Below, piece by piece: positions 1-42,187 of a stretch of 42,187 nt of DNA (its first letter is position 1; the number at the start of each line of letters is the position of its first letter). Under the pieces are notes generated by a model. That model worked only from the letters and a program-made list of their open reading frames with translations, had not been told where the DNA came from and searched no databases. This DNA is from an uncultured Flavobacteriales bacterium (GTDB taxonomy: Bacteria > Bacteroidota > Bacteroidia > Flavobacteriales > BACL11): NCBI GenBank assembly GCA_905612305.1, contig CAJQRK010000055.1, positions 1 to 42,187 on the forward strand, given 5' to 3'. The position numbers and the translations under genes were made by a program.

Positions 1-2368
1 TCGGTGCTACGGTCCATGCTCTATATGAATTGTTATTTGGAGAACTTGGCTCTCCAAAATCATCAAATACATCAATCCAAATATTCGTAGTTAGATCTCC
101 GAAACAATCTAAATCCAAAACTGAATTAAGGACATCTAATGAGGCATTCATTGTTACGCCAGGGCCTACAACAACTGAATCTCTTAATGGATCACATCCA
201 TTGCGCTGTATTTCATACCAATAAGTTCCTGAAGTAAGACTGTCTAATATTGAAATTAGACAATTTGAATCATTTTGCAAATACGTTCCTGTTGTAAAGT
301 TTACATAGTTATCTACCCAAACTATTGATGTTAATTGTTGGCCATTTACGGAAGTTAATGTAATAACTCCAGGAGAATTATTACAAGCGACTACTACTGA
401 AACATCAACAATGATAGCCCCAGAATCAACTAAAATTGAATCAAGGAGAGAGCATCCTAAATCATCTGTAGCTGTAACAAGATACCAGCCATATACTAGA
501 CTAGGTATAGTATCAATGGCAGGGAAGAAAGTTGAAGATGGTACTGCACTATTCCCAAATGGTCCGGACCAAGCATATGTATAAGGGGGCGTTCCTCCTT
601 GTGTAATATTTATCCATGCTTGACCATTACCTAAGGCGCAATTTTCCAAATCTGCCCCCATAGTATGGATGAATGTATCTGGCTCATTTAAAAGAGCTGA
701 ATCTTCTGCCACACAACCACTCGAATCAATACCAAAAAAATTTGCGTAGCCGTTAGTATTAAAACCACAAACTGAATCTACCGAAGCAGTAGTTAATGAA
801 TTTTCATAATAATAAACTATTGGTGCAATTCCATTAGTAGGTGTTATATTCACTATACCATCACAAATTCCAGGGCAAGAAACATCAAAACCACTAGCAT
901 TTGGCACAATTGACGTACTTATTGAAAAAAGTGGAGGCTCATTAACAGTTACTGTAGTAGTAACCGAGGAACATCCTAAATCATCTGTAACTATGTAAGT
1001 GTAAGATCCAGAACAAGTGTCTGAAGCAATAATTGTATCTGGAGAAAAAGCAACTAATCCTAAGTAAGGTAAGCTATTGCCATATGGAGGTAAATTTCCT
1101 CCCTGAACATTGTCAATAGTTATTTCAGCATCACAAATACCAAAACAACTAGCATCAATTACGCTTACAGAAAAAGTGATAGGGTCTGGCTCTTCTAATA
1201 GAATGGGATCAGGATCTACAGTAGTTGCAGGACAGTTATTTGCATCTAGCACTTCTATTGTATAACTACCTGCACATTGATTAGGAAAGGTAGAGGCAGA
1301 CCCAAAAGGACCTCCGTTTGAATAAAGGTATGGTGCTCCTGAACCAGGTGAGTCAATAGAGACGGATATTATAATAAAACAATCTCCATTACAAGTATTT
1401 GACCCCAATGTATCTACTGTAGCTGTTAGCATTGGCGGATTTGTTAATGTAGTTGTATCGCTATTTATCTGACAATTATTATCATCTGTAATTACCGCAT
1501 AATATTGTCCTGGAGGTAAGACATTACCTGTAGGGTTTGACGTATTAGCCGGAACAATTGGAAGCCCAGTAACTGCATCAAACCATTCATATGTATAAGT
1601 ACCTGGTCCCGTACCTCCATTTACTGCAAGGCTTATTTGACCATCATCTTCATCGTAACAGGTGATTTGAGTGACGGTAGTATCAGAATTTAAAGTATCT
1701 GCTGCCGTAATATCAAAAGTACCAGTGAATGGACCACAATTAAAGAAGTCATCAAGTGTAACACTATACGACCCTGCAGATTGAGATGGAAAAGGAGCTG
1801 AAGCGCCACTATTAGGTACTATTATTGGCCCTTGTGAAGTGCCATTAGTTAAATCATTTAGTGTTACGGTGTATGGCGGGGTGAACCCTAATATGTTAAG
1901 CGTTACAACAGCTGTAGTGTCATACCAACAATTTAAAGTATCAGTTGTTATCCCTAATTGTATTGGATTAGGACCGAAAAGCCCTTGTGATTCACAATCA
2001 AAAATTAAAGGATCGGCAGGCGGGCAATCATTAGCTTGTCCTGTTGGATACGGCAAAGGATATGATTCATCAAGAAGTAAAACCCTGTAATTCCCAGCAA
2101 ATAATCCCGAAAAGGTATTAGAAGCTAGTATAGTGCTGTTGGTTATTAACCCACTTGGTATTTGTTGCCAAGTGCCTGTACTTTGCTCCGACTGCACCAG
2201 CACAATATAATTTACAGGTAATGGTTGACTTATATAAACAGTTAGCTCTCCTGTAGTGCCAGGGCATGATAAAACCTGGCTAATTACCAGAGAGTCTATA
2301 GTTTGCGCCTTTACATGAGCAGTTAACGCAAAAAAGAAGACGAATAAAAAAAGTATAAATCTTTTCAT
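1..2368 (-). CDS. Partial secreted SprB-repeat adhesin-like protein
   Basis: The minus strand is open from an ATG at 2368 to the window edge (789 codons, no stop), so the C-terminus is missing. The N-terminus is a signal peptide (basic MKR, a Phe/Leu-rich core, then HVKA before QT), so mature protein would begin with Gln. The rest is Thr/Ser/Asp/Cys-rich beta-type sequence with repeats of roughly 80-90 residues. Each starts around a motif such as CYDEDDG, CNGDC, CFGICDAEI, CPGICDG or CALGNGQ (near residues 237, 325, 407, 499 and 576), followed by a GGTPPYTYAW-like strand and ending with a D-x-x-x-C turn and EP. This is the pattern of SprB repeats, found in Bacteroidota surface adhesins that are usually exported by the type IX system and used in gliding or attachment. 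A T9SS sorting domain would lie outside the window, so export by T9SS is inferred. There is no gene on the plus strand here. Confidence 0.85.
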   Translation of the reverse strand, partial: MKRFILFLFVFFFALTAHVKAQTIDSLVISQVLSCPGTTGELTVYISQPLPVNYIVLVQSEQSTGTWQQIPSGLITNSTILASNTFSGLFAGNYRVLLLDESYPLPYPTGQANDCPPADPLIFDCESQGLFGPNPIQLGITTDTLNCWYDTTAVVTLNILGFTPPYTVTLNDLTNGTSQGPIIVPNSGASAPFPSQSAGSYSVTLDDFFNCGPFTGTFDITAADTLNSDTTVTQITCYDEDDGQISLAVNGGTGPGTYTYEWFDAVTGLPIVPANTSNPTGNVLPPGQYYAVITDDNNCQINSDTTTLTNPPMLTATVDTLGSNTCNGDCFIIISVSIDSPGSGAPYLYSNGGPFGSASTFPNQCAGSYTIEVLDANNCPATTVDPDPILLEEPDPITFSVSVIDASCFGICDAEITIDNVQGGNLPPYGNSLPYLGLVAFSPDTIIASDTCSGSYTYIVTDDLGCSSVTTTVTVNEPPLFSISTSIVPNASGFDVSCPGICDGIVNITPTNGIAPIVYYYENSLTTASVDSVCGFNTNGYANFFGIDSSGCVAEDSALLNEPDTFIHTMGADLENCALGNGQAWINITQGGTPPYTYAWSGPFGNSAVPSSTFFPAIDTIPSLVYGWYLVTATDDLGCSLLDSILVDSGAIIVDVSVVVACNNSPGVITLTSVNGQQLTSIVWVDNYVNFTTGTYLQNDSNCLISILDSLTSGTYWYEIQRNGCDPLRDSVVVGPGVTMNASLDVLNSVLDLDCFGDLTTNIWIDVFDDFGEPSSPNNNSYRAWTVAP

Positions 2369-2561
2369 TTATTGTATTTTAATATTAAAATTTTCCGCAA
2401 GATACAAATTTTTAACTTTTATTCTATTTACTACTGATAAAAATATATGAACATCTGTCTTTTAATTACTTGCAAAACAGCACTAATATTTAATATATTA
2501 TAGAATAACAGCAGTAACCTGATTAAGAATTAAAAAATAAAGAGTCTACAACAATAATTAT

Positions 2562-2579
2562 ATTGCTAAAAAAAGCAAT
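2562..2579. repeat. Short hairpin downstream of DUF420 gene
   Basis: Six-base inverted arms (ATTGCT and AGCAAT) around a six-base A loop, in the 243-bp gap between the DUF420 gene and the SprB-like gene. It lies just past the end of the minus-strand DUF420 gene. There is no clear T-run after the stem in that direction, so it is a weak terminator candidate at best. Confidence 0.3.
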
Positions 2580-2611
2580 TACCCCTTACCGTCTTAAGGA
2601 AGAATACTGAA

Positions 2612-3148
2612 TTACAAATACCACGGCGACATAAATACATAAACCAAAACGCCCGTAATAGCTACATACATCCATATAGGAAAAGTATACTTTACAATTG
2701 ATTTGTGTTTGGAAATCTCACCTGTCATTCCTCTATAAATTGAAAACATGGCTAATGGCAATACTAGTACAGAAAGTAAAATATGGGAAATCAAAATGAA
2801 AAAGTAAACATATCTAATCACTCCTACTCCTCCAAAATGAACAGGTGTGTTAGTTAACTTTGAAGTCACATAGGAAACTAAAAATACAGATGATAATACA
2901 AAAGCAGATAGCATAGCCGCTTTGTGCAAATTAGTTTTTTTATTTTTTATCAAGATAAAGCCAGTAAACAATAACACTGCTGTTGAGCCATTCAAAATAG
3001 CATGAAAAAAGGGCAATGAGCTGAAATGAATGGTTTCTGATTCTATATGAAAAACATCTGGCAACAACATTAATAAAGCAACCGCAATTGGTATAATTAC
3101 TGACAAAGCAATAATTAATGGCACAAACAAAGAGTCTTGTTTTTTCAT
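2612..3148 (-). CDS. DUF420 family membrane protein, CtaM-like oxidase assembly factor
   Basis: 178 residues with about five hydrophobic helices and the family's scattered histidines: FFHAILNG near residue 48, NLHKAAML near 73, HFGG near 104, SHILLS near 121 and KHKS near 148. DUF420 proteins include staphylococcal CtaM, which is needed for heme-A-type oxidase biogenesis. In Bacteroidota they usually sit with cox and heme O synthase genes, as here, where the gene begins 5 nt after the heme O synthase stop. The family assignment is strong from sequence and context. The exact role in this organism is inferred. Confidence 0.8.
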   Translation of the reverse strand: MKKQDSLFVPLIIALSVIIPIAVALLMLLPDVFHIESETIHFSSLPFFHAILNGSTAVLLFTGFILIKNKKTNLHKAAMLSAFVLSSVFLVSYVTSKLTNTPVHFGGVGVIRYVYFFILISHILLSVLVLPLAMFSIYRGMTGEISKHKSIVKYTFPIWMYVAITGVLVYVFMSPWYL

Positions 3149-3153
3149 TTTAT

Positions 3154-4005
3154 TTATTGAATTAAAAATTTATCTAACATGTATATTATTTGCATTAAGG
3201 GTAGGTAGGCAAAAGAACTTAGCATTAATTGCTTTGCGGTAACATCATCACAGTTTTGATATAATTTTATGGCTTTTAAAGTAAACCATACTCCCAATAC
3301 AAATACTATAACCGACCCATAAACTGACAGGGTTAATAATGGGACTTCCCGAAGAAAAGGAATAATAGAAATTAGTGTCATTATAACAGATGTAATTACC
3401 GCGATAAATGCAGGGTATTTACCTTTTTCTCCGCCAATCATCATTTTAAATCCTGCCTTCTTATATTCCCCGTCAAGCACCCAGGCAATAGCGATAAAGT
3501 GAGGGTATTGCCAAAAAAACTGAATTGCAAAAAGTACACCTGCCGCAAAACCAAAATTATCAGTTGCTGCAACAAAACCAAGTAAAAAAGGAATGGCTCC
3601 TGGAATAGCGCCCACTGTAATTGCAAAAGGTGAAATCCTTTTTAAGGGGGTGTATACCAAAACATAAAGCGCCATGGAAAGCAGCCCAAATGCCCCTGAC
3701 TTTGACATTAAACCAAAAAAGCTTCCTTGAGGGTTAATATGGTTAAGCGTATAAATGCCTAAAGCACTAATTATTATTGAAAATATAAGTGCTTGCCATA
3801 ACGATAAATTTCCCATTGGCAAAGGGCGTACAGCAGTGCGCTCCATAAATTTATCGTGCTTGCGTTCCAATACTTGATTAAAACCATTAGCAGCTCCTGT
3901 CACCAAGAAACCGCCAACAATTAATAAGCTAAAAGTAGTAATTTCAAAAGTAGTGACTCCTAACAAATACCCTATTGTAGCTGAAAATACAACCGTAATT
4001 GACAA
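3154..4005 (-). CDS. cyoE: Protoheme IX farnesyltransferase (heme O synthase)
   Basis: UbiA-type polytopic membrane enzyme that adds a farnesyl group to heme B to make heme O for the terminal oxidase. The first Asp-rich prenyl-diphosphate-binding region is clear (NGFNQVLERKHDKFMERT followed by RPLP, about residues 41-63). The second conserved loop carries YTPLKRIS and DGEYKKAGFKMM. Seven to eight membrane helices are visible. The start is uncertain: the first standard start codon in frame is TTG at 4005, but the same frame stays open upstream to about 4073 and encodes family-like sequence (KYYGQLLKFK just before LSITVVFSA) with no ATG, GTG or TTG. The real start is probably a rare codon (ATT or CTG around 4047-4053). 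The gene lies between the bacilliredoxin and DUF420 genes and is probably cotranscribed with both. Confidence 0.9.
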   Translation of the reverse strand: MSITVVFSATIGYLLGVTTFEITTFSLLIVGGFLVTGAANGFNQVLERKHDKFMERTAVRPLPMGNLSLWQALIFSIIISALGIYTLNHINPQGSFFGLMSKSGAFGLLSMALYVLVYTPLKRISPFAITVGAIPGAIPFLLGFVAATDNFGFAAGVLFAIQFFWQYPHFIAIAWVLDGEYKKAGFKMMIGGEKGKYPAFIAVITSVIMTLISIIPFLREVPLLTLSVYGSVIVFVLGVWFTLKAIKLYQNCDDVTAKQLMLSSFAYLPLMQIIYMLDKFLIQ

Positions 4006-4061
4006 CTTAAATTTTAACAGTTGCCCATAATATTTTAAATTTGAAATCAGAATTTTGCTAC

Positions 4062-4475
4062 TTAGCAGATGTTGTCAAAACAATCTTTTAAATTATCAGC
4101 AATCATTTCGGCTGACCTTCCTTCAATATGATGACGCTCGATACAGTGCACTAATTTCCCGTCCTTAAACACAGCAATAGCTGGTGATGAAGGAGGAAAT
4201 GGCGCCATGTATTCTCTAGCCTTGGTAGTTGCGTCTATATCTTGTCCTGCAAAAACAGTTGCAAAAGTATCTACTTTATTTTCAAACTGAGTTGTCATTT
4301 TTACAGCCGGACGTGCATTACCTGCCGCACAACCACACACTGAATTCACCATTACTAAAACAGTTCCTTCTTTTTTATCTAATAATTCTGATACAGCTTC
4401 AGGAGTTCTTAAGGCAATAAAGCCAACTGAAGTTAAATCTTCACGCATAGGCGCACACATTTCTTCTGGATACAT
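4062..4475 (-). CDS. Bacilliredoxin, BrxA/BrxB (YphP/YqiW) family
   Basis: 137 residues, the usual family length. The thioredoxin-like fold carries the diagnostic Cys-Gly-Cys (residues 47-49, in NSVCGCAAGNARP) and begins MYPEEMCAPMREDL, typical of the family. The C-terminal CFDNIC pair is also seen in relatives. Characterised members in Firmicutes remove bacillithiol from oxidised proteins; many Bacteroidota carry the protein too. It is first in a probable operon with heme O synthase and DUF420, with its own TAnnTTTG element 17 nt upstream. Function beyond thiol redox chemistry is inferred. Confidence 0.9.
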   Translation of the reverse strand: MYPEEMCAPMREDLTSVGFIALRTPEAVSELLDKKEGTVLVMVNSVCGCAAGNARPAVKMTTQFENKVDTFATVFAGQDIDATTKAREYMAPFPPSSPAIAVFKDGKLVHCIERHHIEGRSAEMIADNLKDCFDNIC

Positions 4476-4492
4476 AATTGTAATTTTTTTTA

Positions 4493-4500
4493 CAAAAATA
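4493..4500 (-). promoter_or_regulatory. Bacteroidota -7 promoter element for bacilliredoxin operon
   Basis: Perfect TAnnTTTG match (TATTTTTG on the minus strand) 17 nt before the bacilliredoxin ATG, inside the 32-bp gap after tadA. It suggests that this operon has its own promoter. No convincing -33 TTTG box was seen. Confidence 0.6.
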
Positions 4501-4507
4501 CTCTTAT

Positions 4508-4954
4508 TTATCTTTTACTTTTAAAAAAATTGGATAATAATTTTGTGCATTCTTCTTGCAATAAACCCCTCGCGATTTCGGTTTTTGGGTGTAGGATATT
4601 TTCTGCTAAAGAGGAAAAGCCTCTTTTTTCATCCTTTGCCCCATAAACTACCTTTTTGAGCTGTGTCCAATAAGCTGCCCCCCCACACATTACACAAGGT
4701 TCAAGGGTAACATAAAGCGTGCATTCGTTTAGGTATTTTCCTCCCAAATAATCAGCTGCTGAAGTAAACGCTTGCATCTCAGCATGGGCGGTGACATCAT
4801 TTAAAGTCTCTGTAAAGTTATGAGCACGAGCTATAATCTGATTTTCACAAACTATAACAGCTCCAACGGGGACCTCATCTTTATCGTATGCTTTTTGTGC
4901 TTCTTTCAAAGCTTCAGTCATAAAATAAGTATCATCAAAAGGATTTATTTCCAT
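4508..4954 (-). CDS. tadA: tRNA-specific adenosine(34) deaminase
   Basis: 148 residues. Cytidine/deoxycytidylate deaminase fold with the zinc-binding and catalytic HAE at residues 57-59 and PCVMC at 86-90. It converts A34 to inosine in tRNA-Arg(ACG). The ATG at 4954 (MEINPFDD) is chosen because it gives the normal family N-terminus. An upstream in-frame ATG at 4996 would add 14 unrelated residues and would cross the predicted promoter. A perfect -7 element lies only 4 nt before the chosen ATG, so the mRNA is probably leaderless. The gene is divergent from aspS with 57 bp between starts. Confidence 0.92.
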
Positions 4955-4958
4955 AGCG

Positions 4959-4966
4959 CAAAGATA
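4959..4966 (-). promoter_or_regulatory. -7 promoter element of tadA
   Basis: Perfect TAnnTTTG (TATCTTTG, minus strand) with only 4 nt between it and the tadA ATG. In this phylum transcription starts a few nucleotides after TTTG, so the start site would fall at or next to the AUG. Confidence 0.6.
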
Positions 4967-5011
4967 ACTAACACAATTAGTTTTGTAATTTCGCAACTAA
5001 ATAATTTAAAA

Positions 5012-6757
5012 ATGTTAAGAACACACAATTGCGGTATATTAAACATTAATCATGTTAACCAAGAAGTAACCCTAAGCGGATGGGTGCAAAAAACAAGAGA
5101 TTTAGGAGGAATGACTTTTTTAGATTTGCGTGATAGATACGGAATTACTCAATTGGCATTTAACATGGATGTAAATACTGATTTATGTACGGAAGCCAGA
5201 AAATTAGGCCGTGAATTTGTGATTCAAATAACAGGAAAAGTAGTAGAAAGAGAAAGCAAAAACAAGAACATACCAACAGGAGAGATTGAAATTGAGATTA
5301 GTAGATTCACAATACTAAACAGATCAAAAACACCACCTTTTACTATTGAAAACGAAACAGATGGTGGAGAAGAAATAAGAATGAAGTATCGTTACCTAGA
5401 CATAAGAAGAAATCCAATAAAAGGAAACTTACTGCTAAGACATCAGGTGTCAAAAGCAACACGAAATTATTTAGACAACCAAGGGTTTATTGAGGTGGAA
5501 ACACCTTACTTAATAAAATCCACACCTGAAGGAGCAAGGGATTTTGTAGTGCCAAGTAGAATGAATGAAAAGCAGTTTTACGCATTACCACAATCGCCAC
5601 AAACTTTTAAGCAATTGCTTATGGTAGGTGGAATTGATAAATATTATCAAATTGTAAAGTGTTTTAGAGATGAAGATTTGCGTGCCGACCGTCAGCCAGA
5701 ATTTACTCAAATTGACTGTGAAATGTCATTTATTGAACAAGAAGATATCCTGAATATGTTTGAAGGATTAACTCGCCATTTACTAAAAGAAGTAAAAGGA
5801 GTTGAGCTGAATGAATTCCCAAGAATAACTTATGATACTGCAATGAAGCTCTATGGTTCGGACAAACCAGATATTCGTTTTGACATGCAGTTTGTAGAAA
5901 TGAATGACCTATCCCAAGGAAAAGGTTTTGGGGTGTTTGACAATGCTGAACTTGTAGTTGCTATTAATACAAAAGGATGTGCTAGCTACACAAGGAAACA
6001 ATTAGATGCCTTGGTAAATTTTGTAAAAACTCCACAAGTTGGAGCAACAGGACTTATCTATTGCAAGTATAATGAGGACGGAACATCAAAATCAACTGTA
6101 GATAAGTTTTTTGATGAAGATGCTAGAAAAGCTTGGGCCAAAAAAGCAGCTTGTGAAAATGGTGACTTACTACTAATAATGGCAGGGGGTACAGACAAAA
6201 CTAGAAAGGCTTTAGGAACTTTACGACTACACTTAGCTGAGGAATTAGGGCTTAGAAATCCGGAAGTATTTGCCCCATTATGGGTCTTGGATTTCCCTTT
6301 ATTGGAATGGGATGAAGACAGTGAAAGATACCATGCCATGCACCACCCGTTTACCTCACCAAAGCCAGAAGATATTGCAAAACTAGACACTGACCCAGCG
6401 GCAGTGCGTGCCAATGCTTATGATCTTGTTATCAACGGAAACGAAATAGGTGGTGGAAGTATAAGAATACACGATAAAGCTTTACAACAGCTCATGTTTA
6501 AGCATTTAGGGTTTAGTGAAGAACAGGCAAAAGAACAATTCGGATTTTTGATGGAAGCCTTTGAATATGGAGCACCACCACATGGAGGTGTTGCCTTTGG
6601 ATTTGATCGTTTATGTGCGATAATGGGTGGGCAAGAAAGCATCCGTGATTTTATTGCATTCCCAAAAAACAATTCAGGTAGAGATGTGATGATTGACTCG
6701 CCATCCTATATTGATGAAGTGCAATTAAAGGAATTAAATATTACCTTAGGAGATTAG
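5012..6757 (+). CDS. aspS: Aspartate--tRNA ligase
   Basis: 581 residues from the ATG at 5012, the normal bacterial AspRS length. N-terminal OB-fold anticodon-binding domain (about residues 1-110, including [20 protein letters not shown]). Then the class II catalytic core with motif 2 ([19 protein letters not shown]), the bacterial GAD insertion, and motif 3 ([10 protein letters not shown]). It charges tRNA-Asp in the cytoplasm. The frame is open further upstream, but residues encoded there are not family-like and overlap divergent tadA, so the later ATG is preferred. A near-match promoter element (TAATTTCG at 4986-4993) precedes it. It ends 16 bp from the convergent oxidase operon. Confidence 0.97.
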
Positions 6758-6773
6758 TTGTTTGAAAAAAAAT

Positions 6774-7007
6774 CTAAGCAGTCTGCGTTTTTCTTTTCTG
6801 TAAATAGAAGAATAGTGCAAAAAGGAAAACGGCAAGATAAGGCATAGACATTAGAAATAAAATACCATCATTTAAACCCGCCGCCTTAGTGTCTCCTGAT
6901 TCCAAATTAGCCTCAACAACAGCCTTACACATTGCACATTGACCAATGCTAAGAGAATTAAAACAAGTCATTAAAATGACTAAAAAAAATAATCTAATCT
7001 TTATCAT
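6774..7007 (-). CDS. Small CxxC membrane protein of the cox operon
   Basis: 77 residues. A signal-peptide-like N-terminus (MIKIRLFFLVILMTCFNSLSIG) would be cut before QCAMCKAVVEAN, leaving a glutamine followed by a CxxC pair at the mature N-terminus. A membrane helix at about residues 48-69 (ILFLMSMPYLAVFLFALFFY) and a basic tail follow. Its reading frame overlaps the end of sco by 14 bp, so it is translationally coupled to the oxidase operon. Similar short proteins with a QCAMCK motif occur, to my knowledge, next to SCO and DUF420 genes in other Bacteroidota, with no named function. A periplasmic copper or thiol role in oxidase assembly is inference from the CxxC and the context. Confidence 0.8.
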   Translation of the reverse strand: MIKIRLFFLVILMTCFNSLSIGQCAMCKAVVEANLESGDTKAAGLNDGILFLMSMPYLAVFLFALFFYLQKRKTQTA

Positions 7008-7674
7008 TTTTTAAAGGTCTTTTGTATTCTGCCATTAGAACATTAATATCATTAATCAGGTCCTTCATCTGGACTTCATTAGTGCCATCATAAGCACCAA
7101 CAGCATTTCCATTTTTATCAATTCCAGATCTAACTCTTCCCTGTTTGTCAATTAGAATAAAATATTCTGAATGTAAAAATCCTCCAGGAGCTAATGAATC
7201 AACACTAGCATTAACAAAATAGTTTGCTGCTGATTCGTATAATTCATCTTTATCTCCCGTCACAAAATCCCAATTAGATAAATTAATATTAATATTTTTT
7301 TGTTGCATTAAACTAACATAACTACTCAACTTTTCTGGATTGTCATTGTCCGGATCAACAGTATGAGATAAAAACCTGATATTAGGAAATACACTAAGTT
7401 TATCTTGTAAATAAGACATATTTCTTGTCATTATTGGACAAATAGAAGGGCAAGATGTAAAGAAGAAATTTGCCACATATATTGATCCTGTTAAACTATC
7501 CTTAGTAATGGTGTCATTATCTTGATTGATAAAACTAAAATCATCAATACTATAATCAGCTTCTCCTATAACCTCTAATTTGATAAAATTATTATATCCC
7601 CTAGTTATATAAAAGTACATGATAGCCGGCAAAACCAATAATAAAAAAAGAAGTGTTATTTTTTCTAACTTCAT
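6994..7674 (-). CDS. SCO1/SenC family copper chaperone
   Basis: 226 residues with an N-terminal membrane anchor (about 5-23) and a thioredoxin-like periplasmic domain. The copper site is complete: Cys75 and Cys79 in TSCPSICP, and His168 in GGFLHSEYF. SCO proteins deliver copper to, or reduce, the CuA centre of subunit II of cytochrome oxidase. It lies 13 nt after the subunit IV gene in the cox operon, which fits that role. Confidence 0.93.
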   Translation of the reverse strand: MKLEKITLLFLLLVLPAIMYFYITRGYNNFIKLEVIGEADYSIDDFSFINQDNDTITKDSLTGSIYVANFFFTSCPSICPIMTRNMSYLQDKLSVFPNIRFLSHTVDPDNDNPEKLSSYVSLMQQKNININLSNWDFVTGDKDELYESAANYFVNASVDSLAPGGFLHSEYFILIDKQGRVRSGIDKNGNAVGAYDGTNEVQMKDLINDINVLMAEYKRPLKNDKD

Positions 7675-7687
7675 AGTATTTAAATTC

Positions 7688-8008
7688 CTAAAGCATTAAA
7701 TAGGCATACGCCCCTTCACTTAAAACAATAAATAACAAGTAAGGGACAAGTATAATTGCTGGCAATAATATTGTCCATTTTAAAGTTACCTCTTCATGCC
7801 CTAAGTGCATAAATTGCAAAACTATATATGCTGCTTTTACTAAAGTTAAAACAATAAATATATGATTTAATAATTTTGTTCCTAAAAAGATTGTATCTAC
7901 TAAAAATGATGGCTTTATTATACCAAGAGCAACTTCAAATGTTGTGATGAATAATAATATCCAAAACACTTTCCAAATCCACCAGTTTCCTTTTGTTTCG
8001 CTTGCCAT
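7688..8008 (-). CDS. Cytochrome c oxidase subunit IV family protein
   Basis: 106 residues with three predicted membrane helices (about 13-31, 42-65 and 75-103). The middle helix ends in YIVLQFMHLGHE, typical of the short bacterial subunit IV of aa3/caa3 oxidases. It probably stabilises the oxidase complex and has no catalytic residues. It sits 17 nt after the second subunit III gene and before sco, the normal place in Bacteroidota oxidase operons. Confidence 0.85.
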   Translation of the reverse strand: MASETKGNWWIWKVFWILLFITTFEVALGIIKPSFLVDTIFLGTKLLNHIFIVLTLVKAAYIVLQFMHLGHEEVTLKWTILLPAIILVPYLLFIVLSEGAYAYLML

Positions 8009-8025
8009 AATAATTTATTTTTTAA

Positions 8026-8694
8026 TTATACTAAGTAGAAGAATGTAAATACAAATACCCAAACTAAATCAACAAAATGCCAATACAATCCTACTTTTTC
8101 TACCATCTCATAATGTCCTCTTTTTTCATAAGTTCCTTTAATTACATTAATCAAAATTATAATTAATATAACTACTCCACTAAATACATGGAATCCATGA
8201 AAGCCTGTGATAAAGAAAAAATAATCAGCAAATAATGGCAGCCCGTAAGGGTTACTAATCAATGTAGCGGGTACTCCATCCAAACCATGAATAAAATGAC
8301 TCCACTCCCATGCTTGTGAGCCTAAGAAAATAGCCCCCCCTACAATTGTTAACGAAAGCCAAAGTATTACTTTGTTCTTTTCCATTTTATGGCCATAATT
8401 TACCGCCAATACCATTGTTACCGAACTCATGATAAGAATAAAGGTCATTAGTGCTACAAACAACAAAGGATGATCTCCATGTAAAAACGGGAAATGAGTA
8501 AAAACATCTTCAGCTATTGGCCAACTATCCTGATACTTAAAACGACTAAACCCATAAGATGCTAAAAAAGCAGAAAATGTCAAGGTATCCGTTATTAAGA
8601 AAAACCACATCATTAATTTTCCATAACTTGCTTTGTAAGGCAAGTCACCTCCTTTCCATGCGGGCTTATGATCTTTTATTAATGCTTGATCCAT
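8026..8694 (-). CDS. Cytochrome c oxidase subunit III (second copy)
   Basis: 222 residues, about five to six membrane helices. Hallmarks of subunit III are present: a glutamate in a membrane helix (SQAWEWSHF), ITGFHGFHVFSG, and the C-terminal YWHFVDLVWVFVF. It is the more canonical of the two adjacent subunit III genes. It follows the first copy after 18 nt. Subunit III flanks the catalytic subunit and supports its stability and proton uptake. Confidence 0.93.
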   Translation of the reverse strand: MDQALIKDHKPAWKGGDLPYKASYGKLMMWFFLITDTLTFSAFLASYGFSRFKYQDSWPIAEDVFTHFPFLHGDHPLLFVALMTFILIMSSVTMVLAVNYGHKMEKNKVILWLSLTIVGGAIFLGSQAWEWSHFIHGLDGVPATLISNPYGLPLFADYFFFITGFHGFHVFSGVVILIIILINVIKGTYEKRGHYEMVEKVGLYWHFVDLVWVFVFTFFYLV

Positions 8695-8712
8695 AGTTTT
8701 TAATTTATTAAT

Positions 8713-9306
8713 TTAATAGAATTTTAAAAAAGCAAAGAGTATAATCCAAAGTACAGTTAAAAAATGCCAATAAATAGCTGTTAATTCTAAACCTAAATAA
8801 TTACTAATTGAATATAAATTCTGCTTTGATTTAATTGTACTTATGCATAATCCAACTAGCCCACCAACAAGATGTAATAGATGAGTTAAGGTTAAAATAT
8901 ATATAAAAGAACCTGCTACATTACTTCCAGCTCCTGTTAAATAAACACCCTCATTAGTTAATTGTTGCCATCCCTTAATCTGACAGTATGAGAATAATAT
9001 TCCTAGAATTAAAACGATAAAAACTAACCCAAATATAGGTTTTCCCTTAGTAAGTCTTGGTTTGATAAAGAACAATAAAAAACTGCTTAGAATAATTATA
9101 GCAGTACTTATTACAAAATAACCAACATCAAAGCTTACATAATACCAGTCTATTGTAAAAACTGGCAGAATAATTTCTTGCCAATTTCCAACATCAGCCT
9201 TTTCGACTATAAATGCAGATAACATGCTGGCAAAAAACATTGAAATAGCAGCTAATGCGACCCATAAAAGCTGTTTTTTAACTGTATGTCTTAAGGCTAT
9301 ATCCAT
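8713..9306 (-). CDS. Cytochrome c oxidase subunit III (first copy)
   Basis: 197 residues with five predicted membrane helices and subunit III signatures THLLHLVGG and YWHFLTVLWIILF. It diverges from the 222-residue copy next to it: the N-terminal half is shorter and the loop sequence differs. Two consecutive subunit III genes are common in Bacteroidota oxidase operons. It starts 1 nt after the coxA stop, so the two are tightly coupled. Confidence 0.9.
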   Translation of the reverse strand: MDIALRHTVKKQLLWVALAAISMFFASMLSAFIVEKADVGNWQEIILPVFTIDWYYVSFDVGYFVISTAIIILSSFLLFFIKPRLTKGKPIFGLVFIVLILGILFSYCQIKGWQQLTNEGVYLTGAGSNVAGSFIYILTLTHLLHLVGGLVGLCISTIKSKQNLYSISNYLGLELTAIYWHFLTVLWIILFAFLKFY

Positions 9307-9307
9307 A

Positions 9308-11059
9308 TTAATGCTCTACTTCTCCCTCTTTTAATGGCTCAGTTTGTAAAATAAAATCTTCATCAGCGCCTGGCTTTGAATAATCGTATGCCCAACGCGT
9401 GACAACTGGTAATTCCCCAGGCCAATTTCCATGTATTCTTTCAATAGGAGTAGTCCATTCTAAAGTGTTTGACTTCCATGGGTTTTGAGTTGCTTTTGTT
9501 CCTTTAAATATACTATAAAAGAAATTAAAGAGGAAAATTGTTTGGAATATAGCTCCGGCTAATGCAAAGAAAGTAATAATGCTATTTATGTCACTTAACC
9601 CGTCAAACATTGGAAAGGCGCTATTGGTATAATATCTCCTTGGTAAACCCGCTAATCCTAAAAAGTGCATTGGGAAAAACACACCATAAGCACAAATAAA
9701 TGTCCCCCAAAAATGAATATATCCTAAATTCTTATTCATCATCTTACCATACATTTTTGGAAACCAATGATACACTCCAGCAAACATCCCGTATATAGCT
9801 GAAAGACCCATAACAATATGAAAGTGCCCTACTACAAAATACGTGTCATGCACATTAATATCTAAAGCGCTATCTCCAAGAATAATTCCAGTTAACCCTC
9901 CAGTAATAAATGCTGAAACAGTACCAATAGCAAATAACATTGCTGGAGTAAAACGTATATTAGCTCTCCATAAAGTTGCTAAGTAATTAAACACTTTAAT
10001 GGCAGATGGAATTGCAATAAGTAAAGTTGTAAATGTAAATACAGACCCTAAAAAAGGATTCATCCCAGTCATAAACATATGATGCCCCCAAACAATAAAT
10101 GATAAAAATGCAATTAATAATAATGCACCAACCATTGCTTTATATCCAAAAATAGGTTTCCTAGAATTTACAGCAATAACCTCAGAAACAATACCTAGTG
10201 CCGGTAATAAAATAATGTAAACTTCAGGATGGCCTAAAAACCAAAACAAATGCTCAAATAAAATAGGACTTCCTCCTGCATTATGTAGGGCTTCACCATT
10301 AATAATAATATCTGAAAGATAAAAACTAGTACCAAATGATCTGTCAAATATTAATAATAATCCACAAGATAAAAGAACGGGAAACGAAAGGACGCCAAGT
10401 ATCGCTGTAATTAATAAGGCCCATACCGTAAGAGGTAACCTCTGCATAGTCATGCCTATAGTTCTTAGGTTTAATATAGTAACAATGTAATTTAATCCGC
10501 CAAGTAATGAACCAACAACAAATAAAGTGATGCTTACCAACCATAATGTCATCCCAGTGCCAGATCCAGGTATGGCCTGCGGAAGAGCGCTAAGTGGCGG
10601 GTAAATTGTCCAACCTCCTGATGCAGGGCCTGTTTCAACAAATAATGAGCTCATCAATACAACTGTAGCAAGAAAGAAGAACCAATAGGATAACATATTT
10701 AAAAATCCAGAAGCCATATCTCTAGCTCCAATTTGTAATGGAATTAAAAAATTAGCAAATGTTCCTGAAAGCCCTGCCGTTAGTACCCAAAAAACTAAAA
10801 TTGTACCATGCATAGTAACCAAGGCTAAATATTTATCAGGATTTAATACTCCATCCGGATCTAACCAATGAGATGGGAGTAAGTTATATAATATAGAGCT
10901 TTCTCCAGGGTTAGCTAATTGAACTCTAAAAATAGCAGACATGAGCATTCCAACAACTGCCATAAACATTCCGGTTATAAGAAATTGCTTTGCGATCATC
11001 TTATGATCTTGACAAAAAACATATTTAGTAATAAAGTTTTCTTTATGATGTTCCGACAT
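9308..11059 (-). CDS. coxA: Cytochrome c oxidase subunit I
   Basis: 583 residues, heme-copper oxidase catalytic subunit. All key residues of an A1-type enzyme are visible. Low-spin heme ligand His84 (LVTMHGT). CuB ligands His277 (cross-linked to Tyr281 in GHPEVY) and His326/His327 (WGHHMF). Heme ligands His412 and His414 (VGHFHIV). K-channel Lys355. D-channel Asp114 with Asn103 and Asn121, and Glu279. It reduces O2 to water and pumps protons in the inner membrane. It follows coxB by 7 nt and needs heme made through the cyoE product encoded 5 kb downstream. Confidence 0.97.
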   Translation of the reverse strand: MSEHHKENFITKYVFCQDHKMIAKQFLITGMFMAVVGMLMSAIFRVQLANPGESSILYNLLPSHWLDPDGVLNPDKYLALVTMHGTILVFWVLTAGLSGTFANFLIPLQIGARDMASGFLNMLSYWFFFLATVVLMSSLFVETGPASGGWTIYPPLSALPQAIPGSGTGMTLWLVSITLFVVGSLLGGLNYIVTILNLRTIGMTMQRLPLTVWALLITAILGVLSFPVLLSCGLLLIFDRSFGTSFYLSDIIINGEALHNAGGSPILFEHLFWFLGHPEVYIILLPALGIVSEVIAVNSRKPIFGYKAMVGALLLIAFLSFIVWGHHMFMTGMNPFLGSVFTFTTLLIAIPSAIKVFNYLATLWRANIRFTPAMLFAIGTVSAFITGGLTGIILGDSALDINVHDTYFVVGHFHIVMGLSAIYGMFAGVYHWFPKMYGKMMNKNLGYIHFWGTFICAYGVFFPMHFLGLAGLPRRYYTNSAFPMFDGLSDINSIITFFALAGAIFQTIFLFNFFYSIFKGTKATQNPWKSNTLEWTTPIERIHGNWPGELPVVTRWAYDYSKPGADEDFILQTEPLKEGEVEH

Positions 11060-11066
11060 CTTTATA

Positions 11067-12275
11067 TTAGTTTTGAGTTAATAATTTATTTTTTAAGTTT
11101 TTCTGAGAAGCATACCAAAAATCATATTCTTCTTGGGTTTCTACAACAAATTTCATTTGCATATTATAATGTGCTGATCCGCATATTTTATTACAAAGTA
11201 ATATATACTCAAATTCTTCCTCGCTTTTACCCTTTGCTAGTCTAATCCTATTAATCTCATTCATTTGTTTAATTACTTTTGGATCTTTCCTCATCTCTTC
11301 AGTAGTTTTCGTTGGAGTAAATCCAAATTGAGTAGTCATACCTGGCACACAATTCATTTGCACTCTAAAATGAGGCAAAAAAGCAGAGTGAATTACATCC
11401 TGAGAACGAAATTTTAATAATACTGGCTCATTAATTACCAAATGAACTTCTCTAGTAATTATATCATCACTTGATTGTGCTAAAACATCTGTACTGACTT
11501 CATTTAAAATGCTAGGTAATTGTTTAATATGGCCAGACAAAACATCCATTTTTTCTTGATTTGTTCTTCCATAATCATCTTTTTTTAATGGATTTCTTGA
11601 TAACGTGTCATAATCCACCTGCTTATCCTTTATCGCGATCTTCAAATATTCGTTATTTACTAACCCCAACGGATTAAATTTAGGCTCAACAAAGCGAAAG
11701 TCTGTTTTTCCTAATAACCTATCCTGACCCGCATATCGAGCCGTCCATCTAAATTGCTCTGCATAAACTTCAATTGTTGTAGTTGATTCAGAAACCTCAA
11801 CATTCATAGCATTATCCCAAGTTTTTAATCCAAAAACAATAAATACAGTAAGAATTATAGTAGGGACAACAGTCCATATAACTTCTAACTTATTGTTATG
11901 AGAGAAAAAATATGCTTTATTGGATTTTTTACCTCTGTATTTATATAGAAAATAAAATAATATAGGTGATAAAACAAAAAATACAATTAGGATTAATCCC
12001 ATTGACATTTTCATTAAAAAATCAATTTGAATACCATGAACAGAGCTTGCTGGAGGTAATAGCAGATGATCCCAAGCTACCATTTGCCAGATCACAAAAA
12101 TTAAAAATCCAAAACCTACTATTAAAAATAATACCCCTTGAGTATTATTGTCTTCATCCGTTACTTCATTAACATCCTTATTTTTTATTTCTGATAATAA
12201 TTCGCTAACCCTAAGTATCTGAACCAAAGTAGCGATTAATAAGAGTACAACTATAGCAATTAATATATTCGTCAT
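11067..12275 (-). CDS. coxB: Cytochrome c oxidase subunit II
   Basis: 402 residues. Membrane helices near 1-22, 46-68 and about 88-112/132-152, then a periplasmic cupredoxin domain. The CuA ligands are intact: His296 (VIHSAF), Cys361, Cys365, His369 and Met372 in CNKICGSAHYNM. The residue between the cysteines that is usually Glu (it bridges to the Mg/Mn site) is Lys363 here. No cytochrome c domain is fused, so an external c-type donor is expected. It is first in the cox operon, with a perfect -7 element 20 nt upstream and a CRP/FNR-like palindrome beyond it. Confidence 0.96.
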   Translation of the reverse strand: MTNILIAIVVLLLIATLVQILRVSELLSEIKNKDVNEVTDEDNNTQGVLFLIVGFGFLIFVIWQMVAWDHLLLPPASSVHGIQIDFLMKMSMGLILIVFFVLSPILFYFLYKYRGKKSNKAYFFSHNNKLEVIWTVVPTIILTVFIVFGLKTWDNAMNVEVSESTTTIEVYAEQFRWTARYAGQDRLLGKTDFRFVEPKFNPLGLVNNEYLKIAIKDKQVDYDTLSRNPLKKDDYGRTNQEKMDVLSGHIKQLPSILNEVSTDVLAQSSDDIITREVHLVINEPVLLKFRSQDVIHSAFLPHFRVQMNCVPGMTTQFGFTPTKTTEEMRKDPKVIKQMNEINRIRLAKGKSEEEFEYILLCNKICGSAHYNMQMKFVVETQEEYDFWYASQKNLKNKLLTQN

Positions 12276-12295
12276 TTTTTAGAATTTTTCGGTCG

Positions 12296-12303
12296 CAAAA
12301 ATA
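12296..12303 (-). promoter_or_regulatory. -7 promoter element of the cox operon
   Basis: Perfect TAnnTTTG (TATTTTTG on the minus strand) 20 nt before the coxB ATG, in the 140-bp gap that separates coxB from queD. It predicts a transcription start near 12291. Confidence 0.65.
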
Positions 12304-12324
12304 GAAAATACTCTCAAGGAAAAC

Positions 12325-12340
12325 TATGATTTTTATCATA
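12325..12340. promoter_or_regulatory. CRP/FNR-like operator upstream of cox promoter
   Basis: Perfect 16-bp dyad, TATGAT-tttt-ATCATA. The TGAT-N4-ATCA core matches the FNR-type half-sites (TTGAT-N4-ATCAA) except for the outermost base pair. Its centre (12332.5) is about 41.5 bp upstream of the transcription start predicted from the -7 element, the classic class II activator position. Binding by a CRP/FNR-family regulator is inference. Confidence 0.5.
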
Positions 12341-12415
12341 TTTTTCATTTACAAGCAATTTATACTAATTCTATATTAGACGCTTGGAAGCTCCCTCGAA
12401 AATGAAAGTGTTATT

Positions 12416-12856
12416 TTACTGATTATCTTCTAATTTCCATTCGGCAAATGAAGTGGCTGTTTCGGACAAAACAACCTTACATAAAATAATTCTTTTAGGC
12501 ATTTTTGATTGAATGAGGGTTGCAAAATCCATTACCAAATTTTCTGAAGTTGGCTGATAAGGCAAATAAAATACTTTTTCAAAGACTGATAAATCAATTG
12601 AGGCGTGAGGAGAATTGGCATTCAACACCAAAGAATGATCGTATTTATCAATGATTTCAGGTTTTACAATTTCTTTTAACACCGCAAAATCCATTACCAT
12701 TCCATCTTTAACATGCTCATTTTCATTCCTTACTTCCCCCTTTATGGTTACCCACAAACGATAAGAATGACCATGAATATTTTTACATAAGCCGTCATAG
12801 CCATGCAAAGCATGTGCCATTTCAAACTTAAACTCTTTAGTTATTCTAATCATCAT
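12416..12856 (-). CDS. queD: 6-carboxy-5,6,7,8-tetrahydropterin synthase (QueD/PTPS family)
   Basis: 146 residues. Zinc ligands His15 (FEMAHAL), His28 and His30 (KNIHGHSY), catalytic Cys24, and the Asp73-His74 pair (KYDHSL) are all present. QueD turns dihydroneopterin triphosphate into 6-carboxytetrahydropterin, an early step toward 7-deazaguanine and queuosine at tRNA position 34. No other que genes are in the window, so a role in another pterin pathway cannot be excluded. It overlaps the end of trhO by 11 bp and is probably cotranscribed with it. Confidence 0.9.
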   Translation of the reverse strand: MMIRITKEFKFEMAHALHGYDGLCKNIHGHSYRLWVTIKGEVRNENEHVKDGMVMDFAVLKEIVKPEIIDKYDHSLVLNANSPHASIDLSVFEKVFYLPYQPTSENLVMDFATLIQSKMPKRIILCKVVLSETATSFAEWKLEDNQ

Positions 12857-13898
12857 TTTTTAGTTTTAAATTTACTCTTTTATGGCTATAATACATCTTT
12901 TTATTATCCGTTCCTTTTCGTAATTCTTTTTGTTTTTCAGATGGTAAATTAATAATGTCTATACAATCAACTGAACAGCAATTTTCGTATTTTTCTTTAC
13001 AATTATCACATTGTAAAAACAATAAATTACAATTTGCATTTCGGCAATTTACATGTGTATCAAAAGGCTCGCCACATTGATGACAGCTACTTATCACATC
13101 ATCTGAAATTCGTTCTCCTCTTCTTTCATCAAAAACAAAGTTTTTCCCTTCAAAATTATTGGATAAGGTTTCGTTATTATTCAATTGTCGAGCATAATCA
13201 ATTATCCCTCCATGCAACTGGCTAACATCAGAAAACCCATAGTCCTTTAAATAAGCTGAAGTTTTTTCACACCTAATTCCACCCGTACAATACAACAATA
13301 TTTGATCATCTTCTTTCCCTTTTAGCATCTCTTTTACTTCTGGTAATTCCTCTTTAAAGGTTTCTACGTCTGGGCATATTGCTCCTTTAAATTTTCCAAT
13401 TTCACTTTCATAATGATTTCGCATATCAACAACTATTGCTCCATTTTCCAAAGCATCATTCCAAGCTTTTGCATCCAAATGTTTACCTACATTAGTGACA
13501 TCATACTCATCTATTTCTAAACCATCAGCAACAATTTGTTTTCTGACTTTTATAGTTAATTTGAAAAAAGAATGACCATCATCCTCCACCGCAATCTTGA
13601 AGGGCATATCTGTAAATAATATATTGCCATGAACTATATTAACAAACTCATCCCAATTATGTTCCGGAATACTCAACTGAGCATTCACTCCTTCATGCGC
13701 TAAATAAATTCTTCCTAAAACTCCTAAGTTTTTCCAGCTTTCATATAGTTCATCTCTTAAGTCACTAGTGGAATTAATAATTACATATCTGTAAAACGAA
13801 ACAGTCTTTCTTTTAAAATCCTCTTGAGCTAATAATTTTAAACCTTGCTCCTTGCTGAGCTTGTTAAACATATTTTTTTTACTACTATTCGGATCCAT
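12846..13898 (-). CDS. trhO: tRNA uridine(34) hydroxylase, rhodanese-like (TrhO/YceA family)
   Basis: 350 residues. An N-terminal acylphosphatase-like domain (about 30-125) is followed by a rhodanese domain with active-site Cys204 in YCTGGIRCEK. A C-terminal cysteine-rich tail (about 270-316, SCHQCGEP through SVDC) is typical of the longer family members. TrhO forms 5-hydroxyuridine at U34 using oxygen. A perfect -7 promoter element lies 22 nt upstream of the ATG. It is the first gene of a pair with queD and is divergent from the threonine dehydrogenase gene. Confidence 0.93.
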   Translation of the reverse strand: MDPNSSKKNMFNKLSKEQGLKLLAQEDFKRKTVSFYRYVIINSTSDLRDELYESWKNLGVLGRIYLAHEGVNAQLSIPEHNWDEFVNIVHGNILFTDMPFKIAVEDDGHSFFKLTIKVRKQIVADGLEIDEYDVTNVGKHLDAKAWNDALENGAIVVDMRNHYESEIGKFKGAICPDVETFKEELPEVKEMLKGKEDDQILLYCTGGIRCEKTSAYLKDYGFSDVSQLHGGIIDYARQLNNNETLSNNFEGKNFVFDERRGERISDDVISSCHQCGEPFDTHVNCRNANCNLLFLQCDNCKEKYENCCSVDCIDIINLPSEKQKELRKGTDNKKMYYSHKRVNLKLKNDD

Positions 13899-13920
13899 AT
13901 TTTAAACTTGAATTGTACGA

Positions 13921-13928
13921 CAAAGATA
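13921..13928 (-). promoter_or_regulatory. -7 promoter element of trhO-queD
   Basis: Perfect TAnnTTTG (TATCTTTG on the minus strand), 22 nt before the trhO ATG, within the 113-bp divergent intergenic region. Confidence 0.6.
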
Positions 13929-13986
13929 CAAATTTCTCTATTTTTATTGTAATTATAATTAGTAGGCTAAAAATAATGTTTAATGT

Positions 13987-13994
13987 TATATTTG
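13987..13994 (+). promoter_or_regulatory. -7 promoter element of tdh-cysS-QC operon
   Basis: Perfect TAnnTTTG (TATATTTG), 17 nt before the ATG at 14012. It supports that ATG over the longer upstream reading frame, whose start would lie ahead of the promoter. Confidence 0.6.
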
Positions 13995-14011
13995 TGCAAA
14001 ATATTTCACAG

Positions 14012-14971
14012 ATGAAAGAAAGAATTTTGATTATTGGTTCTTCAGGGCAAATAGGTACTGAATTAGTAATGGAGTTAAGAAAAATATACGGGGAAAACAA
14101 TGTAATTGCTTCCGATATTCGTCCTTCATCTAAAGATGTAATGAGCTCTGGTCCGTTTGAAACATTAGATATATTGGACGAGCAATTATTGAGAACTATT
14201 GTAAAAAAATACAAAGTTACGCAAGTCTATTTGTTAGCCGCCCTGCTTTCAGCAACTGCCGAAAAAAATATAGAATTAGGTTGGGAGTTAAATATGCGTT
14301 CGCACTCTCATGTATTGGATTTGGCAAAAGATGGGCTCATCAAAAAGATTTTCTGGCCTTCTTCAATTGCAGTTTTTGGGCCTACAACTCCAAAAGAAAA
14401 CACCCCGCAATATACGGTAACGGAACCCAATACTGTTTATGGAATAACCAAACAAGCTGGGGAAAGATGGAACGAATACTATTTTAATAAATTTGGAGTT
14501 GATATAAGAAGTCTGCGTTATCCAGGGTTGATTGGATGGAAAGGAGCCCCAGGTGGCGGAACTACCGATTATGCGGTAGATATTTTTCATCAAGCCATTA
14601 AATATGGGAAATATAAAAGTTTTCTTGCTGAAAATACAGTATTACCAATGATGTATATGCCAGATGCCATCCGTGCTACAATTGAACTCATGGAAGCACC
14701 TGCAAAACAGGTGAAAATTCGTTCCTCTTATAATTTATCAGGGATAAGTTTTACGCCAAAACAAATTGCTGAAAAAGTTTCAAAATATATTCCTAACTTT
14801 GAGATGACTTATAATACTGATTTCAGACAAGTTATTGCGGATTCTTGGCCATCTTCAATTGATGATAGTCATGCTAAAAAAGATTGGGATTGGGAAGCAA
14901 AATATGATTTAGAAAAAATGACTTCAGATATGATGAAAAATCTGAAAAAACAATATACAATTAGTGCATAA
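14012..14971 (+). CDS. L-threonine 3-dehydrogenase, SDR (epimerase-like) type
   Basis: 319 residues from the ATG at 14012. Extended SDR fold with the NAD-binding G9-S-S-G12-Q-I-G15 and catalytic Tyr143/Lys147 (YGITK). Beyond the generic epimerase motifs it carries the set that marks the animal and Flavobacterium threonine dehydrogenases: [45 protein letters not shown] and [11 protein letters not shown]. It oxidises threonine to 2-amino-3-ketobutyrate. The partner ligase (kbl) is not in the window. Its stop overlaps the cysS start by one base. Confidence 0.9.
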
Positions 14972-16440
14972 TGAGTAGAGAAATACGCATATATAACACC
15001 CTTACAAGACAAAAAAAAATCTTTAAGCCTATTGTAAAAAATTATGTAGGGATGTATGTTTGTGGCCCTACTGTTTATGGCGATCCACATCTAGGACATG
15101 CAAGGCCAGGAATTACTTTTGATGTAGTCTTTCGTTATTTACAACATTCTGATTATAAAGTGCGATATGTGCGAAACATAACAGATGCAGGACACCTAGA
15201 AAATGATGCAGATGAAGGAGAAGATAAAATTGCCAAAAAAGCAAGACTAGAACAATTAGAGCCTATGGAAATTGTTCAATTCTACACGCTAAGTTATCAT
15301 AAGGCTATGGCGGAATTGAATTGCTTAGCCCCTTCTATTGAGCCAAGAGCAACAGGTCATATTATTGAGCAAATTGAAATGGTAAAACAAATTCTTGAAA
15401 ACGGATTTGCTTATGAAATAAATGGTTCAGTTTATTTGGATGTCAATAAATACAATGAAAAATATCCTTACGGAATACTTTCTGGAAGAAATCTGGAGGA
15501 TGCTTTGGAAGGGACAAGGGCTTTGGATGGACAATCGGAAAAGAAAAGTGGAGTTGATTTTGCAATTTGGAAGAAAGCAAATCCTGAACATATTATGAGA
15601 TGGCCTTCTCCTTGGGGAAAAGGATTCCCTGGTTGGCACATGGAATGTTCTGCTATGAGCGAGAAATATTTAGGGAAAATTTTTGATATCCATGGAGGTG
15701 GTATGGATTTAGTTTTTCCACATCATGAAGCAGAAATTGCACAAAGTAATGCCTGTAACAATTGTAATCCTGTAAACTATTGGATGCATAATAACATGAT
15801 AACTGTTGATGGAAAAAAAATGGGGAAATCACTTGGGAACTTCATTAACCTAGAGGAATTTTTTACAGGAAGTCATGCGAAATTAGAAAGAGCTTATACG
15901 CCAATGACTATTCGTTTTTTCATTTTACAAGCACATTATAGAAGCACCGTTGATTTTAGTAATGAGGCCTTACAAGCGGCAGAAAAAGGATTTAATAAAC
16001 TAATGACTGCAATGGAAACTTTGCAAAAATTATCTGCTTCAGAGAGTTCCACTTATAATGTAAATGAATTAGAGGATAAGTGTTATGCTGCAATGGATGA
16101 TGATTTTAATACGCCAATTTTAATAGCTCATTTATTTGATGGCGTAAGAATCATTAACTCGGCAAAAGATGGAAAAGAAAGTCTAAGCTCAACTGATTTA
16201 GAGAAACTGAAAAACATCTTCAATGCTTTTGTTACAGATATTTTAGGTTTTATTTCTGCTAAAGAAAATAGTGGGCACAACCTTAGCAATGAAATTATGG
16301 AATTAGTGCTAAAACTCAGAGCAAATGCTAAAACAAACAAAGATTTTGATTCTGCCGATTTAATCCGTGATGAGTTAAATAAACTGAACATACAAGTAAA
16401 AGATAGCCGGGATGGTAGTAGTTGGGAACTTAAAAAATAA
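14971..16440 (+). CDS. cysS: Cysteine--tRNA ligase
   Basis: 489 residues, class I synthetase. CGPTVYG supplies the first zinc cysteine. HLGH (near residue 40) is the HIGH motif, and KKMGKSLGN (near 284) is the KMSKS loop. The GWHMECSAM and FPHHEAE segments give the remaining zinc ligands. It charges tRNA-Cys in the cytoplasm. The ATG shares its A with the TAA of the preceding threonine dehydrogenase gene, so translation is probably coupled. Confidence 0.97.
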
Positions 16441-16444
16441 GTAA

Positions 16445-17425
16445 ATGTCGCGTAATTATTTTTTCATTTTTTTTTGTTGTTTGCTTTTTTCCTGTTCTAC
16501 AGAACCTAATCAGCAGATTAAGAAACCTGCTGCTAAGAAAAAAGCGGTGGAAGTGCCTACATTTAATGCAGATTCTGCTTATTATTTTGTGGAAAAACAA
16601 GTCAGTTTCGGCCCAAGAGTAATCAGTAGTAAGGGCTGGAAGAATTGTGCCGTTTGGTTAGAACAGAAATTTAAAACCTATACCCCAAATGTAATTGTAC
16701 AGGAGGCTCCTATCACAACTTATGACGGGAGAAATCATACTTTAAAGAATATTATTACTTCTTTTTCTGCTGATAAAAATAATAGAGTTGCTCTTTTTGC
16801 ACATTGGGATAGCAGACATGTTGCCGACCATGATACTAAAAAACAAAACTCTCCTATTTTAGGAGCAAATGATGGAGGAAGTGGAGTTGGTGTTTTGTTG
16901 GAAATGGCTCGGCAGTTCAGTATAAAAAACCCAAAAATTGGGGTGGATATTATCCTTTTTGATGCAGAAGATTATGGGCAACCTGAAAATTCTGGCTTTC
17001 CAATCATGCAAAATTCTTGGTGCTTAGGGTCACAATACTGGAGCAACAATCCCCATAAAGCAAACTACTTTGCTCGCTATGGAATTTTACTAGATATGGT
17101 TGGTGCAAAGAATGCAACTTTTAGGCATGAGGAAATTTCTTTTTATTACGGCTCAATTATTTTGCAAAAGGTTTGGCGCAAGGCAAGTCGTTTAGGTTTT
17201 GGTAATTATTTTGTATTCGAAAATGCCAAACAAATTATGGATGACCATTATTATGTAAATACGATTACAGGTATCCCCACCATTGACATTATTGAGTATG
17301 ATCCATCAACTGAAAGTAATTTTAATAAACATTGGCACACCCATAAAGATAATATGGATAATATTGATAAAAATACGTTAAATGCTGTGGGACAAACTTT
17401 GCTGGATGTAATTTATAATGAGTAA
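16445..17425 (+). CDS. M28-type glutaminyl-peptide cyclotransferase, lipoprotein
   Basis: 326 residues. A signal peptide with lipobox LFSC (Cys17) makes it a periplasm-facing lipoprotein. The M28/type II glutaminyl cyclase fold shows AHWDSR (119-124), ILGANDGGSGVG with Asp143, FDAEDYG with Glu175/Asp176, ILLDMVG, DDHYYVN and HWHTHKDNM with His298/His300. Spacing and motifs resemble the Porphyromonas and animal glutaminyl cyclases more than M28 aminopeptidases. The enzyme closes N-terminal Gln into pyroglutamate. In Bacteroidota, mature secreted proteins very often begin with Gln after signal cleavage. Starts 4 nt after cysS. It is the last gene before the accessory block. Confidence 0.85.
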   Translation: MSRNYFFIFFCCLLFSCSTEPNQQIKKPAAKKKAVEVPTFNADSAYYFVEKQVSFGPRVISSKGWKNCAVWLEQKFKTYTPNVIVQEAPITTYDGRNHTLKNIITSFSADKNNRVALFAHWDSRHVADHDTKKQNSPILGANDGGSGVGVLLEMARQFSIKNPKIGVDIILFDAEDYGQPENSGFPIMQNSWCLGSQYWSNNPHKANYFARYGILLDMVGAKNATFRHEEISFYYGSIILQKVWRKASRLGFGNYFVFENAKQIMDDHYYVNTITGIPTIDIIEYDPSTESNFNKHWHTHKDNMDNIDKNTLNAVGQTLLDVIYNE

Positions 17426-17453
17426 GGGTTCAAATCCTGCTACCCCGTCTTTT
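17417..17453 (+). repeat. tRNA 3'-end-like repeat, left copy (possible att site)
   Basis: About 37 bases that align without gaps to 24208-24244. Both have AATGAGT, then 9 mostly different bases, then a perfect 13-mer (AATCCTGCTACCC, here 17433-17445), then CTTT. The segment reads like the end of a tRNA: canonical T-loop TTCAAAT, T-stem strand CCTGC, acceptor strand TACCCCG. The 5' T-stem is decayed and no tRNA body precedes it (the glutaminyl cyclase gene ends at 17425). It is interpreted as a remnant attachment site. Confidence 0.55.
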
Positions 17454-17482
17454 TTAACTGATATAATGAATGCTAATATAGC

Positions 17483-18022
17483 TTATAATTCATCTTCAAA
17501 TGCTCTTATTTCTTTAGCTATTCTATCAGATTCAATTGTTAATCTTGACATCTCGTCTGTGATATCTCTCTCCTCCATTCCACAAGCAAAATAAATGGGC
17601 ATTTCATTGTCTTGATTATATACATTATCCCAAATTGTATTTGCTGCAAAATAACCATAAAATTCTAAAATCTGTAAAGTAATTTTCTTCAATAATATCT
17701 CAGAAGATATTTTAACAAAAAGGTTGCCATAAGAGAATCTAATAAAATCACTATTATCAAGTTCAATTTCCATACAATGTATTGGATAATAACTATTTTC
17801 TTCTATTATTGAGTTAATATCAATATAGTGCCTCTCTCTAACCCACATTCTTTCTTCATTTTTCCATAATAAACTTTGTTCTTTTTTATTTTTCATCCCA
17901 ATCATCTCCAAAATTCTAAAATCTCTATTTCTAAGAAAAGGGAGTGTCGCTAATGCGTCTACTGATGTAAATGAAGCCCAATTTTCTTTCTTATTTATTG
18001 CTAGCCAATCTAACTTTTCCAT
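17483..18022 (-). CDS. Hypothetical cytosolic protein, last gene of accessory operon
   Basis: 179 residues, no signal peptide, no membrane helix and no motif I recognise. It is acidic toward the C-terminus, with a predicted helical end (ITDEMSRLTIESDRIAKEIR). It starts with MEKLDWLAINKKENW, and its ATG overlaps the stop of the 865-residue gene by one base, so it should be translated with it. It lies next to the left tRNA-like repeat. The reading frame is supported by coupling and by the absence of any competing frame; function is unknown. Confidence 0.7.
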   Translation of the reverse strand: MEKLDWLAINKKENWASFTSVDALATLPFLRNRDFRILEMIGMKNKKEQSLLWKNEERMWVRERHYIDINSIIEENSYYPIHCMEIELDNSDFIRFSYGNLFVKISSEILLKKITLQILEFYGYFAANTIWDNVYNQDNEMPIYFACGMEERDITDEMSRLTIESDRIAKEIRAFEDEL

Positions 18023-20619
18023 TATTTTTTAATTTTAATATAAATGAAAAGTGTTATAATGAGTATTAACAGAATTAAAGGTAGTAATTTATAAATATCT
18101 CTTTTTTCATCATTATACTCCGTCACTACATCAGTATGATTTCTTTTTAATATATTCCAAGTATCATTATAATTTTTTACATTTCTGTAATTTGAACATT
18201 CTGCTATAACTTCTGTAAAATAATTTGTGTTTTTATATAAAGAGTCTATTAATAAAGCTATTGCGATTTTTTCATGTTCTCTTTTTTCTACCTCTATCCT
18301 TTGCAGGTAGCTTATATCCCAGTCAGAATGCCAATCTTCTTTATAGTATTTTATTTTATGAAATGATGTTGAGAATGGATTGTTTAATTTATTATATAAT
18401 TTAAAATTAAATTGAGCCAGGCTCTCCATATCATCAGTATATTCAATTGATTTGTTTAGATATTCTATTGATTTGTTTTGATTTCCATATTTATGAAGGA
18501 AAGAATCTATTTTAGTTCGTACGTATTCAGCATCTAAGACATTAAATGGTGGGCTATCAGAATAATAAATACCTCTATTAAGGCCAGAGTGCCAAATTCT
18601 GCTATATCCCCAGAATGGTGAGCTATATACACATGATAAATCAAAGTTTAGATTTGATATATCTTTTCTTAATTTTTTTAAAATCAAACTATCATATTTG
18701 GCAAGGTTTATTTTCTTGTGTTTAAGTTTGATATCTGCTTTCATTGATATAATGGTTTCTAGAGCAGTTTTTTTGTTATATCTCTTAATTAATTTCTTAT
18801 CTGTTCTAGAGAAGTCAACAGGAAAGTTGTAGTAGTTCCATGAGTAGGGTCTGATTTGATAATATGCATTCCCTCCCTTCCCAGTTTCACTGAAAATATG
18901 GTCGGGTAATAAATCAAAATATTTTTTAGCATTTAATAAATTATGATCTCTAAAATAATTTGTTCCAATTTGTTCTATAACTGCAAATCTTATAGATTTT
19001 GGATGCCTCTCACTAAAAGGCAATTGGGTTTTTTCAATAAGAGTTAAAAGTTTCATCAAGTCATCATTAGTCATAAATACATCAAGAATATTTTGATAAT
19101 GAAACCCTTTTTTAGATGTAAATAGGATTGCTGATACAAAATCATGTTTTCCGACAGCTTGTGTCATTCCTAATTCAAAGTAAGATTCCATTTCACCAGA
19201 CAAATAAGTTTTTCTTAGTAGTGTTGTTAATCTAATATTTAGTTTCTTGTGCGCATCTTTAGTATACTCTTGGTTAAATTGCTCTAAAACTTTCAGGCCT
19301 TCTAATTGTATGACATATCCTTTGTGTTGTTTTTTTTCTAAATAAGTAGCATTTTTAAGAGCAGTTTCAGAACGACTATATTCTCTTCTTGCATTTATAT
19401 AATCTCCAAGCATAAATGAACTGTAACCCCTTAGAAGATGTAATAAAACTTTATTTTCAATATTAATTGATTTTAGATATTTATCTAAATCAATTGCATC
19501 AGCTAAAGCAAATTTATTTACAAACTCAGAGTTCTTAGTGTAATCTTCTTTGAATTCTCCAGAAATATATAAAGGAGAAAATAAGTTGTATTCTATTTTC
19601 TGAACATACTGAGTTAATGCAGCCTCAAATAGCTTAGAGTTATTATTAGTTTTTTCTTTGAAATAATCAAGTAAAGAAATATTTACACCATCAAATATGG
19701 ATACTTTCACTAAATTTATCTGATCAATTTCTTCTTGGTTTTTACAATAAGAAAGGCATTTTTCCCAATCAAAGTTACTGTTTAAATCGATAACATAACT
19801 TATCTCAAATTTAGTATTCTTAAATAATTTTGGATATTTAAATAGTTTGCTAAATAAATATACGCTTAACTCTCTGTTATTTCTGTATTCAAAATATTTA
19901 TCAGTAGGATATAATGCATAATTATGAGTTACTGCTCCGCAGAAATGTGAATAAGCAATTACATTAATTTTTTTTGAGTCATTAAAATACTTCATATAAT
20001 CACTCACTACTTCAGCTGGATTTCTGTTATGTAAATTAAGATCAATTAATAGCATAGCATATTCCTCCACTAAATCTGATCTGCAGTTCTCAATTTCTTC
20101 AATTATATTGTTCTGTAATCTCTTTTTAGCATCTTCAGTATTCTGTGAGTTAAATAAAACTACATGTCTGTACATTAAATATTTTAATAATCCAAGCTGA
20201 TTTATATCTTGAAACTCTTGAATTATATCAAAAGAATAAAATTTGGAAATGGAGAACTCATAAATCCTCCTTTGTTTATGTTTATAATTTTCTTTAAAAA
20301 TAATTTCAGTGTAGTTGTTGGTAATGCTTACTGAACTTACAATCTTACTACACATTAGATTTATTACATCTTTACTAATTCCTAATTTTGTCAATTTAAT
20401 AATCAAATTATCCTCCTCCATATTATAGATATCATAATATCCATTGTAGTACCATTTTCTTTTGTCTTCAGTAGCGTTGTACCCATATTCTACTGAGGCA
20501 AAAAGATTTGGAATTAGAAAATGCTTATGTCTTTCTTGTGTGTAACTTGGGCCCAGCCAACATGCAACTACATTTATAGCAAATAAAATACTACTGATAA
20601 ATAGAAATAATTTTTTCAT
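18022..20619 (-). CDS. Large periplasmic helical-repeat protein with C-terminal membrane anchor, unknown function
   Basis: 865 residues. The N-terminal signal sequence (MKKLFLFISSILFAIN) ends in VVAC, a plausible lipobox at Cys20 followed by WLGPSY. The body is largely alpha-helical with TPR-like stretches (for example LLRGYSSFMLGDYINARREY and NYFRDHNLLNAKKYFDLLP). A C-terminal hydrophobic helix (LLPLILLILIITLFIYIK) with KIKK at the end would hold it in the inner membrane. A protein with both a lipobox-like Cys and a C-terminal anchor is unusual. It overlaps the upstream lipoprotein gene by 29 bp. I know of similar long hypothetical proteins beginning with AC after the signal in Bacteroidota, but no named family. 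Confidence 0.85.
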   Translation of the reverse strand: MKKLFLFISSILFAINVVACWLGPSYTQERHKHFLIPNLFASVEYGYNATEDKRKWYYNGYYDIYNMEEDNLIIKLTKLGISKDVINLMCSKIVSSVSITNNYTEIIFKENYKHKQRRIYEFSISKFYSFDIIQEFQDINQLGLLKYLMYRHVVLFNSQNTEDAKKRLQNNIIEEIENCRSDLVEEYAMLLIDLNLHNRNPAEVVSDYMKYFNDSKKINVIAYSHFCGAVTHNYALYPTDKYFEYRNNRELSVYLFSKLFKYPKLFKNTKFEISYVIDLNSNFDWEKCLSYCKNQEEIDQINLVKVSIFDGVNISLLDYFKEKTNNNSKLFEAALTQYVQKIEYNLFSPLYISGEFKEDYTKNSEFVNKFALADAIDLDKYLKSINIENKVLLHLLRGYSSFMLGDYINARREYSRSETALKNATYLEKKQHKGYVIQLEGLKVLEQFNQEYTKDAHKKLNIRLTTLLRKTYLSGEMESYFELGMTQAVGKHDFVSAILFTSKKGFHYQNILDVFMTNDDLMKLLTLIEKTQLPFSERHPKSIRFAVIEQIGTNYFRDHNLLNAKKYFDLLPDHIFSETGKGGNAYYQIRPYSWNYYNFPVDFSRTDKKLIKRYNKKTALETIISMKADIKLKHKKINLAKYDSLILKKLRKDISNLNFDLSCVYSSPFWGYSRIWHSGLNRGIYYSDSPPFNVLDAEYVRTKIDSFLHKYGNQNKSIEYLNKSIEYTDDMESLAQFNFKLYNKLNNPFSTSFHKIKYYKEDWHSDWDISYLQRIEVEKREHEKIAIALLIDSLYKNTNYFTEVIAECSNYRNVKNYNDTWNILKRNHTDVVTEYNDEKRDIYKLLPLILLILIITLFIYIKIKK

Positions 20620-21583
20620 AATCGGTTTTGTTATTTATTAAAAAATTGGAATTTAAACTGAAAAAAATAATTTCAGTACTATCTTGTCTTAAGTTCTCTT
20701 TTAGAAAATTCATCATCTTCTCTACTTCCTTTATATTAGGGTATTCATACCTTATTTCATCCCTTTTAGATATTCTATGCCTATTATAAAAATGAGCTTT
20801 CTTAGCTTTAAAATATCCATTTTTCTTTTGATACATATTTACACTGTCAATATTAAGAGGATCAAAGTCAGGGATTAAACTTTTTATTAAACCATGATGA
20901 TAATGAACTCCCCAGCTAAAAGCAGGTAGAGCAACATCTAATTGTAGGGGGTAATCTTTTAAATACCCATCCAAATATTGTATGGCTTTATTATATGTGA
21001 AAATAGAATTCTGTGTATTTGTATCTTTAGGTGACTCCAAATTATAAATCATCATTATTCCCTTTTTTACAGGAGGGACCCCAGTTGATTTAGCGTATTT
21101 TATTTGATGCAAACGAATTGTTGCGCTTAACTCCTTAACATCTTTTGATAATAGTGATAATAGTTTAAAGTATGATTCTTTAGTTCTCAATGACCAATCA
21201 CAATCTATTTGTAGAATATCAGAGTTTGGCATGACACCAATATCTTTAGCTCTTATAATATTCTGTATTATTATATTGTAAACCTTATCTATGCTAAAAT
21301 TTAATAAGATTGCATTCTCAATATATATTACAGGAATTGTACTTATCGTGCTATTTTGAAAACCGGAGTTAACTTTATGGGTTGAGATACTTTGATTTTT
21401 CTCATCAAATTTTAAATCAAAAATTCTTAGGTATATTTTGTTGATGTTATTCTGAGTTAGGAATTCTTCATGCTTTTCGTTTAATTTAGTACTATGTTTC
21501 CACCAATATGTAGAGAATTGAAATGATGTTTCTGATTGGCAGCTAAACATAATTAATATGCAGATAACAAGAAATAGTCTCAT
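20591..21583 (-). CDS. Putative lipoprotein, possible TIM-barrel fold, unknown function
   Basis: 330 residues. Signal peptide and lipobox IMFSC (Cys15). The body has alternating strand/helix segments like a glycosidase-type barrel: FSTYWWKHS, INKIYLRIFDLKF, STIPVIYIENA, ILQIDCDWSLRTKESYF, LSATIRLHQIKYA, KGIMMIYNL and LDVALPAFSWGVHY. Acidic pairs such as DCDW are candidates for a catalytic site, but this is inference. The set resembles a conserved Bacteroidota hypothetical family that I recall next to large secreted proteins like the one downstream. The start overlaps the TPR gene stop by 4 bp (ATGA) and the end overlaps the next gene by 29 bp, showing tight coupling. Confidence 0.8.
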   Translation of the reverse strand: MRLFLVICILIMFSCQSETSFQFSTYWWKHSTKLNEKHEEFLTQNNINKIYLRIFDLKFDEKNQSISTHKVNSGFQNSTISTIPVIYIENAILLNFSIDKVYNIIIQNIIRAKDIGVMPNSDILQIDCDWSLRTKESYFKLLSLLSKDVKELSATIRLHQIKYAKSTGVPPVKKGIMMIYNLESPKDTNTQNSIFTYNKAIQYLDGYLKDYPLQLDVALPAFSWGVHYHHGLIKSLIPDFDPLNIDSVNMYQKKNGYFKAKKAHFYNRHRISKRDEIRYEYPNIKEVEKMMNFLKENLRQDSTEIIFFSLNSNFLINNKTDYEKIISIYQ

Positions 21584-22038
21584 TTATTATTTAAGATTTT
21601 TTTACATAGATTATTATAATTATCACAAAAGGGGAGAAGTGGCTGTTCTTTTATTGCCGCTCTGTTGTTGTATAGATCTGCTCCTTTGGGTTCTAATAAT
21701 ATTGATTTTTCTATGTCAATTATCGCAAGCTCATATTTTTTTAAATAGAAATATGCATTAGAACGATTGTAATAAGAAGATACACTTAAGCTATCCTCTT
21801 TAATTACTTTAGTAAAGTCAGTAATTGCTTTTTCAAATTCATGTAATTTGAAATAACAATTAGCTCTAAAGAAATAAGAGTTCCTATTTTCTTTGTGTTT
21901 TATGGATTGATTAAATTCTTCAATTGCTAAAGTATATTTTCCTTGTAATTTAAGTGCCAAGCCAGCTTCACAAAGCTCATTGCTTTTTCTTGTCTGAAGC
22001 GAAAGGGTTATGATGATTATTAAGAGTATTTTTAACAT
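21580..22038 (-). CDS. Exported tetratricopeptide-repeat protein
   Basis: 152 residues. N-terminal signal (MLKILLIIIITLSL) followed by QTRKSN, so a mature N-terminal Gln is possible. Three TPR units are visible from about residue 22 to 125, with the usual G/Y/A and D-P spacing (GLALKLQGKYTLAIEEF, RANCYFKLHEFEKAITDF, RSNAYFYLKKYELAIIDI followed by LLEP). TPRs bind other proteins. Its place between cytosolic-type and secreted genes suggests it supports the secreted pair, which is inference. Confidence 0.85.
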   Translation of the reverse strand: MLKILLIIIITLSLQTRKSNELCEAGLALKLQGKYTLAIEEFNQSIKHKENRNSYFFRANCYFKLHEFEKAITDFTKVIKEDSLSVSSYYNRSNAYFYLKKYELAIIDIEKSILLEPKGADLYNNRAAIKEQPLLPFCDNYNNLCKKILNNK

Positions 22039-22048
22039 AATAATAGTA

Positions 22049-22534
22049 TTAAAATAGTAGGTTCTCTATATTTAGATCAATATCTTTTGCTGACAACTTT
22101 ACATCCAATATATTAGTTTTTATTTGCTCTATCATCCCGTCAATATCTTCTTTAATTTCAGCTATTTCTATCTGAAGTTCATTTGCCAATGATGCTATTA
22201 CGTTTTCTTTACTCAAGCCTCTGCTGACATGATGTTCCATAATATAATTTCCAATATAATATATGTATTGTTCTGTAGATCTAATCTCATTTAGAATTTC
22301 TTCATCTTCATTTAAATATCTCTGAAATTTACCTTTATCCAGATCTGAAGTAATATACCAATCATCTGCATTAAATCTATTTGCAAAATCATACTGCACA
22401 TGTTTATTTCCATCACAAAAAGCACAATGAGGACCCTCTATCCAAAAAAATTCTCTCCTCAATCTTTTTATATCTTCTTTGTTTACAAAACCTTTTCCAA
22501 GACATCTTGGGCAATCAATTATTTTATTATTCAT
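22049..22534 (-). CDS. Hypothetical protein with two CxxC zinc-knuckle-like motifs
   Basis: 161 residues, no signal peptide. Cys8-x2-Cys11 in CPRCLGKGF and Cys37-x2-Cys40 in HCAFCDGNKHV resemble the CxxCxGxG repeats of the DnaJ zinc domain, so a single bound zinc is likely. The C-terminal half is acidic and helical (IASLANELQIEIAEIKEDID). It begins 1 nt after the stop of the upstream 190-residue gene. The role is not recognised; an adaptor or chaperone-like part is possible. Confidence 0.75.
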   Translation of the reverse strand: MNNKIIDCPRCLGKGFVNKEDIKRLRREFFWIEGPHCAFCDGNKHVQYDFANRFNADDWYITSDLDKGKFQRYLNEDEEILNEIRSTEQYIYYIGNYIMEHHVSRGLSKENVIASLANELQIEIAEIKEDIDGMIEQIKTNILDVKLSAKDIDLNIENLLF

Positions 22535-22535
22535 C

Positions 22536-23108
22536 TTAATCTTGTTTTTGTGTTTTATTTTGTTGCTTATCTACTTTTTTCATTAAATCAATAATAATGA
22601 AAACAGGATCCTCATCAAATATTAATAATCTGTTGAAAGCCCACACTATATCCTTGCTAAGATTAAAATGCCTAACACGTTGAAAATATATCTGATCTTC
22701 ATATAAATAAGGGGCTAGTAATGAAATTCCTATTTCCATGCTTATAGTGCAGTTTTTAGTATCGACTCTAATCAATCCCATGTTCATAAATGTGTTTAGG
22801 TGAGAAGATAAGATTAAAATGTTTTTTGCTTTTTCAGAATCAAACCCTTCACTAATCCAAACTAAGGATTTAAATAAATCTGTGTTTTCATCAACATGAT
22901 AATGAAATTTTTTACAAATCTGATGTTTCTCATTAATTGCATAAGTAGTTTCAATAAACTTCATGCTTTCATAAGTGCCATAATTACAGCCACTTTGTTC
23001 GTAATCCCTTTTTAAAGACAGCCAAACTTCAGAAACCCTATTATTGATGTTTCTTAATTTTCGATACTTCTTAATGTTATCTTTAATTTCTTGAAATATT
23101 TTTATCAT
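22536..23108 (-). CDS. Hypothetical protein, possibly YbjN-like
   Basis: 190 residues without a signal peptide. The basic N-terminal helix (IKDNIKKYRKLRNINNRVSE) is followed by an alpha/beta segment (LSSHLNTFMNMGLIRVDTKN, then CTISMEIGISLL) that resembles YbjN/type III chaperone-like folds. This likeness is weak. It is separated from its neighbours by 9 nt and 1 nt, consistent with one transcript. Unknown function. Confidence 0.65.
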   Translation of the reverse strand: MIKIFQEIKDNIKKYRKLRNINNRVSEVWLSLKRDYEQSGCNYGTYESMKFIETTYAINEKHQICKKFHYHVDENTDLFKSLVWISEGFDSEKAKNILILSSHLNTFMNMGLIRVDTKNCTISMEIGISLLAPYLYEDQIYFQRVRHFNLSKDIVWAFNRLLIFDEDPVFIIIDLMKKVDKQQNKTQKQD

Positions 23109-23117
23109 ATTTTAAAT

Positions 23118-23318
23118 TTATTTGGTTTTTAAATAAGCTTTATATTGTTTGCTTAATCTAATTTCAAGAACTTCACAAGCAATTAAAAATTCTCTGTTTT
23201 TCATTTCTTTTACGGCATCTTTATAGTCCATTAATTGGCGAATTGATAAGTGCTTGCAAAAGGTAATTAGCTCTATATATGTTTTATAATACATGTAATC
23301 TATTTTCTGATTAAGCAT
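23118..23318 (-). CDS. Small hypothetical protein of accessory operon
   Basis: 66 residues, helical and basic (MLNQKIDYMYYKTYIELITF at the start, ending QYKAYLKTK). The ATG at 23318 is chosen because it overlaps the upstream stop by 8 bp. An in-frame ATG at 23354 would overlap by 44 bp. No domain recognised. It is accepted mainly on its position in the coupled gene row. Confidence 0.55.
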   Translation of the reverse strand: MLNQKIDYMYYKTYIELITFCKHLSIRQLMDYKDAVKEMKNREFLIACEVLEIRLSKQYKAYLKTK

Positions 23319-23700
23319 GATGCTCTTCACAGTAATTACACTGCATAAGTTCAATTATTTCCTGCTCTCTAGCTGTATATTTTAGTGAGTACTGGTATCC
23401 GGATTTATCTCCTGTAAAAATCTTTGTTATTGCTCCATAGGAACAATTCAAACAATGCCCTTCTGATTGATTTAAGTAGGTGTCTCCTTTATGTTTGAAA
23501 ACTTTAAACCATTTTTTCATTTCTGCAAGTAATGTATATTTGCAGGGTTCATCATCTATATTGATATCTTCATCAATTAAATCTACTAATTTCACTATAT
23601 TCATTTGTGATATAGCTTCAAATATTTTTTCACTTTCATCATCAAACACACTACTTTGATAATTTAAAATTATTTTTTCTTTTGTCTTTTTTTCTCTCAT
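23311..23700 (-). CDS. Hypothetical protein with two CxxC pairs, first gene of accessory operon
   Basis: 129 residues. The C-terminal half has Cys-x2-Cys in GHCLNCSYGAI and again in MQCNYCEEHH, about 37 residues apart, with a YQYSLKYTA strand between. This suggests a small zinc-binding beta domain. The N-terminal half is acidic (IDEDINIDDEP). I recall similar Cys-Asn-Cys proteins among Bacteroidota hypotheticals, without a named function. It is the most upstream gene of the row, and a 550-bp gene-free stretch lies ahead of it. No perfect TAnnTTTG element was found directly upstream. Confidence 0.7.
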   Translation of the reverse strand: MREKKTKEKIILNYQSSVFDDESEKIFEAISQMNIVKLVDLIDEDINIDDEPCKYTLLAEMKKWFKVFKHKGDTYLNQSEGHCLNCSYGAITKIFTGDKSGYQYSLKYTAREQEIIELMQCNYCEEHHA

Positions 23701-23874
23701 CTAAATTGTTTTTTAGCACTCACAAGACTTCCAAATAGTTCCACCATTAACTACTTAAGAAGTAATTGCTCGTGCCGATTAATAAACGCTTAATATATAC
23801 AGCCCAAGAATTAATCAAGAGCAGTTGTTTGCTTTTAGATATTACATTGTTAATTGGCTTTTGTATTAGCTAAT

Positions 23875-23892
23875 CAACAATAAATATTGTTG
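23875..23892. repeat. Perfect inverted repeat, 8-bp arms
   Basis: CAACAATA and TATTGTTG separated by AA, about 175 bp upstream of the first accessory gene. It could be an operator for a dimeric repressor or a hairpin. No regulator gene is encoded nearby, so the function is open. Confidence 0.45.
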
Positions 23893-24207
23893 TTTGTTTC
23901 TGCTTTTCAGGGTTTGATTCACTGATGCAGAAAATGAAATTTATAAGAATTTCATTGAATTAACCTTCACTTATCTTACTTCTAATTTTTATGGTTTTCA
24001 TCTAGGTTTTGTAGGTGTTCAAAACGAATTGAGATGAAAATTTGAAAATTCATGCTTAAAGCGGACAGCTAAATTAATCCTCAATTTTTATATTTAAGAC
24101 ATTGTTGATAAATAGTTTGTAAACAAAGTTACTAACAGTAAATTTCTGACTCATAATTCTAATTCCATGAATGACTACAGGTTTGAGTGCTTGCTGTAAT
24201 ATAGTGA

Positions 24208-24244
24208 AATGAGTGTAGGCTGTAATCCTGCTACCCTGACTTTA
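24208..24244 (+). repeat. tRNA 3'-end-like repeat, right copy (possible att site)
   Basis: Direct repeat of 17417-17453 with the same perfect 13-mer (24224-24236). Here the T-stem still pairs (GTAGG with CCTGC, 7-base loop) but the loop sequence has changed to CTGTAAT. In the left copy the loop is canonical and the stem is broken. The two copies therefore look like separately decayed pieces of one tRNA 3' end. No tRNA body or acceptor 5' strand is found upstream. Confidence 0.55.
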
Positions 24245-24252
24245 TACTGTCT

Positions 24253-24492
24253 TTATTTCTTAATCGTATTAAGATAAAGCCGCTCCACCTTATCCCTTGC
24301 CCATTGGGTTTTTCTTAAGAACTTCAGGCTGGATTTGACAGAAGGATTATTGGTGAAACAATTGATGTTAATTTTATATCCAAGTTGTTCCCATCCATAT
24401 TCTTCCACCAGAAAATCAAGAATATCAATTAGCCTTATTCCGTGTAATAGATTATTGACTTGGAAGTTTTCAATATTAATTTTATCATTCAT
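24253..24492 (-). CDS. VF530 family (DUF2132) putative DNA-binding protein
   Basis: 79 residues matching the whole VF530 pattern: [20 protein letters not shown], then [32 protein letters not shown] and KVERLYL. The family fold is known from a Vibrio structure, but its cellular role is not settled. It has its own -7 element (TATATTTG) 59 nt upstream and is divergent from the ABC transporter. It marks the return to ordinary chromosome after the accessory block. Confidence 0.93.
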
Positions 24493-24551
24493 TTTGGAAT
24501 ATTTAAACTTGTTTTTAATTAACTACACTATAAGGAAGTGGCGTAAGTTAG

Positions 24552-24559
24552 CAAATATA
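24552..24559 (-). promoter_or_regulatory. -7 promoter element of the VF530 gene
   Basis: Perfect TAnnTTTG (TATATTTG on the minus strand), 59 nt before the ATG, leaving a 5' leader of about 55 nt. Confidence 0.5.
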
Positions 24560-24635
24560 AATATTTTGCTTTTATATTAATGATGCTTTCATTATAAAAA
24601 AGTGCTGTTTATAAAAATAGGGGGAGGCATTGCTG

Positions 24636-24643
24636 TAAATTTG
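24636..24643 (+). promoter_or_regulatory. -7 promoter element of the ABC transporter gene
   Basis: Perfect TAnnTTTG (TAAATTTG), 19 nt before the ATG at 24663. Confidence 0.6.
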
Positions 24644-24662
24644 CAAAAATTTAAATCAAATT

Positions 24663-26399
24663 ATGAGTAAAAAAAAAGTAAGCATTACACAGGCATTTAA
24701 AGAGTTTATTTGGCCAAGAAAAGGAATCGTATTTGTAGGTTTAGTTCTAATCGTAATTAGCCGATTAGCTAGCTTAGTATTGCCATTAAAAAGTAAAGTA
24801 TTATTAGATGAAATAATTCCAAATAAAGATATGGATGCCTTATTATCAATGATTTTACTTGTGTCAGGGGCAATACTTATTCAAGCCCTTACTTCATTTG
24901 CATTAACCCGATTATTAAGTGTTGAAGCTCAACTGCTCATATCAAAACTAAGAGTCAAAGTGCAAAAACAAATTCTTTCATTCCCAATTTCCTATTTTGA
25001 TAATAATAAATCAGGGGCTTTAGTGTCTCGTATTATGAGTGATGTTGAGGGGGTTAGAAATCTTATCGGAACAGGGTTAGTTCAATTATTTGGAGGTACA
25101 CTTACCGCAATTATCTCCTTAATTCTATTAATCAATATCAGCCCTAAAATGACTCTTTTCGTTTTAGTTCCTGTGCTAATTTTTGCAGTAATTGCCATTA
25201 AAGCATTTGGATACATCAGGCCTATATTTCGAAATAGAGGAGTTATTAATGCTGAAGTAACCGGGAGATTAACCGAAACTTTAAATGGAGTGCGTGTCAT
25301 AAAAGGATTTAATGCTGAAAAGCAAGAAAACATAAGTTTTGAAAAAGGGGTTGATCGATTATTTCAAAATGTAAAAAAAAGCTTAACCGCTACAGCGATA
25401 ATGACGAGTTCATCAGCCCTTCTTTTAGGCTTAGCTTCTGTTGCAATTATGGGGCTTGGAGGTATGATGATTATTGATAATACTTTAACCACTGGGGATT
25501 TTCTTTCCTTTACCCTTTTACTAGGATTTATGATAGCTCCAATAGTGCAAATAAGTAATATTGGAAGTCAATTAACTGAAGCCTTTGCAGGTTTGGATCG
25601 AACTAAAGAAATTATGAATTTGCCAACTGAGGCTAATGATGCTATTAGAACAATTACATTACCAAAAATAAAAGGAGATATTCAATTTAATAATGTCTCT
25701 TTCTCTTATAAAGAAGGATCAGAAGTAGTACATGAAATTAACTTTCTAGCTCCACAAGGGTCTGTTACTGCTTTAGTCGGTACTTCTGGTTCCGGAAAAT
25801 CAACTATTGCTAGCTTAGTAGCCTCATTTATTACTGCAAATTCAGGCACTATAACCGTAGACGGCAATGATATTGCTAAAGTGAATTTAGAATCTTTTAG
25901 AAGTCAACTAGGAGTTGTTTTGCAAGATGACTTTTTATTTGAAGGCACAATAAGAGAAAATATACTTTTTGCTAGGCCTGATGCAGCTGAAGAACAAGTA
26001 TTGGCTGCTGTTAAAACTGCTTATATAGAGGAATTTACAGATCGTTTTGATAATGGATTGGATACGGTAATTGGAGAAAGAGGGGTTAAATTATCAGGGG
26101 GCCAACGCCAACGAATTACTATAGCGAGAGCTGTGTTAGCCAACCCGAGAATATTAATATTAGATGAAGCTACATCAAATTTAGATACCGAGAGCGAAAC
26201 CTTAATTCAAAAAAGTTTAACCAAACTTATGAAAGGAAGAACAACCTTTGTTATTGCTCATAGACTAAGCACAATAAGACAAGCCGATCAAATATTAGTT
26301 ATTGAGCAAGGTAAAATTTCCGAACAAGGGAAGCATGAACAGTTGATTGATAAGAAAGGAAGGTACTTTGATTTATTTACCTACCAAAGCAGAATATAA
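24663..26399 (+). CDS. ABC exporter, fused permease and ATPase (MsbA-like)
   Basis: 578 residues. An N-terminal six-helix type IV ABC transmembrane domain (about 1-310) is followed by the nucleotide-binding domain. The NBD has Walker A GTSGSGKST (near 371), the Q-loop in VVLQDDFLFEG, signature LSGGQRQR (near 476), Walker B ILILDEATSNLD and the H-loop AHRLST. It works as a homodimer and exports a lipid, lipopolysaccharide precursor or drug. The substrate cannot be read from the sequence. It is a single-gene unit with its own promoter and is convergent with the helicase gene. Confidence 0.93.
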   Translation: MSKKKVSITQAFKEFIWPRKGIVFVGLVLIVISRLASLVLPLKSKVLLDEIIPNKDMDALLSMILLVSGAILIQALTSFALTRLLSVEAQLLISKLRVKVQKQILSFPISYFDNNKSGALVSRIMSDVEGVRNLIGTGLVQLFGGTLTAIISLILLINISPKMTLFVLVPVLIFAVIAIKAFGYIRPIFRNRGVINAEVTGRLTETLNGVRVIKGFNAEKQENISFEKGVDRLFQNVKKSLTATAIMTSSSALLLGLASVAIMGLGGMMIIDNTLTTGDFLSFTLLLGFMIAPIVQISNIGSQLTEAFAGLDRTKEIMNLPTEANDAIRTITLPKIKGDIQFNNVSFSYKEGSEVVHEINFLAPQGSVTALVGTSGSGKSTIASLVASFITANSGTITVDGNDIAKVNLESFRSQLGVVLQDDFLFEGTIRENILFARPDAAEEQVLAAVKTAYIEEFTDRFDNGLDTVIGERGVKLSGGQRQRITIARAVLANPRILILDEATSNLDTESETLIQKSLTKLMKGRTTFVIAHRLSTIRQADQILVIEQGKISEQGKHEQLIDKKGRYFDLFTYQSRI

Positions 26400-26439
26400 A
26401 TAAAAAATATGTTTTAGGGATCTGAAATTCTAAAAAAAA

Positions 26440-27705
26440 CTACCTCCTATAGTTTCTAGAATTGTGTGTTTTATTCCCGCTCTTTTTATTTCTATTAGCA
26501 AAAAACTCTTGTTTCTTTCTGTTTTTTTCCTTTTCAAATTCCTTTTTCTGCTGTGTATTCATAGGTTTTTCCGTTTGAGGAAAAGGGTGGTTTTGAATCA
26601 CTTCAATTTTTTGATTTATCAATTTTTCAATGTCTCTTGCGTACTCATTTTCTTCTGGTTCGCATATTGAAATAGAAACTCCTGTTTCTCCTGCCCTACC
26701 ACATCTCCCTATCCTGTGCACATAGGTTTCTGACTCATTAGGAATATCATAATTCAGCACATAACTCAATTTATCAATATCAATACCTCTAGCGGCAATA
26801 TCAGTAGCTACCAAAACTCGTATTTTGGAATCTTTAAAAGACTGTAATGCTTTTTGTCTTTGGTTCTGTGCTTTATCTCCATGAATTGCTGCCGCCTCAA
26901 TATTATTCTTTTTTAAATCACGAACTATTCTATCGGCACCATGCTTGGTTCTTGAAAATAATAACAATTGATTGATCTCCTTATCTTTTAAAATATGCAG
27001 TAGTAAATTTTTTTTATCTGTCTTGTTCGTATAGTAAATAAACTGTTTAATAGTTTCTGCCGTTGAAGATACGGGGCTGACAGATATTCTTTGTGGCGAT
27101 TTCAATATTTGAGATGAAAGTCCTACAATGTTTTTAGGCATAGTGGCGGAGAAAAATAAAGATTGTCGATTTTCAGGTAGTTTTTCTAACAGCTTTTTTA
27201 TGTCATGAATAAAACCCATATCCAACATTCTATCAGCCTCATCCAACACAAAATAACCAATATCTTTTAAGGAAATAAATCCTTGCCCCATAAGATCCAA
27301 TAATCTACCTGGAGTTGCTACTAAGACATCAACACCATTATTAAGTGCAGAGGTTTGAGCCCCTTGTTTAACGCCTCCAAAAATTACCGTATTCTTTATG
27401 GTATTGTACTTTGAATAGTCCGTAAAATTTTCTCCAATCTGAATGGCAAGCTCTCTAGTGGGTGTAACTACTAAAGCTCTTATTTTTATTTTACTATTAT
27501 CATCTTTTTCATTTATCAAATGATGTAAAATAGGCAAGGCAAAAGCAGCTGTTTTACCGGTTCCAGTTTGGGCGCTTGCTAGTACATCATTTTTCTTTAA
27601 TACTAAAGGAATTGCTTGTTGCTGAATAGCAGTTGGGTGAGTGTAATTTTGGTCTTTAACAGCTTTTAGTAAGCTAGGGTGTAAGTTTAAATCTTCAAAT
27701 TTCAT
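26440..27705 (-). CDS. DEAD-box ATP-dependent RNA helicase (RhlE-like)
   Basis: 421 residues with all core motifs: Q motif (FEDLNLHP through Gln28), motif I AQTGTGKT (45-52), PTRELA, TPGR, DEAD (155-158), SAT (186-188), ARGID and HRIGRCGR. A short basic tail (KEKNRKKQEFFANRNKK onward) would help RNA binding. Length and tail fit the RhlE group, which acts in ribosome assembly and RNA turnover, often in the cold. Its own -7 element lies 28 nt upstream. Confidence 0.93.
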   Translation of the reverse strand: MKFEDLNLHPSLLKAVKDQNYTHPTAIQQQAIPLVLKKNDVLASAQTGTGKTAAFALPILHHLINEKDDNSKIKIRALVVTPTRELAIQIGENFTDYSKYNTIKNTVIFGGVKQGAQTSALNNGVDVLVATPGRLLDLMGQGFISLKDIGYFVLDEADRMLDMGFIHDIKKLLEKLPENRQSLFFSATMPKNIVGLSSQILKSPQRISVSPVSSTAETIKQFIYYTNKTDKKNLLLHILKDKEINQLLLFSRTKHGADRIVRDLKKNNIEAAAIHGDKAQNQRQKALQSFKDSKIRVLVATDIAARGIDIDKLSYVLNYDIPNESETYVHRIGRCGRAGETGVSISICEPEENEYARDIEKLINQKIEVIQNHPFPQTEKPMNTQQKKEFEKEKNRKKQEFFANRNKKSGNKTHNSRNYRR

Positions 27706-27733
27706 ATAGTATTCCTGTTATAGGATTTTTTTG

Positions 27734-27741
27734 CAAAGGTA
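27734..27741 (-). promoter_or_regulatory. -7 promoter element of the DEAD-box helicase gene
   Basis: Perfect TAnnTTTG (TACCTTTG on the minus strand), 28 nt before the ATG. Confidence 0.6.
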
Positions 27742-27774
27742 AGATATAGTTATAAAGAGGAGAAATAAAATAGA

Positions 27775-28158
27775 CTATTCCCCGCAACCCTGAATATAGG
27801 TAATTTCAAAGTCGGCAACTTCTAAAGTGTCATTTTGTAAACGTCCTTGCATAATACATTCCATAGGGAAATATTCCATCTCACAAATAGATAGATAAAG
27901 CGATACTAGCTCTTCCATGTTTTCATTTGGAAATACTAAATCAAATTCTCCTAAAGTAGCTTCATCTTTAAAAATATGTTGTCCTTCCCCATATACCCAC
28001 CATCCTATATATTTGTTTTCATCAGCATTTTCTTCAATTATTTGTATTACACTTTCTTTTGGAGTTTTTTCTGGTTCAGCACTTGTTTTTAGCTGAACAC
28101 TACATGAAAAAAGTATTACACTACAAAAAACTAATATTTGGAATCTAAGATCCTTCAT
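27775..28158 (-). CDS. Hypothetical small lipoprotein
   Basis: 127 residues. Signal peptide with lipobox LFSC (Cys19). The mature part is acidic, contains YIGWWVYGEGQHIFKDEATL, and ends with QGCGE, with paired cysteines (CEMEYFPMEC). No domain recognised. It starts directly after the nadD stop codon, so it is the last gene of the yicC-gmk-nadD transcript. Confidence 0.75.
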   Translation of the reverse strand: MKDLRFQILVFCSVILFSCSVQLKTSAEPEKTPKESVIQIIEENADENKYIGWWVYGEGQHIFKDEATLGEFDLVFPNENMEELVSLYLSICEMEYFPMECIMQGRLQNDTLEVADFEITYIQGCGE

Positions 28159-28731
28159 TTACTTTTTATAAAAATTCATTTCATCAATATATTTCCATGC
28201 TTTTTCGGGCATTAAATAAGAGACGTCTTTACCTTCTTTAATAGAATTTCTGATAAAAGAAGCCGAAATCTCCATCTGAGGAACGTTATTAACAATATAG
28301 ATATTTTGGTGATTTCCATTTATTTCAATGCCTGGCCTTGGGTAAACGTATATAGAATAATCTTCCATGATCTGCTCGTAATTTTTCCACTTATGAAAAT
28401 GCTGTAAATTATCAGCTCCCATAATAAGTGCATACTCATTTTCTGGATATTCTTCTTTCAAACGCACCAAAGTATCAATGGTATAAGAAGGTTGTGGCAT
28501 ACTAAATTCAATATCGGAAACTGCTAATTTCAGATTATCCTCCGCCTCAGCTCTAATAATTTGTAGTCGGTGATATTGATCCAATAAAGTCTTTTTTCTT
28601 TTAAATGGGTTTTTAGGAGAAACTACAAAGATCACTTTTTCCAAATCGGAAAATTCTGCCATATAGGAAGCAATAATTTTATGTCCTATGTGCATAGGAT
28701 TAAACGAACCAAAAAAAAGACCAATTTTCAT
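28159..28731 (-). CDS. nadD: Nicotinate-nucleotide adenylyltransferase
   Basis: 190 residues, usual length. Nucleotidyltransferase motif GSFNPMHIGH (8-17) and the C-terminal ISASFIRNSI corresponding to the ISSTxIR signature. It makes deamido-NAD from nicotinate mononucleotide and ATP. It starts 2 nt after gmk. The yicC-gmk-nadD order is standard for Bacteroidota. Confidence 0.96.
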   Translation of the reverse strand: MKIGLFFGSFNPMHIGHKIIASYMAEFSDLEKVIFVVSPKNPFKRKKTLLDQYHRLQIIRAEAEDNLKLAVSDIEFSMPQPSYTIDTLVRLKEEYPENEYALIMGADNLQHFHKWKNYEQIMEDYSIYVYPRPGIEINGNHQNIYIVNNVPQMEISASFIRNSIKEGKDVSYLMPEKAWKYIDEMNFYKK

Positions 28732-28733
28732 GC

Positions 28734-29297
28734 TTAAGTTTTTATAAAATTACGAATTACCCGCATAGTTTCTTGGCAGGAAATATCAAAATCATCATTC
28801 AGAATTATACTGTCAAATTCTTGATTCATAGCGATTTCTTCCTCTGCTTTATCTAACCTTTTTTGCAAACTTTCAACTGACTCTGAACCTCTAAAAATTA
28901 ACCGCTCCTGTAAAACTTCTAATGATGGCGGCATGATAAAAATAGATAAGCAGTCCGTTGAATATTGTTTTTTTATATTAAGCCCCCCTTCTACATCTAC
29001 ATCAAAAATTACCGTTTTTCCTTCATTCCAAATTCTTTCTATTTCTGACTTTAAAGTGCCATAATACTGATTTTTATATACCTGCTCCCACTCCAAAAAG
29101 GCATTTTCTTTTATTTGTTGCTGAAACCCCTCAACTCCTAAAAAATAATAATCTTCACCATGAATCTCATTCTCTCTTTTTTCACGACTACAAGCTGAAA
29201 CTGAAAAAGCAAGTTCTGGAATATTCTTTAGTAAATAATGAACAATAGAAGTTTTTCCTGCTCCAGATGGTGCCGATATGACAATGAGTTTCCTCAC
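28734..29297 (-). CDS. gmk: Guanylate kinase
   Basis: 187 residues. P-loop APSGAGKT (9-16), followed by the GMP-binding SREKRENEIHGEDYYF region and the FDVDVEGG segment. It phosphorylates GMP to GDP. The start overlaps the yicC stop by one base, indicating translational coupling. Confidence 0.97.
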   Translation of the reverse strand: MRKLIVISAPSGAGKTSIVHYLLKNIPELAFSVSACSREKRENEIHGEDYYFLGVEGFQQQIKENAFLEWEQVYKNQYYGTLKSEIERIWNEGKTVIFDVDVEGGLNIKKQYSTDCLSIFIMPPSLEVLQERLIFRGSESVESLQKRLDKAEEEIAMNQEFDSIILNDDFDISCQETMRVIRNFIKT

Positions 29298-30166
29298 TAT
29301 AAAATATTTAATAATTGCTCTTTAATTTTTTCTAACTCATCTTTCATTTGTACCACAATTTTTTGCATTCCTGCATCTGAAGATTTAGAGCCAATTGTAT
29401 TAATTTCTCTTCCAATTTCTTGCCCAATAAAACCTAATTTTTTTCCATTAGGAAAATCTGTTTTCATAGTTAAGATAAAATAGTTAAGATGTGCATCTAA
29501 CCGTACTTGTTCTTCAGTAATATCTTGTTTTTCTAAGTAATAAATTAACTCTTGTTCAAAACGATTTTCATCAATATTCTTAGTGTCAATTTCCGCTAAT
29601 TTATCTGATAAACTTTTCTTAACTTTTTCTATTCTTCCTTTTGAAAAAGGAGCAATTTCTATTAATAAGGCGGTCAATTCATTAATTCTTAAAATAATAT
29701 CTTCTTCTAGTTTTTTGCCTTCATCTAACCGAAATTGTAATGTGTTTTCAATTGCAATATCTATCCCTTTTGCTATTTCCACCCATTGATTTTCATCCGA
29801 TTTTTCCTCTCCTTTTGTTAATACCTCAGGCATTTTCAGAAGACTGGGCATAATATCCTTACTATTTAAATTAAGGGAATTACTTATGCCCTCAATTTGC
29901 TGAAAATACTCTTTTATCAATTCCGTATTTAAAGTATATTTAGCATTAGATACTGAGGATTCTTTCCAAATAGATAATTCAATTTTCCCTCTTTTCAATT
30001 TCTCAGAAAGTAAATTTCTGATCTCTATTTCCTTATCTCTATATATAGAAGACATTTTAACGCTCACATCTATTTGTTTGGAATTAAGCGATCTTACTTC
30101 AATAGTAAAATTAGCATTTTTCAGATTTAACTCAGCTTTACCATAGCCTGTCATTGATTGAATCAT
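29297..30166 (-). CDS. YicC/YloC family endoribonuclease
   Basis: 289 residues with the family's N-terminal IQSMTGYGKAEL and C-terminal LGFIGQEIGREINTIGSKS (DUF1732) signatures. Escherichia coli YicC is an RNA endonuclease or RNase adaptor. It is the first gene of the yicC-gmk-nadD-lipoprotein row. Its -7 element overlaps the stop codon of the upstream exporter gene. Confidence 0.95.
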   Translation of the reverse strand: MIQSMTGYGKAELNLKNANFTIEVRSLNSKQIDVSVKMSSIYRDKEIEIRNLLSEKLKRGKIELSIWKESSVSNAKYTLNTELIKEYFQQIEGISNSLNLNSKDIMPSLLKMPEVLTKGEEKSDENQWVEIAKGIDIAIENTLQFRLDEGKKLEEDIILRINELTALLIEIAPFSKGRIEKVKKSLSDKLAEIDTKNIDENRFEQELIYYLEKQDITEEQVRLDAHLNYFILTMKTDFPNGKKLGFIGQEIGREINTIGSKSSDAGMQKIVVQMKDELEKIKEQLLNIL

Positions 30167-30182
30167 CAGATAATATTTTTTG

Positions 30183-30190
30183 CAAATTTA
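30183..30190 (-). promoter_or_regulatory. -7 promoter element of yicC-gmk-nadD
   Basis: Perfect TAnnTTTG (TAAATTTG, minus strand), 16 nt before the yicC ATG. Its first three bases are the TAA stop codon of the EamA exporter gene. Confidence 0.6.
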
Positions 30191-31093
30191 GGAAAGTTTC
30201 TGCTTTCTTGACTTTAAGGGGCGAACACTTACCAAATACACTCCAATAAATATAATGCTAGCGGCAATTATTTTATTCATATCCAAAGCATCACTGCCTA
30301 ATGCAATAGCAAAAACACTAGCTAAAACAGGCTGCAAATAAATATAAATACTTACTGTTGAAGGGTTTAATTTTTGTAAAGCAACTGAATTCAGCAAATA
30401 AGCTATAAATGTAGTGCACACCACTACGAAAAGTACTTCCCAAATAATTTTTAAAGGGAAAGAAGAAAAATCAACTACACTTAATTCGTGATATCCAAAA
30501 GGGAACACATACAAAAGTCCAAAAGCAAATACATAAAACATCACTGTTATAGGATGGTATTTTTGCATTAATGGTTTTACAAATACTAAATACAAACCAT
30601 AACTTAAAGCATTAATAAATACAAATAAATTCCCAAGCATAAAATTAGCATTCCCGCTAAAATTACCGCCATTTAATATTAAAGCAGAAGCCCCAATAAT
30701 CCCTAAAATAATTCCCAATCCTTTTCGAAAAGTAATGCTTTCTTTAAGGATAAAAAAAGACATGACAATCACCAATACAGGATTAGTTGTCAGGATAATT
30801 GCTGCATTTATTGGGGTAGTTAAATTCAGCCCCTCAAAAAATAATAGCTGATTAATAGCAACACCAAATACGCCACAAATTGCTAAACGCATGAAATCTT
30901 TAGTTTGTACTTTTTCGCGCACAAACACAAAATAGGATATTGAAAATAAAATAACTGCCCCTATTACTCTTAATAAAATAAAGCCAGAAGGCTGAATAAA
31001 ATCAGGCATTACATCTTTTGCAAAAGTGTAGTTAAGGGCATAAATTAAATTCGCGAAAAACAAGGAGACATGAGCAAATACAGTTTTATTCAA
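30188..31093 (-). CDS. EamA/DMT family exporter
   Basis: 301 residues with ten predicted membrane helices in two EamA repeats (first ending near AALILNGGNF, second near IFIGVYLVSV). The start is TTG at 31093. An in-frame TGA lies two codons upstream and the first later Met is at residue 29, past the first helix, so TTG is the only start that keeps helix one. Family members export metabolites or amino acids; the substrate is unknown. Its promoter faces that of the cystathionine enzyme gene. Confidence 0.9.
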   Translation of the reverse strand: MNKTVFAHVSLFFANLIYALNYTFAKDVMPDFIQPSGFILLRVIGAVILFSISYFVFVREKVQTKDFMRLAICGVFGVAINQLLFFEGLNLTTPINAAIILTTNPVLVIVMSFFILKESITFRKGLGIILGIIGASALILNGGNFSGNANFMLGNLFVFINALSYGLYLVFVKPLMQKYHPITVMFYVFAFGLLYVFPFGYHELSVVDFSSFPLKIIWEVLFVVVCTTFIAYLLNSVALQKLNPSTVSIYIYLQPVLASVFAIALGSDALDMNKIIAASIIFIGVYLVSVRPLKSRKQKLS

Positions 31094-31109
31094 GTGTCAT
31101 AATTTTTAG

Positions 31110-31117
31110 CAAAAATA
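31110..31117 (-). promoter_or_regulatory. -7 promoter element of the EamA exporter gene
   Basis: Perfect TAnnTTTG (TATTTTTG, minus strand), 16 nt before the TTG start codon, which supports that start. Confidence 0.6.
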
Positions 31118-31140
31118 AAATTAAATGTTGCATCTTTTAA

Positions 31141-31148
31141 TACTTTTG
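31141..31148 (+). promoter_or_regulatory. -7 promoter element of the cystathionine enzyme gene
   Basis: Perfect TAnnTTTG (TACTTTTG), 32 nt before the ATG at 31181. It lies 23 bp from the opposing promoter element, so both promoters share one control region. Confidence 0.55.
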
Positions 31149-31180
31149 CTAAAAGTAAAATACACCAAAAAAAAATAGCA

Positions 31181-32326
31181 ATGAAATTCGCAACTAAAAC
31201 TATACATGCAGGACAAGAAGCTGACCCAACTACTGGAGCAATAATGACGCCAATCTACCAAACCTCAACTTATATTCAGGCTTCCCCAGGTGACCATAAA
31301 GGATATGAATATTCCAGAACAGGAAACCCTACCCGAAATGCTCTAGAGAAAAATTTGGCATCTCTTGAAAATGGTAAATACGGACTTTGTTTTGGAAGTG
31401 GTTTAGCAGCAATTGATGCTATCATTAAATTATTATCTCCTGGTGATGAGGTGATTTCCACCAATGATTTATATGGAGGGACTTACCGAATTTTCACTAA
31501 GATTTTTGAATTTTATGGCATCAAATTCCATTTCACAGGAATGGGAAATACTGATGAAATTGAAAAATTAATCAATAAAAATACTAAAATGATTTGGGCA
31601 GAAACGCCAACAAATCCTATGCTTAACATTGTTGATGTTGAAAGTTTAAGCAAAATTTCAAAAAAAAACAACTTAATTTTTGTGGTGGACAACACTTTTT
31701 CCACCCCTTATTTACAAAGACCTTTGGATTTAGGGGCTGATATTGTGATGCACTCACTCACTAAATATATGGGAGGTCATTCTGATGTTGTGATGGGAGC
31801 AGCTATTTGTAAAGATGATGCAATTGCGGAACGCTTGTATTTTATTCAAAATTCTTGTGGTGCAGTACCAGGTCCAATGGATTCTTTTCTGATATTAAGA
31901 GGAATAAAAACCTTACACTTAAGAATGCAAAGACATTGTGAAAATGGAAAGGTGATTGCTAATTTCTTAAAAAAACATCCTAAAGTTGGTGATGTTTATT
32001 GGCCGGGATTTGAATCACATCCTAATCATGAAATTGCCAAAAAGCAAATGGATGATTTTGGAGGGATGATTTCTTTTAACCTAAAAGGAAATAAATTAGA
32101 AGATGCGATAACTGTGGTTTCTAATACTCATTATTTTACATTAGCTGAAAGCTTAGGGGGTGTAGAATCCTTATGCGGGCATCCAGCAAGCATGACTCAT
32201 GGCGCAATACCAAAACAGGAAAGAGAAAAAACAGGAGTAGTAGATTCTTTAATCCGATTAAGTGTTGGCGTAGAAGATATTGAAGATTTAATTGCTGACC
32301 TGGAACAAGCCCTAGCAAAACTATAA
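31181..32326 (+). CDS. Cystathionine gamma-synthase or gamma-lyase (PLP enzyme)
   Basis: 381 residues of the Cys/Met metabolism PLP family. YEYSRTGNPTR (42-52) binds the cofactor phosphate from the partner subunit. FGSGLAAI, VVDNTFSTPY and the Schiff-base Lys195 in SLTKYMGGHSD are intact. ESLGGVESLCGHPASMTH is the substrate-binding loop. It either joins cysteine to an activated homoserine or breaks cystathionine. Sequence alone does not separate the two activities with certainty. The SDR gene starts right at its stop. Confidence 0.88.
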   Translation: MKFATKTIHAGQEADPTTGAIMTPIYQTSTYIQASPGDHKGYEYSRTGNPTRNALEKNLASLENGKYGLCFGSGLAAIDAIIKLLSPGDEVISTNDLYGGTYRIFTKIFEFYGIKFHFTGMGNTDEIEKLINKNTKMIWAETPTNPMLNIVDVESLSKISKKNNLIFVVDNTFSTPYLQRPLDLGADIVMHSLTKYMGGHSDVVMGAAICKDDAIAERLYFIQNSCGAVPGPMDSFLILRGIKTLHLRMQRHCENGKVIANFLKKHPKVGDVYWPGFESHPNHEIAKKQMDDFGGMISFNLKGNKLEDAITVVSNTHYFTLAESLGGVESLCGHPASMTHGAIPKQEREKTGVVDSLIRLSVGVEDIEDLIADLEQALAKL

Positions 32327-33034
32327 GTGCAAAAATTAGCACTCATAACAGGAACTGGAAGCGGAATTGGAAAAGCCCTAGCCGAATTATTACTTGATAA
32401 AAACTATAAAGTAGTCGGCTATTCAAGGACAAATAAAATAATACACACAAACTTCACCTTTATAAAAATTGATCTGAGTGATTTGGCGGCAACTAAAAAG
32501 CTAATTTTTCCTAAAACTAATAAATCAGATGTATTATTAGTGAATAATGCTGCTACTATAGGAACCATTGTTCCTTTTAATAAAAAAACCCCCACAGATA
32601 TAATAAATGAGTATCAGCTGAACTTAATTTCCCCCACACTACTAAGTCAGAAATTCATTAGCACTTATAAGAAGAATTTGAAACTACTTATCAATATAGG
32701 CTCAGGAGCAGCAAATAATCCCATTCCTTCATGGAGTACTTATTGCGCCACTAAGGCTGGGCTAGATATGCTTACACAAGTAATTACTGAAGAAAATTAT
32801 GAAAACTTAACAGTATTTTCTATTCACCCTGGTATAGTTGATACAAATATGCAAAAAAAGATAAGAGACGTAGACCCTAATTTATTCCCTTTATTAAATA
32901 AGTTTACCAGCTATTATAACAATAATGAGTTAGAAGATACAGAAACCGTAGCTAAGAAACTCTATTATATTATACAAAATTTTACCGAATTCACCAAAAA
33001 TATCCTCTCAATTCGTGATGTTAATATAAAATAG
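32327..33034 (+). CDS. Short-chain dehydrogenase, sepiapterin/benzil reductase-like
   Basis: 235 residues beginning with GTG at 32327, immediately after the preceding stop. Rossmann motif TGTGSGIG (8-15), NNAA (73-76), catalytic Ser126, Tyr139 and Lys143 (YCATK), and a HPGIVDTNMQKKIR segment shared with YueD-type benzil/sepiapterin reductases. It is NADP-dependent and its substrate is unknown. Confidence 0.88.
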   Translation: MQKLALITGTGSGIGKALAELLLDKNYKVVGYSRTNKIIHTNFTFIKIDLSDLAATKKLIFPKTNKSDVLLVNNAATIGTIVPFNKKTPTDIINEYQLNLISPTLLSQKFISTYKKNLKLLINIGSGAANNPIPSWSTYCATKAGLDMLTQVITEENYENLTVFSIHPGIVDTNMQKKIRDVDPNLFPLLNKFTSYYNNNELEDTETVAKKLYYIIQNFTEFTKNILSIRDVNIK

Positions 33035-33040
33035 TCTTTT

Positions 33041-33064
33041 ATTGGTTTTTATATTGGTTTTTAT
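33041..33064. repeat. Two perfect tandem 12-bp repeats
   Basis: ATTGGTTTTTAT occurs twice in direct succession, just after the SDR stop codon. It lies at the start of the 295-bp intergenic region before the tiny membrane protein genes. That region otherwise shows only AT-rich sequence and the promoter element at 33292. Confidence 0.7.
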
Positions 33065-33291
33065 ATTCTTATATCTTAATTTTCAATTACTTATGAGTAC
33101 TTGTAATTCTTAACATTTTAATGTGCAAAAGCTTACTAAATCAGTATCTTTATTTTATCATAAATCACATATAACATACTGTTTATCATATATTTAAAAA
33201 GACTTATACCGATCAAATATAGATGATAAATAAAAAAAGGCGGCTCAGAAGATTTCTTTTGCAAGTTTCTTTATTAAATAGTTTTATGTCA

Positions 33292-33299
33292 TAAGTTTG
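33292..33299 (+). promoter_or_regulatory. -7 promoter element of tiny membrane protein gene
   Basis: Perfect TAnnTTTG (TAAGTTTG), 30 nt before the ATG at 33330. Confidence 0.6.
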
Positions 33300-33329
33300 T
33301 CTCAGTATTAATCAAATTATTTTTTAATT

Positions 33330-33557
33330 ATGGAAAATGTATTTAAGTATTTCAATGGCTTTTTTAAAGGCTTAACAGGTTTAATCATGACAGTTTTAGG
33401 TCTTGGTGTGGCTGCAGAAGTCCTCTTTGGATCTGGAGCTATTTTTGGAATGACTGTTATTGACAATGTAATGGGAGTTATTGGTGATTTAGGAGGTGCA
33501 GGATTTGGTGGTTTAGTTGGATTATGTGTTTTATTCTCACTTTTAACAGCTAAGTAA
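33330..33557 (+). CDS. Tiny Gly-rich two-helix membrane protein
   Basis: 75 residues. An amphipathic N-terminus (MENVFKYFNGFFKGL) is followed by two hydrophobic helices (about 15-33 and 57-73) with a Gly-rich stretch (GDLGGAGFGGLVG) between. It has its own promoter and a strong terminator. It shares a weak pattern (LxLGV, then a Gly and an Asn-Ile/Val turn) with the 72-residue protein just downstream. No known family recognised. The gene is supported by promoter, terminator and composition. Confidence 0.75.
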   Translation: MENVFKYFNGFFKGLTGLIMTVLGLGVAAEVLFGSGAIFGMTVIDNVMGVIGDLGGAGFGGLVGLCVLFSLLTAK

Positions 33558-33580
33558 GAATACTCAGATGTTTTAATTAA

Positions 33581-33612
33581 AATAGCCCTGCATTTTGTAG
33601 GGCTATTTTTAT
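33581..33612 (+). terminator. Strong rho-independent terminator
   Basis: 11-bp stem (AATAGCCCTGC with GTAGGGCTATT, one G-U pair), 5-base loop ATTTT, then a T-rich tail. It closes the 75-residue membrane protein gene and separates it from the 72-residue gene 26 bp further on. Confidence 0.85.
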
Positions 33613-33637
33613 TACTTTTACCATAACACAATTAATC

Positions 33638-33856
33638 ATGAATAACTTTTTCAATACATTACAAAAACGACTAGTTGAGTTAATTTCGTTTGGACTGACT
33701 TTTTTATGTTTAGGGGTGATTGTGCAATTATTAATTAATGATAAACTATTAGGATGGAATCCTATAGGAAACATACAGGATGCGGGACCATCATTTATTG
33801 GAGTGATTGCGTTAGTAGTATTGTACTTATTATTTCTTAGAAAGAAAGCGGAGTAG
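33638..33856 (+). CDS. Tiny two-helix membrane protein
   Basis: 72 residues with two hydrophobic helices (about 16-33 and 52-67) and a basic C-terminus (RKKAE). It starts after the terminator of the preceding gene, so it relies on its own promoter or on read-through. It may be a distant tandem paralog of that 75-residue protein. It ends 1 bp from the convergent polA stop. Function unknown. Confidence 0.7.
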   Translation: MNNFFNTLQKRLVELISFGLTFLCLGVIVQLLINDKLLGWNPIGNIQDAGPSFIGVIALVVLYLLFLRKKAE

Positions 33857-33857
33857 C

Positions 33858-36620
33858 CTAATGGGCTTCTAGCCAATTTATTCCTTCACCTATATCAACT
33901 GTTAAAGGGACTTTCAATGTAACTGCTTGCTCCATTTTTTGTTTTACAAGCGATTTTAATTCTTCTGATTCACTTTTATGCATATCAAAAACTAATTCAT
34001 CATGTACTTGCAATAGCATTCTTGATTGCATCTCTCTTTTATCCATTTCTTGCTGCACATCAATCATAGCTTTTTTTACAATATCAGCTGCAGAACCTTG
34101 TATTGGAGCATTAATAGCATTACGTTCAGCTACGGCTCGCATCACAGCATTTTTTGAATTAATTTCTTTCAGGTATCTTCTTCTTCCCATTACTGTTTCC
34201 ACATATTCTTTTTCGCGCGCTTGTTCAATTGACCAATCCATATATTCCTTAACTCCAGGGAATTCTTTAAAATAATTATCTATTATTGTTTTGGCCTCAG
34301 TTCTGGAAACACCAATGTTTTGTGATAAGCCAAATGCAGAAATACCATAAATAATTCCGAAATTTACTGATTTAGCATGTGAACGCATAGTTCTGTCTAC
34401 CTGATCAATAGGTACTTTATATACCTTAGCGGCTGTGGCAGAATGAATATCTGCCCCCTGATTAAAGGCATTTAACATTCCCTCATCCTTACTTAAAGAA
34501 GCTATAATTCTTAATTCAATTTGCGAATAATCAGCAGCCATTAATATAAAATCTTCATTGCTAGGAATAAACGCTTCACGTACTTTCATTCCTCTTTTTG
34601 TTCTGATTGGGATATTCTGTAAATTAGGGTTTACTGAAGACAAACGACCTGTAGCTGCCACTGACTGATTAAAAGTAGTGTGAATTCTTTGAGTAGTCGA
34701 ATTCACTAATGCTGGTAAAGTATCAACATAGGTAGATAGTAATTTTTTTACTGCTCTAAAATTTAAAATTTCCTCAATTATAGGGTGACTATCCTTTAAC
34801 TGTAGAAGAGTTTCTTCTGAAGTTGAGAATTGACCTGATTTTGTTTTTTTAGGCTTCTTGCCAAGCTCCATCTTGGTAAATAAAATTTCTCCCATTTGCT
34901 TAGGTGAAGCGATATTAAATTCTTCACCTGCAAGCTCATGAATTTTTTTGGTTTGTAGCGCTAACTCATCAGTCAATTCTATGCTATATTCCTTGAGCAT
35001 ATCAACATCTAAAGCTATCCCTTCATTTTCTATTTTTGCCAAAACAACAGTTAGCGGCATTTCAATAGTGATGAATAAATCCCAAACCCCAACTTCCTTC
35101 ATTTCTTTCTTAAAAATAGAAGAAAGTTTAAAAATTACTGATGATTTCTCAGCTGCAAAGTCAGTAATTACTTGCTTATTTAATGCGGAAAAATCTAATT
35201 CTGATTTCCCCTTACCAACTACTAACTGTTGGTCAATCATGATTTTATTCAGATAATTATCTGAAATTATATCCAATGCATGACGCATGTCAGGATGCAA
35301 TAAATAATGGGCAATTTCAACATCAAACAAAGAGCCTTTCGTCTGAATTCCTTTATTTGATAAAACTTTAATAGCAAACTTTAAGTCATATCCAATTTTA
35401 TGAATTAAAGTGTCTTCAAAAAGTGATTTTAAGTATGGAATTATTTCATTTTCAAAGGGAATATAAAATCCACTATCGTCTGAATAACTAAAAGAAAAAC
35501 CGGCAATTTTAGTGCTTAAGGCCTCTTTTGTATCTGTAATAATTTGAAAGGCAACTTGCCCTCTTTTTTTAATTTCACGTATTAATTTATCTAACTTTTC
35601 TGCACTATCAATCAACTCAAAATTATTACTTGCAACTGCCACAACAACAGAGGCTGATGCTTGGGAAAACAAATCAAATTGAGAACTAGAGCTCGCTTCA
35701 GTAATTACTTCAATTTTTTTTGGAGAACTTGCTTGCGAAGGAGTAGAAGAAAGCACTCTTTGTAATAAAGGTCTAAATTCTAATTCCTCAAATAATGTTG
35801 TTATTTTTTCTTCATTTTTAGGTATCAGGCGCATTTGTTCCGCATCAAACTCAATAGGGACATCTATAATTATCGTAGCCAGTTTTTTACATAGCAAGCC
35901 AATTTCTTCTGAGGCTTCAACATTCTCTTTCATCTTCCCCTTTAACTCATGCGAATTTGCAAAAAGACCTTCCATTGAGTCATATTCTTTAATAAACTTT
36001 TGGGCTGTCTTTTTTCCAATACCTGGGATTCCTGGAATATTATCAGCTGAATCCCCCATCATTCCTAAAAAGTCAATCACTTGATCCACTCTCTGAATAT
36101 CAAATTTTTCTAATACCTCAGGGATTCCCCAAATAGCAGTAGGCTGCCATTTATTTCCTGGGCGATACATAAATATATTATCTGAAACCAATTGAGCAAA
36201 ATCTTTATCAGAAGTCATCATATAAACTTGAAATCCTTCTTTTTCTGCTTTTTTTGCCAAGGTACCCACTACATCATCCGCCTCATATCCATCTTTATAT
36301 AATTTAGGGATATTAAATGCTTCCAAAAGCTTATCAACATAAGGAAGTGCATCGCGTAGGCCATCAGGCATTGCCTCTCGGTGGGCTTTATATTCAGGAT
36401 ATTCAATATGTCTTTCTGTAGGTTTCTTGGTATCAAAAACTACTGCCAAATGAGTTGGGTTTTCTTTCTTAATTACTTCAACCAAAGTATTTACAAATCC
36501 AAAAACCGCTGAAGTATCTAAGCCTTTTGAGTTGATTCTTGGGTTTTTTGCAAATGCAAAATATGCTCTGTAAATCAGAGCGAAAGCATCCAAAAGAAAA
36601 AGTTTTTTTTCTGATTTCAT
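33858..36620 (-). CDS. polA: DNA polymerase I
   Basis: 920 residues from the ATG at 36620. The N-terminal 5'-3' exonuclease (about 1-290) has its Asp-rich sites intact (GYEADDVVGT, TSDKDFAQL, GDSADNIPG). The polymerase domain is complete: DYSQIELR (Asp697), the R746/K750/Y758 finger motif, and HDE 873-875. The middle 3'-5' exonuclease domain appears inactive. Where active enzymes have the DxE of motif I, this one has Gln359 and Ile361; in motif III Y-x3-D is Phe488 and Lys492. Only the motif II Asp433 remains. A TTG at 36638 could extend it by six residues, but the -7-like element (36628-36635) lies there, so the ATG is preferred. Confidence 0.96.
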   Translation of the reverse strand: MKSEKKLFLLDAFALIYRAYFAFAKNPRINSKGLDTSAVFGFVNTLVEVIKKENPTHLAVVFDTKKPTERHIEYPEYKAHREAMPDGLRDALPYVDKLLEAFNIPKLYKDGYEADDVVGTLAKKAEKEGFQVYMMTSDKDFAQLVSDNIFMYRPGNKWQPTAIWGIPEVLEKFDIQRVDQVIDFLGMMGDSADNIPGIPGIGKKTAQKFIKEYDSMEGLFANSHELKGKMKENVEASEEIGLLCKKLATIIIDVPIEFDAEQMRLIPKNEEKITTLFEELEFRPLLQRVLSSTPSQASSPKKIEVITEASSSSQFDLFSQASASVVVAVASNNFELIDSAEKLDKLIREIKKRGQVAFQIITDTKEALSTKIAGFSFSYSDDSGFYIPFENEIIPYLKSLFEDTLIHKIGYDLKFAIKVLSNKGIQTKGSLFDVEIAHYLLHPDMRHALDIISDNYLNKIMIDQQLVVGKGKSELDFSALNKQVITDFAAEKSSVIFKLSSIFKKEMKEVGVWDLFITIEMPLTVVLAKIENEGIALDVDMLKEYSIELTDELALQTKKIHELAGEEFNIASPKQMGEILFTKMELGKKPKKTKSGQFSTSEETLLQLKDSHPIIEEILNFRAVKKLLSTYVDTLPALVNSTTQRIHTTFNQSVAATGRLSSVNPNLQNIPIRTKRGMKVREAFIPSNEDFILMAADYSQIELRIIASLSKDEGMLNAFNQGADIHSATAAKVYKVPIDQVDRTMRSHAKSVNFGIIYGISAFGLSQNIGVSRTEAKTIIDNYFKEFPGVKEYMDWSIEQAREKEYVETVMGRRRYLKEINSKNAVMRAVAERNAINAPIQGSAADIVKKAMIDVQQEMDKREMQSRMLLQVHDELVFDMHKSESEELKSLVKQKMEQAVTLKVPLTVDIGEGINWLEAH

Positions 36621-36694
36621 ATTCCCGTAAAAGTACAATTTTATGCGCTATTTGATTTGTAATTTCTTACTTTTATCGCTTGAACTTTGAAGCT

Positions 36695-37366
36695 ATGAAT
36701 AAGGTAGAGCAAAAAGCACTTTTGAATATTTTATTCTTCCCAATATTATTTTTAATAATCATGTGGATGGTGAAATTAATAGAGTATAGCCTTGGACTTT
36801 CTTTTGCTAATTATGGCGTTCGCTCTCAAAGCTTAAGCGGATTAAAGGGTGTTTTATTTTCTCCTTTCATTCATAAGGATTTTTCACATCTAATCAACAA
36901 TAGTTATCCTATTTTAATTTTGGGAGGAATGCTCTTTTCCTTTTATAAAAAAATAGCAAAACAGCTGTTTTTATGGCTCTTTTTTATTGCTGGGTTTTGG
37001 CTTTGGATTATTGGTAGGCCATCTTTTCATATAGGTGCAAGTGGTATTATTTATGCGCTTGCTGCCTTTTTATTCATTAGTGGTTTAATCAGAAAAAATC
37101 CAAGACTCTCTGCTGTTTCTATGCTAATAATCTTTTTATACGGCTCTATGATTTGGGGAGTTCTTCCAACTAAAGAGCACATCTCATGGGAAGGTCATTT
37201 ATCTGGTTTTATGGCTGGTATTATAGTGGCAATTTTTTACAGAAATAAAGGTCCAAAACGTAAAAAATATCAATGGGAAATTGATGAAGAATTGGAAGAA
37301 GAATTTCTTAAAGAAAATGAACTAAAAATTAATTATACGCTAAAAAAGGATGATAAACCCAATTAA
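36695..37366 (+). CDS. Rhomboid family intramembrane serine protease
   Basis: 223 residues from the ATG at 36695, with six membrane helices. The catalytic dyad is visible: Ser116 in HIGASG and His168 in WEGHLSG. HLINN (65-69) supplies the conserved oxyanion-side His and Asn. It cleaves membrane proteins within the bilayer; its substrate is not known. A TTG at 36680 could add five residues but ATG is preferred. The acidic-basic C-terminal tail is cytoplasmic. It overlaps the convergent DUF2061 gene by 4 bp. Confidence 0.92.
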   Translation: MNKVEQKALLNILFFPILFLIIMWMVKLIEYSLGLSFANYGVRSQSLSGLKGVLFSPFIHKDFSHLINNSYPILILGGMLFSFYKKIAKQLFLWLFFIAGFWLWIIGRPSFHIGASGIIYALAAFLFISGLIRKNPRLSAVSMLIIFLYGSMIWGVLPTKEHISWEGHLSGFMAGIIVAIFYRNKGPKRKKYQWEIDEELEEEFLKENELKINYTLKKDDKPN

Positions 37367-37587
37367 TTTTTAGGCTTAACAACTCCCCAATTAGATGTAA
37401 ACCATGTTCTTTCATGAATGTAATAAAATCCAAATTTTAAAACTCTATCTATTACTACAATCATTAATGCTGTGTCGCTTTCCAACCCAAAAGCCATTCC
37501 TACAAAAAATGTAGTTACTGATGCTAAAAGGCTCCATGTAATCGCTTTTACAAAATGTCTTTTCTTGCTTATCTTTACTTTGTTCAT
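37363..37587 (-). CDS. DUF2061 family small membrane protein
   Basis: 74 residues from the ATG at 37587. It has the family pattern: KAITWSLLASVTTFFVGMAF, a short loop, a second helix (ALMIVVIDRVLKFGFYY) and the closing YYIHERTWF. The frame is open further upstream, but that sequence is not family-like. The function of DUF2061 is unknown; some members are fused to or near sulfate-assimilation genes. It is divergent from lepA. Confidence 0.88.
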   Translation of the reverse strand: MNKVKISKKRHFVKAITWSLLASVTTFFVGMAFGLESDTALMIVVIDRVLKFGFYYIHERTWFTSNWGVVKPKN

Positions 37588-37699
37588 GTTTTTTCTTTTC
37601 GTAAAAGCAATAATACTAAAATAACTGCATAAAAAAGCAGATATATAGTTTGGATAAAAACTGACATTATCTATATGAAAAAATGTATTTTCGCACATC

Positions 37700-39490
37700 A
37701 TGAAGAAGATTAGAAATTTTTGCATTATTGCACATATTGACCATGGTAAATCTACTTTAGCAGACCGATTATTAGAGTTTACTGGAGCAGTTACAGGAAG
37801 AGAAGCTGAAGATCAATTACTCGACAATATGGACCTTGAAAAAGAAAGAGGGATTACCATCAAAAGTCATGCTATACAAATGGAATATACTTATAAAGGA
37901 GAGGAGTATATTCTAAATCTAATTGACACTCCTGGACATGTTGATTTTTCTTATGAGGTTTCTCGTTCCATTGCTGCTTGTGAAGGAGTCTTATTGATTG
38001 TTGATGCGGCACAAGGGATTCAAGCCCAAACTATTTCTAATTTATATTTAGCGCTAGAACATGATTTAGAAATTATTCCAGTATTAAATAAAATTGATTT
38101 GCCTTCTGCTGATCCTGAAGTAGTAAAGGACCAAATTATTGATTTAATTGGCTGTAAATATGAAGATATTATTTCTGCAAGTGCAAAAACAGGTGTTGGA
38201 ATTGAAGAAATATTAGTTGCCGTTACAGAAAGAATCCCTCACCCTAAAGGAGATGTTGATTCTCCTTTACAGGCCATGATATTTGATTCTGTTTACAATA
38301 CTTTTAGAGGGATTGAAGCTTATTTTAAAATTATTAATGGTGAAATAAAAAAAGGTCAGAAAGTAAAATTTATGGCAACTGATATGGAGTATTATGCAGA
38401 TGAAATTGGCGCCTTAAGACTCAAGCAATTCCCCAAAACATCATTAAAAGCAGGAGAGGTTGGATATATTATTTCAGGAATTAAAAATGCAAAAGAAGTA
38501 AAAGTTGGGGACACAATTACAACTGTTGAAAATCCTGCAGATGAAGCCATAAAAGGGTTTGCAGAAGTAAAGCCAATGGTATTTGCGGGGATTTATCCTG
38601 TAGATACTGAAGATTTTGAAGAACTCAGAAACTCCATGGAAAAACTTCAACTAAATGACGCCTCATTAACTTATGCGCCAGAATCCTCAGTAGCACTTGG
38701 CTTTGGTTTCAGGTGTGGTTTCTTGGGGATGTTGCATATGGAAATCATTCAAGAAAGATTAGAGCGTGAGTTTAATATGACGGTCATTACTACCGTTCCA
38801 AATGTATCCTATTATGCCTATACAAGAGCTGGGAAAAAGCTGGAAATTCATAATCCTTCTGACTACCCTGATCCTAGTATTTTAGAGAGTGTAGAAGAGC
38901 CCTTTATTCGAGCTCAAATCATTACAAAAACTGATTTTATCGGCCCAGTAATGACTCTTTGTATTGCAAAAAGAGGAGAAATAACCAACCAAGTATATTT
39001 AACAACAGATAGAATAGAGCTTACTTTTGAGATGCCATTAGGAGAAATTGTGTTTGATTTTTATGATAAATTAAAATCTGTTTCCAAAGGATACGCTTCA
39101 TTTGATTATTCCCCAATTGAATATAGGCCTTCAGTATTATCTAAGCTAGATATTCTATTGAATGGTGATCCAGTAGATGCATTATCAGCATTGGTACACA
39201 AAACAAATTCCTATACTTTAGGCAAAAAATTGTGTGCCAAATTAAAGGAATTAATCCCAAGGCAACAATTTGATATTGCGATACAATCAGCAATTGGTTC
39301 TAAAATTATATCAAGAGAAACTGTAAAAGCATTACGAAAGGATGTAACTGCAAAATGTTATGGTGGGGATATTTCAAGAAAAAGAAAACTGTTAGAAAAA
39401 CAAAAAAAAGGAAAGAAAAGAATGCGACAAGTTGGTAATGTAGAAATCCCTCAAGAAGCCTTTTTGTCAGTATTAAAATTAGATGATTAA
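37700..39490 (+). CDS. lepA: Elongation factor 4 (LepA), back-translocating GTPase
   Basis: 596 residues, usual length. GTPase motifs: AHIDHGKST (11-19), [12 protein letters not shown] and SASAKTG. EF-G-like domains follow, then the LepA-specific C-terminal domain ending in the basic [16 protein letters not shown] region. It acts on stalled or mis-translocated ribosomes. A near-match promoter element (TATTTTCG, 37686-37693) precedes the ATG. It is first in a row with the YebC-family gene and purD. Confidence 0.97.
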
Positions 39491-39498
39491 AATAAGCT

Positions 39499-40248
39499 AT
39501 GGGAAGAGCATTTGAATTAAGAAAAGGCAGAAAGATGAAGAGATGGTCAAAAATGGCCAAAACTTTTACCCGAATTGGGAAGGATATTGTGATGGCTGTA
39601 AAAGATGGTGGTCCTGAGCCTGATACAAATTCTAGATTAAGACAAGTCATGCAAAATGCAAAGTCAGCAAATATGCCTAAAGACAATGTATTGCGTGCCA
39701 TAAAAAATGCGAGTAATAAAGATACGGCTAATTATGAAGAAATGTCACTAGAAGGATATGCTCTGCATGGAATTGCTGTTTTTGTAGACTGTGCTAGCAA
39801 CAATAACAACCGCACGGTTGCTGATGTTCGTTCTTATTTTAGTAAATGTGATGGAGCAATGGGGACTAATGGTTCGTTAGAGTTTATTTTTGATAGAAAA
39901 GGAGTTTTTACTATTAAGCCTGAGCAAATAAAAATAACTGTTGAGGAATTAGAGATGGAACTTATTGATGCTGGTTTGGAGGAATTAGAAGTTGATGAAG
40001 AAGCTATTACTGTCTATTGTGAGTATACTGACTTTAACAATATGCAAACAAAGCTTGAAGAATTAGAAATTGAAATTGAGAATTCTGAACTTCAAAGAAT
40101 CCCAAATAATACAAAAAAAATATCTCGTGAACAAGCGGAGAAGGTGCTTAAACTTTTGGATCTATTAGAAGAAAATGATGATGTTCAGCAGGTATTCCAT
40201 AATATGGAATTGACAGAAGAAATTTTAAACGCTATGGATAGCGAATAA
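39499..40248 (+). CDS. YebC/PmpR family regulator (TACO1-like)
   Basis: 249 residues. N-terminal basic helix region (RKGRKMKRWSKMAKTFTRIG) and the YebC core (NSRLRQVMQNAKSANMPKDN, then NRTVADVRSYFSKCDGAMG). Bacterial members have been described as transcriptional regulators, and more recently as ribosome-associated factors that ease translation of proline stretches, like mitochondrial TACO1. It lies 8 nt after lepA, another ribosome factor, which fits a translation role. Confidence 0.94.
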   Translation: MGRAFELRKGRKMKRWSKMAKTFTRIGKDIVMAVKDGGPEPDTNSRLRQVMQNAKSANMPKDNVLRAIKNASNKDTANYEEMSLEGYALHGIAVFVDCASNNNNRTVADVRSYFSKCDGAMGTNGSLEFIFDRKGVFTIKPEQIKITVEELEMELIDAGLEELEVDEEAITVYCEYTDFNNMQTKLEELEIEIENSELQRIPNNTKKISREQAEKVLKLLDLLEENDDVQQVFHNMELTEEILNAMDSE

Positions 40249-40258
40249 AAAATAAAAA

Positions 40259-41530
40259 ATGAATGTATTAATATTAGGGAGCGGAGGGAGAGAGCATGCA
40301 TTTGCTTGGAAAATTGCTAAAAGTAGCTTGTGTAAAAAATTATTAGTAGCACCTGGAAATGCTGGTACTGGTGAATTAGGAACTAATATTGATATTGACG
40401 TAAATGATTTTGATAAAATCAAAGAATTAGTATTGACTGAAGAAATCAGAATGGTAGTTGTGGGTCCTGAAGACCCTTTAGTAAATGGGATTTATGATTT
40501 TTTCAAAGCAGATGAAGCCTTAAAAGATATTACCCTTATAGGCCCTTCTAAAGAAGGAGCTCAATTAGAAGGAAGCAAAGAATTTGCAAAACAATTTATG
40601 TTTAGACATAATATTCCTACTGCAAAATATCAAGCCTTTACAAAAGAGAACTTAGCAGAAGGTTATGCTTTTTTAGAAAGCCTTGAAGCTCCTTATGTTT
40701 TAAAGGCGGATGGCTTAGCTGCAGGAAAAGGAGTGTTAATCCTAAATGATTTACAAAAGGCTAAAGACGAATTAAAAGCAATGGTAGCTGATGCTAAATT
40801 TGGTACTGCATCATCAACAGTAGTTATTGAAGAGTTTTTAGATGGAATTGAACTTTCCGTTTTTGTACTTACTGATGGGGAATCCTATAAAATGCTTCCG
40901 TCTGCCAAAGATTATAAGAAAATTGGAGAGGGAGATACAGGGCTAAATACTGGGGGAATGGGAGCAATTTCTCCTGTGCAATTTGCAGACAGATTCTACA
41001 TTGAAAAAGTAGAAAGAGAAATAATAAAACCTACAGTTGAAGGGTTAAAAAAGGACAATATCACTTATCAGGGGTTTATTTTTATAGGACTTATTAATGT
41101 TAAAGGAGAGCCTAAAGTTATTGAATACAATGTAAGAATGGGCGATCCGGAAACTGAAGTTGTAATTCCGAGAATAAAATCTGATTTCTTAAATTTGTTG
41201 CAAGGAATTAGGGACGGAACTTTTAGTGAAAAGGATTTAGAGATTACTGATGAAGTAGCTACCACAGTAATGCTTGTTTCAGGCGGATATCCAGAAGCTT
41301 ACGAAAAAGGAAAAGAAATTACAGGAATTGAAGAGGTGGAGGAAAGTATTGTTTTCCATGCTGGGACAAAAAATAATAACGGTACTGTTAAAACAAATGG
41401 AGGCAGAGTTATAGCGCTTACCTCATTTGGAGAAACAATGGAAGATGCACTGGAAAAATCGTTTGATAGTGCAGATAAAATATCATTTGAAGGCAAATAT
41501 TACCGAAAAGATATTGGCTTTGATTTATGA
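40259..41530 (+). CDS. purD: Phosphoribosylamine--glycine ligase
   Basis: 423 residues, usual length. N-terminal LGSGGREHAFAWK, ATP-grasp segments YVLKADGLAAGKGV and NTGGMGAISP, and metal-binding EYNVRMGDPETEV. It makes glycinamide ribonucleotide in purine synthesis. It starts 10 nt after the YebC-family gene. Its TGA stop overlaps the stop codon region of the opposing DUF6341-like gene by 6 bp. Confidence 0.97.
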   Translation: MNVLILGSGGREHAFAWKIAKSSLCKKLLVAPGNAGTGELGTNIDIDVNDFDKIKELVLTEEIRMVVVGPEDPLVNGIYDFFKADEALKDITLIGPSKEGAQLEGSKEFAKQFMFRHNIPTAKYQAFTKENLAEGYAFLESLEAPYVLKADGLAAGKGVLILNDLQKAKDELKAMVADAKFGTASSTVVIEEFLDGIELSVFVLTDGESYKMLPSAKDYKKIGEGDTGLNTGGMGAISPVQFADRFYIEKVEREIIKPTVEGLKKDNITYQGFIFIGLINVKGEPKVIEYNVRMGDPETEVVIPRIKSDFLNLLQGIRDGTFSEKDLEITDEVATTVMLVSGGYPEAYEKGKEITGIEEVEESIVFHAGTKNNNGTVKTNGGRVIALTSFGETMEDALEKSFDSADKISFEGKYYRKDIGFDL

Positions 41531-41701
41531 TGAAGCGTGTTCCTCTCCGTCTTTTTTATGCTTGATCATTTTAGTTGTCCAAACCACTAAAAAAGTAAAT
41601 ATTACGCCAATATAAATATAGTTGACACTATTTCCAAGAGCCTCTACACCGTTAAAAATTATACCAAAAAAATCGCCAATTGCATAAAATATATTACTCA
41701 T
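41525..41701 (-). CDS. Small DUF6341-like membrane protein
   Basis: 58 residues: MSNIFYAIGDFFGIIFNGVE, a loop, then one membrane helix (YIYIGVIFTFLVVWTTKMI) and a charged tail ending EEHASS. Size, single helix and position beside purD and the DUF6427-like gene match DUF6341 proteins of Flavobacteriia. Function unknown. A perfect -7 element lies 24 nt upstream. Confidence 0.75.
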   Translation of the reverse strand: MSNIFYAIGDFFGIIFNGVEALGNSVNYIYIGVIFTFLVVWTTKMIKHKKDGEEHASS

Positions 41702-41725
41702 AATTTTTGTTTTAATTTACTGTGG

Positions 41726-41733
41726 CAAATTTA
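41726..41733 (-). promoter_or_regulatory. -7 promoter element of the DUF6341-like gene
   Basis: Perfect TAnnTTTG (TAAATTTG, minus strand), 24 nt before the ATG. A near-match (TATTTTTA) for the divergent DUF6427-like gene lies a few bases to its right. Confidence 0.55.
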
Positions 41734-41752
41734 ACTATTTTTAGAGAATACA

Positions 41753-42187
41753 ATGTTTCTTAAATACCTTATCAATCCAAAACCCATAATAATTTTATTT
41801 TTTATTGTGTTTTGTATTGTGTTTTCTTGCATCCCTCTGATTCAATTTCCTATTCAAAAAGTTTTTTATCACGAATGGGCGTCTCCAGTTGTTGTGCTTT
41901 TATTAGGCGTGCTTATTCCCTCATTTCACGCCTTAGGACTTAACAATCTTATTTATGAAAAAAACATTATTCGAAAAGACAATCTTGTCCTTGGCTTTGT
42001 TTATTTACTTATTTGTACGCCATTTGTCAATACGCCAACAGAATGGTTTGTTTCTTTTTTGCTACTTTTTTTCCTAAATTATATTTTTGAATCCTATCAA
42101 AAAGAATATCCTTTATCTCAAATTTTTAATGCATTTTTTATTCTCTCAATTTTAAGTTTTATATTTCCTAATTTACTTTATCTAGCA
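41753..42187 (+). CDS. Partial DUF6427-like polytopic membrane protein
   Basis: 145 codons from the ATG at 41753 to the window edge; the C-terminus is missing. It is very hydrophobic, with four or more helices (IIILFFIVFCIVFSCIPL, VVVLLLGVLIPSF, LVLGFVYLLICTPF, FVSFLLLFFLNYIF), and has LNNLIYEKNIIRKDNLV in a loop. Divergent partner of the DUF6341-like gene, as commonly seen next to purD in Flavobacteriia. Family call is from recall of this neighbourhood and general pattern; function unknown. Confidence 0.7.
   Translation, partial: MFLKYLINPKPIIILFFIVFCIVFSCIPLIQFPIQKVFYHEWASPVVVLLLGVLIPSFHALGLNNLIYEKNIIRKDNLVLGFVYLLICTPFVNTPTEWFVSFLLLFFLNYIFESYQKEYPLSQIFNAFFILSILSFIFPNLLYLA

Follow-up and report, generated by a model that had tools for sequence, protein, structure and literature searches.

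Streamlined marine bacteria have scant room for flexible DNA. In the window analysed here (the whole stretch of 42,187 nucleotides, from an uncultured Flavobacteriales bacterium), a block of eight minus-strand genes is bracketed by two similar sequences in the same orientation, and the question is what this block is and how it came to lie between a glutaminyl cyclase gene and a VF530 gene. The best explanation, to which we assign a probability of roughly 0.8, is that the block (17427-24248) is an old, non-autonomous cassette at an insertion hotspot after glutaminyl cyclase, with eight genes, no integrase and a truncated copy of a dispersed repeat (REP) at its end, and that it derives from a tyrosine recombinase system targeting tRNA-Pro(TGG).

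The block behind the glutaminyl cyclase gene

The direct repeats reported in the earlier note are genuine. Their 36-nt copies (17417-17452 and 24208-24243) are 78% identical and have AATCCTGCTACCC in common, and the shared 13-mer occurs eight times in the metagenome-assembled genome (MAG) of the window (G000; 1.33 Mb, estimated as 75% complete) and its reversed form, used as a control, not once, which excludes a chance repeat. The eight minus-strand genes between them, with no integrase among these, were also found as described:

16445..17425, plus strand: glutaminyl cyclase gene, left host flank, with the insertion hotspot at its 3' end
17427..17448, plus strand: left junction GGTTCAAATCCTGCTACCCCGT, a left (P') arm resembling the tRNA-Pro 3' end
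17483..18022, minus strand: cargo gene, 179 aa (open reading frame, ORF; homologue in G034:C87; no Pfam, PADLOC or NCBIfam match)
18022..20619, minus strand: cargo gene, 865 aa (ORF; homologues in G034:C87 and G010:C191; one sub-threshold TPR match)
20591..21583, minus strand: cargo gene, 330 aa, lipoprotein-like N-terminus (ORF; 66-68% identity to G034 and G010)
21580..22038, minus strand: cargo gene, 152 aa, TPR protein (Pfam TPR_1, 9e-19)
22049..22534, minus strand: cargo gene, 161 aa, CxxC motifs (ORF; homologue in G034:C87)
22536..23108, minus strand: cargo gene, 190 aa (ORF; homologue in G034:C87)
23118..23354, minus strand: possible cargo gene, 78 aa, TTG start (ORF only)
23311..23700, minus strand: cargo gene, 129 aa (ORF; homologue in G034:C87)
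24180..24248, plus strand: right end, REP cut to profile positions 61-129 and lacking the part with two GGTGCAAA (nhmmer score 50; covariance model E = 4.8e-12)
24217..24238, plus strand: right core within REP, GG-CTGTAAT-CCTGC-TACCCTGA
24253..24492, minus strand: VF530 gene, right host flank (Pfam VF530, 2.8e-32)

Pfam gave nothing above the cut-off for the eight genes except TPR repeats, and nothing significant was returned by PADLOC and NCBIfam searches of the window's cargo genes or by a PDB profile search with the 330-aa protein. No tRNA gene was found within the window, and an Rfam search of the repeat loci, REP included, matched no family.

The two copies were initially read as decayed 3' ends of tRNA genes, and this holds for the left one in the sense that it mimics a tRNA. 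From GG onwards it is near-identical to the 3' end of tRNA-Pro(TGG), 21 of its 22 bases fitting the pattern in relatives, and it stands directly behind the glutaminyl cyclase stop codon. The simplest reading takes it for the elements' left (P') arm, by which the tRNA is made whole again when tRNA-Pro is the target. The right copy, on the other hand, is the element's own attachment repeat; it does not begin at a T-arm, as had been supposed, but corresponds to profile positions 61-129, the 3' portion of a repeat about 117 bp long that is dispersed in the genome. Nor is the AATGAGT ahead of both copies a matching flank: on the left it represents the final codons of glutaminyl cyclase (AAT GAG TAA) and on the right it lies inside REP, so the resemblance is a coincidence. 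Since REP has lost its GGTGCAAA half here and there are substitutions in both cores, the window cassette is probably immobile.

Twenty-seven loci from relatives share the codon at which the glutaminyl cyclase gene ends, and the sequence after the stop differs widely among them. Inserts of about 0.4-5 kb between this gene and VF530 in several congeners indicate that the place is a hotspot. A left junction of the window type follows the same stop codon in G012, G024 and G034 and is absent from the other relatives examined. It is extremely improbable that repeats merely joined unrelated contigs during assembly or binning: all the genomes are MAGs and assembly can be misled by short repeats, but the same layout is seen in many of them, on contigs as long as 1.06 and 1.39 Mb among others, and three further genomes have the left junction of the window.

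The dispersed repeat and tRNA-Pro

REP carries two GGTGCAAA-like repeats and terminates at its 3' side in GTAGG-TTGTAAT-CCTGC-TACCCCGAC. Only this 3' part is tRNA-like, in a core of about 24 nt, and hence repeated insertion of tRNA-derived DNA, the second origin offered in the earlier note, is not borne out. The GGTGCAAA repeats upstream of the T-arm-like core are probably arm-type sites. Matches to the REP model number 15 in G000; within its family, 28 of 37 genomes have matches, and among 23 genomes from other families of the order a single one does (G042); these counts are lower bounds, as all genomes are MAGs and several rows of cassettes stop at contig ends. When the genomes of about 85,000 species were scanned for exact copies of the inner motif of REP, 44 loci were obtained, every one of them in a record named either Flavobacteriales or after families such as Cryomorphaceae, Crocinitomicaceae and Flavobacteriaceae. 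REP was not found in IMG/VR viral contigs or in phage and plasmid collections.

The target tRNA is tRNA-Pro(TGG), located away from the window. In relatives its 3' end reads GCAGG-TTCGAAT-CCTGC-TACCCCGA-C, which equals the core. A tyrosine integrase follows the intact tRNA-Pro within about 0.4 kb in G001, G005, G008 (broken), G013 and G016. The integrase is succeeded by cargo, for instance restriction systems, and then by REP in all of these except G005, where no REP was found in the stretch read downstream; in G008, G013 and G016 further cassettes lie beyond the first REP, each closed by a REP. In G026 and G036, cassettes without an integrase come directly after tRNA-Pro, and so an element with its REP directly follows the intact tRNA in six genomes (G001, G008, G013, G016, G026 and G036).

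These integrases possess the domains Arm-DNA-bind_5, SAM_5 and Phage_integrase and are positioned directly behind tRNA-Pro, a core or a REP. Those near REP or tRNA-Pro cores form one branch, except for a distant one of G038, and other members of the integrase family adjoin tRNA-Val, Asp, Ser and Met. GGTGCAAA is found in the left arm at four of eight integrase-adjacent junctions compared with one of 95 others. This pattern would fit some autonomous elements having arm-type sites at both ends and cassettes having them at one end, but the presence of GGTGCAAA in only four of the eight counts against the model of a cassette system. So does G000 itself, an incomplete MAG in which no integrase of the core-associated branch was found, the sole hit being a 38% homologue beside tRNA-Val.

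The integrase behind tRNA-Pro in G008 (L210 3124-4318, G008:C1) is interrupted by a stop or frameshift, and a copy at G008:C4:4757 is intact. Related tyrosine integrases adjacent to tRNA-Val(tac) were observed at L202 6650-8224 (G000:C7) and L138 (G008:C1:138735); from their neighbours, these look like a parallel element family with another target. A variant junction, GGGG-TTCATTT-ACTGC-TAC, was seen in a sister family (L203, G042:C1) and at the left end of an integrase-bearing element (L228 3939-4009, G006:C10), and may mark a sub-family with another overlap. Another piece similar to a tRNA 3' end, TTAGGTTCGAATCCTATATAGCTAA, lies directly behind a 212-aa gene (L103 ~6115-6200, G000:C19) and perhaps belongs to a second tRNA-targeting family. 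The repeat CTTTGGTGGACCTCTCGGTCC, present in 10 of 37 genomes and seen at L101 (G034:C87) and L260-L271, was considered as another tRNA-linked site and rejected, with a tRNA at only one of 12 loci; it forms a short hairpin before a T-rich stretch and is probably a terminator.

Cassette rows, transfer and a proposed mechanism

Other rows begin behind the stop codons of host genes, away from tRNA-Pro. Up to 30 REP-type sites are present in a 1.5-Mb genome, and the genes between them include umuDC, restriction systems and numerous proteins whose C-termini are type IX-like. Where the first junction is not at tRNA-Pro, the preceding gene runs in the same direction in 32 of 39 cases (P = 7e-5), some of these genes possibly being cassette genes themselves. 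At several other host genes the left junction consists of host sequence up to GG, a T-loop-like heptamer and then CCTGCTACCCCGAC. A full tRNA-like core on both sides of such secondary sites counts against the cassette model, which accounts neither for these cores nor for the single cores at secondary sites.

Among 57 cassette intervals the median length is 1452 bp; in 28 of them there is just a single ORF that reaches 70 aa. Small, secreted-looking proteins with a SYASFP motif recur as cassettes in numerous rows (L099 8245-8577, L103 6598-7137, L107 7482-7916 and L095 7743-8126); they are also found behind glutaminyl cyclase in G009, G010 and G011, with no core left there.

Several sites give evidence of movement. 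Queries made of joined flanks found the G000:C20 site, in front of thrS, empty and without any core in several relatives, and the C46 site empty in G001 and G006. The former is filled by distinct cassettes in G000 and G011 and holds a REP scar in G010. Cassettes with umuDC occupy differing contexts in G000, G002 and G013. Moreover, G006 and G024, from two different genera and with host DNA that is 79% identical, share one cassette body at 96% identity; together with its REPs the identity is 92.5% over 905 bp, and the homology starts about 40 bp before the first REP and stops in the core of the second.

The window block appears to have moved as well. In G034, a member of another genus, the glutaminyl cyclase gene is followed by a single core and then by the next host gene, and most of the window genes recur at a different locus beside another cassette-type junction; part of the block is also on a short G010 contig. 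The block is 75% identical between the window and G034, below the 79% of host DNA, which counts against the model and indicates that its move was old or indirect. The empty sites, the integrase-bearing relatives at tRNA-Pro and this second locus in another genus support the proposal in the earlier note of an old integrase-mediated island that has lost its integrase.

Two other accounts of the rows have to be weighed. REP could be a passive dispersed repeat, MITE-like or derived from a tRNA in the manner of a SINE, with rows formed by homologous recombination and the window block moved by ordinary recombination. Many copies are indeed scattered without an adjacent integrase, and recombination between 117-bp repeats could add or delete intervals. 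The earlier note had named many scattered copies unrelated to any tRNA as a refutation of an island origin. Yet the copies are linked to a tRNA and to an integrase clade: integrases lie directly behind the core and rows start at tRNA-Pro in six genomes. The direction of REP is fixed relative to the preceding gene, its likeness to tRNA is confined to the 3' part, and the homology of the transferred cassette stops in the core, all of which make a passive repeat very unlikely.

Alternatively, these may be ordinary tRNA-Pro islands grown by tandem accretion, in which every element originally had an integrase, deletions left the short cassettes behind and no enzyme works in trans. Islands with an integrase are a common sight at tRNA genes, and both broken integrases and truncated REPs exist, but a cassette of about 0.6 kb crossed genera as a unit, half of the intervals contain a single gene, and the cassettes at tRNA-Pro in G026 and G036 have no integrase. 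We therefore regard this account as unlikely too.

The cassette system that we prefer draws on the sequences and their distribution, the empty sites, the core-bounded transfer and the integrase neighbourhood as observed here. Autonomous elements, with the integrase next to the left end, would integrate in the T-arm of tRNA-Pro, the left arm restoring the 3' end of the tRNA; their right end would be the 117-bp REP, with two GGTGCAAA upstream of the T-arm-like core. Cassettes without an integrase would retain REP and core alone, and the integrase may act on them in trans, core against core. Such action would stack cassettes behind tRNA-Pro and would also bring them to secondary sites, immediately after the stop codons of host genes. 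The window cassette would have inserted after glutaminyl cyclase and become fixed there once the GGTGCAAA half of its REP had gone. What we infer is catalysis, the trans action, which bases cross over and in what order the events took place.

The recombinase appears to have spread and stacked cassettes, in integron-like rows, across a family of small marine Flavobacteriales. More tentatively, and at somewhat less than even odds, the system may be a working gene-capture platform convergent with integrons: single-gene cassettes would be gathered behind tRNA-Pro, and spread again behind the stop codons of host genes across the genome, by a tyrosine recombinase that acts in trans on a double-stranded, tRNA-derived site of 117 bp. 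Should the integrase indeed act on REP in trans, a lifestyle resembling that of integrons has evolved from a tRNA-targeting integrase of phage type, and REP would offer a simple means of cataloguing the mobile genes of this mostly uncultured group.

Comparison with known systems

The rows of short, mostly one-gene cassettes, each with a recombination site, are of the integron type: the repeat is at each 3' end, the integrase at the primary site, and remote rows are without an integrase. The system differs from integrons in that its core is tRNA-derived and there is no folded attC. Four integrases scored 45-52 bits against the NCBIfam model integrase_gron, far below its cut-off of 265, and scored better, though also below cut-off, against XerC, XerD and XerA models. 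DNA folding of both strands of one REP was no better than that of shuffled sequences (z = 0.96 and 1.06), and hence no attC-like structure was seen in the REP tested. An integron identity was rejected on these grounds.

Traits of tRNA-targeted islands and of cis-mobilizable elements, which are cited together with tandem accretion in PMC3146451, are likewise present: the target tRNA gene is copied at the element end and a tyrosine integrase lies by the attachment site. Units without an integrase may also be moved by an integrase elsewhere, as the units at tRNA-Pro and the unit-wise transfer indirectly suggest. A tRNA border and a tyrosine recombinase are shared with tycheposons as these are defined in PMC10872708, where they are described for Prochlorococcus as elements of 4-200 kb; the carriage of cargo and the small-genome marine hosts are shared as well. 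REP units differ from that description in being mostly 0.5-3 kb and in rows.

In the way it works, the REP system comes closest to the tandem ssrA islands of Dehalococcoides (PMC3146451) and to the additive islands known from marine bacteria. The former are also tandem, inserted at a T-loop and bounded by a direct repeat of an RNA gene 3' end, with a conserved motif upstream of the repeats and integration genes in only part of the islands. Their recombinase is a serine enzyme, their repeat of 20 bp comes with a 15-bp motif, and no repeat lies more than 100 kb from ssrA. In the REP system the recombinase is of the tyrosine type, the repeat measures about 117 bp, most units are short and carry one gene, and rows also stand behind host genes a long way from the tRNA. 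Additive flexible genomic islands are described for Alteromonas (PMC4119200) and Actinomarinales (PMC7771536), and tRNA-Lys repeats for Methylophilaceae (PMC10872708). There, too, a tRNA is the place where cassettes accumulate, a tRNA fragment closes each of them as a direct repeat, and the content is variable, with restriction and uncharacterised genes. These papers describe the tRNA fragment alone as the repeat and the sites at tRNA genes, in contrast to the long conserved site and the many sites without a tRNA in the REP system. No description of the REP system was found in the literature searched, the scope of which excluded subscription journals and preprints. We regard the system as tRNA-targeted accretion islands in an apparently new form, which have an integron-like layout and are not integrons.
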